From: Rhodoferax aquaticus
GTDB lineage: Bacteria > Pseudomonadota > Gammaproteobacteria > Burkholderiales > Burkholderiaceae_C
Length of the DNA: 64,000 nucleotides
Direction of reading: 5' to 3'
Assembly (NCBI RefSeq): GCF_006974105.1
Contig: NZ_CP036282.1
Location: 1,240,001-1,304,000, forward strand
In this document: positions 1 to 64,000 of the stretch, in pieces
How the letters are laid out: every line of letters starts with the position of its first letter
Position numbering within the stretch: the first letter of the stretch is position 1
Translations under genes and position numbers: made by a program
The notes under the pieces: generated by a model
The model's input: only the letters and a program-made list of their open reading frames with translations
Database searches by the model: none
Told to the model about the DNA's origin: nothing

Positions 1-575
1 CCACTTTCAAACTTGAGCATGCCATAGGCACCGCAGCTGCCGCTGCTGGTTTGCACCGAGCCTTCCATGCGCAGCACGACTTCTTTGTAGCCACCCAGTT
101 CGCTTTCCGACGCGTTCATGATCTCGGTTTTGAAACCCATCGCATCACAGTAGCGGGTGTACATGCGCGCGAGGTCGGCCGCAAACAAGGCGGACTCGTC
201 ACCGCCGGTGCCCGCGCGGATTTCCACAAACGCAGGGCGCTGGTCATCAGGGTCTTTGGGCAGCAGCATGCGTTGCAGCTCTGTTTCGAGTTGGGCCATT
301 TCCGTGGTGGCACCATCAATCTCTTCTTGCGCCATGGCCAGCATGTCTTCGTCACCCGCAGCGTCGTTCATCATCTCTTGGCCCGTGGCCAAGTCAGCCT
401 CGCGCTGCTGGAAGCGCGCCCAACGGGTGGCCACGGCTGCTACGTCGGTGTGTTCGCGTGAGAGTTTGAGGAACTGCGCCATGTCTTTCATGATGTCCTC
501 GCGGGACAGCAAGAATTCGAGCTCGCCTTGGCGATCGGCGTAGCGACTGAGTTGTTGGCGGAGAAACGGTTTCAT
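1..575 (-). CDS. prfA: Peptide chain release factor 1, N-terminal part (cut by window edge)
   Basis: RF1 recognises UAA and UAG stop codons in the ribosomal A site and triggers peptide release. The frame opens with ATG at 575 (MKPFLRQQL) and runs off the left edge, leaving about 191 residues. Visible are the helical N-terminal domain and the start of the central domain (EIRAGTGGDESALFAADLAR). The GGQ catalytic loop lies outside the window. The gene follows hemA on the same strand after about 225 bp, the usual hemA-prfA arrangement. One oddity is the loop before YGMLKFES, which reads EGSVQTSSGSCGA and looks about eight residues longer than the E. coli version. The identification is firm. Confidence 0.95.
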   Translation of the reverse strand, partial: MKPFLRQQLSRYADRQGELEFLLSREDIMKDMAQFLKLSREHTDVAAVATRWARFQQREADLATGQEMMNDAAGDEDMLAMAQEEIDGATTEMAQLETELQRMLLPKDPDDQRPAFVEIRAGTGGDESALFAADLARMYTRYCDAMGFKTEIMNASESELGGYKEVVLRMEGSVQTSSGSCGAYGMLKFES

Positions 576-800
576 ATCAATGCAATCTGGAGTACGGATA
601 ACGCAAAGCCGGTGAGGCCCTGCCTAGAACGGAAAAATGTGGCTGCTAAAGCCGTCCTCTCGCCGATGGCGCGAGAGGCGTGGGGGTATGGCGTGGCTGT
701 CAGCGCAGCTAACGCGCCCGCAGGGCTGCGCCGCCCCAGGCCAACGCAAGACCCTTCAAGGTGCGAAGGCTGCGCGCCGTCCATGAAGGTGTGGACACCA

Positions 801-2066
801 TCATTTGCGCAAGAAAAAGTGTTGCACCGCTGCGGTGGCACGCTCACGTGCTTGGCTGTCTGCACCCCGCAACTCAGCCATGGCGCCATGCAGCATTTTT
901 TGGGTGAGGCCGCGTGACAAGGCCTCCAGCACGGTGTCTATGTCTTCACCCTTGGCCAGCAGCTTGCGGGCGCGTGCGAGTTCTGCGGCGCGCCATTGGT
1001 CAGCTTGTTGGTGCACCTGTTGGATGAGTGTGACCACGCCATTGACGGGGTCGCGCTGGTCCACCCAGTGCATAAAGCTTTGCACACCGGCGTCCACAAT
1101 GGCCTCGGCCTGCGCCACGGCCGCTTGGCGGTTGGCTTGCGCGGTTTGCACTACGCCAGCGAGATCGTCCACGGTGTATAGATACACGTCTTGCAGAGCT
1201 TTGACTTCTGGCTCGATATCACGGGGCACCGCCAAATCCACCATGAAGATGGGGCGGTGCTTGCGCCGCTTGACCGCGCGCTCGACTGCGCCCAAGCCAA
1301 TGATGGGCAGGGTGCTGGCGGTGCAGCTGATGACCGCATCAAACTCATGCAAGCGCTCGGGCAGGTCGGCCAAGCGCATGACTTCAGCGCCAAAGCGGCC
1401 AGCGAGTTTTTCACCACGCTCTAAGCTGCGGTTGGCAATGGCGATGGCTTGCGGGTTTTTAGCGGCGAAGTGGGTTGCGCATAGCTCAATCATTTCCCCC
1501 GCGCCCACACACAAGACCTTGACCTTGCCCAAGTCTTCAAACAATTGGCCTGCCAAGCGCACGGCGGCGGCGGCCATGCTGATGGAGTGCGCGCCAATTT
1601 CGGTGGAGCTGCGCACCTCTTTGGCTACAGAGAAGGAGCGTTGAAACAGCTGCGACAGTGTGCTGCCCAAGGCACCTGCGGCTTCGGCAGCGCGCACGGC
1701 GTCTTTCATTTGCCCCAAGATTTGTGGCTCGCCCAGCACCATGGAGTCCAAGCCGCTGGCCACCCTGAAGGCGTGGCGCGCAGCGACATCGTCTTGCATG
1801 GTGTAGGAGTGGGCCCGAAGCAGTGCAGGGGACACGCCGCCACATTGGGCCAGCCAGTCGAGCGTGTGCTCAAGTTCAGGCTGATCGCCCGCGCAATAGA
1901 TTTCGGTTCGGTTGCAGGTGGAGACCAGCGCCGCCTCGGGCTGGCGCGCCAAAGATGCCCGCAGGGCATGCAGTGTGGGTTCGATTTGGTCGATGGCGAA
2001 CGCGAACCGGCCCCGCAAGTCGAGCGGTGCGGTGGTGTGGTTAATGCCTAATGCCCAGACTGCCAT
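801..2066 (-). CDS. hemA: Glutamyl-tRNA reductase
   Basis: HemA reduces glutamyl-tRNA(Glu) to glutamate-1-semialdehyde with NADPH, the first committed step of tetrapyrrole synthesis by the C5 route. The 421-residue protein starts [19 protein letters not shown]. It carries the catalytic-cysteine motif STCNRTEIY near residue 50, the conserved [17 protein letters not shown] block near residue 105, a Rossmann stretch VLCVGAGEM near residue 185, and a C-terminal helical dimerisation region. The length is normal for the family. It lies upstream of prfA on the same strand and is divergent from the small membrane protein at 2150. Confidence 0.97.
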
Positions 2067-2149
2067 ATTTGTTCGGTATCCCCGATTATAAAATCACCGC
2101 CATCTTCTACCAACGTCGGGGCCTTGCGCCTCGGGAAAAGCGCAGTTTT

Positions 2150-2434
2150 ATGGGTCCACTGGACTTGATCAATCACCTGGTGAACTTCGCGGCGGCTCCC
2201 GCTTTTGTAGCTTTAGTGCTGGTAGTGCTCTCGCCTTTTTTGATGCGAAAAGTGGCCTCTGCGCCCACCCTGTATGCGCAAGTAGCTATGAATTTAGGAG
2301 TTGGTGTGTTGGCCATGCTGCTGGGGTTTTGGTTTTTTGGGCGCGACGCCAAGATGGCTAGCTATGGCTTTATGTTGGTGGCTATGGCGAGTTGCCAATG
2401 GTTCATGTTGGGCGGCGTCCGCGCGGGTAAGTAG
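2150..2434 (+). CDS. Small two-helix membrane protein, hypothetical
   Basis: This is a 94-residue protein (MGPLDLINHLVNFAAAPAF) with two or three hydrophobic helices, roughly residues 10-30, 42-60 and 66-84, joined by short charged loops. I do not recognise a named family. The frame stays open back to 2051, but 2150 is preferred because the residues encoded upstream do not look like protein, and they overlap the hemA start on the other strand. It ends 21 bp before the SGNH hydrolase and may share its transcript. No function can be assigned beyond an inner-membrane location. Confidence 0.6.
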   Translation: MGPLDLINHLVNFAAAPAFVALVLVVLSPFLMRKVASAPTLYAQVAMNLGVGVLAMLLGFWFFGRDAKMASYGFMLVAMASCQWFMLGGVRAGK

Positions 2435-2455
2435 GTTTTTTTTACGAGAGTCTTC

Positions 2456-3100
2456 ATGTTTAAACACCACGTGATGTGCTTTGGCGACTCTATGTCGTGG
2501 GGCATTGTTCCCGGCTCTCGCAATCGCCATGCCTTTGAAAAGCGTTGGCCCGGCATTTTGCAAGGCCTGCTGGGGCCAGAAGTGCGGGTGATTGAAGAGT
2601 GCCTGAACGGTCGCACAACGGCGTGGAATGACCCTTTTCGCCCCAACCGCCTAGGCCGTGACGCTTTATTGCCTTTGCTGCAGTCGCACGCACCCTTGGA
2701 TCTTGTGATTGTGTTTTTGGGAACCAACGATTTGCAAGCCATGTACAACGTGGGGGCCTACGAGTCCAGCCTGGGTGCCAATGCCTTGGTGGACGTGATC
2801 CAAAACAGCCGCATTGAGCCCATGACACAAGCGCCTCAGGTGTTGTTGGTGGCGCCGCCTTTGGTCGTGAACCCGTGCGGCACCATGCGAGAAAAATTCA
2901 GAGGTGCGGCAGAGGAGTCACTAGGCTTTGCCCAGTGGTACCAGCGCGTAGCGCTAGACCGCGGCTGCGCATTTTTTGATGCGGCCACGGTGATCACCCC
3001 CAGTGCGACGGATGGTGTGCACCTGGATGAGCCCCAACACCAACAGTTCGCTCAGGCGGTGCAGCCTGTAGTGGCGCGCCTGTTAGGGCTTAGGGCTTAG
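2456..3100 (+). CDS. SGNH/GDSL-type hydrolase (arylesterase or lipase-like)
   Basis: This is a 214-residue serine hydrolase of the SGNH superfamily. The signature blocks are present in order: CFGDSMSWG near residue 8 (nucleophile Ser), the block II Gly in NGRTTAWND near residue 52, FLGTNDL near residue 86 (block III GxND), and DGVHLDEPQH near residue 187 (Asp-His pair). There is no signal peptide, so it is probably cytoplasmic. The spacing resembles bacterial arylesterases and TesA-like lysophospholipases, but the true ester substrate cannot be read from sequence. It follows the small membrane protein by 21 bp. Confidence 0.85.
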   Translation: MFKHHVMCFGDSMSWGIVPGSRNRHAFEKRWPGILQGLLGPEVRVIEECLNGRTTAWNDPFRPNRLGRDALLPLLQSHAPLDLVIVFLGTNDLQAMYNVGAYESSLGANALVDVIQNSRIEPMTQAPQVLLVAPPLVVNPCGTMREKFRGAAEESLGFAQWYQRVALDRGCAFFDAATVITPSATDGVHLDEPQHQQFAQAVQPVVARLLGLRA

Positions 3101-3121
3101 TGGGCGTCTACTTGCGAAGCT

Positions 3122-3961
3122 TCAGACTGGGCTGAACAGATCCACCCGGTCGGTGATGATGCCGTCGGTGTTCAGGTCTATCAAACGCTGCGCCGAGGGT
3201 TCGTCGTTGACGGTGTAGCTCAAGGTACGCATACCGGCCGCCTTCGCTTGGGTGACTGTGCTGGTGTCCCAGAGCTTGTGGTTGCACACAATGGCGTGGC
3301 AGCCCAAGCGCAAGGCGGTTTCTAGCCAGCCGCTCCATAGCTCATCCAGCAGCAAGCCGCGTGGCAGCTCGGGTTGGGTGGCTTGTGCGCCTTCCAGTGC
3401 TTCAGGGTCAAAGGACGTTAGCAAAGGGGGCACGGCTTGGCCTGCCCACAGGCGGGCGGCGTGTTGCGCCACCACTTCACCGGTGTGGCGCTCGGTGCCG
3501 GGCGTGGGCTTGATTTCAATGTTCAAAAAGTAGCTGTTGCGGATGCAGTAGGTGGCAATGGCTTCTAGCGTTGGTATGGTCTCGCCCGCATAGGCGCGGC
3601 TGTGCCAGCTGCCTGCATCGAGCTGGCTGAGTGCGTTCCAAGTGTGCTTGCCTGCAATGGCTGTAGCTTCGTTTGCTGCGTTTTTTATAGCTGCTTGCGC
3701 AGTATCTATGGGCGCAGAGGCCTCTTTTTGCTCTGGGTGGTTGCTTTGTGTGGTGCGTGTGAGGGTGGCGTCGTGCAACAGGAAGGGCACGCCGTCGCTG
3801 CTGAGCTTGACGTCGCATTCAAACATGCGGTAGCCGTGGCTCGCGCCTAAGCGAAACGCGGCCAAGGTGTTCTCGGGGGCGAGTTTGCCGGCGCCACGGT
3901 GGGCTACCCAGCGGGGGTAGGGCCAGGTCGGCAGGTCGTCATAGACGGGGGAATGGCTCAT
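3122..3961 (-). CDS. ugpQ: Glycerophosphodiester phosphodiesterase
   Basis: UgpQ hydrolyses glycerophosphodiesters to glycerol-3-phosphate and an alcohol in the cytoplasm. The GDPD hallmarks are present: [13 protein letters not shown] near residue 20, the metal-binding [10 protein letters not shown] near residue 48 with [11 protein letters not shown] after it, and LNIEIKP near residue 145. The frame is 279 residues and starts four bases inside the end of ugpC (ATGA overlap), so translation is probably coupled. Between LTRTTQ and [12 protein letters not shown] sits an extra Ala-rich stretch of about 30 residues. It is encoded by a copy of the dispersed palindromic repeat seen elsewhere in the window, and it lies in a surface-loop region between the metal-binding segment and the next helix. 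Confidence 0.93.
3675..3722. repeat. Dispersed palindromic repeat, copy 1 (inside ugpQ)
   Basis: The core reads tagctgcttgcgca followed by tatgggcgcagaggc. It matches copy 3 at 43631 closely along its whole length. It lies inside ugpQ and is read through in frame as an Ala-rich insert ([13 protein letters not shown]). Confidence 0.7.
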
Positions 3962-4989
3962 ACGGTCTCCAAGCGACGCCCGGTGTTGGCGTCAAAGTGG
4001 TGAATTTTGGCGGGGCGGGGGGTGACGTGCAAGGTGGCGCCAATGGCGGGCACGGCTGCGGACTCTTCGGTGCGGATGATGACCACCTCACCGTCGTTGC
4101 CTTGGGTATGCGTCCAGCGGCCATAGATCAAGCGCTCGGCACCCAGCATTTCAACGGCTTCCACGGCCAGCGACCAGCCGTTCGGTGTGATGTCCAAGTG
4201 CTCTGGGCGCACGCCGGTGATGACGCCTGCTTTGGCATCGGGTGCGTTTTTGAGCAGGTTCATCGGCGGTGAGCCGATAAAGCTGGCCACAAAGGTGGTG
4301 GCCGGGCGGGTGTAGACCTCTTCGGGGGTGCCGAATTGTTCCATCACGCCGCCGTTCATCACGATCATGCGCTGGGCCAGCGTCATGGCCTCTACTTGGT
4401 CGTGCGTGACGAAAAGGCTGGTGATGCCCAGTTCGCGGTGCAGTTTCTGGATTTCTAGGCGGGTTTGGGCGCGCAGCTTGGCGTCCAAGTTGGACAACGG
4501 CTCGTCGAACAAGAACACCTGGGGCTGGCGCACGATGGCGCGGCCCATGGCCACGCGCTGACGTTGGCCGCCAGACAAGGCCTTGGGCTTGCGGTCTAGG
4601 TAGGCGCCCAGCTCCAAAATTTTCGCAGCCTTGTCCACGCGCGTTTTGATTTCGGCTTCAGGCACTTTCGCGATTTTGAGTCCGTAGGCCATGTTGTCGA
4701 ACACGCTCATGTGGGGGTACAGCGCGTAGTTTTGGAACACCATGGCGATGTCGCGCTCGGAGGGTTCTAGGTCGTTGACCACGCGGTTGCCAATGCTGAT
4801 GGTGCCGTCGCTGATTTCCTCCAAGCCCGCCACCATGCGCAAGAGTGTGGACTTGCCGCAGCCGCTGGGGCCGACGATGACGATGAATTCACCGTCTTTG
4901 ATTTGCGCGTTCACGCCGTGGATGACTTGGTTGGCGGTCTTGCCGGTGCCGTAGCGCTTGATAACGTTTTTGAGTTCGATGGAAGCCAT
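3958..4989 (-). CDS. ugpC: sn-Glycerol-3-phosphate ABC transporter ATP-binding protein
   Basis: This is the ATPase subunit driving the UgpAE permease. The 343-residue protein has Walker [10 protein letters not shown] near residue 38, Q-loop [14 protein letters not shown], signature [14 protein letters not shown] near residue 135, Walker [13 protein letters not shown], and switch His in [13 protein letters not shown]-terminal regulatory OB-like (TOBE) region of the MalK/UgpC class follows ([11 protein letters not shown]). It lies between ugpE (54 bp upstream) and ugpQ (4-bp overlap). Assignment to glycerol-3-phosphate rather than another sugar rests on the complete ugpBAECQ order with ugpQ attached. 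Confidence 0.95.
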
Positions 4990-5043
4990 AAATCAATGTG
5001 TTCTGTGTTGAAGGAGTTCAGCCAATGAGCGCTGGGCGCGGGC

Positions 5044-5892
5044 TTACTTTTCGGTGTCTACCAGGCCTTTGACAAACCACTTTTGCATGAGTACAACGAT
5101 CAATGCAGGTGGCAACATGGCCAGCACGGCGGTGGCCATCACCACGTTCCATTCAGAGACGGATTCACCGGTGCCAATCATTTGCTTAATGCCCACGACG
5201 ATGGGGTACATGTCTTCGCTGGTAGCAGCAATCAAGGGCCATAGGTATTGGTTCCAGCCGTAGATGAACTGGATCACGAACAGGGCCGCAATACTGGTCA
5301 CAGACAGTGGCACCAAGATGTCGATGAAAAAGCGCATAGGCCCGGCACCGTCTACGCGCGCAGCTTCCACTAGCTCGTCAGGCACCGTCAAGAAAAACTG
5401 GCGGAACAAAAACGTGGCAGTGGCTGAGGCGATGAGCGGTACCGACAATCCAGCAAAACTGTTGATCATCCCTAAGTCGGCTACCACTTGGTACGTGGGA
5501 CCGATGCGCACCTCGACCGGCAGCATCAGCGTGATGAAGATGGCCCAGAAACATAGCTGGCGCAGAGGGAACCTAAAGTACACCACGGCAAACGCCGACA
5601 GCAGTGAAATACTGATCTTGCCGATGGTGATGATCATGGTGATTACAAAGCTCACCCAAATCATGCGTGCCACAGGCGTAGAGGTCAGCGAACTGCTGGA
5701 GCCACGCAGGGCCGTTTGGTAACTCTCCCAAAAATTGCTACCCGGCCACAGCGGCATGGGTGACTGCATGATCTCTTGGGGGGTGTGGGTGGATGCCACA
5801 AAAGCAAGATAGATGGGGAAGGCGACTATGAGCGCGCCAACAATCATGATGGCATGGGCCAGTATGCCAAGGGTGGTGCGGCGCTCAACCAT
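5044..5892 (-). CDS. ugpE: sn-Glycerol-3-phosphate ABC transporter permease UgpE
   Basis: This is the second permease subunit of the Ugp importer, an inner-membrane protein of the MalG type with about six membrane helices. The chosen start gives MVERRTTLGILAHAIMIVG (282 residues). An in-frame ATG 15 bp upstream is also possible. The cytoplasmic EAA loop that docks on UgpC is visible as ELVEAARVDGAGPMRFFIDILVP near residue 190. It follows ugpA by about 40 bp. The family is firm. Confidence 0.94.
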   Translation of the reverse strand: MVERRTTLGILAHAIMIVGALIVAFPIYLAFVASTHTPQEIMQSPMPLWPGSNFWESYQTALRGSSSSLTSTPVARMIWVSFVITMIITIGKISISLLSAFAVVYFRFPLRQLCFWAIFITLMLPVEVRIGPTYQVVADLGMINSFAGLSVPLIASATATFLFRQFFLTVPDELVEAARVDGAGPMRFFIDILVPLSVTSIAALFVIQFIYGWNQYLWPLIAATSEDMYPIVVGIKQMIGTGESVSEWNVVMATAVLAMLPPALIVVLMQKWFVKGLVDTEK

Positions 5893-5931
5893 GCTGGCCT
5901 CCCGCAAGGTTAGAAGTTAGCGTTAAGGCAC

Positions 5932-6816
5932 TCATGCGTACTGCACTTTCTTTTCAACATAACGGAATTGCACAACGGTCAGGGCTATCACAATGACCAT
6001 CAAAACGACGGACTGTGCGGCAGCGCCGCCAAAGTCCATGCCTCTAAATCCATCGAAGTACACGCGGTAGACCAGCGTAGAAGTGGCTTTGCCTGGGCCT
6101 CCTTGTGTGGTGGCGTCAATGATGGCAAAGGTGTCAAAAAAGGCATAGACCATGTTGATGACCAACAAGAAAAAGGTGGTCGGTGCCAAGAGGGGCAATT
6201 GGATGGTCCAGAACCGGCGCCACGGACGGGCACCGTCAATGGCAGCGGCCTCAATGAGGGCTTTCGGAATCGAGTTCAAGCCCGCCAAAAAGAACAAGAA
6301 GTTGTAGGAAATTTGTTTCCATACGGCGGCCATGACGACCAAAGCCATGGCGTGGTTGCTGTTAAGCAGGTGGTTCCAGTCAAAGCCGATTTTGTGCAGA
6401 GCGTAAGTGACCACGCCGATGGAGGACGAAAACATAAATGCCCAGAGCAAGCCTGACACCACGGGTGCCACCGCGTAAGGCAGTATCAGAATCGTCTTGT
6501 AAAAGGTTGCGCCTTTGACGACCCGGTCCGCAAACACCGCGAGCAGCAAAGCGATGCTCAAACCAAGCACGGTGACCAGCGCTGAGAAGATGACCGTGGT
6601 TTGGAATGACGCGAGGTACGTGGCGTCATTCCACAGGGCTTTGAAGTTGTCCAAACCTACCCAAGTCACGGACGTGCCAAAGGCGTCTTGCTGTTGCAGC
6701 GATTGCACCAAAGCCTGACCCGCAGGCCAGAAGAAGAAGATTCCTACGACGGCGAGCTGGGGAGCCAATAGCAACCAAGGCAGCCAGTTGGAACGAAAAA
6801 ATACGCGTTTTTCCAT
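5932..6816 (-). CDS. ugpA: sn-Glycerol-3-phosphate ABC transporter permease UgpA
   Basis: This is the first permease subunit (MalF type) of the Ugp importer. The 294-residue protein starts [20 protein letters not shown], has about six hydrophobic helices, and shows the EAA loop [21 protein letters not shown] near residue 190. It sits downstream of ugpB across a 77-bp gap that contains a perfect 15-bp hairpin. That hairpin may set unequal expression of the binding protein and the permeases. Confidence 0.95.
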
Positions 6817-6834
6817 AGTGGACCGTTCAATGAC

Positions 6835-6866
6835 ACAACCCGCCTGTAGTGCTACAGGCGGGTTGT
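6835..6866 (-). promoter_or_regulatory. Intercistronic hairpin between ugpB and ugpA
   Basis: A perfect 15-bp inverted repeat (acaacccgcctgtag and its complement) is separated by only two bases. It lies between the ugpB stop and the ugpA start. No run of T follows it on the transcribed strand, so it looks less like a strong terminator than like an mRNA-stabilising or partial-attenuation hairpin, as found after malE in enteric bacteria. Confidence 0.7.
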
Positions 6867-6893
6867 CAGGGTTAAGCGAGCCGTGAGGGCTTT

Positions 6894-8207
6894 TTACTTG
6901 TTCGCAGCTTGGAACTTGGCTAGCAATTCATTTCCACGGCTGACCGCGCTGTCCAAGGCTTCTTTGGCAGTCTTTTTGCCAGTCCAAATTTGTTCGGTTT
7001 CTTCGTCCACGATCGCGCGGATTTGAACAAAGTTACCCAAGCGCACGCCACGTGACTTGTCCGTCGTTTTGCGAATCATTTGGTTGACTGGCACCTCGGT
7101 TCCAGGGTTCTTTTTGTAGAAGCCCGATTTTTCAGTCAACTCAAATGCAGCCATGGTGATGGGCAAGTAGCCGGTGCGTTGGTGGCTGGCGGCTTGTACT
7201 TGAGGGCTGGACAAGTAGCTAAAGAACTGCGCAACACCCTTGTAGTTGGCGGCTGGTTTGCCGCTCATCACCCACAAGCTGGCGCCACCCAAGATGGTGT
7301 TTTGCGGAGCGCCGGGCACATCAGGGTAGTAGGGCAGAGTGGATTCGGCAAACTGGAACTTTGCGTCACGCTTGATGGTCGCGTAGCTGCCAGAAGAACC
7401 TACAAACATGGCGCATTCGCCAGAAATAAAGGAAGAGGATGCTTTTCCAGCGCGGCCTTTGTACACAAACAAGCCTTGCTTGGACATATTGGCCAAGTTC
7501 TCAAAATGGCGGACGTGCAGCGGGGAGTTGAACTCCAAGCGTGCATCCAAACCACCAAAGCCGTTGAACTTGCTGGCGTAGCTGACGTTGTGCCATGTGG
7601 AGAAGCTCTCTACTTGGGCCCACGTCATCCACGAGGTGGTGAAGGGACAGGTACTGCCGTTGGTTTTGAGTTTGGCAGCTGCCAAGACCACTTCGGGCCA
7701 TGATGTAGGCGCTTTTTCAGGGTCCAGGCCCGCTGCCTTGAACGCGTCCTTGTTGTAATAGAACACGGTGGTGGAGCTGTTAAACGGCATGGACATCATT
7801 TGGCCGTTAGGTGCAGTGTAGTAACCCGACACGGCTGAAATGTAGGACTTGGGGTCAAACTTGACGCCGCCTTCTTTCATGACTTCAGCCACGGGCTTGA
7901 TTGCGCCCTTGGAGTACATCATGGTGGCGGTACCTACTTCGAACACTTGCAAAATGTCCGGCGCGTTGTTGGCACGGTAGGCTGCAATGCCTGCGGCCAT
8001 CGATTGGTCGTACTCGCCTTTGTACGTGGGAATCACTTTGTATTCGCTTTGGGAGGCATTGAAGTCTTTGGCCAAATCGTTGACCCAGTCGTTCAAGGCG
8101 CCATCCATGGAGTGCCACCATTGGATTTCGGTGGCTGCTTGGGCGGGGAGGGCAAAGGCCGCTGCGGTGACGGCCGCAATAGCGAGCGCAGTTCGCGTGA
8201 AGGTCAT
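6894..8207 (-). CDS. ugpB: sn-Glycerol-3-phosphate-binding periplasmic protein
   Basis: This is the periplasmic solute-binding protein that delivers glycerol-3-phosphate or glycerophosphodiesters to UgpAEC. The 437-residue precursor has a clear Sec signal peptide ([20 protein letters not shown]) with cleavage expected after PAQA. The mature protein starts [14 protein letters not shown], typical of family 1 extracellular binding proteins. Further family features are the [12 protein letters not shown] block near residue 86 and GGASLWVM near residue 310. It is the first gene of the operon, preceded by an aggaac ribosome-binding site and a PhoB-type box. Confidence 0.95.
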
Positions 8208-8236
8208 GTGGTGTTCCTGAGTGGGATGGATCGGCG

Positions 8237-8270
8237 ATCGTATTTGTTTTATATGTCAATTATGTTTCAG
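8237..8270 (-). promoter_or_regulatory. Putative Pho box and -10 element upstream of ugpB
   Basis: On the minus strand, CTGAAAC-ATAA-TTGACAT (8270-8253) has the pho-box architecture: two 7-bp half sites related to CTGTCAT spaced by 4 AT-rich bases. A second ATAA and a weaker third half site follow. A -10-like TACGAT (8242-8237) lies 10 bp downstream of the second half site, the spacing expected of PhoB-activated promoters. ugp is a classical Pho-regulon operon in E. coli, which supports the reading. Confidence 0.6.
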
Positions 8271-8421
8271 AAAAGTTGCGGACTTGCCTGGATGCGACGG
8301 GTTTGGCCGGTTCTAAGGGCATACCACTAAGGCGTGGGCGGGTTTGCTGCACTGCGGTACCATCTCAACCCCGCACGCACCGCGCCTGAAAGCGGCTTTT
8401 CCGCTGCAACTTTAGAAATCG

Positions 8422-11400
8422 ATGAACGCCCCCACACCGCTCTATCACCTTCTGCCTGAAACAGCCGCTGCGCACCCTGTGCACGAACGCATCCGCGAAA
8501 TTCCGTACAACTACACGTCTTTCTCTGACCGGGAAATCGTGATCCGTTTGCTCGGATCCCATAGCTGGGAGCTGTTGAACCAGCTGCGTGGCGAGCGCCA
8601 GACCGGTCGCTCCGCCCGCATGCTCTACGAAGTGCTGGGCGATGTGTGGGTGGTGCAACGCAACCCCTACCTGCAGGACGACCTGCTGGACAACCCCAAG
8701 CGCCGCGGCCAGTTGGTGGATGCTTTGAATCACCGCCTCTCTGAGGTGGAAAAGCGCCGCACCCCAGAGGCCGACCCCGAGCGGGACGCCATGGTCGGCC
8801 AATTGCTGGTGGCGGCCCGCGCAGCCGTCAAAGCGTTTGACGCCGCCTTTGTGGAAGTGGCAACCCTGCGCAAGAAGACCCAGAAGCTGCTCTACAAGCT
8901 CACCGCCAAAGACAACGTCAAGTTTGATGGCCTCAGCCGCGTGAGCCATGTGACCGACGCGACCGACTGGCGCGTGGAGTATCCCTTTGTGGTGCTGTGC
9001 CCGGACTCTGAAGAAGAGATGGCCGGTCTGGTGAAGGGCTGTATTGAGCTGGGTCTGACCATCATTCCCCGTGGAGGCGGCACCGGCTACACCGGCGGCG
9101 CGATTCCGCTGACCTGGAAGAGCGTGGTCATCAACACCGAAAAGCTCGAAGCCATGACCGAGGTGGAGATGAAACGCCTCCCCGGTCTGGACCGCGACGT
9201 GGCCACGGTGTGGTCGGAAGCCGGTGTGGTCACCCAGCGGGTGGCCGATGCCGCAGAGCGCGGCGGCTATGTGTTTGCGGTGGACCCCACCTCTGCCGAA
9301 GCCTCGTGTATTGGCGGCAACATCGCCATGAATGCGGGTGGCAAAAAAGCGGTGCTCTGGGGCACGGCCCTGGACAACCTCGCCAGCTGGCGCATGGTGA
9401 CGCCGCAGGCCGAGTGGCTGGAAGTGACCCGTATCAACCACAACATGGGCAAGATCCATGACGTGGACGTGGCCAGCTTTGAGCTGCAGTATTACAAGGC
9501 AGATGGCAAAACGCCCATCCGCAAAGAGCGCTTGGACATTCCCGGCACCACCTTCCGCAAAGAAGGCCTGGGCAAAGACGTCACCGACAAGTTCCTGAGC
9601 GGCTTGCCCGGCATCCAGAAAGAGGGCACCGATGGCCTGATCACCAGCGCGCGCTGGGTGGTCCACAAGATGCCTGCGCACACCCGCACGGTGTGCCTCG
9701 AGTTCTTTGGCAATGCCAAGGACGCGGTGCCCAGCATTGTGGATATCAAAGATTTCATGTTCGCCGAGCAAAAGCGCAGCGGCGTGTTGTTGGCCGGCCT
9801 GGAGCACTTGGACGATCGCTACCTGAAAGCGGTGGGCTATGCCACCAAGAGCAAGCGCGGTGGCTTCCCGAAGATGGTGTTGTTCGGCGACATCGCTAGT
9901 GACAACGCCGACGATGTGGCCCGCGTCACCAGCGAAGTGGTGCGCCTGGCCAACGGCCGCAGCGGCGAAGGCTTTGTAGCCATCAGCCCCGAGGCCCGTA
10001 AGAAATTCTGGCTGGACCGCAAGCGCACCGCTGCCATCAGCAAGCACACCAACGCCTTCAAGATCAACGAAGACGTGGTGATTCCGCTGCCCCGCATGGC
10101 GGAGTACACCGACGGGATTGAGCGCATCAACATTGAGCTGAGCCTGCAGAACAAGCTGGCCCTGTGTGACGCACTGACCGCTTTCTTTGAGCGCAGTGAC
10201 CTGCCTTTGGGCAAGACCGATGACGCCAACGACATTCCATCGGCCGAGCTGCTGGAAGACCGTGTGGGCCAGGCGCTAGACCTGGTGGCGCAAGTGCGCG
10301 GCCAGTGGCAGGGTTGGCTGGACGGGGTGGAAACCCTGTTCCCCCAACTGCAGGACCACAGCCTGCGCGCCAGTTGGAAGACCCAGCTGCGTGCACCGCT
10401 GCAAGCCATCTTCACCGGCGCGGCGTTTGACGCCATCCTGGCTGAGTGCACCGCTATTCACAAGCGTGTGCTCAAAGGCCGTGTCTGGGTAGCGCTGCAC
10501 ATGCATGCCGGCGACGGCAATGTGCACACCAACATCCCCGTCAACAGCGATGACTACGACATGCTGCAGTCCGCCCACGGAGCGGTCAAACGCATCATGG
10601 CGCTGGCCCGCAGCTTGGACGGCGTGATCTCCGGCGAGCACGGCATCGGCATCACCAAGCTGGAGTTTTTGAGCGAAGCCGAGCTGGCGCCCTTCATTGC
10701 CTACAAGGCCAAGGTAGATCCCGAAGGCCGCTTCAACAAAGGCAAATTGCTACGGAATCAGGAGCTTCCTGCGCAGCCTGGAAGCGGGTTCGCACCGCAT
10801 TTGACTGCGGATGGCTCCACCATCTACGCGGACTTGACCAATGCCTACACGCCCTCGTTCGGGCTGATGGGGCATGAGTCCTTGATCATGCAGCAAAGCG
10901 ATATTGGCGCGATTGCCGATTCGGTGAAAGACTGCCTGCGCTGCGGCAAGTGCAAACCGGTGTGCGCCACCCACGTGCCGCGCGCCAACCTGCTGTACAG
11001 CCCGCGCAACAAAATTCTGGCAACTTCGTTGCTGGTTGAGGCCTTTCTTTATGAGGAGCAAACCCGCCGTGGCATCAGCGTGAAGCACTGGGAAGAGTTT
11101 GAAGACGTGGCCGACCACTGCACCGTCTGCCACAAGTGCGAATCGCCCTGCCCGGTGAAGATCGATTTTGGTGACGTGACCATGAACATGCGCAACCTGT
11201 TGCGCAAGATGGGGCAGAAGTCCTTCCGCCCCGGCAATGCGGCGGCCATGTTCTTCTTGAACGCTACCAATCCTGAGACCATCAAGCTGATGCGCGCGGC
11301 CATGGTGGGAGTCGGTTTCAAGGCGCAGCGCTTGGCCAACCAGGTCTTGCGTTTGGCGGCCAAGAAACAAACTGCCAAACCGCCGGCAACGGTGGGGCGA

Positions 11401-12372
11401 GCGCCGATCAAAGAGCAGGTGATCCACTTCATCAACAAAAAGATGCCCGGAGGCCTGCCCAAGAAAACTGCGCGCGCGCTGCTGGACATCGAAGACTCCG
11501 ATTACGTGCCCATCATCCGTAATCCGAAGTCGACTACTTCAGAAACCGAGGCGGTGTTTTACTTCCCGGGCTGCGGCTCAGAGCGGCTGTTTAGCCAGGT
11601 GGGCTTGGCCACGCAGGCCATGCTCTGGCATGCCGGGGTGCAAACCGTGTTGCCACCGGGCTATCTGTGCTGCGGTTACCCCCAGCGCGGATCCGGTCAG
11701 GCGGACAAGGCCGAGAAAATCATCACCGACAACCGGGTGCTGTTCCACCGTGTGGCCAATACCCTGAACTACCTGGACATCAAGACGGTGGTGGTGAGCT
11801 GCGGTACCTGTTACGACCAGTTGCAGGGCTACGAGTTCGACAAGATATTCCCCGGCAGCCGCATCATCGACATCCACGAGTACCTGCTGGAGAAGGGCAT
11901 CACCTTGGTTCCGGAGGGTGGTGCGGGCGCCGGTTATCTGTACCACGACCCCTGCCACAGCCCCATGAAGCTGCAAGACCCGATGAAAACGGTCAAAGCG
12001 CTTGTGGGTGACGCGGTCTTGAAGAATGACCGCTGCTGCGGCGAGTCCGGCACGCTGGGCGTGACCCGCCCCGACATTTCCACCCAAATTCGCTTCCGCA
12101 AGGAAGAAGAGTTGCGCAAGGGAGAAACCGCTTTGCGTGCCCTGACTGCGCCCGAGGGGCAGTCGCCCAAGGCGGAAGGGAACGTGAAGATATTGACCAG
12201 CTGCCCGAGCTGCTTGCAAGGCCTGAGCCGCTACGGCAACGACCTGAACAACGGCTTGTTAGAGGCCGACTACATCGTGGTCGAAATGGCCAACCAGATT
12301 CTGGGTAAAGAATGGCTGCCCGAGTATGTGCAAACCGCCAACGCGGGTGGTATAGAACGCGTGCTGGTGTGA
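8422..12372 (+). CDS. Giant FAD-linked oxidase / Fe-S / CCG-domain oxidoreductase (DUF3683 type)
   Basis: This 1316-residue cytoplasmic protein joins in one chain what GlcD and GlcF do in glycolate oxidase. An N-terminal DUF3683-like region (about 1-190) is followed by an FAD-binding PCMH domain ([15 protein letters not shown] near residue 216). Next comes an FAD-oxidase C-terminal domain ([17 protein letters not shown] near 692, SGEHGIG near 736). Two 4Fe-4S clusters follow ([11 protein letters not shown] near 838, [11 protein letters not shown] near 900). Two CCG domains close the protein (PGCGSERLF near 1048 with LCCGYPQR, and DPCHSPMK near 1175 with CCGESGTLG). It probably oxidises a 2-hydroxy acid such as D-lactate and passes electrons through the clusters, but the substrate is not determined by sequence. 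It is transcribed away from ugpB and stands alone. Confidence 0.85.
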
Positions 12373-12865
12373 CGTTTCTGCCAAATACACGCAAAGATGC
12401 AAGATTAGCCAACCTCAACTCCCCAGCTGAGTCATTCCCCTACGCCAAGGCTCCGGGGTTTCGCTTTCTGGGGATGACGTGATGTTGAGAAAACCGTTGA
12501 ATAGCCACAGTAAGCGAGTCATAGGTAGGCCCCGCCGCGCTCTGTGTATAGCGGCTGACGTTGCGTGCCTTTTTCTGACCGCCTTCTCCAGCCCTAAGGG
12601 TGGCGGTGCCGTCCACGGCCACGCCACGTTTGACATCCACCAGCCATCGCAACCAGCCTGTTCATCCACCCTCGTCGATACCGCGGGCTTTACTGCGTTG
12701 GTGTGGTGGGCGGTACCGTGCCTAGTGGCAGCGGCGATGTTGTTTCCAAAGTGGGAGATGATCGGGTGCATGTCAATCTAGTGGCACGGTTCTAGGCCAG
12801 TAGCAGGCCCCGTAGCGGGCCGACCAATGTTCGTAGATTCAGTTCAAGCAAATAGTGAGAAGCAA
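12373..12865. other. Gene-poor gap with an inverted repeat
   Basis: I see no convincing gene in these 490 bp. Short open frames exist on both strands, but they lack a ribosome-binding site and recognisable protein sequence. The stretch 12431-12478 is bounded by gtcattcccc and ggggatgac, an inverted pair resembling dispersed short repeats of betaproteobacteria. The rest could be a decayed gene or mobile-element remnant, but nothing in it can be named. Confidence 0.5.
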
Positions 12866-13279
12866 ATGGCAGGTTTAAGCAACGGTTCCCCAAGCCCACA
12901 GGCACTGACGGTGCACGGTGAGTCGCGAGTCTTGGAAATCGCGTTTTCCGATGGAGCGGTGTTTCGGCTTCCTTTTGAACTCATGCGTGTGTATTCGCCC
13001 TCCGCGGAAGTGCAAGGCCACGGTGTCGGTCAGGAGGTGCTGCAAAGCGGCAAACGCCATGTCACTGTGGACGCGTTGGAGCCGGTGGGAAACTATGCGG
13101 TGCAGCCACGGTTTTCGGACGGGCATGACTCAGGCATCTTTTCTTGGGACTACTTGTATTTCTTGGGCTCGCAGCAAGCGCGATTGTGGTCTGACTATGA
13201 AGCACGCTTGCTTGCCGCAGGGCGTGACCGTGATGCCCCAATGCCCATGAAGATGTCGAGTGGCTGTGCAAGCCATTGA
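12866..13279 (+). CDS. DUF971 family protein (gamma-butyrobetaine hydroxylase-like N-terminal domain)
   Basis: This is a 137-residue cytoplasmic protein with one DUF971 fold. Visible features are LEIAFSDGAVFRLPFELMRVYSPSAEVQGHG (residues about 20-50), VTVDALEPVGNYAVQPRFSDGHDSGIFSWDYLYFLG (about 70-105) and a short basic tail. Related domains are found at the N terminus of gamma-butyrobetaine dioxygenases and in small proteins near Fe-S or ubiquinone genes. The role of the free-standing form is not established. The ATG at 12866 is chosen because a gagaag motif precedes it. An upstream in-frame ATG at 12827 lacks one. ubiE follows after a copy of the dispersed repeat. Confidence 0.8.
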   Translation: MAGLSNGSPSPQALTVHGESRVLEIAFSDGAVFRLPFELMRVYSPSAEVQGHGVGQEVLQSGKRHVTVDALEPVGNYAVQPRFSDGHDSGIFSWDYLYFLGSQQARLWSDYEARLLAAGRDRDAPMPMKMSSGCASH

Positions 13280-13288
13280 GGTGATTTT

Positions 13289-13335
13289 GCTATACAAAAC
13301 ATAGCTGCTCGCGCATAGTCTATGGGCGGAAGCAC
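13289..13335. repeat. Dispersed palindromic repeat, copy 2 (upstream of ubiE)
   Basis: The sequence catagctgctcgcgcatag followed by tatgggcgg matches the family found at 3675, 22724, 43631, 46001 and 57971. It lies in the 85-bp gap between the DUF971 gene and ubiE. Confidence 0.65.
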
Positions 13336-13364
13336 TGTTTTACCTAGCAGACTAAAATACAAAC

Positions 13365-14096
13365 ATGACCACCACACATTTTGGATTTCAATCGGTTGAT
13401 GAGGCTGAAAAAGCGCGCCAAGTGCGCGGTGTTTTTGACTCTGTGGCCCCTAAATATGACCTCATGAACGACCTGATGTCGGGAGGGCTCCATCGGCTGT
13501 GGAAGGCCTATACCGTGCAGGTTGCCAACCTGCAAGAAGGCGATAGGGCCTTGGACATCGCGGGGGGGACCGGTGACTTGGCTTTGGCGTTCTCTAAAAA
13601 AGTGGGGGAGTCAGGGCAGGTGGTGCACACCGACATCAATGAGGCGATGCTGAGCACAGGCCGCAACCGTCTTTTAGACGCGGGCGTTGTGCTCCCCACC
13701 ATGGTGTGCGATGCGGAAAAGCTGCCGTTTGGCGACAACTACTTCGACGTGGTGAGCGTGGCATTCGGCTTACGCAATATGACCCATAAAGACGTAGCCC
13801 TTGCTGAGATGAATCGCGTGCTAAAGCCTGGGGGCAAATTGCTGGTGCTTGAGTTTTCCAAAGTCGCACCTCCACTGCGCAAACTGTACGACTGGTATTC
13901 CTTCAAGGTCTTGCCGCGTTTGGGTAAGGCAGTAGCGGGTGACGATGCAAGCTACCGATACTTGGCGGAGTCTATTCGTATGCACCCTGACCAAGCCGAG
14001 CTAAAGGCCCTAATGCACAAAGGTGGATTTGGTCATGTGGACTATCACAACATGTCTGGCGGTGTGGTGGCTTTACATGTTGGAATTAAGTGCTAG
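13365..14096 (+). CDS. ubiE: Ubiquinone/menaquinone C-methyltransferase
   Basis: UbiE is the SAM-dependent C-methyltransferase of ubiquinone (and, where present, menaquinone) synthesis. The 243-residue protein starts [20 protein letters not shown]. It has the family signature [24 protein letters not shown] near residue 26, the SAM-binding motif [14 protein letters not shown] near 63, and the second signature [16 protein letters not shown] near 152. Family length is normal. It heads a cluster with ubiJ and ubiB, the usual Burkholderiales order. Confidence 0.97.
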
Positions 14097-14151
14097 TGCT
14101 TGCTGTAACGCATGCAACGCCCACTTTGGGTGACGGGTTTTGGGAGTAATT

Positions 14152-15150
14152 ATGAGAATTTGGACATTGGTGTTGGCGATCACTTTGGGTTTGACGGGCT
14201 TGAATGCAGAAGCCGCCAAGCGTATGGGAAGTGGTCGCTCCGTAGGGCAGCAGTCAAGTAATGTGACCCAACGCGAGGCTGTACGCCCCCCGCCGACTGC
14301 TCCTGCCCAGAATGCAAGCAACGCGGCGGCTAAACCAGCGACTGCCGCACCTCCAGCAGCACAGCCTGCTGCGCCCAAACGACCTTGGGGTGCCATGTTG
14401 GGTGGTTTGGCTGCGGGACTGGGCTTAGCTTGGCTGGCCAGTTCCTTGGGGCTGGGGGGTATGGCCTCCATGGTCGGGCAATTCCTCCTGTTTGCGCTGT
14501 TGGCCTTTGGGGTCATGGCCGCTATCGGATGGTTTATGCGCAAGCGCAAACCTGAGGCCAATGTGGCCTCTGCGTCTAGCCCATTTGCTTTTCAAGGTGC
14601 GGGGGCCACCCCTGTGGTGCCCGCGCAGCCCTATCGGCCTGAGAATGTTGGCAACGATGCGTCTGCCCGTCCTTGGGAGCGCAGCAGCATGGCATTTGAA
14701 GCAACGCCAAGCTCCAGTGGTGGTTCCATGATCGGTTCTGCATTGATGGGTAGTCAAACTTGGGGCGTGCCCGAGGGATTTGACAGCGTCGGTTTCTTGA
14801 AGGCAGCAAAGACTAACTTTGTAACCCTGCAATCAGCCTGGGATCGGTCTGACATTCCAGCCTTGCGCGCCATGATGACCGACGGTATGTTGCGCGAGAT
14901 TCAGTCCCAGTTGGCAGAGCGAGAAGCCCATACGGGTGGAAGCGCCAACCAAACCGAAGTGGTCATGATTGAGGCTAGCTTATTGGGCATTGAAGAGTTA
15001 GCCACTGAATATATGGCCAGCGTTGAGTTCACCGGCATGATTCGGGAGGATGTATCTGCAGGCCCTAACCCGTTCCGCGAAGTTTGGAATATGACCAAAC
15101 CCAAAGCTGGCGGTGGGTGGTTGGTGGCGGGTGTGCAGGCATTGCAATAG
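14152..15150 (+). CDS. Tim44-like domain protein, exported/membrane-anchored
   Basis: This 332-residue protein sits between ubiE and ubiJ. It starts MRIWTLVLAITLGLTGLNAEA, a likely signal peptide, and gggag lies just upstream. A disordered Ala/Pro/Ser stretch follows (about 25-80), then hydrophobic segments LGGLAAGLGLAWLASSLGL and MVGQFLLFALLAFGVMAAIGWFM (about 83-130). After a linker comes a Tim44-like C-terminal domain (about 200-332) with FLKAAKTNFVTLQSAWDRSDIPALRAMMTDGM. In mitochondria Tim44 tethers Hsp70 to the import pore. The bacterial proteins share the fold, but their job is not settled. Its place in the ubi cluster may suggest membrane-associated support of ubiquinone enzymes, which is inference only. 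Confidence 0.8.
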   Translation: MRIWTLVLAITLGLTGLNAEAAKRMGSGRSVGQQSSNVTQREAVRPPPTAPAQNASNAAAKPATAAPPAAQPAAPKRPWGAMLGGLAAGLGLAWLASSLGLGGMASMVGQFLLFALLAFGVMAAIGWFMRKRKPEANVASASSPFAFQGAGATPVVPAQPYRPENVGNDASARPWERSSMAFEATPSSSGGSMIGSALMGSQTWGVPEGFDSVGFLKAAKTNFVTLQSAWDRSDIPALRAMMTDGMLREIQSQLAEREAHTGGSANQTEVVMIEASLLGIEELATEYMASVEFTGMIREDVSAGPNPFREVWNMTKPKAGGGWLVAGVQALQ

Positions 15151-15195
15151 ACGGCGGTCTTCACCGAGCTTGCATTCAGGGAATAATAGGGGACT

Positions 15196-15744
15196 ATGGC
15201 AACACAGTCCCCTTTTTCATTGCTGGAGGGATTCCTCCAAAACTTCAACCTACCTACGGAGCCACCTGCGTGGGTGATTGAGGAGTCGCACCGGCGTGTG
15301 GTGCTGTTGATCAACCATGTGCTGATGCAAGAGCCCGCTGCAATGGAGCGACTCGTGCGCCAAAAGGGTCGCGTGGTCCTGACGCAGTGGCGCGGTTTTT
15401 CTTTCAAAGTGAGCATCACACCCGCAGGCCTGCTGGATTTGGCAGATGCGCAGACCAGCGCTGACTTGACCTTGGTGCTTACCGAAGAATCCCCTTTTGC
15501 GATTGCACAGGCCCTGATGCAAGGCAATAAGCCCGCGGTGCGTGTGGAGGGAGATGTGCAATTGGCGGCAGAGATCAACTGGCTTGTCGACAATGTGCGC
15601 TGGGACTTGGAGGAAGACTTGGCACGCATCATGGGCGATGCACCTGCCCATACGCTGGTCCAAGCAGCGCGTTCCTTTGCCCAAGCTTTGCAACGCTTTG
15701 CGGGCCAAGGTGTTCGGGGGCATACCTCCGGGTCTACTGAATGA
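15196..15744 (+). CDS. ubiJ: Ubiquinone biosynthesis accessory factor UbiJ (SCP2 domain)
   Basis: UbiJ is a lipid-binding SCP2-type accessory protein needed with UbiK for aerobic ubiquinone assembly in E. coli. The 182-residue protein starts [20 protein letters not shown]. It has an N-terminal SCP2-like sheet region ([20 protein letters not shown] near 70, [35 protein letters not shown] near 114) and a helical C terminus. It overlaps ubiB by four bases (ATGA), which supports coupled expression. The assignment rests on this fold and the ubiE-ubiJ-ubiB context. Confidence 0.9.
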
Positions 15745-17306
15745 CGCGCTTTTCGCGGGGCGTATTTATTCTTTGGGTGTTTTGGCGCCATGGTTTGGAT
15801 GCCTTACTGCTTACGAGTTTGCAGCGTCCGTGGCTGCAGCGACTGGTTCCTTGGCTTCGACTCGGGCGCAATCTAAGTGCACCCAGAGGTCAACGCATTC
15901 GCGAAGCGCTTGAAGCCCTTGGCCCCATTTTTGTAAAGCTCGGCCAGGTGCTGTCGACACGGCGGGACTTGATGCCCGTTGACATTGCGGATGAGCTGGC
16001 ATTGCTGCAAGACAGAGTGCCCCCGTTTGATTCATCGCTTGCCATTGCCTCGATTGAGCAAGCTTTGCGCAGACCCCTGCATGAGATCTTTGTTTCTTTT
16101 GACCATGAGCCTGTAGCCAGTGCGTCTATTGCACAAGTGCATTTTGCGGTTCTCAAAGATCGACATGGTGTCTTGCGCGACGTTGCCGTGAAGGTCCTGC
16201 GTCCCGGCATGCTTGCGGCCATCGAAAAAGACCTGGCGCTTATGCGCCTGATGGCGGGTTGGCTAGAAAGGCTCTCAGCGGATGGCAAACGCCTCAAGCC
16301 ACGTGAAGTGGTTGCAGAGTTTGACAAGTATCTGCATGACGAGTTGGATTTGGTGCGCGAAGCATCCAGTGCGGCCCAATTGCGGCGCAACATGGAAGGG
16401 CTGGATCTTGTGTTGATCCCGGAGATGCTGTGGGATTACTGCACGACGGATGTCTTGGTGATGCAGCGTATGACGGGAGTGCCCATCAGCCAAATTGATA
16501 AGCTGCGGGAGGCCGGGGTTGATATTCCTAAGCTCGCCCGGGATGGCGTCACCATTTTCTTTACACAGGTCTTTCGCGACGGCTTTTTCCATGGCGATAT
16601 GCACCCGGGCAACATTCAGGTGAGCTTAGCCCCTGAGACGTTTGGGCGATTTATCTCGCTCGACTTTGGCATCGTCGGCACGCTCACTGAAGTGGACAAA
16701 GAGTATTTGGCCCACAACTTCGCTGCTTTTTTTCGGCGCGACTACAAGCGTGTGGCGGAGTTGCATATTGAGTCGGGTTGGGTGCCCCACGATACCCGTG
16801 TGGATGAGCTGGAGGCAGCCATTCGTGCCGTATGTGAACCTTATTTTGATAGGCCCCTGAAGGAGATTTCACTCGGCATGGTCCTGATGCGATTGTTTCA
16901 GACCTCACGCCGCTTCCATGTTGAAATTCAGCCACAACTGGTGCTGCTGCAAAAAACCTTGCTGAATATTGAGGGGCTGGGTCGGCAACTGGACCCTAAC
17001 CTCGACCTATGGGCGACAGCCAAGCCATTTTTAGAAAAATGGATGATGGACCAAGTAGGCCCTCAAAAGCTGTTCGACCAACTCAAGGAACATGCGCCCC
17101 GCTATGCAAAGCTGTTGCCTGAGTTGCCCACTTTGTTGCAAAACTATTTGCGCGATGGCGCAAGGGACCATTCAAGGCTTTTGGTCGAGCTACTGATAGA
17201 GCAAAAACGCACTAATAGCTTGTTGCAAAGCCTTGTCTCTGCCGTGATTGGGTTCGCATTGGGTATGGTTCTGATGCAATTCATTGTCAGAGTCGGCTTG
17301 TTTTAG
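15741..17306 (+). CDS. ubiB: Ubiquinone biosynthesis protein kinase-like ATPase UbiB
   Basis: UbiB is a membrane-bound atypical kinase/ATPase of the ABC1/ADCK family required for ubiquinone synthesis. The 521-residue protein contains the family KxGQ motif in [19 protein letters not shown] near residue 55, an Ala-rich nucleotide loop ([13 protein letters not shown] near 125), the catalytic [12 protein letters not shown] near 283 and the metal-binding DFGIVG near 310. Two hydrophobic helices lie at the C terminus ([19 protein letters not shown]). The start overlaps the ubiJ stop. The identification is firm. Confidence 0.96.
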
Positions 17307-17315
17307 GCTGCCCTC

Positions 17316-17321
17316 TATAAT
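17316..17321 (+). promoter_or_regulatory. Possible -10 element upstream of fmdB-like gene
   Basis: A perfect TATAAT hexamer lies just after the ubiB stop and 38 bp before the zinc-ribbon gene. No good -35 hexamer is spaced at 16-18 bp (the best is ggcttg at 15 bp), so this is only a candidate promoter for fmdB-DUF502-aspS. Confidence 0.35.
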
Positions 17322-17358
17322 TAAAGGCTTTGCAACTAGAAGTTAGACCACCTACGCC

Positions 17359-17688
17359 ATGCCTATATACGCCTACAAATGCGACTCCTGCGGGTTTGCC
17401 AAAGACGTGTTGCAGAAAATGTCGGACTCTCCATTGGAAGTATGCCCTTCTTGTTCGCAGCCAGCCTTTAAAAAGCAAGTGACTGCTGCCGGTTTCCAGT
17501 TAAAAGGGTCTGGTTGGTATGTGACTGACTTTAAAGGGGGTAACGCTGGCTCTTCAGCGGCATCTGCGCCCGCGAAAGACGACACAGCAGTCGCCCCAGC
17601 CACTGACGTCGCAAAGCCTGCTAGCGTGGAGTCAACACCAGCAGCGTCTCCCTCAGTCGCCGCCCCAGCAACTGTTGTATCCAGCTAA
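17359..17688 (+). CDS. FmdB-type zinc-ribbon regulatory protein
   Basis: This is a 109-residue protein of the FmdB/CxxC-CxxC-SSSS family. The N-terminal ribbon has Cys pairs in YKCDSCGFAKDV and VCPSCSQPAFKKQ, followed by the family's FQLKGSGWYVTDFKG near residue 50. The tail (about 65-109) is low-complexity Ala/Ser/Thr/Pro. The name comes from a gene near formamidase in Methylophilus. The general bacterial role is unknown, possibly nucleic-acid binding. It is followed by the DUF502 protein and aspS, a conserved neighbourhood in Burkholderiales. Confidence 0.85.
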   Translation: MPIYAYKCDSCGFAKDVLQKMSDSPLEVCPSCSQPAFKKQVTAAGFQLKGSGWYVTDFKGGNAGSSAASAPAKDDTAVAPATDVAKPASVESTPAASPSVAAPATVVSS

Positions 17689-17719
17689 TCGTTAGCGCCA
17701 GTCCTTACGGGTCAACATC

Positions 17720-18367
17720 GTGCCTATTAAAAAATACCTCCTCACCGGACTCATGGTCTGGCTGCCTTTGGCCATCACTTTGTGGGTCTTGCTGTGGCTG
17801 GTCGGCTTACTAGATGCGGTGTTTGCTAGCTTCTTGAATGGGTTGTCCGCAGTCACACCAGAGAGCTTAGGTCCAAGGTTGGAGCGGTTGCACGCCATAC
17901 CGGGGTTGGGTGTGGTCTTGGTTTTTTCCGCAATGTTGGTGACCGGTGCACTGGTGTCCAACGTGGCTGGCCGTTGGTGGGTCAAACAGTGGGATCGGTT
18001 GTTTACCAACATTCCCATTGTGAAGTCGATTTACAACAGCGTCAAAAAGGTGTCCGACACCCTGTTTTCAAGCAATGGCAATGCGTTTAGAACCGCTTTG
18101 TTGGTGCAGTACCCTCGGCAAGGTAGTTGGACGGTCGCATTTCAAACGGGTTCACCCAGTGGGGAAGTTGCTTCTCACTTGGGTGCTGATTTTGTCAGTG
18201 TCTACGTGCCCACAACGCCTAACCCAACGAGCGGTTTCTTTTTGATGTTACCCAAGGCGGATGTCATAGAGCTCGACATGAGCGTGGATGAAGCGCTGAC
18301 CTACGTCATTTCTATGGGGTCGGTAGCCCCTGGTGCGCAAGCGTCGAAAATACCAGTTTCCCAGTAA
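17720..18367 (+). CDS. DUF502 family inner-membrane protein
   Basis: This is a 215-residue membrane protein with two N-terminal helices (KYLLTGLMVWLPLAITLWVLLWLVGLLDAV about 4-34, and VVLVFSAMLVTGALVSNVAG about 62-82). A soluble beta-rich C-terminal domain follows (LVQYPRQGSWTVAFQTG near 130, FVSVYVPTTPNPTSGFF near 155). This is the DUF502 pattern. Its function is unknown, and the domain is regularly found beside aspS in betaproteobacteria. Translation starts with GTG at 17720. No ATG is suitably placed. It ends 9 bp before aspS. Confidence 0.85.
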   Translation: MPIKKYLLTGLMVWLPLAITLWVLLWLVGLLDAVFASFLNGLSAVTPESLGPRLERLHAIPGLGVVLVFSAMLVTGALVSNVAGRWWVKQWDRLFTNIPIVKSIYNSVKKVSDTLFSSNGNAFRTALLVQYPRQGSWTVAFQTGSPSGEVASHLGADFVSVYVPTTPNPTSGFFLMLPKADVIELDMSVDEALTYVISMGSVAPGAQASKIPVSQ

Positions 18368-18376
18368 TCTGTATCC

Positions 18377-20233
18377 ATGAATCCCGCCGCCAGCTTGGCG
18401 GCGTTTAGAAAGCAAGCTATGGCCATGCGCTCTCACTATTGCGGTCTTGTGACCGAAGCCCTCTTGGGCGAAACAGTTTCTCTTTGCGGTTGGGTCAACC
18501 GCCGCCGTGACCATGGTGGGGTCATTTTTGTCGACGTGCGTGACCGTGAAGGCTATGTGCAAGTAGTGTGCGACCCAGACCGTGCCGAGACCTTTAAAGT
18601 AGCCGAAAGTTTGCGCAACGAGTTTTGCGTGCAAATCAAAGGTGTGGTTCGCGCCCGCCCTGAAGGCACCGTCAATGACAACCTCAAGAGTGGCAAGATT
18701 GAAGTGTTGTGCCACGAGTTGATTGTGCTCAACCCGTCTATCACACCTCCGTTCCAGATTGACGAAGAAAACCTGTCTGAGACCACCCGTTTGACCCACC
18801 GTGTGTTGGACCTGCGTCGTCCTTACATGCAGAACAACCTGATGCTGCGCTACAAGGTGTCCATGGAAGTGCGTAAGTTCTTGGATGCCAATGGTTTTGT
18901 GGATGTGGAAACTCCCATGCTTACCAAGTCCACGCCCGAAGGCGCGCGTGACTATTTGGTTCCAAGCCGCGTGCACGACGGCCAGTTCTTTGCATTGCCC
19001 CAATCCCCTCAATTGTTCAAACAATTGTTGATGGTGGCAGGGTTTGATCGCTACTACCAAATCGTCAAGTGCTTCCGTGACGAAGACTTGCGCGCAGACC
19101 GTCAGCCTGAGTTCACCCAGATCGATATCGAAACTTCGTTCTTGAGCGAAGAAGAAATCCGTGCCATGTTCCAAGGCATGATCACCACGGTCTTCAAGAA
19201 CACCATCAATGTGGACCTGGGCGAGTTCCCCGTCATGACCTACCAAGAAGCTATGCACCGCTATGGTTCAGATAAGCCTGACTTGCGTGTGAAGTTGGAA
19301 TTTACCGAAGTTACCGACGTCATGGCGGATGTGGACTTCAAGGTGTTCTCTGGCGCTGCGACCATGAAAAATGGCCGCGTGGTGGCCTTGCGCGTGCCTG
19401 GTGGTTCCAGTGAAGTCGGTGGCATCAGCCGTGGCGAAATCGACGCTTACACCGAGTTTGTCAAAATCTATGGTGCTAAGGGCTTGGCTTACATTCGCGT
19501 GAATGACTTGTCCAAAGGCCGCGATGGCCTGCAGAGTCCTATCGTTAAAAACATCCATGACAAGGCATTGCAAGCTGTGTTGGAGCGCTCGGGTGCGCAA
19601 AACGGCGACTTGATTTTCTTTGGAGCAGACAAGGCCAAGATCGTGAACGATGCGATTGGTGCGTTGCGTATCAAGATCGGTCACAGCGAGTTCGGTAAGA
19701 AGAACGGTTTGTTCGAAAAAGCATGGCGTCCGATGTGGGTGGTGGACTTCCCGATGTTCGAATACGATGAAGAGGCGGAACGTTACACCGCAACCCACCA
19801 TCCGTTTACCGCGCCCAAAGACGGCCACGAGGATTGGATGGTTACCGCCCCCGAGAAGTGCATCTCCAAGGGCTACGACATGGTGCTCAATGGGTGGGAA
19901 ATGGGCGGCGGCTCCGTGCGTATCCATCGTGCAGACGTGCAGCAAAAAGTATTTGACGCCCTGAAGATCACGCCTGAAGAAGCGCAACTTAAATTTGGTT
20001 TCTTGTTGGATGCTTTGCAGTACGGCGCACCTCCGCACGGTGGCTTGGCCTTTGGCTTGGACCGCATCGTGACGCTGATGACGGGCGCAGAGTCCATTCG
20101 CGACGTCATTGCCTTCCCCAAGACCCAGCGTGCACAGTGTTTGCTCACACAAGCGCCAAGCCCTGTGGACGAAAAACAGTTGCGCGAATTGCACATTCGC
20201 CTGCGTAACGTTGATCTGGCCCAAAAAGCCTAA
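18377..20233 (+). CDS. aspS: Aspartyl-tRNA synthetase
   Basis: AspRS charges tRNA(Asp). The 618-residue class II synthetase has the N-terminal OB-fold anticodon-binding domain ([24 protein letters not shown] near residue 36) and motif 2 in [19 protein letters not shown] near 233. The bacterial GAD insertion lies at about 300-420, and motif 3 is in [14 protein letters not shown] near 555. The first ATG (18377) lacks a clear ribosome-binding site. In-frame ATG codons at 18419 and 18425 give starts MAMRSHYCG or MRSHYCG, which fit most homologues better, so the true protein may be 14-16 residues shorter. A strong terminator follows. Confidence 0.97.
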
Positions 20234-20254
20234 ACGACGGTTTCATGCACAATG

Positions 20255-20282
20255 AAAGGGCGCCATGTGAGCGCCCTTTTTT
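20255..20282 (+). terminator. Rho-independent terminator after aspS
   Basis: A 9-bp perfect stem (aaagggcgc / gcgcccttt) with a 7-base loop is followed by tttttt. It directly abuts the GTG start of nudB at 20283, so nudB may be expressed by read-through or from a promoter inside aspS. Confidence 0.85.
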
Positions 20283-20789
20283 GTGTCCACACCATTCAAA
20301 ATACCCCAATCTGTTCTAGTCGTTATCTACACGTCTAAGCTGAACGTGTTGCTGATTCGCCGTGCCGATGTGCCTGCAGGCATGCCACCTTTCTGGCAAT
20401 CGGTGACTGGTAGCAAAGACCATACGACGGATTCATGGCTGGAAACCGCAGCGCGAGAGGTGTGGGAAGAAACTGGCATCGACTGCCGAGTTGGTAGTGC
20501 GTTGGCCACGGCTTTGCGTGACTGGGAGCTGGAAAACATCTACAGCATTTACCCCAGGTGGCTGCACCGTTATGCACCGGGCGTGAGCCATAACACCGAG
20601 CGCGTGTTCGGGCTCCAAGTGCCCATTGGCACTTCCGTGCAGATCAATCCCAGAGAGCACACCCACTACCAGTGGGTGCCATACCAAGAGGCTGCTGACA
20701 GCTGTTTCTCTGCATCCAATGCCGAAGCCATTTTGATGCTGCCCCGGTTTGCTAACTTAGACCTAGCAGCCATAGGAGAAGACGAATGA
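20283..20789 (+). CDS. nudB: Dihydroneopterin triphosphate pyrophosphatase (Nudix hydrolase)
   Basis: NudB removes pyrophosphate from dihydroneopterin triphosphate in folate synthesis. The 168-residue protein opens at GTG 20283 (VSTPFKIPQSVLVVIYTSK). No ATG precedes the conserved region, and the terminator T-run sits immediately upstream, leaving no normal ribosome-binding site. The Nudix box is complete (GSKDHTTDSWLETAAREVW then EETGID, about residues 43-67). The start LVVIYTSKLNVLLIRRAD is typical of NudB. It overlaps the next gene by four bases. folE, the preceding enzyme of the pathway, is encoded 2 kb downstream on the same strand. Confidence 0.88.
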   Translation: MSTPFKIPQSVLVVIYTSKLNVLLIRRADVPAGMPPFWQSVTGSKDHTTDSWLETAAREVWEETGIDCRVGSALATALRDWELENIYSIYPRWLHRYAPGVSHNTERVFGLQVPIGTSVQINPREHTHYQWVPYQEAADSCFSASNAEAILMLPRFANLDLAAIGEDE

Positions 20790-21529
20790 GTGTGGTCAGA
20801 GTGGCGAGCTACAACATCCACAAAGGCGTTCAAGGTTTGGGACCCGTGCGCCGTCTAGAGATCCATAACCTCGGGCATGCGGTGGAACAGTTCGATGCCG
20901 ACGTTGTGTGCCTGCAAGAGGTCCGAAAACTGCACCGGCGCGAAGCTGAATATTTTCCCCATTGGCCAGAGCAGCCGCAAGCCGATTTTTTGGCACCTCT
21001 AGGCTATGAGGCGGTCTACCGTACCAATGCCCATACCCGCCATGGTGAGCACGGCAATGCAATGTTGACCCGCTGGCCCGTGGTGCGCCACCAGCATGAG
21101 GACATGTCGGACCACCGCTTTGAGCAGCGTGGCCTCTTGCACACGGAAGTGCTGCTGCATGGGCAAGCCGTGCACATTGTGGTGGTGCATCTGGGCCTGA
21201 TTCGCTCAAGCCGGGTGCGGCAGCTTGCCCAACTGGTCCGCTTTATTGAGCGTGAAATTCCCGCGCGCGAACCCGTGCTGGTGGCAGGTGACTTCAATGA
21301 CGGACGTGCGTTACTGAATCGGCATTTGGGTGCAATTGGTATGCATTCGTTCGAAGGGCTTTCGGAGCCGACGTTTCCGTCGCGCCTGCCCTTGTTGCAG
21401 CTAGACCATGTGTTTGCACGGGGCATGCTGCCTTTGCGCCTAGAGGTGCCGCGCGGGCGCATTTGGCGCCAAATGTCGGACCACTTGCCACTGATTGCCG
21501 AGTTTGACCTCCCCGATATCACTCCATGA
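20786..21529 (+). CDS. Endonuclease/exonuclease/phosphatase family hydrolase
   Basis: This 247-residue protein has the EEP (DNase I-like) fold. It shows RVASYNIHKGVQGLG at the N terminus, the catalytic CLQEVRKLHRREAEYF near residue 43, a substrate-site His in VVVHLGLIRSSR near 132, GDFNDGRALLNRH near 168, and the final SDHLPLIAEFD near 232. Such proteins beside PLD-type cardiolipin synthases are often annotated as phosphodiesterases. Whether it acts on nucleic acid, phosphoinositide-like lipids or something else is not clear. It overlaps both neighbours by four bases (nudB upstream, clsB downstream), so the three form one translationally coupled unit. Confidence 0.87.
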   Translation: MSVVRVASYNIHKGVQGLGPVRRLEIHNLGHAVEQFDADVVCLQEVRKLHRREAEYFPHWPEQPQADFLAPLGYEAVYRTNAHTRHGEHGNAMLTRWPVVRHQHEDMSDHRFEQRGLLHTEVLLHGQAVHIVVVHLGLIRSSRVRQLAQLVRFIEREIPAREPVLVAGDFNDGRALLNRHLGAIGMHSFEGLSEPTFPSRLPLLQLDHVFARGMLPLRLEVPRGRIWRQMSDHLPLIAEFDLPDITP

Positions 21530-22731
21530 CCATGCCCCAGCTAACTTCTGGCCATGAAATCACGTTGCTACGCAATGGGGAGCAGTTCTTTCCCGCACTG
21601 ATCAGCGCGATTGATGCCAGTGTCGACGAGGTGCGCCTAGAAACCTACATCTTTCACTTTGACCGCTCTGGCGAGTCCGTGGCGCATGCCTTGGTGTGTG
21701 CAGCGCAGCGCGGGGCGCGTGTCTACCTGGTGATGGATGGCATTGGTAGCCCACCTGTTCCACCCCAGTGGGTGCAGACGTTTGCCCAGGCGGGCGTGTC
21801 ATGGCAATGCTTTTCTCCGCTGGGCAGACTGGGCTTGCTGGTGCCCGTGCGCTGGCGTCGCCTGCATCGCAAGTTGTGCGTCGTTGACGGGCGTGTGGCA
21901 TTTTGTGGTGGCATCAATATCTTGGATGACCGATGGGATATGCACCAAGGCGCTTTGGAATCGCCTCGCCTGGATTTCGCGGTGCAAGTGAAGGGCCCCT
22001 TGGTCCGTGAGATTCACCAGGCCATGCTGCAGTTTTGGACTCGCTTGCAAGCCACCAAGGCAATTGAGCATCTGGCGTTCGAGCAGGCACGCCAAACCCT
22101 CAAGCAAGGCAAAGTGGCTGTCTTGCCTGACGCTGCTGCTCACAAGCACGACATGGGCTTGCGCGCTGCTTTCTTGGTACGTGACAACGTGCGCAATCGC
22201 ACGCGCATTGAGCGGGCGTATTGCAAAGCCATAGCGGATGCGCGTGAAGAGGTTCTGATTGCCAACGCCTACTTCTTACCTGGGCGCAAGCTAAGGCATG
22301 CCTTGATGCATGCCGCCCAGCGTGGGGTGTCGGTGCGTTTGCTCTTGCAAGGCCGCTATGAGAGCTTTTTGCAGTTTCATGCATACAGGCCGGTGTATGG
22401 CAAGTTGCTGGCGGCGGGCGTTGAAATTTTTGAGTACAAGCTAGGATTTCTGCATGCCAAAGTGGCCGTCATTGACCGCGAGTGGGCGACGGTTGGTTCT
22501 TCTAATCTGGACCCTTTGAGCTTGCTCTTGGCCCGCGAAGCCAATGTAGTGGTCGAGAGCAGGCCCTTTGCCAGCCAATTGCGCACCGAATTGCTCCATG
22601 AGCTGCAAACCCATGCTAGCCCATTGGTTGCGCAGACCCATGCCCAACGGCCTTGGACCCAACGTTGCTTGGACCACCTCGCCTTCGCGGCTGTGCGTTG
22701 TTTTTTGTTCTTAACGGAAAATCGCTATTAA
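21526..22731 (+). CDS. clsB: Cardiolipin synthase, phospholipase D type
   Basis: This 401-residue PLD-superfamily protein contains two HKD motifs, HRKLCVVDGRVAFCGGINI near residue 112 and HAKVAVIDREWATVGSSNLD near 309. No N-terminal membrane anchor is present, as in ClsB rather than ClsA. The reaction would be phosphatidyl transfer to form cardiolipin or related lipids at the inner membrane. Its start overlaps the EEP hydrolase by four bases. The last codons (NRY stop) run into a copy of the dispersed palindromic repeat, so the TAA at 22729 is part of the repeat. Confidence 0.9.
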   Translation: MTMPQLTSGHEITLLRNGEQFFPALISAIDASVDEVRLETYIFHFDRSGESVAHALVCAAQRGARVYLVMDGIGSPPVPPQWVQTFAQAGVSWQCFSPLGRLGLLVPVRWRRLHRKLCVVDGRVAFCGGINILDDRWDMHQGALESPRLDFAVQVKGPLVREIHQAMLQFWTRLQATKAIEHLAFEQARQTLKQGKVAVLPDAAAHKHDMGLRAAFLVRDNVRNRTRIERAYCKAIADAREEVLIANAYFLPGRKLRHALMHAAQRGVSVRLLLQGRYESFLQFHAYRPVYGKLLAAGVEIFEYKLGFLHAKVAVIDREWATVGSSNLDPLSLLLAREANVVVESRPFASQLRTELLHELQTHASPLVAQTHAQRPWTQRCLDHLAFAAVRCFLFLTENRY

Positions 22732-22770
22732 ATAGATAGCTGACTACGCATATGTGGTGCGCGCCATGGG
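22724..22770. repeat. Dispersed palindromic repeat, copy 3 (clsB 3' end)
   Basis: The segment gctattaaatagatagctg, then gcgcgcc, matches the left half of the copy at 43631 well and its right half loosely. It supplies the stop codon of clsB and fills the gap to folE. Confidence 0.55.
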
Positions 22771-22809
22771 CTAAAAACCCTTTTGGTAAAAGGCTGGTAC
22801 CATGAACGC

Positions 22810-23535
22810 ATGTCCACGAAGAAACAAAGAGTTATGAACCCATCTGATGGTGAAGAGGGGACGCCGGTCTCCGTCAAAATTCGCGAACGGCTTATGGCTT
22901 CCCGCAAGCGATTCAATGCCAATGACAACATTGCAGAATTCATTGAGCCAGGCGAACTAGAACGTTTGCTTGACGAGGTGGAAGACAAAATGAAAGGCGT
23001 GTTGTCCAGCTTGGTGATCGATACAGAGCGCGACCATAACACCGACAACACGGCCCGCCGTGTCGCCAAGATGTACATCAACGAGGTGTTTCGTGGCCGC
23101 TACGTGCCGTCACCTAGCATCACCGAGTTTCCCAACGCCGAGCATCTCAATGAGCTCATGATTGTGGGCCCGATCACCGTGCGCAGCGCGTGCAGCCACC
23201 ATTTTTGCCCTGTGATCGGCAAGATTTGGATTGGTGTCATGCCTAACGAGCACACCAACGTCATTGGCCTGAGCAAGTACGCACGCTTGGCCGAATGGGT
23301 GATGGGCCGCCCCCAAATCCAAGAAGAGGCCGTCGTCCAGTTGGCCGATTTGATCCAAGAGAAAACACAGCCGGATGGTTTAGCCATCGTCATGGAAGCC
23401 AGCCACTATTGCATGGCGTGGCGTGGTGTCAAAGATATGGACAGCAAAATGATCAACTCGGTCATGCGTGGCGTTTTCTTGAAAGACCCCAATTTGCGTC
23501 GCGAGTTTTTGTCTCTCATTCCTCGAAAGGGTTGA
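22810..23535 (+). CDS. folE: GTP cyclohydrolase I
   Basis: FolE converts GTP to 7,8-dihydroneopterin triphosphate, entering folate (and pterin) synthesis. From ATG 22810 (MSTKKQRVMNPSDGEEG) the protein has 241 residues. The frame continues upstream only to a TTG, and a second ATG at 22834 is possible. The zinc-dependent active site is visible in VRSACSHHFCPVIGKIWIG and in the late Cys of SHYCMAWRGVKD. GLSKYARLAEWVMGRPQIQEE is the usual tetramer contact block. NudB, the next enzyme of the pathway, is encoded upstream on the same strand. A BLUF gene follows 4 bp after the stop. Confidence 0.95.
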   Translation: MSTKKQRVMNPSDGEEGTPVSVKIRERLMASRKRFNANDNIAEFIEPGELERLLDEVEDKMKGVLSSLVIDTERDHNTDNTARRVAKMYINEVFRGRYVPSPSITEFPNAEHLNELMIVGPITVRSACSHHFCPVIGKIWIGVMPNEHTNVIGLSKYARLAEWVMGRPQIQEEAVVQLADLIQEKTQPDGLAIVMEASHYCMAWRGVKDMDSKMINSVMRGVFLKDPNLRREFLSLIPRKG

Positions 23536-23539
23536 TGCC

Positions 23540-23962
23540 ATGCTGGTACGTTTGCTCTATGCGAGCCGGGCGATTGATCCCCGGCCAGAAGCCATTGAAG
23601 ATATCTTGGCCAAATCCCGCCTTTCCAACCCGACCTGCGGCATTACGGGCATCTTGTGTTACGGCGGAGGCATCTTCCTCCAAGCTATAGAAGGCGGGCG
23701 CATGGCGGTGAGCGACTTGTATGGCCACATACAGCGCGATCCACGCCACAAAGACGTTTTGCTGCTGCATTACGAGGAGATCTTGGAGCGCCGCTTTGGT
23801 GGATGGACCATGGGCCAAGTCAATATGTCCAAGATCAACACCAGCATCTTGTTGAAGTATTCCGAGAAGCCTGAGTTGGACCCGTACGCTGTATCGGGCC
23901 AAGTGTCTTTGGCCTTGCTCGAAGAGTTGATGGCCACAGCTTCCATTATTGGACGCTCCTAA
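23540..23962 (+). CDS. BLUF-domain blue-light sensor (short, single domain)
   Basis: This is a 140-residue single-domain BLUF protein, which binds FAD and rearranges a Gln-Tyr hydrogen bond on blue-light absorption. The photocycle residues are present: Tyr7 (RLLYASRA), Asn30 (LSNPTCGITG) and Gln48 (IFLQAIEGG), with the Gln-Asn spacing of 18 seen in AppA and PixD. The Trp/Met pair is also there (GGWTMGQ). About 40 residues after the core form the two-helix cap, and there is no output domain, so it must signal through a partner. It starts 4 bp after folE with a good site (cgaaaggg). The link to folE may be only positional. Confidence 0.9.
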   Translation: MLVRLLYASRAIDPRPEAIEDILAKSRLSNPTCGITGILCYGGGIFLQAIEGGRMAVSDLYGHIQRDPRHKDVLLLHYEEILERRFGGWTMGQVNMSKINTSILLKYSEKPELDPYAVSGQVSLALLEELMATASIIGRS

Positions 23963-23974
23963 GGCGGCTAGAGG

Positions 23975-24856
23975 GTGCCCGGTTCCGCGCTGGCCTTAGT
24001 TCTATTGGCCGGGATTATTCATGCCAGCTGGAACATAGCGGCGAAGAAGGCAGCAGGCGACGCACGGTTTGCCTGTTTTACCTCTCTGGTCATGATGGTG
24101 GTCTGGGCGCCCCTTGGTTTATGGCTGGCGCTGGAGCAAGTGCCCCACTGGGACGCCCATGCCTGGGGTCTTGTCGCTATCAGTGGGGTACTGCACCTTG
24201 CCTACTACGTGGTGCTGCTGCGCGGCTACCGCAAGGCCGATTTAACGGTGGTTTACCCATTAGCCCGTGGCTCCGGACCTCTGCTCAGTTGTTTGGTTGC
24301 GGTGTTCTTTTTGGGGGAACACATCTCGGCTTTAGGCGCTGTGGGCGTCGGTGGTGTGGTGCTCGGAGTGTTTTTGGTGGCTGGCGGCCCTAAGTTATGG
24401 AGCCAAGCCCAAGATGCACAGCAAAAGCTTCGCGTCGCCAAGGGCGTACGCTACGGCCTGTTGACAGGGATGTTCATTGCCAGCTACACCGTGGTGGACG
24501 GGTATGCCGTGAAGGTGTTGCTTCTGTCGCCCATATTGGTGGATTACATGGGCAATTTTGTGCGCGTTGCTATTCTTTCGCCCCAGCTCTTGCGCAATAG
24601 GCCTGCTGCCCGGGCCCTTTGGCAACGCCAATGGAAATACGCCGTGTTGGTAGGAACGATCAGCCCCGTCTCTTATGTGCTGGTGTTGTATGCGATGCAA
24701 GTAGCACCATTGAGCCATGTTGCGCCCGCCCGAGAGGTATCGATGTTGTTTGCCGCATTATTGGGTGGGCATCTGTTGGACGAGGGTGATCGCCTAGCAC
24801 GTGTCATGGGCGCAGGTCTCATTGCCTGTGGCGTTGCGGCGCTGGCCTTGGGGTAA
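23975..24856 (+). CDS. EamA/DMT-family transporter
   Basis: This 293-residue inner-membrane protein has about ten hydrophobic helices arranged as two EamA repeats. The first repeat shows LAGIIHASWNIAAKKAAGDARF near the N terminus and YPLARGSGPLLSCLVAVFFLGEHIS near residue 90. The second shows LLTGMFIASYTVVDGYAVK near 160 and APAREVSMLFAALLGGHLLDEGD near 250. Members of the drug/metabolite superfamily export amino acids, sugars or metabolites. The substrate cannot be read here. The frame starts with GTG 13 bp after the BLUF gene (aaggcgg upstream). Confidence 0.85.
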   Translation: MPGSALALVLLAGIIHASWNIAAKKAAGDARFACFTSLVMMVVWAPLGLWLALEQVPHWDAHAWGLVAISGVLHLAYYVVLLRGYRKADLTVVYPLARGSGPLLSCLVAVFFLGEHISALGAVGVGGVVLGVFLVAGGPKLWSQAQDAQQKLRVAKGVRYGLLTGMFIASYTVVDGYAVKVLLLSPILVDYMGNFVRVAILSPQLLRNRPAARALWQRQWKYAVLVGTISPVSYVLVLYAMQVAPLSHVAPAREVSMLFAALLGGHLLDEGDRLARVMGAGLIACGVAALALG

Positions 24857-24862
24857 AGCAAC

Positions 24863-25693
24863 ATGGTTACCTTGCTTGGTTGCGACTTTTCTAGTAGCCC
24901 TTCCGCGCGAAAGCAAATCGTCCTGGCATATGGGCAGCTAGACAAGTCACGCGTTCAGTTGTTGAAGATTGAGCGGTTTAGTTCGCTGGCAGCATGGAGC
25001 GCTGCTTTGCAGGCCCAAACGCACTGGGTGGGTGGGTTTGATTTACCCTTTGGCCTACCTCGAGAGCTGGTTGAAGCCTTGGGCTGGCCCCGCACTTGGC
25101 GCGAGTGCATGCAGTGGTACGCAAGACTGTCGCGTGAACAAATTCGCACCGAGTTCAAAGCGTTTTGCGATGCAAGGCCAGCGGGAAGTAAATTCGCCCA
25201 CCGAGCAACGGACGGTTTGGCTGGGTCGAGTTCTTCGATGAAATGGGTCAACCCACCGGTGGCATACATGATGCATGCCGGCGTGCCTGCGCTGCTGGCG
25301 CTAGGGGCCAGCTTTCCTGGACTACATAGCGGCACCACACTAAAGCCAGCGCGCGTGGCATTGGAAGCCTATCCTGGCATGCTTGCGCGTGAAGTGCTTG
25401 GGCGAACCAGCTACAAGAGTGACGATAAATCAAAGCACACCACGGAGCGACTGATTGCACGCAAAGACCTGATCAATGCGCTGGAGTTAGGACTAACGCG
25501 GCTGAACTTAAGGCTACGTCTGAGCCACGCACAACGCGATGCCTTGGTGGCAGATGCCAGCGGTGACGCATTGGATGCTGTGCTGTGCCTGGTGCAAGCC
25601 GCTTGGGCGCAAACGCAATACGCCAATGGCCATCCTAACTATGGTCTGCCATCGACCATGGATACCCTAGAAGGCTGGATTGTTAGTGCCTGA
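24863..25693 (+). CDS. DUF429 family protein
   Basis: This 276-residue protein matches the DUF429 pattern. It has an RNase H-like start LLGCDFSSSPSARKQIVLAYG, the conserved GGFDLPFGLPRELVE near residue 51, NPPVAYMMHAGVPALLALGA near 130, EAYPGMLARE near 170 and DALVADASGDALDAVLCLVQAAWA near 228. The scattered acidic residues fit a nuclease-like metal centre, but no activity is established for the family. It begins 6 bp after the DMT transporter and is probably cotranscribed. It converges on the MinD-like gene. Confidence 0.8.
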   Translation: MVTLLGCDFSSSPSARKQIVLAYGQLDKSRVQLLKIERFSSLAAWSAALQAQTHWVGGFDLPFGLPRELVEALGWPRTWRECMQWYARLSREQIRTEFKAFCDARPAGSKFAHRATDGLAGSSSSMKWVNPPVAYMMHAGVPALLALGASFPGLHSGTTLKPARVALEAYPGMLAREVLGRTSYKSDDKSKHTTERLIARKDLINALELGLTRLNLRLRLSHAQRDALVADASGDALDAVLCLVQAAWAQTQYANGHPNYGLPSTMDTLEGWIVSA

Positions 25694-25731
25694 TCAGTGG
25701 GGGGGCAGCAATGAGCGCCCGTCGACGCGGT

Positions 25732-26574
25732 TTAGTTGGCCGGTTTACGAACCATCACGGTTTCTTCAAACCGCATAGCCAGCTGGGCAATGGCCATCGC
25801 GGCTGGGCAGCCAGGCGTACTTTGCATCATCAACTGCCTGCGCATAATGGCTTGCCGCACCGATTGGTCTGCAGGGATGTCGCCCATGTGAATCAAGCGT
25901 ATGGGCTTGGCGGGGTCGGTGCTGACAAACCGGTCTAGTACTTGTTGTAGCTGTGTTGTGATGGCACGGCCATCGCCCATGCGTGCGGCTTGGTTGACCA
26001 CCATCCGGATCGTGCTGCGTTTTTGCTGGCCGACCAAGACTTTGATCGTGGCATAAGCATCGGTCAACGAGGTGGGCTCTGGCGTGGCAACCACTATCAC
26101 TTCAGATGCCAATGACACAGCGAACAGCACCACATCCGAGATGCCAGCACCTGTGTCCAGCAGCACGATGTCGTAGTGGGGAACCAGCCCGCTCATGATG
26201 CGCAAAAAATCGTCGCGCACTTCGGTGGTGAGCCGCGAGTACTCCACCATGCCCGAGCCTGCCAGCAACACAGAAAAACCACCAGGCGCCTTGATGATGG
26301 CTTCCTCAATTTTTGCCTTGCCGGTAAACACATCGTGCAGGGTGATCTTGGGGTACAGATTCAGCACCACGTCTAGGTTGGCCAAACCGAGGTCAGCATC
26401 CAGTACCAGCACCCGGTGTCCGCGCTTGGCGAGCGCCGCTGCTAGGTTGGCGGATACAAAGGTCTTGCCCACGCCACCTTTGCCACTCGTAATGGCCATG
26501 ACCTTGCCCAGCGGCTTGAGGGGCACCAATTCTTTGGGCTCGTCGGCCCCGCCTGGAGTTAGAACATCTGCCAT
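25732..26574 (-). CDS. MinD/ParA-family ATPase (FlhG-like)
   Basis: This 280-residue deviant-Walker ATPase starts MADVLTPGGADEPKELVPLKPLGKV. It has the P-loop ITSGKGGVGKTFVSANLAAALA near residue 29, the switch LDADLGLANLDVVLN near 57, and LLDTGAGISDVVLF near 137. The GLANLDV segment and the long helical tail resemble FlhG (FleN/YlxH), which limits flagellar number, rather than MinD, and there is no amphipathic MinD-type C terminus. No flagellar genes lie nearby. It is coupled to the diguanylate cyclase upstream by a one-base TAATG overlap, hinting at a shared polar or motility function. That link is inference. Confidence 0.8.
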   Translation of the reverse strand: MADVLTPGGADEPKELVPLKPLGKVMAITSGKGGVGKTFVSANLAAALAKRGHRVLVLDADLGLANLDVVLNLYPKITLHDVFTGKAKIEEAIIKAPGGFSVLLAGSGMVEYSRLTTEVRDDFLRIMSGLVPHYDIVLLDTGAGISDVVLFAVSLASEVIVVATPEPTSLTDAYATIKVLVGQQKRSTIRMVVNQAARMGDGRAITTQLQQVLDRFVSTDPAKPIRLIHMGDIPADQSVRQAIMRRQLMMQSTPGCPAAMAIAQLAMRFEETVMVRKPAN

Positions 26575-27410
26575 TAATTCACCCTCTGCATAGAGCCCGG
26601 GGCGTTAGCACTCGGTAATTCACTAGGTACGTTTTCAACCCACGCAGGATCTCCCTGCGTGAGGTGACCAAAAAGCAAGCTTTTTTCCTCTGCACTGACA
26701 AAAATTTCTTGTTGGTGATCCAGAAAGACGCGGTTGCGACCTTCCGTCTTGGCTTTGTAAAGTTGCACATCGGCACGCTCTGTCCATAGCGCTGCGGTAG
26801 ATCGTACCCATTCAGGTGCGTAGGCGCCGCCAATACTCACTGTGACTTTGATCATGACACCGGGAGAAATTTGAATACGCAGTGCTTCAATGGCCTCGCG
26901 AATACGTTGAGCCACCATGGAGCCAAACGAGGTGCGGCAATTCGGCAGCACGACCGCAAACTCTTCTCCGCCATAACGTGCGACGGTGTCCATCGGCCGC
27001 ACACAGCTTTCTAGTGCCTTTGCCACGCACTGTAGAACTTGGTCTCCAGCGGGATGGCCATAGGTATCGTTGACTTTCTTGAAGTGGTCGATGTCCAACA
27101 TGAGCAACAGAGCGGGCTCCCCTGAGCGCGCAACAACTTCGATAGCACGGTCTTGAACTGCCAAGAATTGGCGCCGATTGGCCAAACCCGTGAGCGGATC
27201 TTTCAGCGAAAGCTCGCACAACCCATCAATAATGCCCTGCAGGTATTCAAGAGCGGAAGTGTCGGGGTTCGCCAGAGCTGAGGCCATTTCTCTGTCTAGC
27301 AACGCCCGAGCGCCATCCAACTGCAAATCACGCAATGAGATGCTGGGAGTTTGGGAGTGGGTGGGCACGATAAGGTTCAAGCAGTTGCGATCAAAGTCTA
27401 ACAGGAACAC
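26574..27410 (-). CDS. Diguanylate cyclase (GGDEF domain)
   Basis: This 278-residue cytoplasmic protein synthesises cyclic di-GMP. The N-terminal ~90 residues are helical with no recognised sensor domain. The GGDEF domain starts at LKDPLTGLANRRQFL near residue 93. It has the metal site DIDHFKKVNDTYGHPAGD near 128 and the signature RYGGEEFAVVLPNCRT near 166, so catalysis should be intact. The usual RxxD inhibitory site five residues before GGEEF reads RPMDTVARYGG, with RPMD present. The frame starts with GTG (27410), with only gatagaagg as a possible ribosome-binding site. Its stop overlaps the start of the MinD-like ATPase. Confidence 0.9.
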   Translation of the reverse strand: MFLLDFDRNCLNLIVPTHSQTPSISLRDLQLDGARALLDREMASALANPDTSALEYLQGIIDGLCELSLKDPLTGLANRRQFLAVQDRAIEVVARSGEPALLLMLDIDHFKKVNDTYGHPAGDQVLQCVAKALESCVRPMDTVARYGGEEFAVVLPNCRTSFGSMVAQRIREAIEALRIQISPGVMIKVTVSIGGAYAPEWVRSTAALWTERADVQLYKAKTEGRNRVFLDHQQEIFVSAEEKSLLFGHLTQGDPAWVENVPSELPSANAPGSMQRVN

Positions 27411-27579
27411 CTTCTATCTTGGGCCCTTACGCTACATCTTGCAGTGACAAATAGTAAGGCAATGGACCTCTTTTTTACGCATTGAATTGGTGTGCGGGTT
27501 GGACGCCGCTTTTGCGCCGATCAATTCCCTGAGAAGGTCCGCACAGAGTCGTTGGCCGCGCCTTCAATTAGGATCAATC

Positions 27580-28323
27580 TCAACCACACACCTCGCACAT
27601 CCTGTTGCGCGGAATATGCAACGCGTGCCACTCCATATGCTTAGCGTTGAGCATCAGTAGTTTGCCGCTCAACAAATCCCCGACTCGTGTGATGACCTTG
27701 AGCGCTTCGGCTGCTTGTGTCGCGCCAACAATCCCAACCAATGGTGCAAAGACCCCCATCGTCGCGCATTGGGCTTCTTCTGGTGGTGTGTCTTGCGGGT
27801 AGATGCATGCGTAGCAGGGGCTTCGCTCGTTACGTGCATCAAAAGTAGTGATTTGCCCATCGAATTGCACTGCAGCACCCGAAACTAAAGGGATTTTGTG
27901 CTTCACGCAAGCCTCGTTGATGGCTTGTCGGGTTGTGAAGTTGTCACAGCAGTCCAGAACGACATCAGCCTGAGGAACCAAGGCATCCAACAGTGTTGTA
28001 TCGGCACGTTGCGTATGCGTGCGAACCATCGTATTGGGGTTGAGTGCACTCAAGCATGCGTGCGCAGAGCTTACTTTGGACGTGCCGACGCTTGCCGTGT
28101 GGTGGGCAATCTGGCGTTGCAGATTGGTCAGGTCAACGGTGTCGTGATCCACCAAAGTAATGGTTCCTACGCCAGCGCACGCAAGGTACATGGCTGCAGG
28201 TGAGCCTAGCCCCCCAGCGCCAATGACTAGGGCATGGCTAGCCAAGATGCGCTCCTGGCCTTCAATACCGATCTCGTTGAGCAGGATATGCCGCGAGTAA
28301 CGCAGCAGTTCGTCGTCCTGCAT
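27580..28323 (-). CDS. moeB: ThiF/MoeB-type adenylyltransferase
   Basis: This 247-residue E1-like enzyme adenylates the C terminus of a ubiquitin-like sulfur carrier (MoaD or ThiS). It has the nucleotide loop VIGAGGLGSPAAMYLACAGVG near residue 34, the DHDTVDLTNLQRQ motif near 62, and DNFTTRQAINEAC near 126. Two CxxC pairs (SPCYACIYP and the extreme C-terminal MCEVCG) form the structural zinc site. MoeB versus ThiF cannot be separated by eye. Burkholderiales usually carry this copy behind ctpA, and the gene begins 7 bp after the ctpA stop. Confidence 0.85.
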   Translation of the reverse strand: MQDDELLRYSRHILLNEIGIEGQERILASHALVIGAGGLGSPAAMYLACAGVGTITLVDHDTVDLTNLQRQIAHHTASVGTSKVSSAHACLSALNPNTMVRTHTQRADTTLLDALVPQADVVLDCCDNFTTRQAINEACVKHKIPLVSGAAVQFDGQITTFDARNERSPCYACIYPQDTPPEEAQCATMGVFAPLVGIVGATQAAEALKVITRVGDLLSGKLLMLNAKHMEWHALHIPRNRMCEVCG

Positions 28324-28330
28324 GATGGGC

Positions 28331-29791
28331 CTAGTTGTCCTTCTTCTCTTCCTTGCGTTCTACAAGCGTCTTGCTCACCAGCACAGGTTTTCCCTTGAGT
28401 TGGTTGAGTGCTTGGGTCAACTGAAAATCTTTGTCTGAACCAAACTCTGGCGGGCGACGCTCAGCGACTGGTTTTTTCATCTCATCTTCTAGGCGTTTCA
28501 GTGCTTCTTCGCGGGCTTTTTCGTGTGCAGGATCTTTGACTTCTTCTCCTTGTCCACTAGCCAGATGCTTCTCTAAGTCTGCCTCGCGCGTGCGCAATGC
28601 GGCAAAGGGACTGCCTTCAGGCGTTTCGTCCACCATCACGTCGGGAATAATCCCTTTGGCCTGAATGGATTTTCCACTCGGCGTGTAGTAGCGTGCCGTG
28701 GTAATTTTTAAGCCAGTTGTTGGGCAGCTGTCCAAGCTATAGCGTGCATCTAGGCAACGCAGCGTTTGGACGGAACCTTTGCCAAATGTTTGACTGCCCA
28801 TCAGTTTTCCACGGTTGTGGTCTTGCAAAGCGCCCGCCACAATTTCACTGGCGGAGGCCGACCCCTCATTGACCAACACAACCAGAGGTACCTTTTTAAT
28901 GCCCGGTGGCAAAGACTTGAGGGGGTCAGACCCACTGCGTCGGCGGTAGTCTTGCGGAGTTGCCTTAAGCACCTGTTTGCTTTCAGGTGTTTGTCCATTA
29001 GTCGACACCACGGTGACGTTTTCTGGAAGGAAGGCCGCGGAAACCGCAACCGCTGCGTCCAACAATCCACCTGGGTCATTGCGCAAGTCCAATACCAAAC
29101 CTTTCATGTTTGGGTCTTGGGTATACATCTCGTTGAGCTTGGCCGCAAAGTCATCCACTGTGCGCTCTTGGAACTGGCTGATACGAATCCAACCGTAGCC
29201 CGGCTCTACCACCTTGCCTCGAACTGACTTTTGCTTGATCTCTTCACGCACAATGGTCACGGGGAAGGTGCGATTTTCTTCCTTGCGGAATATGGTCAGC
29301 AAAACCTTGGTATCAGGCTCGCCGCGCATGCGCTTAACAGCCTCGTTCAGGGTCAAGCCCTTGACCGCAGTGTCGTCAATCTTGGTGATCAGGTCATTGG
29401 GCTTTAGCCCAGCGCGAAAAGCAGGGGAGCCTTCAATGGGCGATACCACCTTCACCAAGCCGTCCTCTTGGGTGATCTCAATTCCCACGCCAACAAACTT
29501 GCCAGCGGTTCCTTCTTTGAATTCTTTCAAAGATTTTTTGTCGAAATACTGAGAATGGGGATCTAAGCTGGACACCATGCCAGAGATGGCATCGGTGATC
29601 ATTTTTTTCTCATCGACGGGCTCAACGTAATCGCTCTTGATCATGCCGAACACCGCTGCAAGCTGCTGCAGCTCTTCAAGCGGCAGCGGTTCGAGAGTGC
29701 CGCGGGCAACGGTTTGCAATGAAACCGTAGTGAGTGCGCCTGCCAAAGCGCCCAAGGCAATCCAACCGGTGATCTTTAGTTTGTGACCCAT
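28331..29791 (-). CDS. ctpA: C-terminal processing peptidase (S41 family)
   Basis: This 486-residue S41 protease cleaves periplasmic proteins near their C termini. An N-terminal membrane anchor or signal (KITGWIALGALAGALTTVSLQ) leads to a helical region. A PDZ domain follows (GIEITQEDGLVKVVSPIEGSPAFRAGLKPNDLI near residue 103). The catalytic domain has the Ser in NEGSASASEIVAGALQD near 312 and the Lys in GSQTFGKGSVQTL near 337. A charged tail (about 400-486) ends in KEEKKDN. The gene order gpmA-ctpA-moeB is usual for the group. Confidence 0.94.
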   Translation of the reverse strand: MGHKLKITGWIALGALAGALTTVSLQTVARGTLEPLPLEELQQLAAVFGMIKSDYVEPVDEKKMITDAISGMVSSLDPHSQYFDKKSLKEFKEGTAGKFVGVGIEITQEDGLVKVVSPIEGSPAFRAGLKPNDLITKIDDTAVKGLTLNEAVKRMRGEPDTKVLLTIFRKEENRTFPVTIVREEIKQKSVRGKVVEPGYGWIRISQFQERTVDDFAAKLNEMYTQDPNMKGLVLDLRNDPGGLLDAAVAVSAAFLPENVTVVSTNGQTPESKQVLKATPQDYRRRSGSDPLKSLPPGIKKVPLVVLVNEGSASASEIVAGALQDHNRGKLMGSQTFGKGSVQTLRCLDARYSLDSCPTTGLKITTARYYTPSGKSIQAKGIIPDVMVDETPEGSPFAALRTREADLEKHLASGQGEEVKDPAHEKAREEALKRLEDEMKKPVAERRPPEFGSDKDFQLTQALNQLKGKPVLVSKTLVERKEEKKDN

Positions 29792-29897
29792 AAATTATCC
29801 TGTGCGTCGGCAATATACACCTTGGAGGGACGCATTCGTGGCAAGTTCCCCGCGAATAGTGCCTTAACTGGCGTATTGGCGGGATTTAGGGCGCAAT

Positions 29898-30641
29898 TTA
29901 GGCTTTGCCTTGGGATGCCACGGCCGCAGCCGCTTGTGCCGCAGCCTCCGCGTCGCCTAGGTAGTAGTGACGGATAGGACCCAATTGGGCATCCAGCTCG
30001 TACACCAAGGGAATGCCGTTGGGGATGTTGAGGCCCACAATGTCGTCGTCAGAGATATTGTCAAGGTACTTCACTAGAGCGCGAATGGAGTTGCCATGGG
30101 CCGCGACCACAATACGCTTACCTGCCAAAATGGCTGGGGCCATCGATTCGTTCCAAAACGGCATGACGCGCGCTACGGTGTCTTTCAGACATTCGGTCAG
30201 CGGCACTTGGTCTGCCTGAAGCTTGGCATAACGCAGGTCGCCACGCTCGCAGCGGGGATCTGTGGCTTCCAGCGCGGGCGGCGGCGTGTCATAGCTGCGG
30301 CGCCATACCAACACCTGCTCGTCGCCGTATTTCTTGGCTGTATCGCCTTTGTTGAGGCCTTGTAGTGCCCCGTAATGGCGCTCATTGAGGCGCCAGCTAT
30401 GTACGACCGGTAGCCAAGTACGGTCCATCTCGTCCAGGCAGTGCCACAGGGTGCGGGTCGCGCGCTTGAGCACGCTGGTGTACGCCACGTCAAACTCATA
30501 GCCGTCGGCCTTCAGCAAACGCCCCGCGTTTTTGGCTTGGTCAATACCGGTCGCCGTTAAATCAACGTCAGTCCATCCGGTGAAGCGGTTTTCCAAATTC
30601 CAAGTGGATTCGCCGTGGCGAACAAGAACTAGTTTGTACAT
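29898..30641 (-). CDS. gpmA: 2,3-Bisphosphoglycerate-dependent phosphoglycerate mutase
   Basis: GpmA interconverts 3- and 2-phosphoglycerate in glycolysis and gluconeogenesis. From ATG 30641 the 247-residue protein begins [25 protein letters not shown], with the phospho-acceptor His in [16 protein letters not shown] near residue 88 and [16 protein letters not shown] near 181 complete the active site. Residues encoded upstream to 30698 are not conserved-looking, so the internal ATG is chosen. The Ala-rich tail after YYLGDAEA is a small lineage-specific extension. It is divergent from the rhodanese gene. Confidence 0.96.
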
Positions 30642-30753
30642 GGCAGTGAACTCAGTGCGGGCGTTTGTGCCGAGAGCGGCGAAAGAATAGTTCTGCATTC
30701 TAAAATGCGAGACTGGCGTTTATGCCGCCGTTGCGTAACTAACAAGGAACAAA

Positions 30754-31161
30754 GTGAAATTTATTATCGATAACTGGATGCTGATTGCGATCGCCATCGC
30801 CTCGGGCTCTATGCTTTTGTGGCCTGTCTTGCAAGGGGCTGCAGTGTCAGGCGTGAGCCCTGACGGCGCTGTTCGCTTGATGAACCACGAAAAAGCCGTC
30901 GTCATTGACATCCGAGAGTCGTCAGAATTCGCCGCCGGTCACATTGGTGCCGCCAAGAGCGTTCCGCTCGCGGACCTTGAAGCGAAGTTAGGCGGAACTG
31001 TGAAGAACAAAAACCTACCGCTGATCTTGGTATGCCAATCCGGTACCACCTCAGCCCGCGCAGTCTCTCTGGCCAAAAAGCTGGGTTACGAGCAGGCGCA
31101 GTCTTTGGCTGGGGGATTGGCTGCTTGGAAAACAGCCAGCTTGCCCGTTGAAAAGTCCTGA
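30754..31161 (+). CDS. Membrane-anchored rhodanese-like protein
   Basis: This 135-residue protein has an N-terminal membrane helix (WMLIAIAIASGSMLLWPVLQ) followed by a single rhodanese domain. The substrate-loop cysteine is in LILVCQSGTTSARAVSLAKK near residue 92, and VIDIRESSEFAAGHIGAAKSVPL near 50 is the usual CH2A motif. It probably carries persulfide sulfur at the membrane. Translation begins with GTG at 30754, preceded by aaggaac. It leads the rhodanese-grxC-secB-gpsA cluster, a standard Burkholderiales arrangement. Confidence 0.88.
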   Translation: MKFIIDNWMLIAIAIASGSMLLWPVLQGAAVSGVSPDGAVRLMNHEKAVVIDIRESSEFAAGHIGAAKSVPLADLEAKLGGTVKNKNLPLILVCQSGTTSARAVSLAKKLGYEQAQSLAGGLAAWKTASLPVEKS

Positions 31162-31192
31162 TTGCACACCAAGTAGCAAAAAAAGGAACTCT

Positions 31193-31453
31193 ATGCAAGC
31201 CGTCAAGATGTACACCACAGCCGTTTGCCCCTACTGCGTGCAAGCCAAGCGCATTCTCAAATCCAAGGGCGTAGACCACATCGAGGAAATTCGCATCGAT
31301 GCGGACCCCGCCCAGCGCATGAAAATGATGGAAGTGACGGGTCGGCGCACCGTGCCACAGATTTTTATTGGCGACACCCATGTAGGTGGGTGCGATGACC
31401 TAATGGCCTTGGACAGCCAAGGCGGCTTGGTGCCTCTGCTTCAAAGCGCTTGA
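31193..31453 (+). CDS. grxC: Glutaredoxin 3
   Basis: This is an 86-residue dithiol glutaredoxin that reduces disulfides with glutathione. The active site is CPYC (YTTAVCPYCVQAKRIL, Cys11 and Cys14). The cis-Pro stretch is RRTVPQIFIGDTHVGGCDDL near residue 50. The start at 31193 follows an aaggaac site. An upstream in-frame ATG at 31148 would overlap the rhodanese gene and add an unlikely leader. A terminator lies downstream. Confidence 0.95.
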   Translation: MQAVKMYTTAVCPYCVQAKRILKSKGVDHIEEIRIDADPAQRMKMMEVTGRRTVPQIFIGDTHVGGCDDLMALDSQGGLVPLLQSA

Positions 31454-31518
31454 ATGCTGCAGTGCAGCTCCCAGCGGGCACTGACAAGCCTGACATAATT
31501 CCTGCGTTTTACCTTACC

Positions 31519-31553
31519 AGCCCGTTCGCTGTGTGCGTGACGGGCTTTGTTTT
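31519..31553 (+). terminator. Rho-independent terminator between grxC and secB
   Basis: A 7-bp stem agcccgt/acgggct with a 14-base loop is followed by ttgtttt. The secB ribosome-binding region follows immediately. Confidence 0.7.
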
Positions 31554-31572
31554 ACTTTGAAAGACTTTTCCC

Positions 31573-32025
31573 ATGGCTGATCAAGATCCCGTATTCCAAA
31601 TCCAACGCGTGTACCTCAAAGAAGCGTCTTTGGAGCAACCGAACTCACCAGGCATTTTGTTGGAGCAAGAGCAGCCTGCTGTGGACATTCAATTGGGTGT
31701 TGAAGGCACGCCGGTCGCTGAGGGAATTTTTGAAGTGTGTGTCACTGCGACCGTGCAGACAAAAATCAAAGACAAAACCGTGTTCTTGGTGGAAGCAAAG
31801 CAAGCCGGTATTTTTGAGATTCGTAACTTGCCACAAGAGCAATTGGGACAGATCTTGGGCATCGCTTGTCCGCAAATTGTGTATCCCTACTTGCGCGGCA
31901 ACGTGGCTGACCTGATCCAGCGCGGCGGCTTCCCGCCGGTGCACCTGTCAGAAATCAACTTCCAGGCCATGTACGAGCAACAGCAAGCAGATGCAGCCGC
32001 AGCAGCGGGAAGCTTGCCACAGTAG
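31573..32025 (+). CDS. secB: Protein-export chaperone SecB
   Basis: SecB keeps preproteins unfolded and hands them to SecA. The 150-residue protein starts [24 protein letters not shown]. It contains the conserved [36 protein letters not shown] (about 76-112) and [20 protein letters not shown] (about 116-136), ending in a short Ala/Gln tail. Length and motifs are typical of the tetrameric chaperone. It lies between grxC and gpsA. Confidence 0.97.
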
Positions 32026-32073
32026 CTTGAAGCAAAACATGCTCAGGCGCTCTTGGGTATTGCACATTTAGCT

Positions 32074-33090
32074 ATGAAAATCATAGTGTTGGGTGCCGGG
32101 GCATGGGGTACCGCCTTGGCGGTGAGCGCTTGCACCAATGCCCGCGTCGGGCATGAGGTCACACTCTGGGCCAGGGATGCTGGGCAGATTGACGCTATGT
32201 CTCACCAAGGTGTAAATGCGCGGTACTTGCCAACTGTCGAGTTGCCTTCGAATTTGTCATTGAGTGCGGCCCCGTTGGCGCTGCTTGGACAAGATCTGCT
32301 GGGTTACGACTTGGTGGTGCTGGCCTGTCCCATGGCGGGCTTGCGGGGGCTTCTTTCCCAAGTGAATGGTGTGAAAGCGCCGGTCGCCTGGCTGTGCAAA
32401 GGTTTTGAGTCTGGGTCCGCTGCGGCAGACGGACTCATGGGCCATGAGATTCTGTCGCAAGTTGCCCCGGGTCTAGCTGCGGGAGTGTTGAGTGGGCCTA
32501 GCTTTGCGCTTGAAGTGGCCCAATCCAAACCTACGGCTTTGGTGGCAGCCAGTTCTGACCTAAGGGTTCGGGACACCTTGGTCGCTGCGTTTCACAGCGC
32601 TAGTCTGCGGGTCTATGCCAATGATGATGTCGTGGGCGTCGAAGTGGGGGGCGGGGTGAAAAACGTACTGGCGATTGCCACTGGCCTATGTGATGGCTTG
32701 AACCTCGGGCTTAATGCGCGCGCAGCGCTGATCACCCGTGGTCTGGCAGAGATGACGCGCTTAGGCGTGGCTCTGGGAGCCCGCGCGGAGACGTTTATGG
32801 GCTTAAGTGGCTTAGGCGATTTGGTGCTAACCGCTACAGGCGATTTATCGCGCAACCGACGTGTGGGTTTTGCTTTGTCTCAAGGCCAAACCTTAGCGCA
32901 GGCCGTCGCGTCTTTGGGTCATGTGGCGGAGGGGGTCTACAGCGCGCGTACTGTTGTTCAGCGCGCCCGCACTTTGGGTGTAGAGATGCCGATCTCTCAA
33001 TGTGTTGTAGATCTGCTGGATGGAAAAATTGGGGCAACCCAAGCGGTGACCCAATTGATGGGGCGTGGTCCCGCTGCAGAGGGGCTTTAA
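32074..33090 (+). CDS. gpsA: Glycerol-3-phosphate dehydrogenase [NAD(P)+]
   Basis: GpsA reduces dihydroxyacetone phosphate to sn-glycerol-3-phosphate for phospholipid synthesis. From ATG 32074 the 338-residue protein begins [21 protein letters not shown] with the Rossmann GxGxxG. It has the catalytic Lys in [23 protein letters not shown] near residue 195, [20 protein letters not shown] near 253 and EGVYSARTV near 290. The frame upstream reaches only a TTG at 32053. It converges on cphA across a hairpin. Confidence 0.96.
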
Positions 33091-33105
33091 GCGTAATGCC
33101 CGACA

Positions 33106-33138
33106 GGGCAAGGCAGCCCTTCAAGTGCTGCCTTGCCT
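33106..33138. terminator. Bidirectional hairpin between gpsA and cphA
   Basis: A perfect 10-bp stem (ggcaaggcag / ctgccttgcc) with an 11-base loop lies between the two convergent stop codons. The T-tract is weak on both strands, so it is a probable but not strong terminator. Confidence 0.55.
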
Positions 33139-33148
33139 CTTCGAACCA

Positions 33149-35719
33149 TTACCCAGCTTGGACTTTGTTGGCGATGTAGGCCATTGCTTCTTCCACTTGG
33201 TCTACCAAGATGAGGCAGAGTTCGCCTTCTTGGAGCGCATCCATCGCGGTGTCAATCGCAACAAACTCGCCGCGTATCTCCACCACGTGCTGGGTGCGTT
33301 TCGCGTTGGCGAGACCTTGGCGCAGCAGCGCTATCACTTCGCCGTCTTGCCGGCCGCGCTGGCATTGGTCTTCAAACAACACCACGCTGTCAAATGCATC
33401 GCCTAGGATTTCGGTTTGCTGGCGGATGTCTTGGTCGCGCCGGTCACCCGCGCCACTGATGACGACGGTGCGCTTTTTCGCAGCCATGGCTTCTACCGCA
33501 CTCACCAGGGCCAACATGGCATCTGGGTTATGCCCATAGTCTGCAATCACGGTAGCGCCGCGGTGGGCAAACATGTTAAATCGCCCCAAAGCATTGTCGT
33601 TGTCGTTAGAGAAGTTGGCCAAACCTTGGCGAATCGTCTCCCACGGTACATTCAAGGCCCAAGCAGCCGCTACGGAGGCCATGACGTTTTCAACTTGGAA
33701 GCCAATGGCTCCACCCATGGTGACAGGTATGTCCGCCAAAGGGATGGTCTGCAGCACCTCTTTGTTGGAGGCGAAAAGGTGCCCGTTTTCGATGTAGACC
33801 ACGCCATGCCCTTGCGCACGATGCGTGGTCATCACCGGATTGAACTTGTCTGCCGCAAAGAAAATGACCTCGCCTTTGCACTTGCCTGCCATGGTTGCCA
33901 CGATAGGGTCGGCGGCGTTGAGCACCGCAGTTCCCGTGCTTCCTAGGTTTTGCACAATGACACGCTTAAGCACCGCGAGCTCATTGACCGTGGTGATGTA
34001 GTTCAGCCCCAGATGGTCTCCGCTCCCAATATTGGTGACCACCGCCACGTCGCAGCGGTCAAACGCCAGACCTTCTCTCAAAATGCCGCCGCGTGCCGTT
34101 TCCAAGACCGCTGCATCTACATCTGGATGTAGCAAGACACTGCGCGCGCTCTTGGGGCCGCTGCAATCCCCAGTGTCGATGCAGTCTGACCCTACATAGA
34201 CGCCGTCGGTGTTGGTCATGCCAACACACAGCCCTTGCTGAGCCAATAGGTGTGAAATCAGGCGCACCGTAGTAGTTTTGCCGTTCGTACCCGTGACAGC
34301 CACCACCGGAATGCGCCCCGTGTCTCCGTTTTTGAACAACGTGGAAATAATGGCTTCGCCCACAGCACGGCCTTTGCCAAAGGATGGGGCCAAATGCATG
34401 CGCAAGCCCGGGGCGGCATTGACTTCCACAATGCCACCGCCCAGTTCTTCTATCGGGCGCAAGATGCTGTCGCAGACCAAGTCCACGCCACAAATGTCCA
34501 AGCCAACCATGTGGGCCGCAGCCACCGCGCGCGCAGCGACATCGGGATGCACATCGTCCGTAACATCGGTGGCTGAGCCCCCGGTCGACAAGTTGGCGTT
34601 GTTGCGTAGGTTCACGCGCTGGCCCTTGGCAGGCACATCGTCGGCTCCGAAGCCCTGTGCGCGCAAGCACCCGTGCGCTATTTCATCAAACCTGATTTTG
34701 GTGAGCGACGTGGAGTGTCCCGAGCCTCTGCGTGGGTCTAGGTTCACTTGGTCTACCAGTTGCGCGATGGTGTGCACCCCGTCCCCCACCACCTTCGGAG
34801 GGTCGCGTCGCGCTGCGGCGACCAGTTTGTCGCCGACCACCAGCAGTCGAAAGTCATTGCCAAGCATGTACTTTTCGACCAACACATCGTCGCGAAACTC
34901 GGTGGCCACTGCATACGCTTTGAGCAGCTGCTCTTTGTCCGTGATGTTGACGGTGACGCCCTTGCCTTGGTTTCCGTCGAGTGGTTTGACGACGACGGGA
35001 AGCCCGATTTCTTGGGCTGCTGCCCATGCGTCTTCCGGGTCACTGACAGCACGCCCTTGCGGGACGGGAACTCCTGCCGCTGCCAGTAGTTTCTTGGTCA
35101 GTTCTTTGTCTTGGGCAATGGCCTCTGCAATGGCGCTCGTGCGGTCAATTTCCGCAGCTTGGATACGCCTTTGCTTGCTGCCCCAGCCAAAACGCACCAT
35201 GCTGCCTTCGGTCATGCGGCTGTAGGGAATGCCGCGTGCCACTGCCGCGTTGACAATGCACCCGGTGCTCGGTCCAAGGCGAACATCTTCGTCCAAGTCA
35301 CGCAGCTGCGCCAGCGCGTTCGCCAGGTCAAAGGGTGTGTTGTCGAGTGCGCTTTGGCACAGGGCTTGCGCAAGCTCCATAGCGAGCTTGCCGACTTCTT
35401 CTTCGGAGTACTCCACCACCACTTGGTAGACATCCGCGTCCACGGTTTGTGTGGTGCAGCTAAAAGTGACGGGGCAGCCTGCTTGGGCTTGTAGGCCCAG
35501 TGCTGCATGCTCGAGAACGTGGGCGAGGGTGATTCGGTCGTTATGGCCCGTCGGTTGAAAGGCGTTGATCTCTGGAAACCGAGCCCGCAGACGTGCCTCA
35601 AACCCGGGGATGAGGTTGATGTCTCGCTCCTGTGCATTGCATGAGACAACGGACTGGATGGCCGTGTGGTGGCTCCAAAGATTGGGGCCGCGCAAAGCTC
35701 TGATGCGTGTAACTTCCAT
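33149..35719 (-). CDS. cphA: Cyanophycin synthetase
   Basis: CphA makes cyanophycin (multi-L-arginyl-poly-L-aspartate), a nitrogen reserve, using ATP. From ATG 35719 (MEVTRIRALRGPNLWSHHTAI) it has 856 residues. An N-terminal domain (1-160) is followed by an ATP-grasp domain with VVVKPLDGNQGKGVTVNI near 240 and EVNAAPGLRMHLAPS near 440. The central Mur-ligase domain carries an intact P-loop VTGTNGKTTTVRL near 476 and LETARGGILREGLAFD near 540. The C-terminal Mur domain has RFNMFAHRGATVIADYGHNPDAML near 722. All regions of a functional enzyme are present. It starts 7 bp after the stop of cphA'. Confidence 0.95.
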   Translation of the reverse strand: MEVTRIRALRGPNLWSHHTAIQSVVSCNAQERDINLIPGFEARLRARFPEINAFQPTGHNDRITLAHVLEHAALGLQAQAGCPVTFSCTTQTVDADVYQVVVEYSEEEVGKLAMELAQALCQSALDNTPFDLANALAQLRDLDEDVRLGPSTGCIVNAAVARGIPYSRMTEGSMVRFGWGSKQRRIQAAEIDRTSAIAEAIAQDKELTKKLLAAAGVPVPQGRAVSDPEDAWAAAQEIGLPVVVKPLDGNQGKGVTVNITDKEQLLKAYAVATEFRDDVLVEKYMLGNDFRLLVVGDKLVAAARRDPPKVVGDGVHTIAQLVDQVNLDPRRGSGHSTSLTKIRFDEIAHGCLRAQGFGADDVPAKGQRVNLRNNANLSTGGSATDVTDDVHPDVAARAVAAAHMVGLDICGVDLVCDSILRPIEELGGGIVEVNAAPGLRMHLAPSFGKGRAVGEAIISTLFKNGDTGRIPVVAVTGTNGKTTTVRLISHLLAQQGLCVGMTNTDGVYVGSDCIDTGDCSGPKSARSVLLHPDVDAAVLETARGGILREGLAFDRCDVAVVTNIGSGDHLGLNYITTVNELAVLKRVIVQNLGSTGTAVLNAADPIVATMAGKCKGEVIFFAADKFNPVMTTHRAQGHGVVYIENGHLFASNKEVLQTIPLADIPVTMGGAIGFQVENVMASVAAAWALNVPWETIRQGLANFSNDNDNALGRFNMFAHRGATVIADYGHNPDAMLALVSAVEAMAAKKRTVVISGAGDRRDQDIRQQTEILGDAFDSVVLFEDQCQRGRQDGEVIALLRQGLANAKRTQHVVEIRGEFVAIDTAMDALQEGELCLILVDQVEEAMAYIANKVQAG

Positions 35720-35726
35720 GGTGGTA

Positions 35727-37901
35727 TCAGTAAGGGTTTTTCTTGGGGTTGGACTCGAACGTGCGAAGACCCGCGCCAATCAATTCAGGAGAGATGTTCA
35801 GGGCCCAAGCGGCGGCAACTGCTGCCATGACCATCTCGGGTTGCGATGCCTTGGCTGGCTTCAGGCTTGCCAAAGGCATGGATGCGATGTCCTCTTGGCC
35901 GTGCGCCAACACGATGGCGTCGTCGCGCAGGAAAACCGTGCGCTCGCCGACTTTGCGGTGTGCCAACACATGGGGGTTGGATGCATCGTTGCAGTAGAAA
36001 ATGACCTTGCCATCGCACAACTCCGCCAGTTCGACGGCCTGTGCATCAGCGGCATTGAGTACCGCGGTGCCGCTGGGCAGCACCACGTCAACCTGTGTGC
36101 GCACCACTTTATAGGTTTGTTCTGCGTCCAGCACATCAAATGCCTGCAACTCAGGCTGCCAAGTGACATCTGTCACCACGCCAACCGCACATTTGTCGTA
36201 GGCCAGGCCTTCGGCCAAGATGGCGGTGCTTGGGTTTTCAAACACTGCAGCCTGCACGGACCGGTTGATCAGTATGCGTTGACCCGCCTCCCAGTGCGCG
36301 CAGTCTTTGGCCATCACCTGGCGGCTGTCAAGGTAGAGTCCCTCGCTGCAAGCCAAGCCTACGTGCTTGCCACTGATGTGGACCAACCACGCCACTAGTC
36401 GCGCAATGCGTCCCGTGTTGTGGGTGCCCGTAATGCCAACAATAGGAATGCGACCATCTTTTTCTTCTGCAAACAAATGGTCGACGATGGCTTTGCCGAC
36501 TGGCCGCTCAATGCCGACTGCCGGCTTGATGTGCGCCAGCAATCCGGGACTCGCGTTGACTTCAATGACGGCACCGCGCTGAGACTTCAAGGCTTGTGAG
36601 CAGTCTTCTAGCACCATGTCAACGCCAGCAATGTCTAGGCCCACCACGCGGGCGGCCAACGCGGCGGCTGCGGCAACCGTGGGGTGCAGGGTATCTGTCA
36701 CGTCATAGGCCACATTGCCATTGCGCTGGATTAGCACCTTTTGCCCAAGGGCAGGGACAGATTCTGGCGTCAACCCCACACGTTCGAGTTCGAGCAGCAC
36801 TTCTGCGGTGTTGCTAGGAACAATGATGTTGAGCGGAAAGTCCTCGCCGATGCCGCGCATGGGATTGCTGTTGACCTGCAAATCCGCGAGTTGGTCGATA
36901 TTGGAGACTCCGTCACCTTCAACCCAGCATGCGTCACCCCGAGCAGCGGCGACAACCCGCTTGCCAACTACCAATAGGCGGTGTTCGTTGCCTTGAATAA
37001 ATTTTTCAACGATGACGCTACCGCCGCCTTTGCGGTGTGCCAGGTGGTACGCAGCTTCTACGTCGGTTTGCGTTTGCAGGTCTAGGGACACCCCTCGACC
37101 ATGGTTACCGTCATAGGGCTTAACGACCACAGGCACGCCTATCTCTTGCGCGGCTTCCCATGCAGCTTGTGCGCTCCTGACCAGTTGACCTTCAGGTACA
37201 GGGACGCCGCAGGCTTGGAGCAAAGACTTGGTCAAATCTTTGTCCGAGGCAATTTCTTCTGCAATGGCACTGGTTTGGTCTGTCTCTGCAGTCCAGATGC
37301 GGCGTTGCGCAATGCCGTAACCTAGCTGCACCAAGTTCCCTTCGGTGAGCCGGATCGAGGGAATGCGTCGGTCCGTGGCCGCATTGACGATGCTGGAGGT
37401 GCTGGGCCCTAAACACAGTGAATCAACGCTTTCTCGCAACTCTGCCAACCGCGCCTGCAAGTCAATCTCGGTGTCGTTGATGGCCGCCATCACCACATCT
37501 CGGGCCAGGTAGAGGGCTGCGGTACCTACTTTTTCATGGCGTGTTCTGAACGCAATTTTGTAGATGCCGCGTTGGGATGTTTGGCGCGCTTTGCCGAATC
37601 CGGTGCGCATGCCTGCCATGTTCTGCAACTCTAGGCTCACATGCTCCATGATGTGCGCGGCCCAAGTGCCTTCTTGCAGGCGCTGCAAAAAGCCACCGCG
37701 AACCCCTGGGCTGCAGTGGTGCTCGATCAAACCCGGCAAGAAAGCCGTTAGCCGATCGTAAAACCCCGGAAGGGTGTTAGACGGGTAATCTTCTAACTCA
37801 CCAATGTCGACCCAAGCTTCAATGACGGGGCGATATGTCCAAATATTGGGGCCCCGTAAGTGCGTGACCCGAAGAATTTCGATATTTTTCTTGGCTATCA
37901 T
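35727..37901 (-). CDS. cphA': Second cyanophycin synthetase-like protein CphA'
   Basis: This 724-residue CphA homologue (start MIAKKNIEILRVTHLRGPNIW, ATG 37901) lies upstream of cphA on the same strand. The N-terminal and ATP-grasp domains look complete (VVVKPYDGNHGRGVSLDL near 247, VIEVNASPGLLAHIKP near 450). In the Mur-ligase domain the P-loop reads GITGTHNTGRIARL instead of GTNGKTT, so the essential Lys and Thr are missing. The protein ends near ESNPKKNPY without the final domain, about 130 residues shorter than CphA. Burkholderiales such as Ralstonia carry a similar cphA' beside cphA. The changes suggest ATP is used only by the ATP-grasp half. A frame extends upstream to 38186, but that part overlaps the divergent ABC gene. 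Confidence 0.88.
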   Translation of the reverse strand: MIAKKNIEILRVTHLRGPNIWTYRPVIEAWVDIGELEDYPSNTLPGFYDRLTAFLPGLIEHHCSPGVRGGFLQRLQEGTWAAHIMEHVSLELQNMAGMRTGFGKARQTSQRGIYKIAFRTRHEKVGTAALYLARDVVMAAINDTEIDLQARLAELRESVDSLCLGPSTSSIVNAATDRRIPSIRLTEGNLVQLGYGIAQRRIWTAETDQTSAIAEEIASDKDLTKSLLQACGVPVPEGQLVRSAQAAWEAAQEIGVPVVVKPYDGNHGRGVSLDLQTQTDVEAAYHLAHRKGGGSVIVEKFIQGNEHRLLVVGKRVVAAARGDACWVEGDGVSNIDQLADLQVNSNPMRGIGEDFPLNIIVPSNTAEVLLELERVGLTPESVPALGQKVLIQRNGNVAYDVTDTLHPTVAAAAALAARVVGLDIAGVDMVLEDCSQALKSQRGAVIEVNASPGLLAHIKPAVGIERPVGKAIVDHLFAEEKDGRIPIVGITGTHNTGRIARLVAWLVHISGKHVGLACSEGLYLDSRQVMAKDCAHWEAGQRILINRSVQAAVFENPSTAILAEGLAYDKCAVGVVTDVTWQPELQAFDVLDAEQTYKVVRTQVDVVLPSGTAVLNAADAQAVELAELCDGKVIFYCNDASNPHVLAHRKVGERTVFLRDDAIVLAHGQEDIASMPLASLKPAKASQPEMVMAAVAAAWALNISPELIGAGLRTFESNPKKNPY

Positions 37902-38042
37902 GGCTAAATGTGGCTTGGGCAGTCCACCAGTATTGCGCTGCCCGCGTTGTGTATTCTCGCTTACCCTGAGCGTTAAGGCCCTGTTTTTAGACCCTAAAGC
38001 GCGTATTTGCTCGCTTAGTCGCCTTTTTTTGGTGCATTCTTT

Positions 38043-40355
38043 GTGAATGCCAACGTAAATACTCTTTGCGCGATGGATAACCCTAGACCTTTCCCCATGA
38101 ATCCTGAAGCCCAAGCCCTCAGTGCCTTGCCCGGCGATTTGGCTGCCCTTTGGCGCGACGACATACAAAAACAGCTTCAACCCCAAGAAAACGTATTAGC
38201 TGCGCTGGAGGTTGACCTAGACGCGCACTTGCACTTTGTGAAAGGTCTGGTGGTACTGACCAACTTGCGTCTGCTGTCGCGGGTGGGGGATGCGGTGCAA
38301 TGGTCTGAATGGTCGCTACAAGATGGTTTAGAGCTGCGTCACCATGACCATGCAGGCGTGGGGCATCTTGACTTGGTGAGCGCCAGTGCGCGCTTGGGAA
38401 CTTGGCGTTTCACCCTGGGACAAAACCTGCATGCGGTCCGCTTGGCGGACCAGTTTGAAGCGCATTTGCACAGTTTGGTCAATGGCAAACCCTTGGCAAA
38501 TGTCCTGCAAAACGTATGTCCTAGCTGTAAGGCCCCGCTAGAGCCTGACCAAGAAGAGTGCCCGGTGTGTACCAAAGTGGTACACACGCCACCGTCCACC
38601 TGGACCCTACTGCGGCTGTGGCGCTTTGCCAAACCCTACCGAGGGCAGCTGGCCTTGGGTTTTGTGCTCATGCTCCTCGGTACTGCGGCGAGCCAAGTCC
38701 CGCCCTACTTGACCATACCGCTGGTCGACAATGTGCTCATACCGTACCAAAACGGTAAACACATCGAGCCCAGCACCATTGCGTGGTATTTGTCAGGCCT
38801 GTTGGGTGCCGGCTTATTGGCCTGGGTCTTGAGTTGGGCCAAAACCTACATCTTGGCCTTAGCCTCTGAGCGCATCGCCGCAGATCTGCGCACCACCACC
38901 TATGAGCACTTGTTGAAGTTGTCGCTGGAGTACTTCGGTGGCAAACGCACAGGGGATTTGCTCTCCCGGGTGGGCAGTGAAAGTGACCGCATTGCGGTCT
39001 ACCTGTCTTTGCACCTGACCGACTTTGCCAGTGATGTGGTCATGATCGTGATGACGGCCGTCATCTTGTTTTCGATGAACCCTTACCTGGCGCTTATCAC
39101 GCTGGTCCCCTTGCCCTTCATCGGTTGGATGATCCATTTTGTGCGTTACCGCTTGCGCACAGGGTTTGAGAAGATAGACCGGGTGTGGGGCGAGGTCACC
39201 AATGTGCTGGCCGACACCATCCCGGGCATTCGCGTAGTCAAGGCCTTTGCCCAAGAGCAGCGAGAAGCCAAGCGTTTCCGCGAAGCCAATCGCCACAACC
39301 TCATGGTCAATGACCGCATCAACAAGATTTGGTCTTTGTTTTCGCCCAGTGTGTCGTTGCTCACGGAGATCGGCCTGCTGGTAGTGTGGGGCTTTGGCAT
39401 ATGGCAAGTCTCCAAAGGCGAGATCACGGTGGGGATGTTGCTGGCTGCTATTGCCTACATTGGCCGTTTCTACGGGCGCTTGGACTCGATGAGCCGCATC
39501 GTCTCGGTTACCCAAAAATCAGCGTCGGCTGCTAAGCGCATTTTTGACATTCTGGACCACGTGTCCAGCGTGCCTGAGCCGGTTAAACCGGTGCCGATGG
39601 GCAAGGTCGAAGGGCGTATTGAAGTGCGCGAAGTGGGCTTTCGCTACGGTAACCGCGAGGTCAATCGCGGCATTAGTTTGAACATTGCACCTGGCGAGAT
39701 GATTGGTTTGGTGGGCCACAGCGGCTCGGGCAAGAGCACGCTGGTTAACCTCATTTGCCGCTTTTACGACGTGGCCGAGGGGGCGATTTTGGTGGACGGC
39801 GTCGATATTCGGTCCTATGCCATTTCTGACTACCGCCAGAACATCGGCTTGGTGCTGCAAGAGCCGTTTTTGTTCTTTGGCACTATTGCGGACAACATCG
39901 CCTATGGCAAACCAGACGCCACGCGCGCAGAGATCATTGCCGCTGCGCGCGCTGCGCATGCGCACGAGTTCATCTTGCGCTTACCCCAAGGCTATGACTC
40001 CATGGTGGGCGAGCGGGGCCAAGGCTTGTCGGGCGGTGAGCGCCAGCGCATTTCCATCGCACGCGCGCTGCTGATAGACCCGCGCATTTTGATTCTGGAC
40101 GAAGCCACCTCGTCCGTGGACTCTGAAACCGAGAAAGAGATCCAAAAAGCGCTTGAAAACTTGGTACAAGGCCGCACCACCATTGCCATCGCTCATCGCT
40201 TGTCTACCTTGCACCGTGCCGACCGACTGGTGGTCTTGGACCGTGGCAAAGTGGTTGAGGAAGGTACCCACGATGCACTGATGGCTGCAGAGGGCGCCTA
40301 CTTCAATTTGTACCAAGCCCAAGCCAGAAACAATCTCTTGGAGGACGCAGCATGA
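38043..40355 (+). CDS. Cyanophycin-associated ABC transporter, fused permease/ATPase with zinc ribbon
   Basis: This 770-residue half-transporter of the exporter (ABCB/MsbA-like) type is divergent from cphA'-cphA. The first ~155 residues form an unusual soluble domain (VLAALEVDLDAHLHFVKGLVVLTNLRLL), then a zinc ribbon (CPSCKAPLEPDQEECPVC near 160). Six membrane helices follow (about 195-480). The ATPase has Walker A VGHSGSGKSTLV near 558, signature LSGGERQRISIARALL near 661, Walker B ILILDEATSSVD and switch IAHRLSTL. Burkholderiales genomes repeatedly pair it with a DUF1854 protein beside cyanophycin genes. The cargo is unknown. The start is uncertain: GTG 38043 is used here, but ATG 38073 or 38097 are equally possible, and none has a clear ribosome-binding site. 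Confidence 0.88.
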   Translation: MNANVNTLCAMDNPRPFPMNPEAQALSALPGDLAALWRDDIQKQLQPQENVLAALEVDLDAHLHFVKGLVVLTNLRLLSRVGDAVQWSEWSLQDGLELRHHDHAGVGHLDLVSASARLGTWRFTLGQNLHAVRLADQFEAHLHSLVNGKPLANVLQNVCPSCKAPLEPDQEECPVCTKVVHTPPSTWTLLRLWRFAKPYRGQLALGFVLMLLGTAASQVPPYLTIPLVDNVLIPYQNGKHIEPSTIAWYLSGLLGAGLLAWVLSWAKTYILALASERIAADLRTTTYEHLLKLSLEYFGGKRTGDLLSRVGSESDRIAVYLSLHLTDFASDVVMIVMTAVILFSMNPYLALITLVPLPFIGWMIHFVRYRLRTGFEKIDRVWGEVTNVLADTIPGIRVVKAFAQEQREAKRFREANRHNLMVNDRINKIWSLFSPSVSLLTEIGLLVVWGFGIWQVSKGEITVGMLLAAIAYIGRFYGRLDSMSRIVSVTQKSASAAKRIFDILDHVSSVPEPVKPVPMGKVEGRIEVREVGFRYGNREVNRGISLNIAPGEMIGLVGHSGSGKSTLVNLICRFYDVAEGAILVDGVDIRSYAISDYRQNIGLVLQEPFLFFGTIADNIAYGKPDATRAEIIAAARAAHAHEFILRLPQGYDSMVGERGQGLSGGERQRISIARALLIDPRILILDEATSSVDSETEKEIQKALENLVQGRTTIAIAHRLSTLHRADRLVVLDRGKVVEEGTHDALMAAEGAYFNLYQAQARNNLLEDAA

Positions 40356-40843
40356 GCGCGCTAACCACCATCACCGCCACCTCGTTCACATTGGCGCGCA
40401 ACGCCTATGGCGCGCTGGAGCTCACCGACGCACAGGGCCAAGTGTTTCAGAACGTGGTGCCGGTGCGGGCGTTTCCTATTCAAGCGCCCGAAGACGGCAT
40501 TTCCCTCGTGAGTACCGATGGGCATGAAGTGGGCTGGATTGACCAGCTCTCGGATGTGGCCGAGCCCACGCAAACCCTGGTGAGAGACGCTTTGTGCACC
40601 CGCGAGTTCATGCCGGTATTGCAGCGCATTGCGTCAGTGTCGAGTTTCTCCACGCCGTGCACTTGGACCGTGCAAACCGACCGTGGAAATACCGAATTTG
40701 TGCTGCGGGGTGACGAAGACATTCGTCGGCTGGGCAAAGACAATGCGCTGCTCATCGCCGACGTGCACGGCATCCAATACTTGGTGCGAGACCAGTTTGC
40801 TTTGGATGCGCACAGCAAGCGCATCTTGGACCGATTCTTGTAA
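40352..40843 (+). CDS. DUF1854 family protein, cyanophycin-cluster partner
   Basis: This 163-residue soluble protein starts inside the last codons of the ABC transporter gene (ATGA overlap), so the two are translationally coupled. Visible blocks are FTLARNAYGALELTDAQGQVFQNVVPVRAFPI at the N terminus, ISLVSTDGHEVGWIDQLSDVAEPTQTLV (about 49-77), and a C-terminal stretch TEFVLRGDEDIRRLGKDNALLIADVHGIQYLVRD (about 112-146). This is the DUF1854 pattern. No catalytic residues are obvious. It may be a cytoplasmic regulatory or cargo-recognition partner of the ABC exporter, which is inference. Confidence 0.85.
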   Translation: MSALTTITATSFTLARNAYGALELTDAQGQVFQNVVPVRAFPIQAPEDGISLVSTDGHEVGWIDQLSDVAEPTQTLVRDALCTREFMPVLQRIASVSSFSTPCTWTVQTDRGNTEFVLRGDEDIRRLGKDNALLIADVHGIQYLVRDQFALDAHSKRILDRFL

Positions 40844-40850
40844 ACACAGC

Positions 40851-40871
40851 AAAGGGGCCCATGGCCCCTTT
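40851..40871. terminator. Bidirectional terminator between the DUF1854 gene and panC
   Basis: A perfect 9-bp stem (aaaggggcc / ggccccttt) with a 3-base loop lies between convergent genes. Followed by tttgtt on the plus strand, it can serve both directions. Confidence 0.75.
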
Positions 40872-40900
40872 GTTACGTGGTGGCTAGACTCCGCAAGTTC

Positions 40901-41725
40901 TCAGACTTCCATGTTGTCGATCAACCGCGTTGTCCCTAGGCGCGCTGCGGCCAGCACGACCATGGCATCGCCTTCGCGGGGCACTTGCAGGTCGGCCTGA
41001 CGGCGAATGGCCACATAGTCCGGCAGCCAGCCTGCACCACGCAGTGCGTTCATGCCTTGGGACTCTAAAGTGCTCAGGTCGGTGGTACCGGCTTGCAGCG
41101 CAACCACAATTTTTTTGAGCGTTTGCGACAAGAGCAAGGCTTCCTCTCGCTGCGTGGGGCTCAGGTAGCCGTTGCGGCTGGACAAGGCCAAACCTGCCTC
41201 ATTGCGCTGGGTCTCCCCGCCAACCACGTCCACAGGCAAGGCAAACTGCTTCACCATATTGCGGATCACCATGAGCTGTTGGTAATCTTTCTTGCCAAAC
41301 AGCGCGGTGCGGGCCTGTGTGCAAGCCAGCAGTTTCATCACCACCGTGCACACCCCAATGAAAAAACCGGGTCGAAAGTGGCCTTCCAAAATGTCTGCCA
41401 GCTCGGTGGGCGGGTGCATCTTGAACGTTTGGGGCTGGGGGTACAACTCCGCCTCTTTGGGCGCGAACACAATGTCGCAGCCAGCCGCCTCTAGTTGGGC
41501 GCAATCGGCCTCCAAGGTTCGGGGGTAGGTGTCAAAGTCTTCATGCGGCGCAAACTGCAGGCGATTCACAAAGATGGTGGAAATGGTGACATCGCCCAGC
41601 GGTTTGGCTTGGCGCACCAGTGCCAAGTGGCCTGCATGCAAGTTGCCCATGGTGGGCACCACGGCCGGGTGGCGGTATTGGGTGAGGGCCTCGCGAAGCT
41701 CGGCGATGGTGTGAATCAGTTGCAT
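40901..41725 (-). CDS. panC: Pantothenate synthetase
   Basis: PanC ligates pantoate and beta-alanine with ATP, the last step of pantothenate (vitamin B5) synthesis. The 274-residue protein has VVPTMGNLHAGHLALVRQA near residue 23 (HxGH nucleotidyl-transferase motif), FGKKDYQQLMVIRNMVKQF near 145 and ALSSRNGYLSPTQRE near 178 (KMSKS-like SSRN). It follows panB by 16 bp. Confidence 0.96.
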   Translation of the reverse strand: MQLIHTIAELREALTQYRHPAVVPTMGNLHAGHLALVRQAKPLGDVTISTIFVNRLQFAPHEDFDTYPRTLEADCAQLEAAGCDIVFAPKEAELYPQPQTFKMHPPTELADILEGHFRPGFFIGVCTVVMKLLACTQARTALFGKKDYQQLMVIRNMVKQFALPVDVVGGETQRNEAGLALSSRNGYLSPTQREEALLLSQTLKKIVVALQAGTTDLSTLESQGMNALRGAGWLPDYVAIRRQADLQVPREGDAMVVLAAARLGTTRLIDNMEV

Positions 41726-41741
41726 AAGAAGAGTGGGGGAG

Positions 41742-42638
41742 TTACCAAGCGTGCACCAAGTCGTCCGGGAATTGGCCGCCCTTGACCGCCGCTACATAGG
41801 CCTCAAAAGCACCACGGATGCTGGGTGCATCGTCCATAAAGTTGCGCACAAACTTGGGGTTTTTGCCCAAGTTCAGCCCTAGCATGTCGTGCATCACCAG
41901 CACTTGGCCTGCCGTGCCCTTGCCGGCACCAATGCCAATCGTTGCGCATTGCGTGAGTTCTGTGGTGAGCTCTGTGGCCAAAGGGGCGGGCACCATTTCC
42001 AGCACCAGCATCGAGGCACCGGCATCTTGCAGGGCGCGTGCTTCTTTTTTCAACGTGTCTGCACTGGCTTGGGTTTTGCCTTGGACCCGGTAGCCCCCCA
42101 AAGAGTGCACGGTTTGGGGCGTGAGGCCCAAGTGGGCGCACACCGGTATTCCGCGCTCTACCAAAAAATGCACGGTTTCAGTCGTCCAGCCGCCACCTTC
42201 GAGTTTGACCATGTGCGCGCCGGCTTGCATGAGGACAGCGGCGCTGCGCATGGCCTGTTCTCTGGACTCTTGGTATGAGGCAAACGGCAGGTCGCCAATG
42301 AGCCATGCCGTACCTTGGGCGCGGCGCAGGCCACGTGACACCATTTCGGTGTGGTAGCGCATGTGCTCCAAGCTCACGCCCACCGTGCTGTGCAGGCCTT
42401 GGCAGACCATGCCCAAGGAGTCGCCTACCAAGATGCTTTCTACGCCCGCAGCGTCTGCCACGGCGGCAAAGGTGGCGTCGTAGGCGGTCAGCATGGTGAT
42501 TTTTTCGCCACGCAAACGCATCTCTAGCAACCGCGGCAAGCTAATGGGCTTGCGGCTGGGCATGGGGGAGGCGGGGGGCAGGGTGCCGTAGGGCGTGGCA
42601 TGCAGCGCTGCTGCCTGAGAGTCGTTGGTTAGTGCCAT
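41742..42638 (-). CDS. panB: 3-Methyl-2-oxobutanoate hydroxymethyltransferase
   Basis: PanB transfers a hydroxymethyl group from methylene-tetrahydrofolate to ketoisovalerate, giving ketopantoate. The 298-residue protein has an extra N-terminal ~30 residues, then [32 protein letters not shown] near 48 (metal-binding Asp), [10 protein letters not shown] near 135, and the catalytic Glu in [14 protein letters not shown] near 198. A shorter start at MPSRKPISL (residue 27) is possible. It forms a two-gene unit with panC. Confidence 0.95.
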
Positions 42639-42772
42639 GGCTTTTTAGGTTCCATCAACAAAGAAACGGGGGGGAGGGCTGCAGCGCCAAAACCGCTTGG
42701 TGCGCAGCGCCAGTCACTTGAATTGGGGCGAATACTAACCCCAGTTGCAATGCGCCTAGCTGAGATAGTGGA

Positions 42773-43624
42773 TTAGGTGGTGGAGTACGCAAGCCGCACG
42801 TAAATCGGGGCAAAAGCTTCGGCTTGGGTAATTTCAATCAAGGTTTCCTTGGCCAGTTCCAACAAAGCGATAAAGGTCACCACCAGCACAGGGGTGCCGC
42901 TGCGGGGGTCAAACAATTCTTCAAATCCGACAAAACGGCGGCCTTGCAGCTTCTTCAGGACAATGCTCATGTGCTCGCGCACCGACAGCTCTTCGCGGGT
43001 GATTTTGTGGTGTTGTACCAGCTTGGCCCGCTTGAGAATGTCGCGCCAGGCTTCGCGCAAGTCGTCCGCGTTCACGTCAGGAAAGCGGGGCTGCAAGGCT
43101 TGTTCCATGTACACCTCAGCCTTGAGAAAGTCCCGCCCGTGCTGCGGAATGGCGTTGAGGCGGGCAGCAGCCAGTTTTATTTGCTCATATTCGATCAAGC
43201 GGCGTACCAGTTCGGCCCGTGGGTCCTCTGCCTCTTGGCCATCCGCCGTTTTTTTAGGCGGCAGCAGCATGCGTGACTTGATTTCAATCAGCATGGCCGC
43301 CATAAGCAAGTATTCGGCCGCCAATTCCAAATTGCGCTTGCGGATCTGCTCCACGTACACCAAGTACTGCTTGGTCACGCTGAGCATGGGGATGTCCAAA
43401 ATATTGAAGTTCTGCTTGCGAATCAGATACAGCAGCAAGTCCAGCGGCCCTTCAAACGCCTCCAAAAACACTTCCAGCGCATCCGGCGGGATGTACAAAT
43501 CTTGGGGCATGGCAAACAGCGGTTCACCATACAGACGAGCCACTGCCACATGGTCCACCACCTCGGGCATGCTGGAGAGGGATGCGGGCGCGTCAGCGCC
43601 GCTGCTGGCAGACTCTTGCGTCAT
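42773..43624 (-). CDS. scpA: Segregation and condensation protein A
   Basis: ScpA is the kleisin subunit that bridges SMC heads in chromosome condensation. From ATG 43624 (MTQESASSGADAPASLSSMPEVVD) the protein has 283 residues. The kleisin start FLEAFEGPLDLLLYLIRKQNFNILDIPMLSVTKQYL lies near residue 55. AAEYLLMAAMLIEIKSRMLLP near 105 and a winged-helix C terminus (VVTFIALLELAKETLIEITQ near 245) complete the fold. The open frame reaches back to 43783, but that part covers a copy of the palindromic repeat and does not look coding. Confidence 0.94.
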   Translation of the reverse strand: MTQESASSGADAPASLSSMPEVVDHVAVARLYGEPLFAMPQDLYIPPDALEVFLEAFEGPLDLLLYLIRKQNFNILDIPMLSVTKQYLVYVEQIRKRNLELAAEYLLMAAMLIEIKSRMLLPPKKTADGQEAEDPRAELVRRLIEYEQIKLAAARLNAIPQHGRDFLKAEVYMEQALQPRFPDVNADDLREAWRDILKRAKLVQHHKITREELSVREHMSIVLKKLQGRRFVGFEELFDPRSGTPVLVVTFIALLELAKETLIEITQAEAFAPIYVRLAYSTT

Positions 43625-43630
43625 ACGGGT

Positions 43631-43678
43631 GCTATTAAATGAATAGCTGCTTGCGCAATAGCTACGGGCGCTAGAGGC
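43631..43678. repeat. Dispersed palindromic repeat, copy 4 (upstream of scpA)
   Basis: This is the best-preserved copy and is used here as reference: gctattaaatgaatagctg, then cttgcgcaatagctacgggc and gctagaggc. It lies between scpA and the DUF3460 gene. Confidence 0.75.
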
Positions 43679-43689
43679 AAGAAATGCGC

Positions 43690-43896
43690 TTATTTGCCAG
43701 CGGTTTGGTACACGTAGGGCTGTTGAGCCACATCGCCGGAGCGCATGTCTTTGATGCCGTTGCGGTCCAGCTGTTTGTCCCACAACAAGGCGCGGCCTGC
43801 GAGTTGCTCCGCTTCCAAGGTGGGTTTAGCGACCTTCAGTTGGTCAATAAACTGGGTGGCTTCAGATTTGTAGTCGGCGCGGCGGAAAATATTCAT
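43690..43896 (-). CDS. DUF3460 family small protein
   Basis: This 68-residue protein (MNIFRRADYKSEATQFIDQL) matches the DUF3460 pattern. It has an N-terminal Y-K-S-E-A segment, a helical middle (KPTLEAEQLAGRALLWDKQLDR) and the tail QPYVYQT. The family is common and short in Burkholderiales, of unknown function, usually beside scpA or panB/panC, as here. The start ATG at 43896 has an agaggtt site just upstream. Confidence 0.85.
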   Translation of the reverse strand: MNIFRRADYKSEATQFIDQLKVAKPTLEAEQLAGRALLWDKQLDRNGIKDMRSGDVAQQPYVYQTAGK

Positions 43897-43967
43897 GGGT
43901 TAACCTCTTTGGCGCATTTTAGCGGCCCCGGGGCGATGTCAAGCCCCGCAGCCCCCACTGTTAGACA

Positions 43968-44873
43968 ATGGCAACCTTGAACCGTCACCCCGTATTTGGA
44001 ACTATGACCTATTTTGACTTTTCAGCTTCTGCCATTGCCGCGCTGGCCCAAGCGGATGTGGCCCACGCATTGCGTGAAGACGTGGGCACTGGCGACTTGA
44101 CCGCTGCACTCATTGACCCCCGCCGCCGTGTGCGGGCCCGCATCCTCGCCCGCGAGGGAGCCGTCATCTGCGGCGAACCATGGGCCAATGCGGCGGTGTC
44201 GGCCCTCGACCCCAGCGCGGCCATGATTTGGCATGTGCGTGAAGGCCAGCGCTGCCACGTAGACCAAGTGGTGGTCGAGTTTGAAGGCAATGCCCAAGCC
44301 TTGTTGACGGCCGAACGCACGGCGCTTAACTTTTTGCAGCTGCTGAGCGCAGTGGCCACCAAAACCGCTGCGTATGTGGCGGCGGTCCAATCCGTCCCCG
44401 GCAACCGCGCGCACATCGTTGATACCCGCAAAACCCTGCCTGGCCTGCGCTTGGCCCAAAAGTACGCGGTGACTGCGGGTGGTGGCACCAACCACCGCAT
44501 CGGCCTCTTTGATGCGGTGCTCATTAAAGAGAACCACATTGCGGCCGCAGGGGGTGTCACGGCGGCCCTGCAACGCGCCCATGCTGCTGCGGCGCATGCC
44601 AAGTTTGTTGAGATCGAGGTCGAGACGCTGGCGCAGTTGCAAGAAGCGCTAAACGCTGGAGCCAAGATGGTGCTCTTGGACAATATGCCCCTGCCTATGC
44701 TGCGCGAGGCTGTGGCGATGAACGCCAGCCGCGCGATTCTGGAAGTCTCGGGCGGCGTAAGCATGGACACGGTGCGCGACATTGCCGCCACGGGTGTGGA
44801 CCGCATCTCCATCGGCGCGCTGACCAAAGACGTCAAAGCCACCGACTTCTCTATGCGATGTGAGGACCTGTAA
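43968..44873 (+). CDS. nadC: Nicotinate-nucleotide pyrophosphorylase (carboxylating)
   Basis: NadC converts quinolinate and PRPP to nicotinate mononucleotide in de novo NAD synthesis. The 301-residue frame starts at 43968. An in-frame ATG at 44004 ([19 protein letters not shown]) would remove 12 residues and is equally plausible. Motifs include [55 protein letters not shown] (about 160-200), [14 protein letters not shown] near 213 and [10 protein letters not shown] near 258. Its stop shares one base with the nadA start. Confidence 0.96.
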
Positions 44874-45976
44874 TGTCTGCATCCGATGTCATCGACGTTG
44901 AATACGAGCAACCGGCTTGCTCCACCCAACACGCCTGGGCCCGTGTGCCCGTGGAGCCCACCCCGGCTGAGCGCGCCGCGCTCAAAGACAAGATCAAACG
45001 GCTGCTCAAGGAAAAGAACGCCGTCATGGTGTCGCACTACTATGTGCACCCCGACCTGCAAGACCTGGCCGAAGAAACCGGCGGCCTGGTGAGCGATTCC
45101 CTAGAGATGGCCCGTTTTGGCCGCGACCACAGCGCCCAAACCCTGGTGGTATCGGGCGTGAAGTTCATGGGCGAGACCAGCAAAATTTTGTCGCCCCACA
45201 AGACGGTGTTGATGCCTGATCTGGACGCCACCTGTTCGCTGGACTTGGGCTGCCCTATTCAAGAATTCAACGCGTTGTGTGATGCCCACCCCGACCGCAC
45301 GGTAGTGGTCTACGCCAACACCAGCGCTGCAGTTAAAGCGCGTGCCGACTGGCTGGTCACCAGCAGCTGCGCGCTGGACATCGTGCGCGCGCTCAAAGAC
45401 AAGGGCCAGAAGATTCTGTGGGCGCCTGACAAGCACCTGGGCGGCTACATCCAGCGTGAGACCGGTGCCGACATGGTCTTCTGGGAGGGGGCCTGCATCG
45501 TGCACGACGAGTTCAAGGCCTTTGAGCTGGAAGCGCTGATCAAAGAGCACCCCCAAGCCAAAGTGCTGGTGCACCCCGAGTCGCCCCAAGACGTGGTGGC
45601 ATTGGCGCATGCCGTGGGGTCGACGAGCGCCATCTTGAAGGCGGCGCAGACCCTGGATGCCGACACCTTCATCGTGGCTACCGACAACGGCATGCTGCAC
45701 AAGCTGCGCACGCTCAACCCCGGCAAGACCTTTATTGAAGCCCCCACCGCCGGCAACAGTGCCACCTGCAAAAGCTGCGCCCACTGCCCGTGGATGGCCA
45801 TGAACGGCCTAGCGGGTGTGGCGCGAGTGTTAGAACATGGCTTGAATGAAGTCCATGTAGATGCCCGCCTCATCGACCGTGCGCGTTTGCCGATCGACCG
45901 CATGCTGGCGTTCACTGCGGCGCTGAAAAACGGGCAGCCTGTAGGGGGCTTGATTCCCCACATCGGAGCGGCCTGA
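44873..45976 (+). CDS. nadA: Quinolinate synthase
   Basis: NadA condenses iminoaspartate with dihydroxyacetone phosphate to quinolinate using a 4Fe-4S cluster. The 367-residue protein contains [21 protein letters not shown] near residue 48, the cluster Cys in [17 protein letters not shown] near 115, a second Cys in [13 protein letters not shown] near 160, and the third cluster ligand region [18 protein letters not shown] near 298. It overlaps nadC by one base (TAATG). nadB is not in the window. A copy of the dispersed repeat follows the stop. Confidence 0.96.
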
Positions 45977-46538
45977 CTTCCTTCTTGGACTTGCTTCCAA
46001 GAGCTAAATAGCTGTTTGCGCTCGTAGAATAAGCGCAGGCAGCTATCTATTTTGTAGTGGCTGCTCCGCAGAACTACCCTCAGCTCCTGGCTGTGGACCG
46101 CACCTAGCGGCTCCACCACTCCCCGTGATTTACCCTTTAATTTCCCATTGAATATTTGTTTCTTCTGTGTTTGAATGACACAGGTCAATGTGGTACGCCT
46201 CAGTGTGTATCTGCATTGACCCTGACTTCTTACGAATTCAAAGGGGGACTTTGTGCAATCAGACATGCAGTTATGCAGCAGTATTGTGATGGGCCGATGG
46301 GCGCTGGGTCCTAGGCGCGCTGGCTTGGGCGCGCGACCTTCTGCGCGTGGCGGCTCCCTTGTCTCTTTGGCAGCTACGCCTGCCAATGCCGTGTTCAGCC
46401 CTGTTTCTAGTCCCTAGTCGTACAAAGCGGCAGCCCAGCCATGCCTTGGCCTTCGAATGTTTGCGTTGAGCGCGCGCCAAGCCAAGTGGCGCACTTAGTT
46501 CAAAGAGACCCGTATCCACACCGTTTAGGAGTTGAAGC
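45977..46538. other. Long untranslated region before the first MCP
   Basis: I see no supportable gene in these 560 bp. The region starts with a copy of the dispersed repeat (46001-46060). An inverted pair ggtcaatg / cattgacc lies at 46183-46190 and 46214-46221. The rest is unstructured to the eye. It should hold the promoter and leader of the MCP-BLUF unit. I do not see a clear sigma-28 flagellar-class promoter. Confidence 0.5.
46001..46060. repeat. Dispersed palindromic repeat, copy 5 (downstream of nadA)
   Basis: This copy is the most symmetric: atagctgtttgcgct, an 8-base loop, then aagcgcaggcagctat. As RNA it would fold into a long hairpin, and it may double as the nadA terminator. Confidence 0.65.
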
Positions 46539-49367
46539 ATGAGTCAGACTACCCCCTCATTTTTGTCCCAGTTGTTCAGTGGTGCCCAGTTGGCGGAGCA
46601 AGCGGCGGCCATCGATGGCTTGCAGCGCAAGCTGGCCCAAAAAGAGGCTGAGCTGGCAACAGCACAAGCCAAAAGCAGCAGCCTAGCGCAGCAGCTGAAA
46701 GCCGCACAAGTCTTGAGCAACGCCTTAGAAGTGGTCACGGGCAACGTGATGATTGCGGACGCTGGCAACAACGTGGTGTTCATGAACAAGTCGGTCAGCG
46801 GCATGCTGTCGACTGCAGAGAGCGACATCCGCAAAGACTTGCCGAACTTCAGCACCGCCACGGTGTTAGGTTCCAATATCGATATCTTTCACAAAAATCC
46901 GGCGCATCAGCGCGACATGCTGGGGCGTTTGCGTGAAACCTACCGCACCCAAATCAACGTAGGTGGCCGCGTGTTTGGCTTGGTCGCCACCCCCATCGTC
47001 GACAAAGAAGGCGTGCGCCAGGGCACGGTGGTGGAGTGGTCGGACCGCACCGCCGAAATTGCAGCGCGCAATGCAGAACTCAAGGCCGCGGCTGAAAACA
47101 CCCGCATCAAAAACGCGCTAGACAAGTGCAGCACCAATGTGATGATTGCGGACGACAGCAACCACATCATCTACATGAATGAAACTGTGGCTGCCATGAT
47201 GCAGGGCAATGAGGCCGAGCTACGCAAGAGCTTGCCTAACTTCAACGCCAAGAAGCTCATCGGCGAGAGCATCGATGTGTTCCACAAGAACCCGGCCCAC
47301 CAGCGCGGCATGTTGTCCGCTCTCAGCAGCACCTACAAGACACAAATCCAGGTGGGCAGCCTGACCTTTGGGCTCATTGCCAACCCCATCATTGACGCCG
47401 AAGGCAAACGGGTGGGCACCGTGGTGGAATGGGCCGACAAAACGGTAGAGCTGGCCGCCCGCGAGGCAGAGCTCAAGCTGGCTGCAGAGAACACGCGCAT
47501 CAAAAACGCGCTCGACAAGTGCAGCACCAACGTGATGATTGCCGACGACAGCAACCACATCATTTACATGAACGAAACCGTGGCTGCCATGATGAAAGGC
47601 AACGAGGCCGAGCTGCGCAAGAGCCTTCCGCAGTTTGACGCGAACAAACTCATTGGTGCCAATATTGATGTGTTCCACAAGAACCCTGCGCACCAGCGCG
47701 GCATGTTGGCCAGCCTGAGCAGCACCTACAAAACGCAAATCCAGGTGGGCAGCCTGTACTTCGGCCTGATTGCCAACCCCATCATTGATGCGGCGGGCAA
47801 GCGTGTTGGTACGGTGGTGGAGTGGGCAGACCGCACTGCTGAGATCAAGGCACGTGATGTGGAACTCAAGCTCATGGCAGAGAACACCCGCATCAAGAAT
47901 GCGCTGGACAAGTGCACCACCAATGTGATGATTGCCGACGCGATGAACCACATCGTCTACATGAACGAAACCGTCACCACCATGATGCAGCGCAATGAGT
48001 CCGAATTGCGCAAGAGCCTGCCGCAGTTTGACTCGCGCAAGCTCATGGGTGAAAACATTGATGTGTTCCACAAAAACCCAGCGCACCAGCGCGGCATGCT
48101 CGCCAGCCTGAGCAGTACCTACAAAACCCAAATCAAAGTGGGCAACTTGTACTTTGGTTTGATAGCTAACCCCATTTTGGATGCCCAAGGCGTGCGCGTG
48201 GGCACGGTGGTGGAGTGGGCTGACCGCACCGCTGAAGTGGGTGTGGAGAATGAGGTGGCCGCCATTGTGGAGGGCGCCACCCACGGAGACTTTGGCAGGC
48301 GGTTGAGCACCGAGGGCAAAACCGGCTTCTTTGCCTCACTCTCCAGCGGTATGAACCAGTTGCTAGACACCAGCGAAAACGGACTCAACGACGTGGCCGA
48401 TGTGTTGGAAGCCTTTGCCCAAGGCGACCTCACCAAACGCATAGAGCGCGACTACGAAGGCCTGTTTGGCAAGGTGAAAGACAGCGCCAACTCCACCGCC
48501 GACAACCTCATGCGTGTCATGGGTGAGGTGCGTGCCGCGGCGGACGCGCTGACCGGCGCTGCCAACCAAGTGAGTTCCACCGCCCAGTCGCTCTCCCAAG
48601 CTGCGTCAGAACAAGCCAGCAGCGTGGAAGAAACCACTGCCAGCATGGATGCTATGTCAGCCTCCATCAACCAAAACAGCGACAACGCCAAGGTCACTGA
48701 CGGCATGGCCACCAAAGCCAGCAAAGAGGCGACCGAGGGCGGCAGTGCGGTGAGCCAAACCGTCACCGCCATGAACCAAATTGCGGCCAAGATCGGTATC
48801 GTGGACGACATCGCCTACCAAACCAACTTGCTGGCGCTGAACGCAGCCATCGAGGCCGCCAGGGCTGGCGAGCACGGCAAGGGTTTTGCCGTGGTGGCCG
48901 CTGAGGTGCGCAAACTGGCCGAACGCAGCCAAGAGGCCGCCAAAGAGATTGGTGACCTGGCCACCAACAGCGTGGCCACCGCGCAGCGGGCCGGTAAGCT
49001 GCTCGACGAAATTGTGCCCAGCATTCAAAAAACCAGCGAGCTGGTGCAAGAGATTGCGGCCGCAAGTTCAGAGCAAAGCGAGTCGGTGGTGCAAATTGGC
49101 GGTGCCATGACGCAATTGTCCAAGGCCACGCAACAAAACGCGTCGGCCTCCGAAGAGTTGGCCGCTACCAGCGAAGAGTTGTCTGGGCAGGCAGAGCAAT
49201 TGCAGCAAAGCATTGCCTTCTTCAATATTGGGGACGACATGCCGGCCAAGGTACGCAGCCGCCACGAACCCGTGGCCCACGACCGCAGGGCCGTTGCCCC
49301 GCGTTTGGGTGCACCTGCCAAAGCACCTACCGCGCGCGGTGCTGGCGGCAACTTCAAACCTTATTGA
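46539..49367 (+). CDS. Soluble methyl-accepting chemotaxis protein with four tandem PAS domains
   Basis: This 942-residue receptor has no membrane helix. A short coiled coil (about 20-65) precedes four PAS domains in exact 131-residue units (start of each NAL block near residues 61, 192, 323 and 454). Each has [15 protein letters not shown] and GTVVEW, the His and Trp pattern of Aer2-type haem PAS domains that bind O2. A HAMP-like region follows (about 570-660), then the signalling domain with the tip [20 protein letters not shown] near 765. The protein ends GGNFKPY. The start at 46539 follows ggag. A BLUF gene begins 27 bp downstream, suggesting joint light and oxygen sensing. Haem binding is inferred, not shown. 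Confidence 0.93.
46719..48259 (+). repeat. Four tandem 393-bp PAS-coding units
   Basis: The codons for the repeated AEN/NAL block begin at 46719, 47112, 47505 and 47898, exactly 393 bp apart. Units 2, 3 and 4 are nearly identical in long stretches at DNA level. Unit 1 is more diverged. This is an internal duplication of one PAS module. Confidence 0.9.
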
Positions 49368-49394
49368 GCGCCGCAGGCGACCAGGAGCTAACCG

Positions 49395-49826
49395 ATGTCC
49401 ATGATCCAAATCATTTACCTGAGCGACCTGGCCAACCACGCGGAGGCCGAGCTAGAGCCCATCCATGCTTCGGCCGTTAAGCACAACAGAGCCAACGGTG
49501 TGACAGGCATGCTGCTCTATACCAAAGGCCGCTTCATGCAGGTGATTGAAGGGCCGGCTGAGGCTGTGCGTGTTACCTATTCGCGTATCGCGCTAGACAA
49601 GCGCCATCACAATATTCAGCTCATGGCGGAAGAGAAGATCACGCAGCGCCACTTCGCCAAGTGGAGCATGGGCATGCGCTTGGTGGGTGACGAAGACTTG
49701 GCCGAGTACCCACAGTACGAGCCTTACTTTAAGTTTGGCTTTGATGTAGCCGCCATTCGCGCCCGCCCTGGCATGGCTCTGGCCATGCTGCAGGCCTTTG
49801 GCCGCAGTGCCCTAGACTCTGCGTAG
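49395..49826 (+). CDS. BLUF-domain blue-light sensor, downstream of MCP
   Basis: This 143-residue BLUF protein starts MSMIQIIYLSDLANHAEAELE. The photocycle residues are intact: Tyr8 (QIIYLSD), Asn31 (KHNRANGVTG) and Gln49 (RFMQVIEGP), plus the Trp/Met pair in KWSMGMRLV near residue 94. The C-terminal helices (about 115-143) form the cap, and there is no effector domain. It lies 27 bp after the four-PAS MCP and is almost certainly cotranscribed with it. It may therefore feed blue-light information to that receptor or its kinase, which is inference from position. Confidence 0.92.
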   Translation: MSMIQIIYLSDLANHAEAELEPIHASAVKHNRANGVTGMLLYTKGRFMQVIEGPAEAVRVTYSRIALDKRHHNIQLMAEEKITQRHFAKWSMGMRLVGDEDLAEYPQYEPYFKFGFDVAAIRARPGMALAMLQAFGRSALDSA

Positions 49827-49831
49827 CCACC

Positions 49832-49870
49832 CAATGCTTGCCTGCGCCGCCTAGGGGGCGCTGGGCATTG
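49832..49870. terminator. Hairpin between convergent BLUF and small ORF
   Basis: The pairs caatgc/gcattg and gcgcc/ggcgc are nested around a ctagg centre. No strong T-run follows on either strand, so termination strength is uncertain. Confidence 0.45.
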
Positions 49871-49891
49871 CTTGCCTATTCCTCACGGTAA

Positions 49892-50107
49892 CTAGTCTGT
49901 GCTGGAGTTAGGCCCAGAGGGCGGCGCGCCTTGCTTGGCCTTGTCTATCAGCTGCCTCAGCGTTTCTGCCAAGTCTTCATCTCCCGCATGCAGTGTCTCA
50001 AAGGCCAGGTCTTTCATGGCCAAAGACAGGTTGGTGAGCGTGTCGCGCATCTCGATCAAGCTCGCCACCAAGCGGTCTAGGTCGGCTTTGTTGATGGGCT
50101 CGGGCAT
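49892..50107 (-). CDS. Small hypothetical helical protein
   Basis: This 71-residue acidic protein (MPEPINKADLDRLVASLIEMR) lies 54 bp downstream of the second MCP on the same strand. It is predicted by eye to be two amphipathic helices (about 6-30 and 34-58) with a disordered Pro/Ser tail. I do not recognise a family. No clear ribosome-binding site precedes the ATG, so it might be expressed only by coupling, or not at all. Residue composition and its place at the end of the MCP operon favour a real gene, perhaps a small chemotaxis-associated protein. Confidence 0.5.
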   Translation of the reverse strand: MPEPINKADLDRLVASLIEMRDTLTNLSLAMKDLAFETLHAGDEDLAETLRQLIDKAKQGAPPSGPNSSTD

Positions 50108-50161
50108 ATAGCATGCAACCGTTCAACATTTGCCCGCGATGCGCAACACGGCTACCCCAGC

Positions 50162-52735
50162 TCAATAAGGTTTGAAGTTGCCGCCACCGCCGCGCACTGG
50201 GGCCGGGCGCAGGGGGGCGCTCAACAAGGGCGTGGCGCCCCTGCGCTCGCGCACCGGCGCTTCTAGTCGGCCACGCGTAGGCACGGCCTCTTGCCCAATG
50301 TTGAAGAAGGCAATGCTGTCTTGCAACTGGCCAGCTTGGCCTGAGAGCTCTTCACTCGTGGCAGCCAACTCTTCGGAGGCCGACGCATTTTGCTGCGTGG
50401 CCTTGGACAACTGCGTCATGGCGCCGCCAATTTGCACTACCGACTCGCTTTGCTCTGTGCTGGCGGCGGCAATCTCTTGCACCAGCTCGCTGGTCTTTTG
50501 GATGCTAGGCACGATCTCGCCCAGCAGCCTGCCTGCCCGCTCGGCGGTGGCCACGCTGTTGCTGGCCAGGTCGCCAATCTCTTTGGCCGCCTCTTGGCTG
50601 CGCTCGGCCAGCTTACGCACCTCAGCGGCCACCACGGCAAAGCCTTTGCCGTGCTCGCCCGCGCGGGCGGCTTCAATGGCGGCGTTCAGCGCCAGCAAAT
50701 TGGTTTGGTAGGCAATGTCGTCCACGATGCTAATCTTGGCGGCAATCTGTTTCATAGCTTGCACCGTCTCGGTGACTGCGGTGCCACCCTCGGTGGCCTC
50801 TCTGCTGGCCTTGGTGGCCATGCCGTCGGTCACCTTGGCGTTGTCGCTGTTTTGGTTGATAGAGGCTGACATGCTCTCCATGCTGCCCGAGGTTTCTTCC
50901 ACACTGCTGGCCTGCTCAGACGCCGCTTGCGAGAGCGATTGCGCGGTGGCATTCACCTGGTTGGCAGCTCCGGTCAGCGCGTCCGCAGCGGCGCGCACTT
51001 CGCCCATCACCCGTGTCAGGTTCTCGGCCGTGGCGTTGGCGCTGTCTTTCACTTGGCCATACAAGCCTTGGTAGTCGCGCTCGATGCGGGCGGTGAGGTC
51101 TCCCTCCGAGAAGCTTTGCAGCAAGCGGGCGATGTCGCTCAGGCCCACTTGGCTGGTTTCCATCAGCTGGTTCATGCCGGTCGTCAAGCCCGCAAAGAAG
51201 CCGGTTTTCCCCTCGGTGCTCAGGCGCGCGCTGAAGTCGCCAGCGGCTGCAGCTTGCACAACGCCAGCGACTTCGCTCTCCACCGCCACTTCGGCCGTGC
51301 GGTCAAACCACTCCACCACCGTGCCAATGCGCTTGCCGCTCGCGTCGGTGATGGGGTTGGCGCTCAAGCCAAAGGTGAGACGGCCCACCGTGATTTGGGT
51401 ACGGTGCGTGGTGGTGAGGGCGGCCAGCATGTTGCGCTGGTGGGCGGGGTTTTTGTGAAACACATCGATGTTTTGGCCAATGAGGTTGCGCGCGGTGAAC
51501 TGCGGCAATACCTTGCGCAACTCGGCCTCATTGCGCTGCATCATGTCCATGACCGTGTCGTTCATGAAGATGATGGTGTTGCTGGTGTCGGCAATCATCA
51601 CATTGGTGCTGGCTTTGTTCAGGGCTTGCACCACGCGCTGGTTGGCCACTGCCGCATGCGTGGCTTTTTCCATGCTGTCGCGCGCGGCGTTCACTGCGTC
51701 AGTCACTTTGCGTTTTTCGCCGGGCAACTCAGGCATGGCTTCGTCAAACTTGCCTTGCACGTAGTCGCTCACCAAACCAAGCGCTTTGAACTTCACGTCG
51801 ACGTGCGCTTTGACCATCGCATTGGTGCTGGTGGCCAGTTCGCCAAACGCGCCGGGTAATTGGCTGGCGTCGATGTAGTGGCCAATGACACCGGCCTCGT
51901 GCTGCCGCGCCATCTCGCTTTGGGCCTTCTGAAAACCTTGCAGCGTGACTTGCATGTGGCCCATGGCTTGTAACAACTTGCCGCCTTCGTCGGTGGTTTC
52001 CGCCACGATGGGGCGACTCAGGTCCCCGCGCGCCAAGGTGTTAGCGGCTTCAAGGGCAGTGCCTATGGGCCGGGTAATGCTGCGGCTGATCAAGAACCCA
52101 AGCGCCGTAGCCAGTGCCACGGCAATTGCCGCCGTGTAGATCATGGTGGTGCGGCTAGATGCGTAAGCGGTTTGGGCTGCAGCCGTGGCCTCGTCGTTGA
52201 GTCTGGCTTCCAAGTCCGCGAGTTGGCCAAGTTCTAGGCGCCATTCTTTCTGCTTGGGTTCGCCGTTGGCCTGCAGCAGCTTGGCGGCCTCCGCATCCTT
52301 GTTTTGCATGGCCAGCTCAATCACGGGGCCTAAAGCCGCCCGTCCGATGGTTTTTTGCTCCTTGATTTTGTCGAACAGCTTGCGCTCTGCGTCGGTGGTG
52401 CTATCTTCAGCTGCGAACATTTTGCCCAGTGCATCTTCAGCCGCGTCGTAATTGGCCCGCGCCTTTTTTAAGTCTGCTATCAAAGTTTCGCGGTAAACCG
52501 GGTCACTGGACAGAATCAGGTCACGCGCCGCAATATTCACTTGGTTGACCGAGATGCGCATGGTGACCGCATGCGCTAGTTCCGCATTGTTGACTTTGGT
52601 AATGTCTTCCAGGCGCCCCTCAATCTCTGCCATTTTGGAGAGACCAAAAATGACCATGCCGACCAAGGTTGCGACCATCAGGCCAATCAGCAGGGCCAGT
52701 CGCACCGCGATTTTGAGATTGCTGAGAGCTTTCAT
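50162..52735 (-). CDS. Transmembrane methyl-accepting chemotaxis protein with one PAS domain
   Basis: This 857-residue receptor starts at ATG 52735 behind gaggaaac (an ATG 12 bp earlier lacks this spacing). A membrane helix (about 7-30) leads to a four-helix-bundle periplasmic domain (about 35-190). A second helix ([20 protein letters not shown]) and a HAMP domain follow to about 270. A cytoplasmic linker precedes one PAS domain with FHKNPAHQR and [10 protein letters not shown], the same haem-type pattern as in the first MCP. A second HAMP-like region and the signalling domain ([20 protein letters not shown] near 685) end in GGGGNFKPY. The gene follows the third MCP by 48 bp. Confidence 0.93.
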
Positions 52736-52783
52736 AAGTTTCCTCACGTAAATAACTGCAGGCTGGTGATTGATTCTGTGTGC

Positions 52784-55327
52784 TCAATAGGGTTTGAAGT
52801 TGCCGCCGCCCCCACGCACCGCTGTGGGGATGAGGGGAGGCGCAAGGCGGGGGCTACCCGTGCGCCGCTCCGCTTGTCGTTCGCGCTGGGCGTGGCGGTT
52901 ACCTACCAAGGGCGTGTCGCCCCCCAGCTTGAAGTAGGCCACGCTCTGCTGCAGTTGTTCTGCCTGGCCACTGAGCTCTTCACTGGTGGCGGCCAACTCT
53001 TCAGAGGCCGAGGCATTTTGTTGGGTGGCCTTGGTTAGCTGCCCCATGGCCCCGCCAATTTGCACCACCGACTCACTTTGTTCAGCGCTAGCGGCTGCAA
53101 TGTCTTGCACCAGCTCGCTGGTTCTTTGGATGCTGGGCACGATTTCACCCAAGAGCTTGCCTGCGCGCTCGGCGGTGGCCACGCTGTTGCTGGCCAGGTC
53201 GCCAATCTCTTTGGCCGCCTCTTGGCTGCGCTCGGCCAGTTTGCGCACTTCCGCGGCCACCACCGCAAAACCCTTGCCATGCTCACCCGCACGTGCCGCT
53301 TCAATGGCGGCGTTGAGTGCCAGCAAGTTGGTTTGGTAAGCAATGTCGTCCACGATGCCAATCTTGGCGGCTATCTGCTTCATGGCTTGCACGGTGTCGG
53401 TCACGGCTTTGCCGCCTTCGGTGGCTTCTCGGTTGGTTTTGGTGGCCATGCCTTCGGTGACCTTGGCGTTGTCACTGTTTTGGTTGATCGAGGCGGACAT
53501 GCGGTCCATGCTGCTGGATGTTTCTTCGACACTGCTGGCTTGTTCTGAAGCCGCTTGTGAGAGCGATTGCGCCGTGGCACTTACTTGGTTGGCTGCACCG
53601 GTAAGCGCGTCAGCCGCGGCACGCACCTCGCCCATCACCCGTGCCAAGTTCTCGGCTGTGGAGTTGGCGCTGTCTTTCACTTGGCCAAACAGGCCGGCGT
53701 ACTCACGGTCTATGCGTTGGGTGAGGTCACCTTTGGCAAAGGCGTCCAGCAGGTCGGCAATGTCGCCCAAGCCTTGCTCGCTGGTGGCCATGAGCTGGTT
53801 CATACCCCCAAACAGGGCTGCAAAGAAGCCCGTGCGCCCCTCAAGCGCCAGGCGCTGTGAGAAGTCTCCCTGGGCCGCCGCGTTGACCAAGCCAGACACT
53901 TGGTTTTCTGCCGCAATTTCGTCGGTGCGGTCTACCCAGTGGGTCACACGCCCAATATGCGCGCCTGCACCGTCCACAATGGGTTTGGACAGCATGCGCA
54001 GGCTACGGCCTTGCACCAGCACATCGGTGCTGGCATCGGTTTGTAGTGCGGTACTGAGTTTGGCAGCGGTGCTGGTGTCTCTGAACAGGTCGCTGACTGG
54101 GCGGCCATAGCGGCTTTCGTTGGTCTCGCTGGAGTCACTGAGGCGCTGCAATAAGGCATGCGCAGCGGGCGTTCCGTGCACCAGCAGGCCTTGTGCATTC
54201 GACACAGTCACCGCCTCAGGCAGGCTGTCGAGTGCGCTGCGAATGCGCAGGTTGGCGCGCGCTGCAGTGGCCGCGGTTTTGAGTGCCAGCTGCACGGCGT
54301 CAATGGCTTCGCTGATACGCGCCTCTTGCCCGGGCAAACGGTCCATCGGCGTGTCTAACTTGCCTGCGGCGTAGTCACTCACCACCGCAACAATTTTGGC
54401 CTTGGTGGCAATGTGGCCGCTGGCCAGTGCATTGATGGACTCGCCCATAGACTGGTAAGAGCCCGCCAGCCCGTCCAGCGGCATGCGGTAGTCCACCATG
54501 CCTTGGCTGTGGTTGCGGCCGGTTTCTATTTGCGCCGCCTCAAAGGCGCGCAGCGTGGTTTGCATGCGCTGTAGCGCTTGCATGAGTTGGCCCGCTTCGT
54601 CAGCACCGCTGGCCGCAATGTCACGCGTGAGGTCGCCCACCGCCACCGCATTGGCCACGTCGAGCGCCCGGGCCAAAGGCCGTGTGATGCTGCGTATCAG
54701 GTAGAGCCCAAAACCGATACAAAAGAGCGTTGCGGCAAGCACTGCTGCAATGGTCATGTTGCGCGCGGTTTGCGCCTTGGCAAACGAGGCGTCAAAGTTG
54801 GCTTGTGACTCTTTGATGTTGATAACTTTGAGCGCACGCAGCACCGGGGCCACTTGGTCCCACAGGGTGCCCATGTTTTCTGAGGCCAGAGCCGCGCGGG
54901 CGGGGCTCTTGTCTTGCAGGGCTTGTATGACGGGCTTGAGCCCTTGGTCTACAAACGCGGTGCGCTTGGCAAAGTATTCGTCTGCTAGCTTGTTGGCCTC
55001 TTCGCTGTGGGGTATGGCCTTGTAAGCTTTCCAAGTTTCGGTGATGCGCTGGATGTTGCTGCCGACTTGCTTGAGCGACTTTTCTACGTTGTCGGGTGAG
55101 GGGTTGCTAATGCCGCGCAGCAGCAAGAGCTGGTTTTCTTCCATCAGGGCTTCTATGGTGCCCAGCTGCTCCGTGGGTACCAAATGCTCTTGGTGTGTTT
55201 TTCGCAGTGCTTCGTTGGCTTGCCCCAGCGTGCTAATACCGAAGACCCCCAGTAAAACTAGGGCGGTCACCAAGACCCCCAGCAAGATGCTGAGTTTGGT
55301 GCCAATTTTGAGGTCATTGAGGTTCAT
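52784..55327 (-). CDS. Transmembrane methyl-accepting chemotaxis protein with degenerate PAS domain
   Basis: This 847-residue receptor starts [20 protein letters not shown]. It has a first membrane helix (about 12-32), a four-helix-bundle ligand domain (about 38-185), a second helix ([21 protein letters not shown] near 190) and a HAMP domain to about 270. The PAS region (about 370-480) aligns with the other two receptors ([26 protein letters not shown]) but lacks the FHKNPAHQR segment, so the proposed haem ligand is gone. HAMP and signalling domains (tip near residue 670) and the GGGGNFKPY tail are almost the same as in the second MCP. It leads a two-MCP operon. Confidence 0.92.
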
Positions 55328-55442
55328 TTGCAGCTGCTCTGGTTGACAAGAGGGAAGTCGGAGGCGGCCGTGCAGCGCACCGCGGTGTGTTGAGCGAGCC
55401 GCTTTTAGTTAAAAGTAGCCCAGTCGGCGGTGGTGCGTGAAA

Positions 55443-55853
55443 TCAGCCGCCCAGCTCTGACAGCAAGGACATGCATCGCGTGAAACGTTCTTTTTGAATG
55501 CCGCCCGCAAGTTTGAGGGCTAGCTCTTCTTTACCGCCCAGAATGGCGGGTACCAGCTCGGTTTCGCGGGTTTTCTTGAATGCAGCCCAGGTTTCATTGA
55601 GTTCTTTGAACTGGGCCTCTTTGCCAGCGGGGGCCTTGAGCTTGGCCAGCGCTGCGCTGGCGGAATTGGCGGTGTCTTTCACCAAGGCTTGTTGGTCTGG
55701 GCCGCGCTTTTCTTTGGTAGTGGCCATCACCACCAGCGACTCGCGTGCTGCGGTCATTTTGGTCCGTAAGTCGGCAAAGCTATTGGCGTGGGCCGCGCCC
55801 AGATGGCTCATGCTGAGCAGTGCGAGGCCTAATGATGCTATCCAGTTCTTCAT
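55443..55853 (-). CDS. Secreted helical protein upstream of the MCP operon
   Basis: This 136-residue precursor has a Sec signal peptide (MKNWIASLGLALLSMSHLGA, cleavage after AHA). The mature part is about 112 residues, entirely helical in appearance and rich in Lys, Glu and Ala (FADLRTKMTAARESLVVMAT, then ELNETWAAFKKTRETELVPA). It ends in a segment with one Cys (RFTRCMSLLSELGG). No CxxCH haem site is present. The pattern recalls the periplasmic four-helix sensor region of MCPs. It ends 115 bp before the third MCP on the same strand, so it may be a soluble partner of that receptor. No named family is recognised. ATG 55853 is chosen for the signal peptide. Confidence 0.65.
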   Translation of the reverse strand: MKNWIASLGLALLSMSHLGAAHANSFADLRTKMTAARESLVVMATTKEKRGPDQQALVKDTANSASAALAKLKAPAGKEAQFKELNETWAAFKKTRETELVPAILGGKEELALKLAGGIQKERFTRCMSLLSELGG

Positions 55854-56106
55854 GGCTTGGTCCTTGAGAGTGGTTGAAACGCCCACCAGCCAGATGCGCA
55901 GAACACTCAGTTCAACCCCGCAAACCACCCTGCCACTGAGTGAAAACCACGATGCACCAACTGACGCCAAGTCACTATAGCACCGGGCTCAAATGCGCGC
56001 AATTGCGCTGAAATAGACCGCTTTTATGGTCATTTTGTGCACCCAATCGCACTGCGCTGTGCGAATGGGGCTTAGCCATGGGGGCTGTGCCTGAGCACGG
56101 GGCAAG

Positions 56107-56472
56107 TCAGCCCTGTGCAGGCCTATACGTGCACTTGTCACCAATGGAATGGCGCTCTACGGTGACGGCTGACAAATTTGGCAATATGGGTTTGAGGCGC
56201 TTGTAAATGTAGGCGCACAGGTTTTCGAGAGTGGGGGTGCCCAGGTCGGGCACTTCGTCCAAAAAATGGTGGTCTAGCGACTCGCGCAGCACCGCCACTT
56301 CGCGGCGGATAAAGCCCAAGTCCATCACCATGCCGGAGGCATTGGCCTCGCCTTGCACAAACACTTCGGCGTGGTAGGTGTGGCCATGCACGCGGCGGCT
56401 GCCTTCGGCCTCAATCTCGCGTTGCAGGGTGTGGGCGGCGTCAAAAAAGAAACGCTGGCTGATCTCAAACAT
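56107..56472 (-). CDS. queD: 6-Carboxytetrahydropterin synthase
   Basis: QueD makes 6-carboxy-5,6,7,8-tetrahydropterin from dihydroneopterin triphosphate in queuosine synthesis. The 121-residue protein has the zinc-binding His in RFFFDAAHTLQ and in RRVHGHTYHAEVFVQG near residue 28. The catalytic LDHHFLDEVPDLGTPTLENLCAYIYKRL lies at about 66-93, and a Glu lies in VTVERHSIG near 103. The usual Cys before the HGHTY block is replaced by the sequence EAEGSRRVHGH, so the cysteine nucleophile of canonical QueD is not evident there. It overlaps queE by one base. Confidence 0.88.
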   Translation of the reverse strand: MFEISQRFFFDAAHTLQREIEAEGSRRVHGHTYHAEVFVQGEANASGMVMDLGFIRREVAVLRESLDHHFLDEVPDLGTPTLENLCAYIYKRLKPILPNLSAVTVERHSIGDKCTYRPAQG

Positions 56473-57107
56473 TATCGAATTCCAATGGTTTTATGGGTTT
56501 GCACGCCCAAGCGCCACTGCGGATGGGCCTGGCAGTAGGCAATGGCTTGGGCGGTATGGTCGGCGCGCAGCGGGCTGTCCATGGGCTGCAGGTAGAAGTG
56601 CTCAAACGCCAAGCCGGTGAAGCGCGCGGGGTCTACGCCTTTTTGTGGGAACACCAGCTTGAGTTCACTGCCGCTGGTTTGGGCCAGCGGCGCATCGCTT
56701 TTGGGGCTCACGCAGATCCAGTCCAAGCCCTCGGGGGCGGCAATGGTGCCGTTGGTTTCTACCGCGATAAAGAAGCCACGCGCATGCAGGGCTTGGGTGA
56801 GTGCTACGTCTACTTGCAGCAAGGGCTCGCCGCCGGTCAGCACCACCATGCGGTAGCTGGGGCCAGTGGGTCCCCATGCGGCAGCCACAGCGTCGGCCAG
56901 TGCGTCCGCCGTGGCGAACTTGCCGCCGCCGGTGCCGTCGGTGCCTACAAAGTCAGTGTCGCAAAACTGGCAGACGGCGCTGCTGCGGTCTTCTTCGCGG
57001 CCGCTCCACAGGTTGCAGCCCGCAAAGCGGCAAAACACGGCGGCGCGGCCTTGTTGGGCGCCTTCACCTTGCAGGGTGTAAAAAATTTCTTTGACGGAAT
57101 ACGCCAT
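56472..57107 (-). CDS. queE: 7-Carboxy-7-deazaguanine synthase (radical SAM)
   Basis: QueE is the radical-SAM enzyme that contracts the pterin ring to 7-carboxy-7-deazaguanine. From ATG 57107 (MAYSVKEIFYTLQGEGAQQG) it has 211 residues. The cluster-binding motif is divergent from CxxxCxxC: FAGCNLWSGREEDR, then VCQFCDTDFVG, giving an extended Cx-Cx2C spacing known in a QueE subgroup. TGGEPLLQVDVALTQAL near 97 binds SAM. The open frame upstream to 57746 is not conserved-looking and overlaps the divergent GST. It is coupled to queD by a TAATG overlap. Confidence 0.92.
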   Translation of the reverse strand: MAYSVKEIFYTLQGEGAQQGRAAVFCRFAGCNLWSGREEDRSSAVCQFCDTDFVGTDGTGGGKFATADALADAVAAAWGPTGPSYRMVVLTGGEPLLQVDVALTQALHARGFFIAVETNGTIAAPEGLDWICVSPKSDAPLAQTSGSELKLVFPQKGVDPARFTGLAFEHFYLQPMDSPLRADHTAQAIAYCQAHPQWRLGVQTHKTIGIR

Positions 57108-57239
57108 GGTGTGCCTTGAATAAGGGGGCCCAAGGTGGGCAACCCCCCATTTTCGCAGCATTGCTCGGTGGCCGGTAGAGTGCAGACTTGGAAAACCGCA
57201 TATAGCGCCTATATCCAGAACTCCATATACAGACTCTTT

Positions 57240-57953
57240 ATGACCACTCCCTCTGCACTTGCCGCTTTTCCTATCACCCACAAATGGCCTGCCCAGCACC
57301 CTGAGCGCTTGCAGCTGTACTCCCTGCCCACGCCGAATGGCGTGAAGGTTTCCATTGCACTGGAAGAACTGGGTCTGCCTTATGAGGCGCACTTGGTGAG
57401 CTTTCAAACCAATGACCAGCTGACACCTGCGTACCTGTCGCTCAACCCCAACAACAAGATCCCCGCCATCATCGACCCCCAGGGGCCAGACGGGCAGCCA
57501 TTGGCCTTGTTTGAGTCCGGCGCCATATTGATGTACTTGGCCGAGAAAACCGGCCAGCTGCTGCCCGCCAGCGCGGCAGGCCGCTATGAAACCTTGCAGT
57601 GGCTGATGTTCCAAATGGGCGGCATAGGCCCCATGTTTGGGCAGCTGGGCTTCTTCCACAAGTTTGCGGGCAAAGACTATGAAGACAAGCGCCCACGCGA
57701 CCGCTACGTGGCCGAGACCAAGCGCCTGCTGGCGGTGCTGAACCAACGCTTAGTGGGCCGGCAGTGGGTCATGGGCGACACCTACACAGTGGCCGACATT
57801 GCCATCTTCCCGTGGGTGCGCGGCTTGCTGGGCTTTTACGAGGCGGGTGACTTGGTGGGTATGGCTGACTTTCCCGAAGTGACGCGCGTGCTGGCTGCCT
57901 TTGTAGCCCGCCCAGCGGTGCAGCGTGGGCTTGCTATACCGAGTGCGGCCTGA
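57240..57953 (+). CDS. Glutathione S-transferase (YfcG/YghU-like)
   Basis: This 237-residue protein starts MTTPSALAAFPITHKWPAQHP. The N-terminal thioredoxin-like domain contains LYSLPTPNGVKVSIALEELGLPYEAHLV near residue 30 and NPNNKIPAIIDPQGPDG near 73 (cis-Pro), then the glutathione-binding LFESGAILMYLAEKTGQLLP near 93. The helical C-terminal domain has QWLMFQMGGIGPMFGQLGFF near 120. The NGVKVSI start is typical of the nu-class disulfide-bond oxidoreductases YfcG and YghU. The frame reaches back to 57135 but is unlikely to be used. Confidence 0.9.
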   Translation: MTTPSALAAFPITHKWPAQHPERLQLYSLPTPNGVKVSIALEELGLPYEAHLVSFQTNDQLTPAYLSLNPNNKIPAIIDPQGPDGQPLALFESGAILMYLAEKTGQLLPASAAGRYETLQWLMFQMGGIGPMFGQLGFFHKFAGKDYEDKRPRDRYVAETKRLLAVLNQRLVGRQWVMGDTYTVADIAIFPWVRGLLGFYEAGDLVGMADFPEVTRVLAAFVARPAVQRGLAIPSAA

Positions 57954-57970
57954 GACTAAGGCGAAAAGTG

Positions 57971-58022
57971 TTGTCTGTGCCCATGGAATAAGCGCAAGTA
58001 GCTACAAATTGTGTAGCAATGC
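57971..58022. repeat. Dispersed palindromic repeat, copy 6 (between GST and hypE)
   Basis: This copy is in the opposite orientation: cccatggaataagcgcaagt then agctacaaattgtgtagc. It lies between convergent genes and may act as a terminator for both. Confidence 0.6.
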
Positions 58023-58057
58023 TTAGGGGCCGGTGCGCCGAGTCGCGGCTGCGGGTT

Positions 58058-59119
58058 CTAGCAAATGCGCGGTAGCGGCTCACCGCTGAGCCAGTCCACC
58101 ACGCGCCGGCCACCAAAACGGGTACTCATTTGCACAAAGTGGTGGGGGTCTGCGGTGACCACGCCAATCTGGCTGGCTGCATGGCCCAGGGGGTGTGCCT
58201 GCATGGCGGCCAAGACGCTGGCCGCATGGGGGGCGTCGACCACGGCCACCAGCTTGCCTTCGTTGGCGATGTACAAGGGGTCTAGGCCCAGCAGCTCGCA
58301 GGCACCGGCCACTTGGGGCAGCACGGCAATGGCGTCTTCTTGCAGGTGCATGCCCACGGCCGACTGGCGGGTAATTTCGTTGAGGGTGGTGGCCAAGCCG
58401 CCGCGTGTGGGGTCACGCAGCGTGCGCACTGCGCCGTTGGGGGCCGCAGCCAGCATGGCTGCTACCAGCGTGTGCAGCGCGGCGCTGTCAGACACCAGCG
58501 TGGTGCCAAAGGCCAAGGACTCTCGCTGTGACAGCACCGCCATGCCGTGCTCCCCAATGCTGCCCGAGAGCAGCACCACGTCGCCCGGTTTGGCGTTGGC
58601 ACCGCTGATGTGGCAGTCCAGCGGCACCACGCCAATGCCGGTGGTGCTGATGTACACGCCGTCCCCTTTGCCGCGCTCCACCACCTTGGTGTCGCCTGTG
58701 ACCACGGGCACGCCCGCCTCGCGCGAGGCGTGCGCCATAGAGGCCACGATGCGCTGCAGGTCAGCCAGCGCAAAGCCTTCTTCCAGCACAAAGCTGGCGC
58801 TCAAGTACAAAGGGCGTGCGCCTAGCATGGCCACGTCGTTGAGGGTGCCGTGCACCGACAAGCTGCCGATGTCGCCGCCGGGGAAAAACAGCGGCGAGAT
58901 CACATGGGCATCGGTCGCCATGACCAGCCGGTGGCCCGCCGGAATGTCGAGCAAAGCGCCGTCATTGCCTTGGCGCAGGTAGGGGTTGTCCAAGGCCTGC
59001 ACAAACAGTTCTTCAATCAGCTGCGCGGCCTGTCGGCCACCGGCACCATGGTTCATATCGATGCGGCCCCGTTTGAAATCCAAGGGGCGCTGGTAGCTGG
59101 CTTTGGCGGTGGTGTTCAT
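58058..59119 (-). CDS. hypE: Hydrogenase maturation protein HypE
   Basis: HypE dehydrates the thiocarboxamide on its own C-terminal cysteine to thiocyanate, the cyanide source for the [NiFe] site. The 353-residue protein starts MNTTAKASYQRPLDFKRGRID. It has DMNHGAGGRQAAQLIEELF near residue 20, ATDAHVISPLFFPGGDIGSLSVHGTLNDVAMLGA near 67, and DPTRGGLATTLNEI near 239. The C terminus is exactly PRIC, with the acceptor cysteine last. Its start overlaps the hypD stop by four bases. Confidence 0.97.
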   Translation of the reverse strand: MNTTAKASYQRPLDFKRGRIDMNHGAGGRQAAQLIEELFVQALDNPYLRQGNDGALLDIPAGHRLVMATDAHVISPLFFPGGDIGSLSVHGTLNDVAMLGARPLYLSASFVLEEGFALADLQRIVASMAHASREAGVPVVTGDTKVVERGKGDGVYISTTGIGVVPLDCHISGANAKPGDVVLLSGSIGEHGMAVLSQRESLAFGTTLVSDSAALHTLVAAMLAAAPNGAVRTLRDPTRGGLATTLNEITRQSAVGMHLQEDAIAVLPQVAGACELLGLDPLYIANEGKLVAVVDAPHAASVLAAMQAHPLGHAASQIGVVTADPHHFVQMSTRFGGRRVVDWLSGEPLPRIC

Positions 59120-60258
59120 GGGTGGGTGACTAGCGGGATATCCCGGAAACGGCCATAGGTGTAGTGGGCGGCGCATGAGCCCTCGCTGGACACCATGCAC
59201 GAGCCCATGGGGTTGTCTGGGGTGCACACGGTGGCGAAGAGTTTGCAGTCGGTCGGGCGCTTCACGCCGCGCAAGATGGCCCCGCAGTCGCATTGCTTGT
59301 GGTCGGGCACGCGCAAGTAGGGCAGGGTGAACTTTTTCTCGGCGTCCCACGCGGCGTATGCAGGGCGAATTTGCAAGGCACTGTGGGCCACCTCACCCAG
59401 GCCGCGCCACTCAAAGCTGTCACGCAGCTCAAACACTTGCTCGCAGACCGCTTGCGCGGCGCGGTTGCCTTCGCGGGTGACGACACGGGTGAATTGGTTT
59501 TCCACCTCAGCGCGGCCGGTGTTAACTTGGCGCACCAGCATCAGGATGGACTGCATCACGTCCAGCGGCTCAAAGCCTGAGATCACCACGGGCTTGTTGA
59601 ACTGCGTGGCAAACGGCTCGTAGGGTGCGCTGCCGATGATGATGCTCACATGCGCGGGGCCTACAAACCCGTCCAGCGGCAAGGTGCCCCACTCGGCCAC
59701 CTCAGGCGAGGTGAGGATGTGCCCGATGGCGCTGGGCGTGAGCACATGGCAGCACAGCACGCTGAAGTTGGGCAAGTTTTCGCGCTGCGCCTGCTGAATG
59801 ACCAGCGCGGTTGGGGGCGTGGTGGTCTCAAAGCCTATGGCCAGAAACACGACCTCGCGGCTGGGGTTGTTGCGGGCTATCTGCAGCACATCGGCCGGTG
59901 AATACACCATACGAATGTCGGCCCCCCGTGCCTTGGCTTTTTGCATGGACAAGCCTGCAGAGGCGGGCACCCGCAGCACGTCGCCGTAGGTGCAAACAAT
60001 GGCTGTGTGCTCCAGGGCCAGCGCAATGGCCATGTCAATGCGCCCGATGGGCAGCACACACACGGGGCAGCCCGGCCCATGCACCATGCGCACGTTGGCG
60101 GGCAGCAAGTCCACAATGCCGTAGCGCGCCAGGGCATGGGTGTGGCCACCACAAAACTCCATGAAGTTGTATTGCCGCTCGGGCTTGGCCTCTGCGGCGA
60201 TGGTGGCTGCCAGGCCACGGGCCAAGTCGCCGTTGCGGTACGCGTCAATGTGCTTCAT
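59116..60258 (-). CDS. hypD: Hydrogenase maturation protein HypD
   Basis: HypD is the 4Fe-4S scaffold where, with HypC, the Fe(CN)2CO unit is built. From ATG 60258 (MKHIDAYRNGDLARGLAA) it has 380 residues. Conserved blocks are FMEFCGGHTHALARYG near residue 32, HGPGCPVCVLPIGRID near 59, and FLAIGFETTTPPTAL near 140. The C-terminal cysteine cluster is CDCGAILRGVKRPTDCKLF, then CTPDNPMGSCMVSSEGSCAA (about 325-365). The hypC stop lies 14 bases inside the gene, so translation is coupled. Confidence 0.97.
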   Translation of the reverse strand: MKHIDAYRNGDLARGLAATIAAEAKPERQYNFMEFCGGHTHALARYGIVDLLPANVRMVHGPGCPVCVLPIGRIDMAIALALEHTAIVCTYGDVLRVPASAGLSMQKAKARGADIRMVYSPADVLQIARNNPSREVVFLAIGFETTTPPTALVIQQAQRENLPNFSVLCCHVLTPSAIGHILTSPEVAEWGTLPLDGFVGPAHVSIIIGSAPYEPFATQFNKPVVISGFEPLDVMQSILMLVRQVNTGRAEVENQFTRVVTREGNRAAQAVCEQVFELRDSFEWRGLGEVAHSALQIRPAYAAWDAEKKFTLPYLRVPDHKQCDCGAILRGVKRPTDCKLFATVCTPDNPMGSCMVSSEGSCAAHYTYGRFRDIPLVTHP

Positions 60259-60472
60259 GCTGCGCCAGTTCTGCAAACAAGGCCAAGGTGGCGCGGGCTT
60301 CGTCTTCGTCTAGCAGGCCAATGGCGTGGCCGACATGCACGATGACGTAGTCGCCTAGCTGCGCCTCGGGCGCCAGCGCTACCGAGATAGTTTTGAGTAC
60401 ACCGCCCAACTCGACCTCGGCCATGCTGTCGTCGAGAAGCCGGGTGATGCGGGCCGGTAGTGCCAAGCACAT
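60245..60472 (-). CDS. hypC: Hydrogenase maturation chaperone HypC
   Basis: HypC binds HypD and then the precursor of the hydrogenase large subunit to deliver the iron unit. The 75-residue protein starts MCLALPARITRLLDDSMAEVE with the essential Cys2. It has the family's GGVLKTISVALAPEAQLGDYVIVHVGHAIGLLDEDEA (about 23-59). It starts 2 bp after the hypF stop and overlaps hypD by 14 bp. An open frame upstream to 60775 runs inside hypF and is not the gene. Confidence 0.96.
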   Translation of the reverse strand: MCLALPARITRLLDDSMAEVELGGVLKTISVALAPEAQLGDYVIVHVGHAIGLLDEDEARATLALFAELAQHEAH

Positions 60473-60474
60473 GC

Positions 60475-61617
60475 TTAGTTCTCCAGTGTCAAAGGGGCAT
60501 GCGCTGCAACCCAGGCCTGGCCCAAAGCCAGGCCCTCGTCGCCGCAGCTTGCGTATTGCGGGCTGTGCACCGCCAAACCGGCAGTGCTTAGCAAGGCTGT
60601 CAGTGTGTTGCGCAGGAGCGCATTGGCAAAGCAGCCGCCACCCAAGGCCACATGCTGCAGCCTGTGCTGCTGGGCCAAGGCCGCAGCGCGTTGTGCCAGC
60701 CAGTGGGCCAGTCCCAGATGAAACTGCGCCGCACCCTGTGCCTGTGCGTCGCGGCCTTGAGAGGCCAGAGCGCACAGGTCAACCATCCAGTGGTCAAGGT
60801 GTGGCGATGCAAAATTGTGGTCAAAACTGGGGTTTGCGCCCATCCAGTCTCGCGCAAGCGCTTCCAATTGCATAGCAGCTTGGGCTTCGTGTGTTTGGTA
60901 GGGGCACAGCCCAAGTGCACCTGCGGCGGCATCAAACCAACGCCCGGCGCTGCTGCTGGGCGGGCAGCGACTGCCCTTGTCCAGCATTTGCAATACCCCG
61001 GCGATTTTCTCTTGGCCTACGCTGCTCGCAAACTGGCGCAGGGAGAGTGCGCCTTGGCCTGCTTGATGTAACGCTGCGGTGGTCATGCGCCAAGGTTCGC
61101 GCGCTGCGGCATCGCCTCCAGGCGCTTTGAGCACAGGCAAGTGGTCTAGCCGTTCGCAGCGCAAGCCGTCTGCGGCTGCGCGCATGTGCAGCAACTCGCC
61201 GCCCCAGGCCGCACCGTCGTGGCCCATGCCATAGCCATCCAAGGCAATGCCCAGCACGGCAGCTTGCAGGCCTGCTTCGGCGGCTGTGGCGGCGGTGTGG
61301 GCGTGGTGGTGTTGCACGGGGGCGCTGGGCACTTGCAGCCGCTCGGCCCATGTGCTGGCGAGCTGGGTGCTGTAAAAGTCGGGGTGCAAATCATGCGCCA
61401 CCGCGTGCAGCGGGCCTGTGGCCAGTGCCGCCAAGGCTTCAGCAGACGCCGCTAGCGCGGCGCGTGCCGAGGGGTTCTCCAAATCACCATGCAGAGGCGA
61501 CCAATGGACCACTGCGCCATCGACCAAGCAGGCGCGGTTTTTCAAATAGGCACCCAGCGCCAGCACCCGGCGTGGCGCGGGGCGTTCTAGTTGCTGGGTG
61601 TGTGCGTGCGGACTCAC
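60475..61617 (-). CDS. hypF: Short HypF, C-terminal carbamoyltransferase module only
   Basis: Full HypF (about 750 residues) converts carbamoyl phosphate to carbamoyl-adenylate and carbamoylates HypE. Here, from GTG 61617 (VSPHAHTQQLERPAPRRVLALGAYLKNRACLVDG), only 380 residues remain. They cover the Kae1-like carbamoyl-transfer region (PVQHHHAHTAATAAEAGL near 125, GIALDGYGMGHDGAAWGGELL near 147, VALGGGCFANALLRNTL near 330, SCGDEGLALGQAW near 360). The acylphosphatase, zinc-finger and YrdC domains are absent. Upstream DNA is hypB, ending 5 bp before, so there is no room for them. Ralstonia HypF1 is reported to be similarly short. The reading frame is intact, so this is not an obvious pseudogene. 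Confidence 0.88.
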   Translation of the reverse strand: MSPHAHTQQLERPAPRRVLALGAYLKNRACLVDGAVVHWSPLHGDLENPSARAALAASAEALAALATGPLHAVAHDLHPDFYSTQLASTWAERLQVPSAPVQHHHAHTAATAAEAGLQAAVLGIALDGYGMGHDGAAWGGELLHMRAAADGLRCERLDHLPVLKAPGGDAAAREPWRMTTAALHQAGQGALSLRQFASSVGQEKIAGVLQMLDKGSRCPPSSSAGRWFDAAAGALGLCPYQTHEAQAAMQLEALARDWMGANPSFDHNFASPHLDHWMVDLCALASQGRDAQAQGAAQFHLGLAHWLAQRAAALAQQHRLQHVALGGGCFANALLRNTLTALLSTAGLAVHSPQYASCGDEGLALGQAWVAAHAPLTLEN

Positions 61618-61622
61618 CCGAG

Positions 61623-62465
61623 TCAGGCCGAGAGCAGCCAGTTTTGCCAAGCTTGCATGCCAGCGCCAGTGGTGGCGCTGAGTTGGATGACGGCGATGCC
61701 CGGGTTCACGCGGCGGGCGTAGGCAATGCACTGGTCCACATTGAAGTTGAGATGTGGCAGCAGGTCGGTCTTGTTGATCACCATCAGGCTGGCGGCGGCA
61801 AACATGTCGGGGTATTTGAGCGGCTTGTCTTCGCCCTCGGTGACTGACAAGATCACCACTTTGGCGGTCTCCCCCAAGTCCCACAAGGCCGGGCAGACCA
61901 GGTTGCCTACGTTCTCAATAAACAGCAGCGACTGCGCTTCGTCACCCTGCGAATGGTGGTGGTGGTGATGGCCATGGTGCTCCTCATGGGCGTGGTGGTG
62001 GCCGTGCAGATCGAGGTGGGCAAAGGCATCGCTGACCATGCGGGCGTCCAGATGGCAGCCTTTGCCGGTGTTGACCTGAATGGCCTGCGCGCCGGTGGCG
62101 CGTATGCGGTCTGCGTCCAGGCTGGTTTGCTGGTCGCCTTCAATCACCGCCAATGGCAGTGTGGGCACTTGGGCTTGCAGCCGCTGGATGGTGGCGCACA
62201 AGAGCGTGGTCTTGCCTGAGCCGGGGCTGGACACCAGGTTAAACGCCCGCACCCCATGGGCCTGAAAATGCGCGCGGTTGTGGTCGGCCAGCCGCTGGTT
62301 GCTGCCCAGCACGTCAGCCTCCATCTTGATCAGGCGTTCTTGGGACAGGCCTTCTACCGACACACCGGCAAGCCCTTGCCCGTAATGCAAATGGCGGGCT
62401 TCGGCCACAAGGGGTGCTGGCTTGTCGAGGGTGGGCGGGGTATTGCAGCCGCAAACAACACACAT
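61623..62465 (-). CDS. hypB: Hydrogenase nickel incorporation GTPase HypB with internal His-rich insertion
   Basis: HypB is a GTPase that helps insert nickel into the large subunit. The 280-residue protein has the N-terminal CVVCGC metal motif (Cys2, 5, 7), P-loop SSPGSGKTT (79-87), Cys137-His138 (TGKGCHLD), Cys191 ([10 protein letters not shown]) and NKTD near 232. Between His138 and Cys191, residues 154-171 hold 13 histidines ([16 protein letters not shown]). The E. coli spacing between the equivalent cysteines is 32 residues. Here it is 54. His-rich stretches in HypB are usually near the N terminus, so this internal placement beside the G-domain metal site is unusual. It lies between hypA and the short hypF. 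Confidence 0.96.
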
Positions 62466-62489
62466 GGTGGTGATCCTTTGGGTCGGGAG

Positions 62490-62837
62490 TTAGGTGTCGC
62501 GCACGATCAGGTCTAGCACCTTCAGGGCATGGCCGCTGACCGGGCGCAGTGGGTAATTTTGGCACCGTGGGCAGGGGTCCATGCGCTGTTGCATGGGAAC
62601 TTCGGTGGCGCAGTGGCTGCACCAGCCTATGGCTTGGGGCTCGTCAATGGTGATGGCGGCCTGCGCTAAGCAGGTGCCACCGACCATGCTCTCTAAAGCA
62701 AACCGCAAAGCCCCCACTTCAATCCCCGCCAAGCTGCCCGCCTCCAGCCGCAGGCGGGCTACCTCGGTGAAGTGCTCGCGCTGGGCAGCGGCTTCCACCA
62801 TGGCCACAATTTCCTGGGCCAGTGTGACTTCATGCAT
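62490..62837 (-). CDS. hypA: Hydrogenase nickel/zinc chaperone HypA
   Basis: HypA binds nickel at its N terminus (MHEVTLAQEI, His2) and a structural zinc at four Cys, and delivers nickel with HypB. The 115-residue protein has MHEVTLAQEIVAMVEAAAQ, RLRLEAGSLAGIEVGALRFALESM near residue 28, and zinc pairs in WCSHCATEVP and PCPRCQNYPLRPV. From ATG 62837 it overlaps the hoxW end by 8 bp and precedes hypB by 24 bp. The family is firm. Confidence 0.96.
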   Translation of the reverse strand: MHEVTLAQEIVAMVEAAAQREHFTEVARLRLEAGSLAGIEVGALRFALESMVGGTCLAQAAITIDEPQAIGWCSHCATEVPMQQRMDPCPRCQNYPLRPVSGHALKVLDLIVRDT

Positions 62838-63291
62838 GGTCAATCCACTGGGCGGCCCAAGCCTGTGCATGCGCCAAATGCGCCAGTGCTTGGGCGGTGG
62901 GTGCTTCGCCCAAGCCAAAGTGGTCGGCCCGTATGGCCAGCTGGGTGCAGGGTGGGGGTGGGGTGCCCTGCAACTGGGTGTACACATGCAGCAAGGCCTG
63001 GGGTGACATGGCGTGCGTGCTGTAGCTGGCGTCTTGGGCGGGAGCCACTGGCAGTGCCTCAAACGGGGCTTGGGCGGCTACGCTGGCGTCTATAAACAGC
63101 ACCCGTTCACGCCCCACCAAGTCCAGCGCATGCTCCACCTGGAGCTGGTAGTCGTCTAAAAACTCTACGCGGGTGTCGTGGGCAAATGCGGCGCGCAAAT
63201 GGTTGATACAAAGTGGGCCCAGCGCGTCGTCGCCCCGGCTCAGGTTGCCCCAGCCAAATACCAGCAGCGGTGCGGGGCCTGCCGTGCTCAT
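62830..63291 (-). CDS. hoxW: Hydrogenase maturation endopeptidase (HoxW-type)
   Basis: This 153-residue protease of the HybD/HoxW family removes the C-terminal peptide of the large subunit after metal insertion. The family start LLVFGWGNLSRGDDALGP is near residue 9 (the first Asp/Glu ligand region is DD). DASVAAQAPFE near 68 carries the second acidic metal ligand, and HAMSPQALLHVYTQL near 93 carries the His. Its start overlaps the hoxH stop by four bases, so it is coupled to the large subunit it matures. Confidence 0.92.
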   Translation of the reverse strand: MSTAGPAPLLVFGWGNLSRGDDALGPLCINHLRAAFAHDTRVEFLDDYQLQVEHALDLVGRERVLFIDASVAAQAPFEALPVAPAQDASYSTHAMSPQALLHVYTQLQGTPPPPCTQLAIRADHFGLGEAPTAQALAHLAHAQAWAAQWIDHA

Positions 63292-64000
63292 GCGGCCAAG
63301 CCCGTGGGGCGGCTGAGGTCGTGCACCATGTCACCGGAGTGGGACTTGATGATGCGGTCTAGCAACTCGCCGGTGGGGCCTACCAAGGCCACATCCAAGG
63401 GCATTTGCCCCAGCGCATGGGTGGCGCACGAGAGGCAGGGGTCGTAAGCCCGTATCGCCACTTCAATGTGGTTAAGCAAGCCTTCGGTCAGCGCTTTGCC
63501 ATCTAGGTGCTCGCGGGCGACCGAGCGCACGGCTTCGTTCATGGCCTGGTTGTTGTGGGTGGTCGACACAATCAGGTTGCACATGCTGACCAGGTCGTCG
63601 TCGCCCACCTCGTAGTGGTGAATGAGCGTGCCGCGCGGGGCTTCAATGATGCCGACACCGCCGCGCTGGCGCGGGCCGCTGGCCATCAAGTCGCCCGTGA
63701 GAATTTCGGGGTCATCGAGCAGATCGCGTATGACTTCCATGCAGTGCAGCACTTCAATCATGCGGGCCCAGTGGTAGGCCAGTGCGCCATGGATGACATC
63801 GCCTTGGCCCCAGTCCATGAACTCACGGCGCTCGCGTTCGGCCAAGGGGCTGGGAATGAAGTCGCAGTTTTGGATGCGGGCCAAAGGCCCCACTTTGTAC
63901 CAACCCAACTCAGGCCCCAAGGCCTTCAGGTAGGGGAACTTCATATAGGTCCAGGGTTTGACCTCTTCTTCAATCAGGTCCAGGTAGCGTTGGTCGCTGG
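63288..64000 (-). CDS. hoxH: [NiFe] hydrogenase large subunit HoxH, C-terminal part
   Basis: This is the catalytic [NiFe] subunit of an NAD-type soluble hydrogenase, cut by the right edge. The frame is open to 64000, and residues before MKFPYLKALGPELGWYK (DLIEEEVKPWTY) are conserved-looking, so 63944 is not the true start. The C-terminal nickel motif DPCLSCATH is present, followed by a 42-residue tail (ALGQMPLDVALVGPTGELL) that HoxW would remove. IEAPRGTLIHHYEVG near the middle is the usual HoxH signature. Coupling to hoxW and hypABFCDE matches the Ralstonia-type soluble hydrogenase order. hoxF, U and Y would lie beyond the window. Confidence 0.94.
   Translation of the reverse strand, partial: SDQRYLDLIEEEVKPWTYMKFPYLKALGPELGWYKVGPLARIQNCDFIPSPLAERERREFMDWGQGDVIHGALAYHWARMIEVLHCMEVIRDLLDDPEILTGDLMASGPRQRGGVGIIEAPRGTLIHHYEVGDDDLVSMCNLIVSTTHNNQAMNEAVRSVAREHLDGKALTEGLLNHIEVAIRAYDPCLSCATHALGQMPLDVALVGPTGELLDRIIKSHSGDMVHDLSRPTGLAA

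Follow-up and report, generated by a model that had tools for sequence, protein, structure and literature searches.

The chemoreceptor gene at 46539..49367 (plus strand) of the Rhodoferax aquaticus DNA analysed here encodes a soluble protein of 942 residues with four tandem PAS units of the Aer2 type, and it is followed on the same strand by a gene for a short BLUF protein of 143 residues (49395..49826). The whole stretch analysed, called the window below, is 64,000 nucleotides long and corresponds to C1:1240001-1304000 of a 4.74-Mb genome in one contig. We give a probability of about one in two to the reading that this receptor, with its four haem-PAS units, and the co-transcribed BLUF protein are the oxygen and blue-light inputs of a Che2-like pathway. 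The case adds a fourth PAS to the known Aer2 family and an intact BLUF gene, in a pair that seems confined to this genome. It also brings out a recurrent partnership between BLUF genes and Che2-type operons of which we found no description.

Architecture of the receptor

The receptor was delineated from its open reading frame, its domain matches and its hydropathy. The N-terminal 54 residues (46539..46700), which look coiled-coil-like by eye, contain no membrane helix, and the highest 19-residue Kyte-Doolittle mean in the whole protein is 1.21, compared with 2.57 and 2.66 in two neighbouring receptors. Four PAS units follow, all on the plus strand and placed by PDB-chain search and motif positions: PAS1 (residues 55-185, 46701..47093), PAS2 (residues 186-316, 47094..47486), PAS3 (residues 317-447, 47487..47879) and PAS4 (residues 448-578, 47880..48272). 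Each carries the motif FHKNPAHQR, with its first histidine at position 118, 249, 380 or 511, and the motif GTVVEW, with its tryptophan at position 167, 298, 429 or 560, and the repeats keep an exact 393-bp register. The initial annotation, made from the letters alone, had described just such a receptor, without a membrane helix and with both motifs in each of four PAS domains.

PAS4 extends into the first HAMP domain of a di-HAMP unit (48255..48518, plus strand), which aligns with the post-PAS part of Aer2 (3vol). The MCP signalling hairpin (48705..49181) and a C-terminal pentapeptide, NFKPY (49350..49364), complete the protein, both again on the plus strand. Relative to Tsr the hairpin has two 7-residue gaps, from which we take it to be of the 34H class. 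The domain order of an Aer2 receptor, PAS, then di-HAMP, then MCP signalling domain, is present here.

The four PAS units are not equally related. PAS2 and PAS3 are 87% identical, and PAS1 shares 53-54% identity with the other three. Between PAS2 and PAS3 there are 17 residue differences and 40 silent codon differences, implying that the duplication is not recent and that selection on the protein seems to maintain the copies.

Identity of the PAS domains

When all PDB chains were searched with phmmer, the P. aeruginosa Aer2 structures 3vol and 4hi4 were the top PAS matches of the whole receptor. The single units gave the same answer against all PDB chains, with Aer2 (4hi4/3vol) the best match of every one (5e-35 for PAS1, 3e-34 for PAS2, 5e-38 for PAS3 and 3e-36 for PAS4). 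The haem histidine and the last-strand tryptophan are kept in all four copies; at the level of sequence, the likeness to the Aer2 haem-PAS proposed in the initial annotation is thus borne out. In PAS4, His511 and Trp560 align with positions 83 and 132 of 3vol, which a single offset of 151 converts to 234 and 283. We take Trp283 to be the Aer2 tryptophan that is matched by the GTVVEW tryptophan of PAS4. The available text of PMC13401364 gives H234 as the haem ligand of P. aeruginosa Aer2, and according to that of PMC10468136 the same histidine is the primary determinant of haem binding among PAS domains of the Aer2 cluster. As Aer2-type domains, all four units of the window receptor would be expected to bind b-type haem and O2.

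Against the NCBIfam Aer2 model the receptor scores 650 bits, under the equivalog cut-off of 1200. This model describes the Vibrio orthologue, and the score therefore argues against orthology with that protein, not against membership of the Aer2 family.

Comparison with P. aeruginosa Aer2/McpB (3vol, 4hi4) shows both proteins to be soluble, with a PAS containing the haem histidine and the last-strand tryptophan, a di-HAMP after the PAS, a C-terminal pentapeptide and Che2-type partners. They differ in that Aer2/McpB has one PAS and three N-terminal HAMP domains, whereas the window receptor has four PAS and no N-terminal HAMP that we could find, and in the pentapeptide itself, which is GWEEF in Aer2/McpB and NFKPY here. 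According to the available text of PMC13401364, Aer2 has one PAS in P. aeruginosa, two in V. cholerae and three in V. vulnificus and L. interrogans, and haem is bound by all three PAS of the V. vulnificus protein. The two Vibrio proteins are thus also tandem haem-PAS receptors, with fewer units and with no BLUF partner mentioned in the text available; the Leptospira interrogans protein, of the same family, is membrane-bound, to go by a title cited in PMC13401364.

Since published Aer2 receptors have between one and three PAS domains, a fourth is an increment, one more of a known kind. Among 53 distinct receptors of the same class, some of them cut by contig ends, a counting profile built from the window receptor's own PAS found no PAS in 6, one in 39, two in 6, three in 1 and four in 1. 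The four-PAS receptor is that of the window, and the three-PAS receptor sits in the second che cluster of the same genome. The four-PAS receptor offers a natural test of what additional haem-PAS copies do.

The BLUF gene

The product of the downstream gene matches the BLUF family (PF04940, E 7e-30), retains Tyr8, Asn31, Gln49, Trp90 and Met92, and has PixD (Slr1694, 2hfn) as its best PDB match. By family match and key residues it is a BLUF photoreceptor, for which flavin binding and a light response are predicted. Synechocystis PixD is likewise a short BLUF protein; it acts with PixE (PMC5812497, in the text available). It differs from the window protein in that its partner is a response regulator, in type IV pili motility, with no Aer2 receptor.

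The BLUF gene starts 27 bp after the receptor gene, on the same strand, with AGGAG ahead of its start. A simple consensus scan of the gap detected no plus-strand terminator-like or promoter-like site; none was detected before the receptor gene either. Gene spacing makes it likely that the two genes share one transcript. The initial annotation had given the same 27-bp distance and the same intact Tyr, Asn and Gln, and had called the pair 'fused by operon'; that wording is too strong, since the genes are separate and their co-transcription is a likelihood drawn from spacing.

Conservation of the gene pair

The exact receptor-BLUF pair looks private to this genome. Within the genus, a BLUF match (E up to 1e-15) occurs in 36 of 103 genomes, this one included, at 42 places besides that in the window. 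We examined 31 of the 42 (29 loci with flanks up to 1.5 kb, with longer stretches for 14 of the 29, and two fetched by place), and at none of them does an Aer2-type receptor lie beside the BLUF gene; a single one adjoins an MCP gene, which belongs to another class and meets it tail to tail. The initial annotation would have counted a lack of BLUF-MCP adjacency in related genomes against its reading, and for the exact pair that adjacency is absent at these 31 places. The five receptors most similar to the window receptor in its N-terminal part, one of them cut at a contig start, have two PAS motifs each, and no BLUF gene was seen in the stretches fetched around them. At 29 further nadA loci in the genus (flanks up to 1.5 kb) neither an Aer2-type receptor nor a BLUF gene was found, and six of these loci contain an MCP gene of another class. 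The genes after nadA vary among relatives, which marks a variable spot. Across a class-wide sample of 369 genomes, none of the 22 places with an Aer2-type receptor outside this genome (E up to 1e-110, flanks up to 1.5 kb) has a BLUF gene.

The order as a whole yielded 137 BLUF places outside this genome. Judged by gene content, this order is probably Burkholderiales, and the family is probably Comamonadaceae. Surroundings were fetched for 80, and two of these, both in one genus, had an MCP gene in the stretch, a frequency that we judged, with no computed expectation, to be near chance. We nevertheless rejected the view, drawn from these 80 places, that BLUF-MCP proximity is mere chance: the sample had missed four of the six cheB-linked BLUF genes, which were found by a search with cheB.

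A scan of genome contigs with the window BLUF returned seven relatives, at 36-42% identity, five of which were used in a BLUF alignment, and an MCP scan that covered their loci found no MCP there; a plasmid search gave no BLUF at an identity of at least 60%. Three near BLUF relatives in the genus (G391, G358 and G342; 46, 46 and 39% identity) lie in the arrangement photolyase-algH-ruvX-BLUF, in which the photolyase gene is divergent and a pyrC-like gene comes further along (loci L124, L125 and L128; gene families assigned by Pfam in one genome and by similarity in the others).

BLUF genes in Che2-type operons

In other lineages BLUF genes recur next to che genes of the Che2 type. In one genus, with genes named partly by eye, a response regulator comes first, a larger protein occupies the position of X, and cheY, STAS-like, cheA, MCP, cheW, cheB and BLUF follow. 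The CheB encoded there shares 53% identity with the second CheB of the present genome, and the receptor signalling domain 72-73% with that of the window receptor; BLUF is present in three of the 11 genomes of that genus and follows cheB in all three. When 399 genomes of the order were searched with the second CheB, 29 loci from genomes other than this one were scanned, and in 5 of them BLUF followed cheB. Among the matches listed, BLUF lies directly after cheB, on the same strand and with at most 170 bp between the matched parts, at 6 of 49 Che2-type cheB genes compared with 0 of 50 others, a comparison that sets cheB rows from genomes up to G640 (G091 and G042 included, later ones left out) against the 137 order-wide BLUF places, assumes that BLUF-free genomes were present in the BLUF survey, and uses a border of 350 bits between the two kinds of cheB that was set after the list had been seen.

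A BLUF gene directly after the cheB of a Che2-type operon is found in nine genomes, from five families and five genera. Four of these (G426, G649, G677 and G631) have the order cheY-cheA-MCP(Aer2-type PAS)-cheW-cheR-cheD-cheB-BLUF, except that G631 lacks a cheD match; in all four, both the histidine and the tryptophan are present in the PAS of the operon receptor. For the other five, the receptor is without such a PAS (G456, G633), is cut or beyond the contig end (G399, G641), or lies outside the cluster (G558). An Aer2-type PAS is present in seven of 24 clusters mapped, a set partly chosen for BLUF, and four of these seven include a BLUF gene; the three that do not are that of the present genome, L173 and L363. 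This recurrence of cheB-BLUF operons, some with Aer2-type PAS receptors, supports a light and oxygen pathway in general. Genus g170 includes some Che2-type operons with BLUF after cheB and some without (L353, L363).

An association between BLUF and che genes as such is already known: the available text on Spongiibacter nanhainus (PMC8805636) places the BLUF gene I6N98_15960 directly ahead of a chemotaxis gene cluster and reports that blue light raises the level of the cluster's products. In that case the BLUF gene stands before the che genes, motA/motB accompany them, and no haem-PAS receptor is named in that text. A literature search on BLUF with Aer2, chemotaxis and CheB gave neither the receptor-BLUF pair nor a cheB-BLUF operon among the matches listed, with subscription texts, the main Aer2 papers included, mostly outside its reach; the accessible parts of PMC8508746 and PMC2890560 make no mention of cheB-BLUF operons. 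The initial annotation had held the combination to be undescribed. This was too broad, given multi-PAS Aer2 proteins (PMC13401364) and a BLUF gene beside a chemotaxis cluster (PMC8805636), but for the pair itself no report was found in the texts accessible to us.

Descent of the BLUF genes

AU tests were applied to 63 of 131 BLUF rows. The proteins are short, the tree was quickly made and has several long branches, and the groups were named once an earlier tree had been seen. On that footing, the tests reject a single clade that unites the cheB-linked BLUF proteins with the window BLUF (p 0.002). This suggests, short of proof, that this pathway class has acquired BLUF on at least two occasions. 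One origin for all cheB-linked BLUF proteins is not rejected (p 0.088), and neither is one clade of those from families f13, f30 and f40 (p 0.38). Independent uptake of every cheB-linked BLUF, which we also considered, is unsupported. The window BLUF groups with the three BLUF proteins of the ruvX loci, with weak support (77).

Probable assignment to the second che pathway

Beyond the BLUF gene the window encodes two membrane receptors on the minus strand, one of the Aer2 type with a single PAS (50162..52747) and one with a degenerate PAS and an NFKPY tail (52784..55327). The PAS of the latter has no haem histidine and retains the last-strand tryptophan.

The genome has 34 MCP matches and 10 CheW-domain matches. 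Its second che cluster, at C1:431-445 kb, has the order X-cheY-STAS-cheA-MCP(1 PAS)-cheW-MCP(3 PAS)-cheV-cheR-cheD-cheB, in which X, cheY and STAS were named by eye and cheV from CheW plus receiver matches, several of the other names resting on scores below equivalog cut-offs. No BLUF gene is found in this cluster. Receptors of the Aer2-like class number six, two in the second che cluster, three in the window and one at C1:4.24 Mb, and every one of them has NFKPY or NFKLY as its C-terminus. Among 28 receptors whose tails were read, four of these six included, ten end in WETF and 14 have neither motif. Two types of C-terminal pentapeptide thus coexist in the genome, NFKPY/NFKLY in the six Aer2-like receptors and WETF in ten further ones, which suggests two separate CheR/CheB docking codes.

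P. aeruginosa has four CheR and four CheB proteins, and the available text of PMC7698151 reports that the Aer2 pentapeptide is bound only by CheR2 and CheB2 of the Che2 pathway. Taken with the receptor class and the NFKPY/NFKLY tails, this points to the NFKPY tail as a mark of second-pathway receptors, and by class and tail the window receptor most likely feeds the second che system of its genome. A role in flagellar taxis is therefore not to be assumed.

Proposed mechanism and alternatives

The mechanism that we propose has the domains, residues, gene order and recurrence of BLUF elsewhere as its observed basis. In each PAS a b-type haem would be held by the FHKNP histidine, and O2 would bind with the help of the GTVVEW tryptophan. 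The state of PAS4 would pass through the di-HAMP to the signalling hairpin, in line as published for Aer2, with PAS1-3 most likely tuning the output of PAS4. The receptor would work in the second, Che2-like pathway, whose CheR/CheB would dock on its NFKPY tail. The BLUF protein, from the same transcript, would be the blue-light input of that pathway and in the light would bind or release an array component, the candidates being the receptor, CheB and CheY. Weighing against this mechanism are the apparent confinement of the pair to this genome at the places examined, the ruvX loci of the three near BLUF relatives, the lack of a BLUF gene in this genome's second che cluster and in the clusters L173 and L363, and the low number of MCP genes near the order-wide BLUF places. 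A broader form of this proposal, to which we give a little less than an even chance, is that the Aer2-type haem-PAS pathway class repeatedly gains BLUF as a second input, blue light and oxygen then being read jointly by a single CheA, the four-PAS receptor and its BLUF forming a satellite outside the main che cluster. Should BLUF prove a regular partner of the Che2/Aer2 pathway class, the pathway may answer light and oxygen together, that is, photo-oxidative risk; in P. aeruginosa this pathway has no settled function, by the available text of PMC7698151.

It is quite conceivable, if not what we would wager on, that in this lineage the BLUF gene merely landed behind the receptor gene and has its role in a different light response, as may hold for its relatives beside a photolyase gene, leaving the receptor an ordinary oxygen receptor. 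The lack of any such pair at the genus places examined, the variable spot after nadA, and the three near BLUF relatives at phr-algH-ruvX-BLUF, which group weakly with the window BLUF, would all sit well with such an insertion, which accounts less readily for a co-directional gap of 27 bp with no terminator-like site and for the BLUF genes that recur in che operons of this class in other genomes. The cytoplasmic oxygen and blue-light taxis module of the initial annotation fares differently in its two parts: the cheB-BLUF operons lend support to a general light and oxygen pathway, but taxis is unsupported, the receptor apparently belonging to the second che system. That the module steers flagella we regard as unlikely, even though E. 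coli cells that express P. aeruginosa Aer2 respond to O2 by tumbling (available text of PMC13401364). Both the tail and the class of the receptor speak for the second che cluster, and PMC7698151, in the text available, calls the Che2 pathway of P. aeruginosa one of unknown function.

Very unlikely, in our view, is that the PAS units resemble Aer2 in sequence and yet are haem-free, or that some copies are haem-less spacers. The clearly degenerate PAS of the neighbouring receptor provides a precedent for such loss, but all four copies of the window receptor keep histidine and tryptophan, the excess of silent over residue differences between PAS2 and PAS3 points to selection on the protein, and the three PAS of V. 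vulnificus Aer2 all bind haem (available text of PMC13401364).

Other BLUF genes of the genome

There are four BLUF matches in the genome. One further BLUF gene lies inside the window itself, at 23540-23959, and its product is 33% identical to that of the gene behind the receptor over 115 residues. The third (L048:9151-9693) overlaps a response-regulator-like gene, with genes for a large protein and an MCP nearby on the same strand, as judged by eye.
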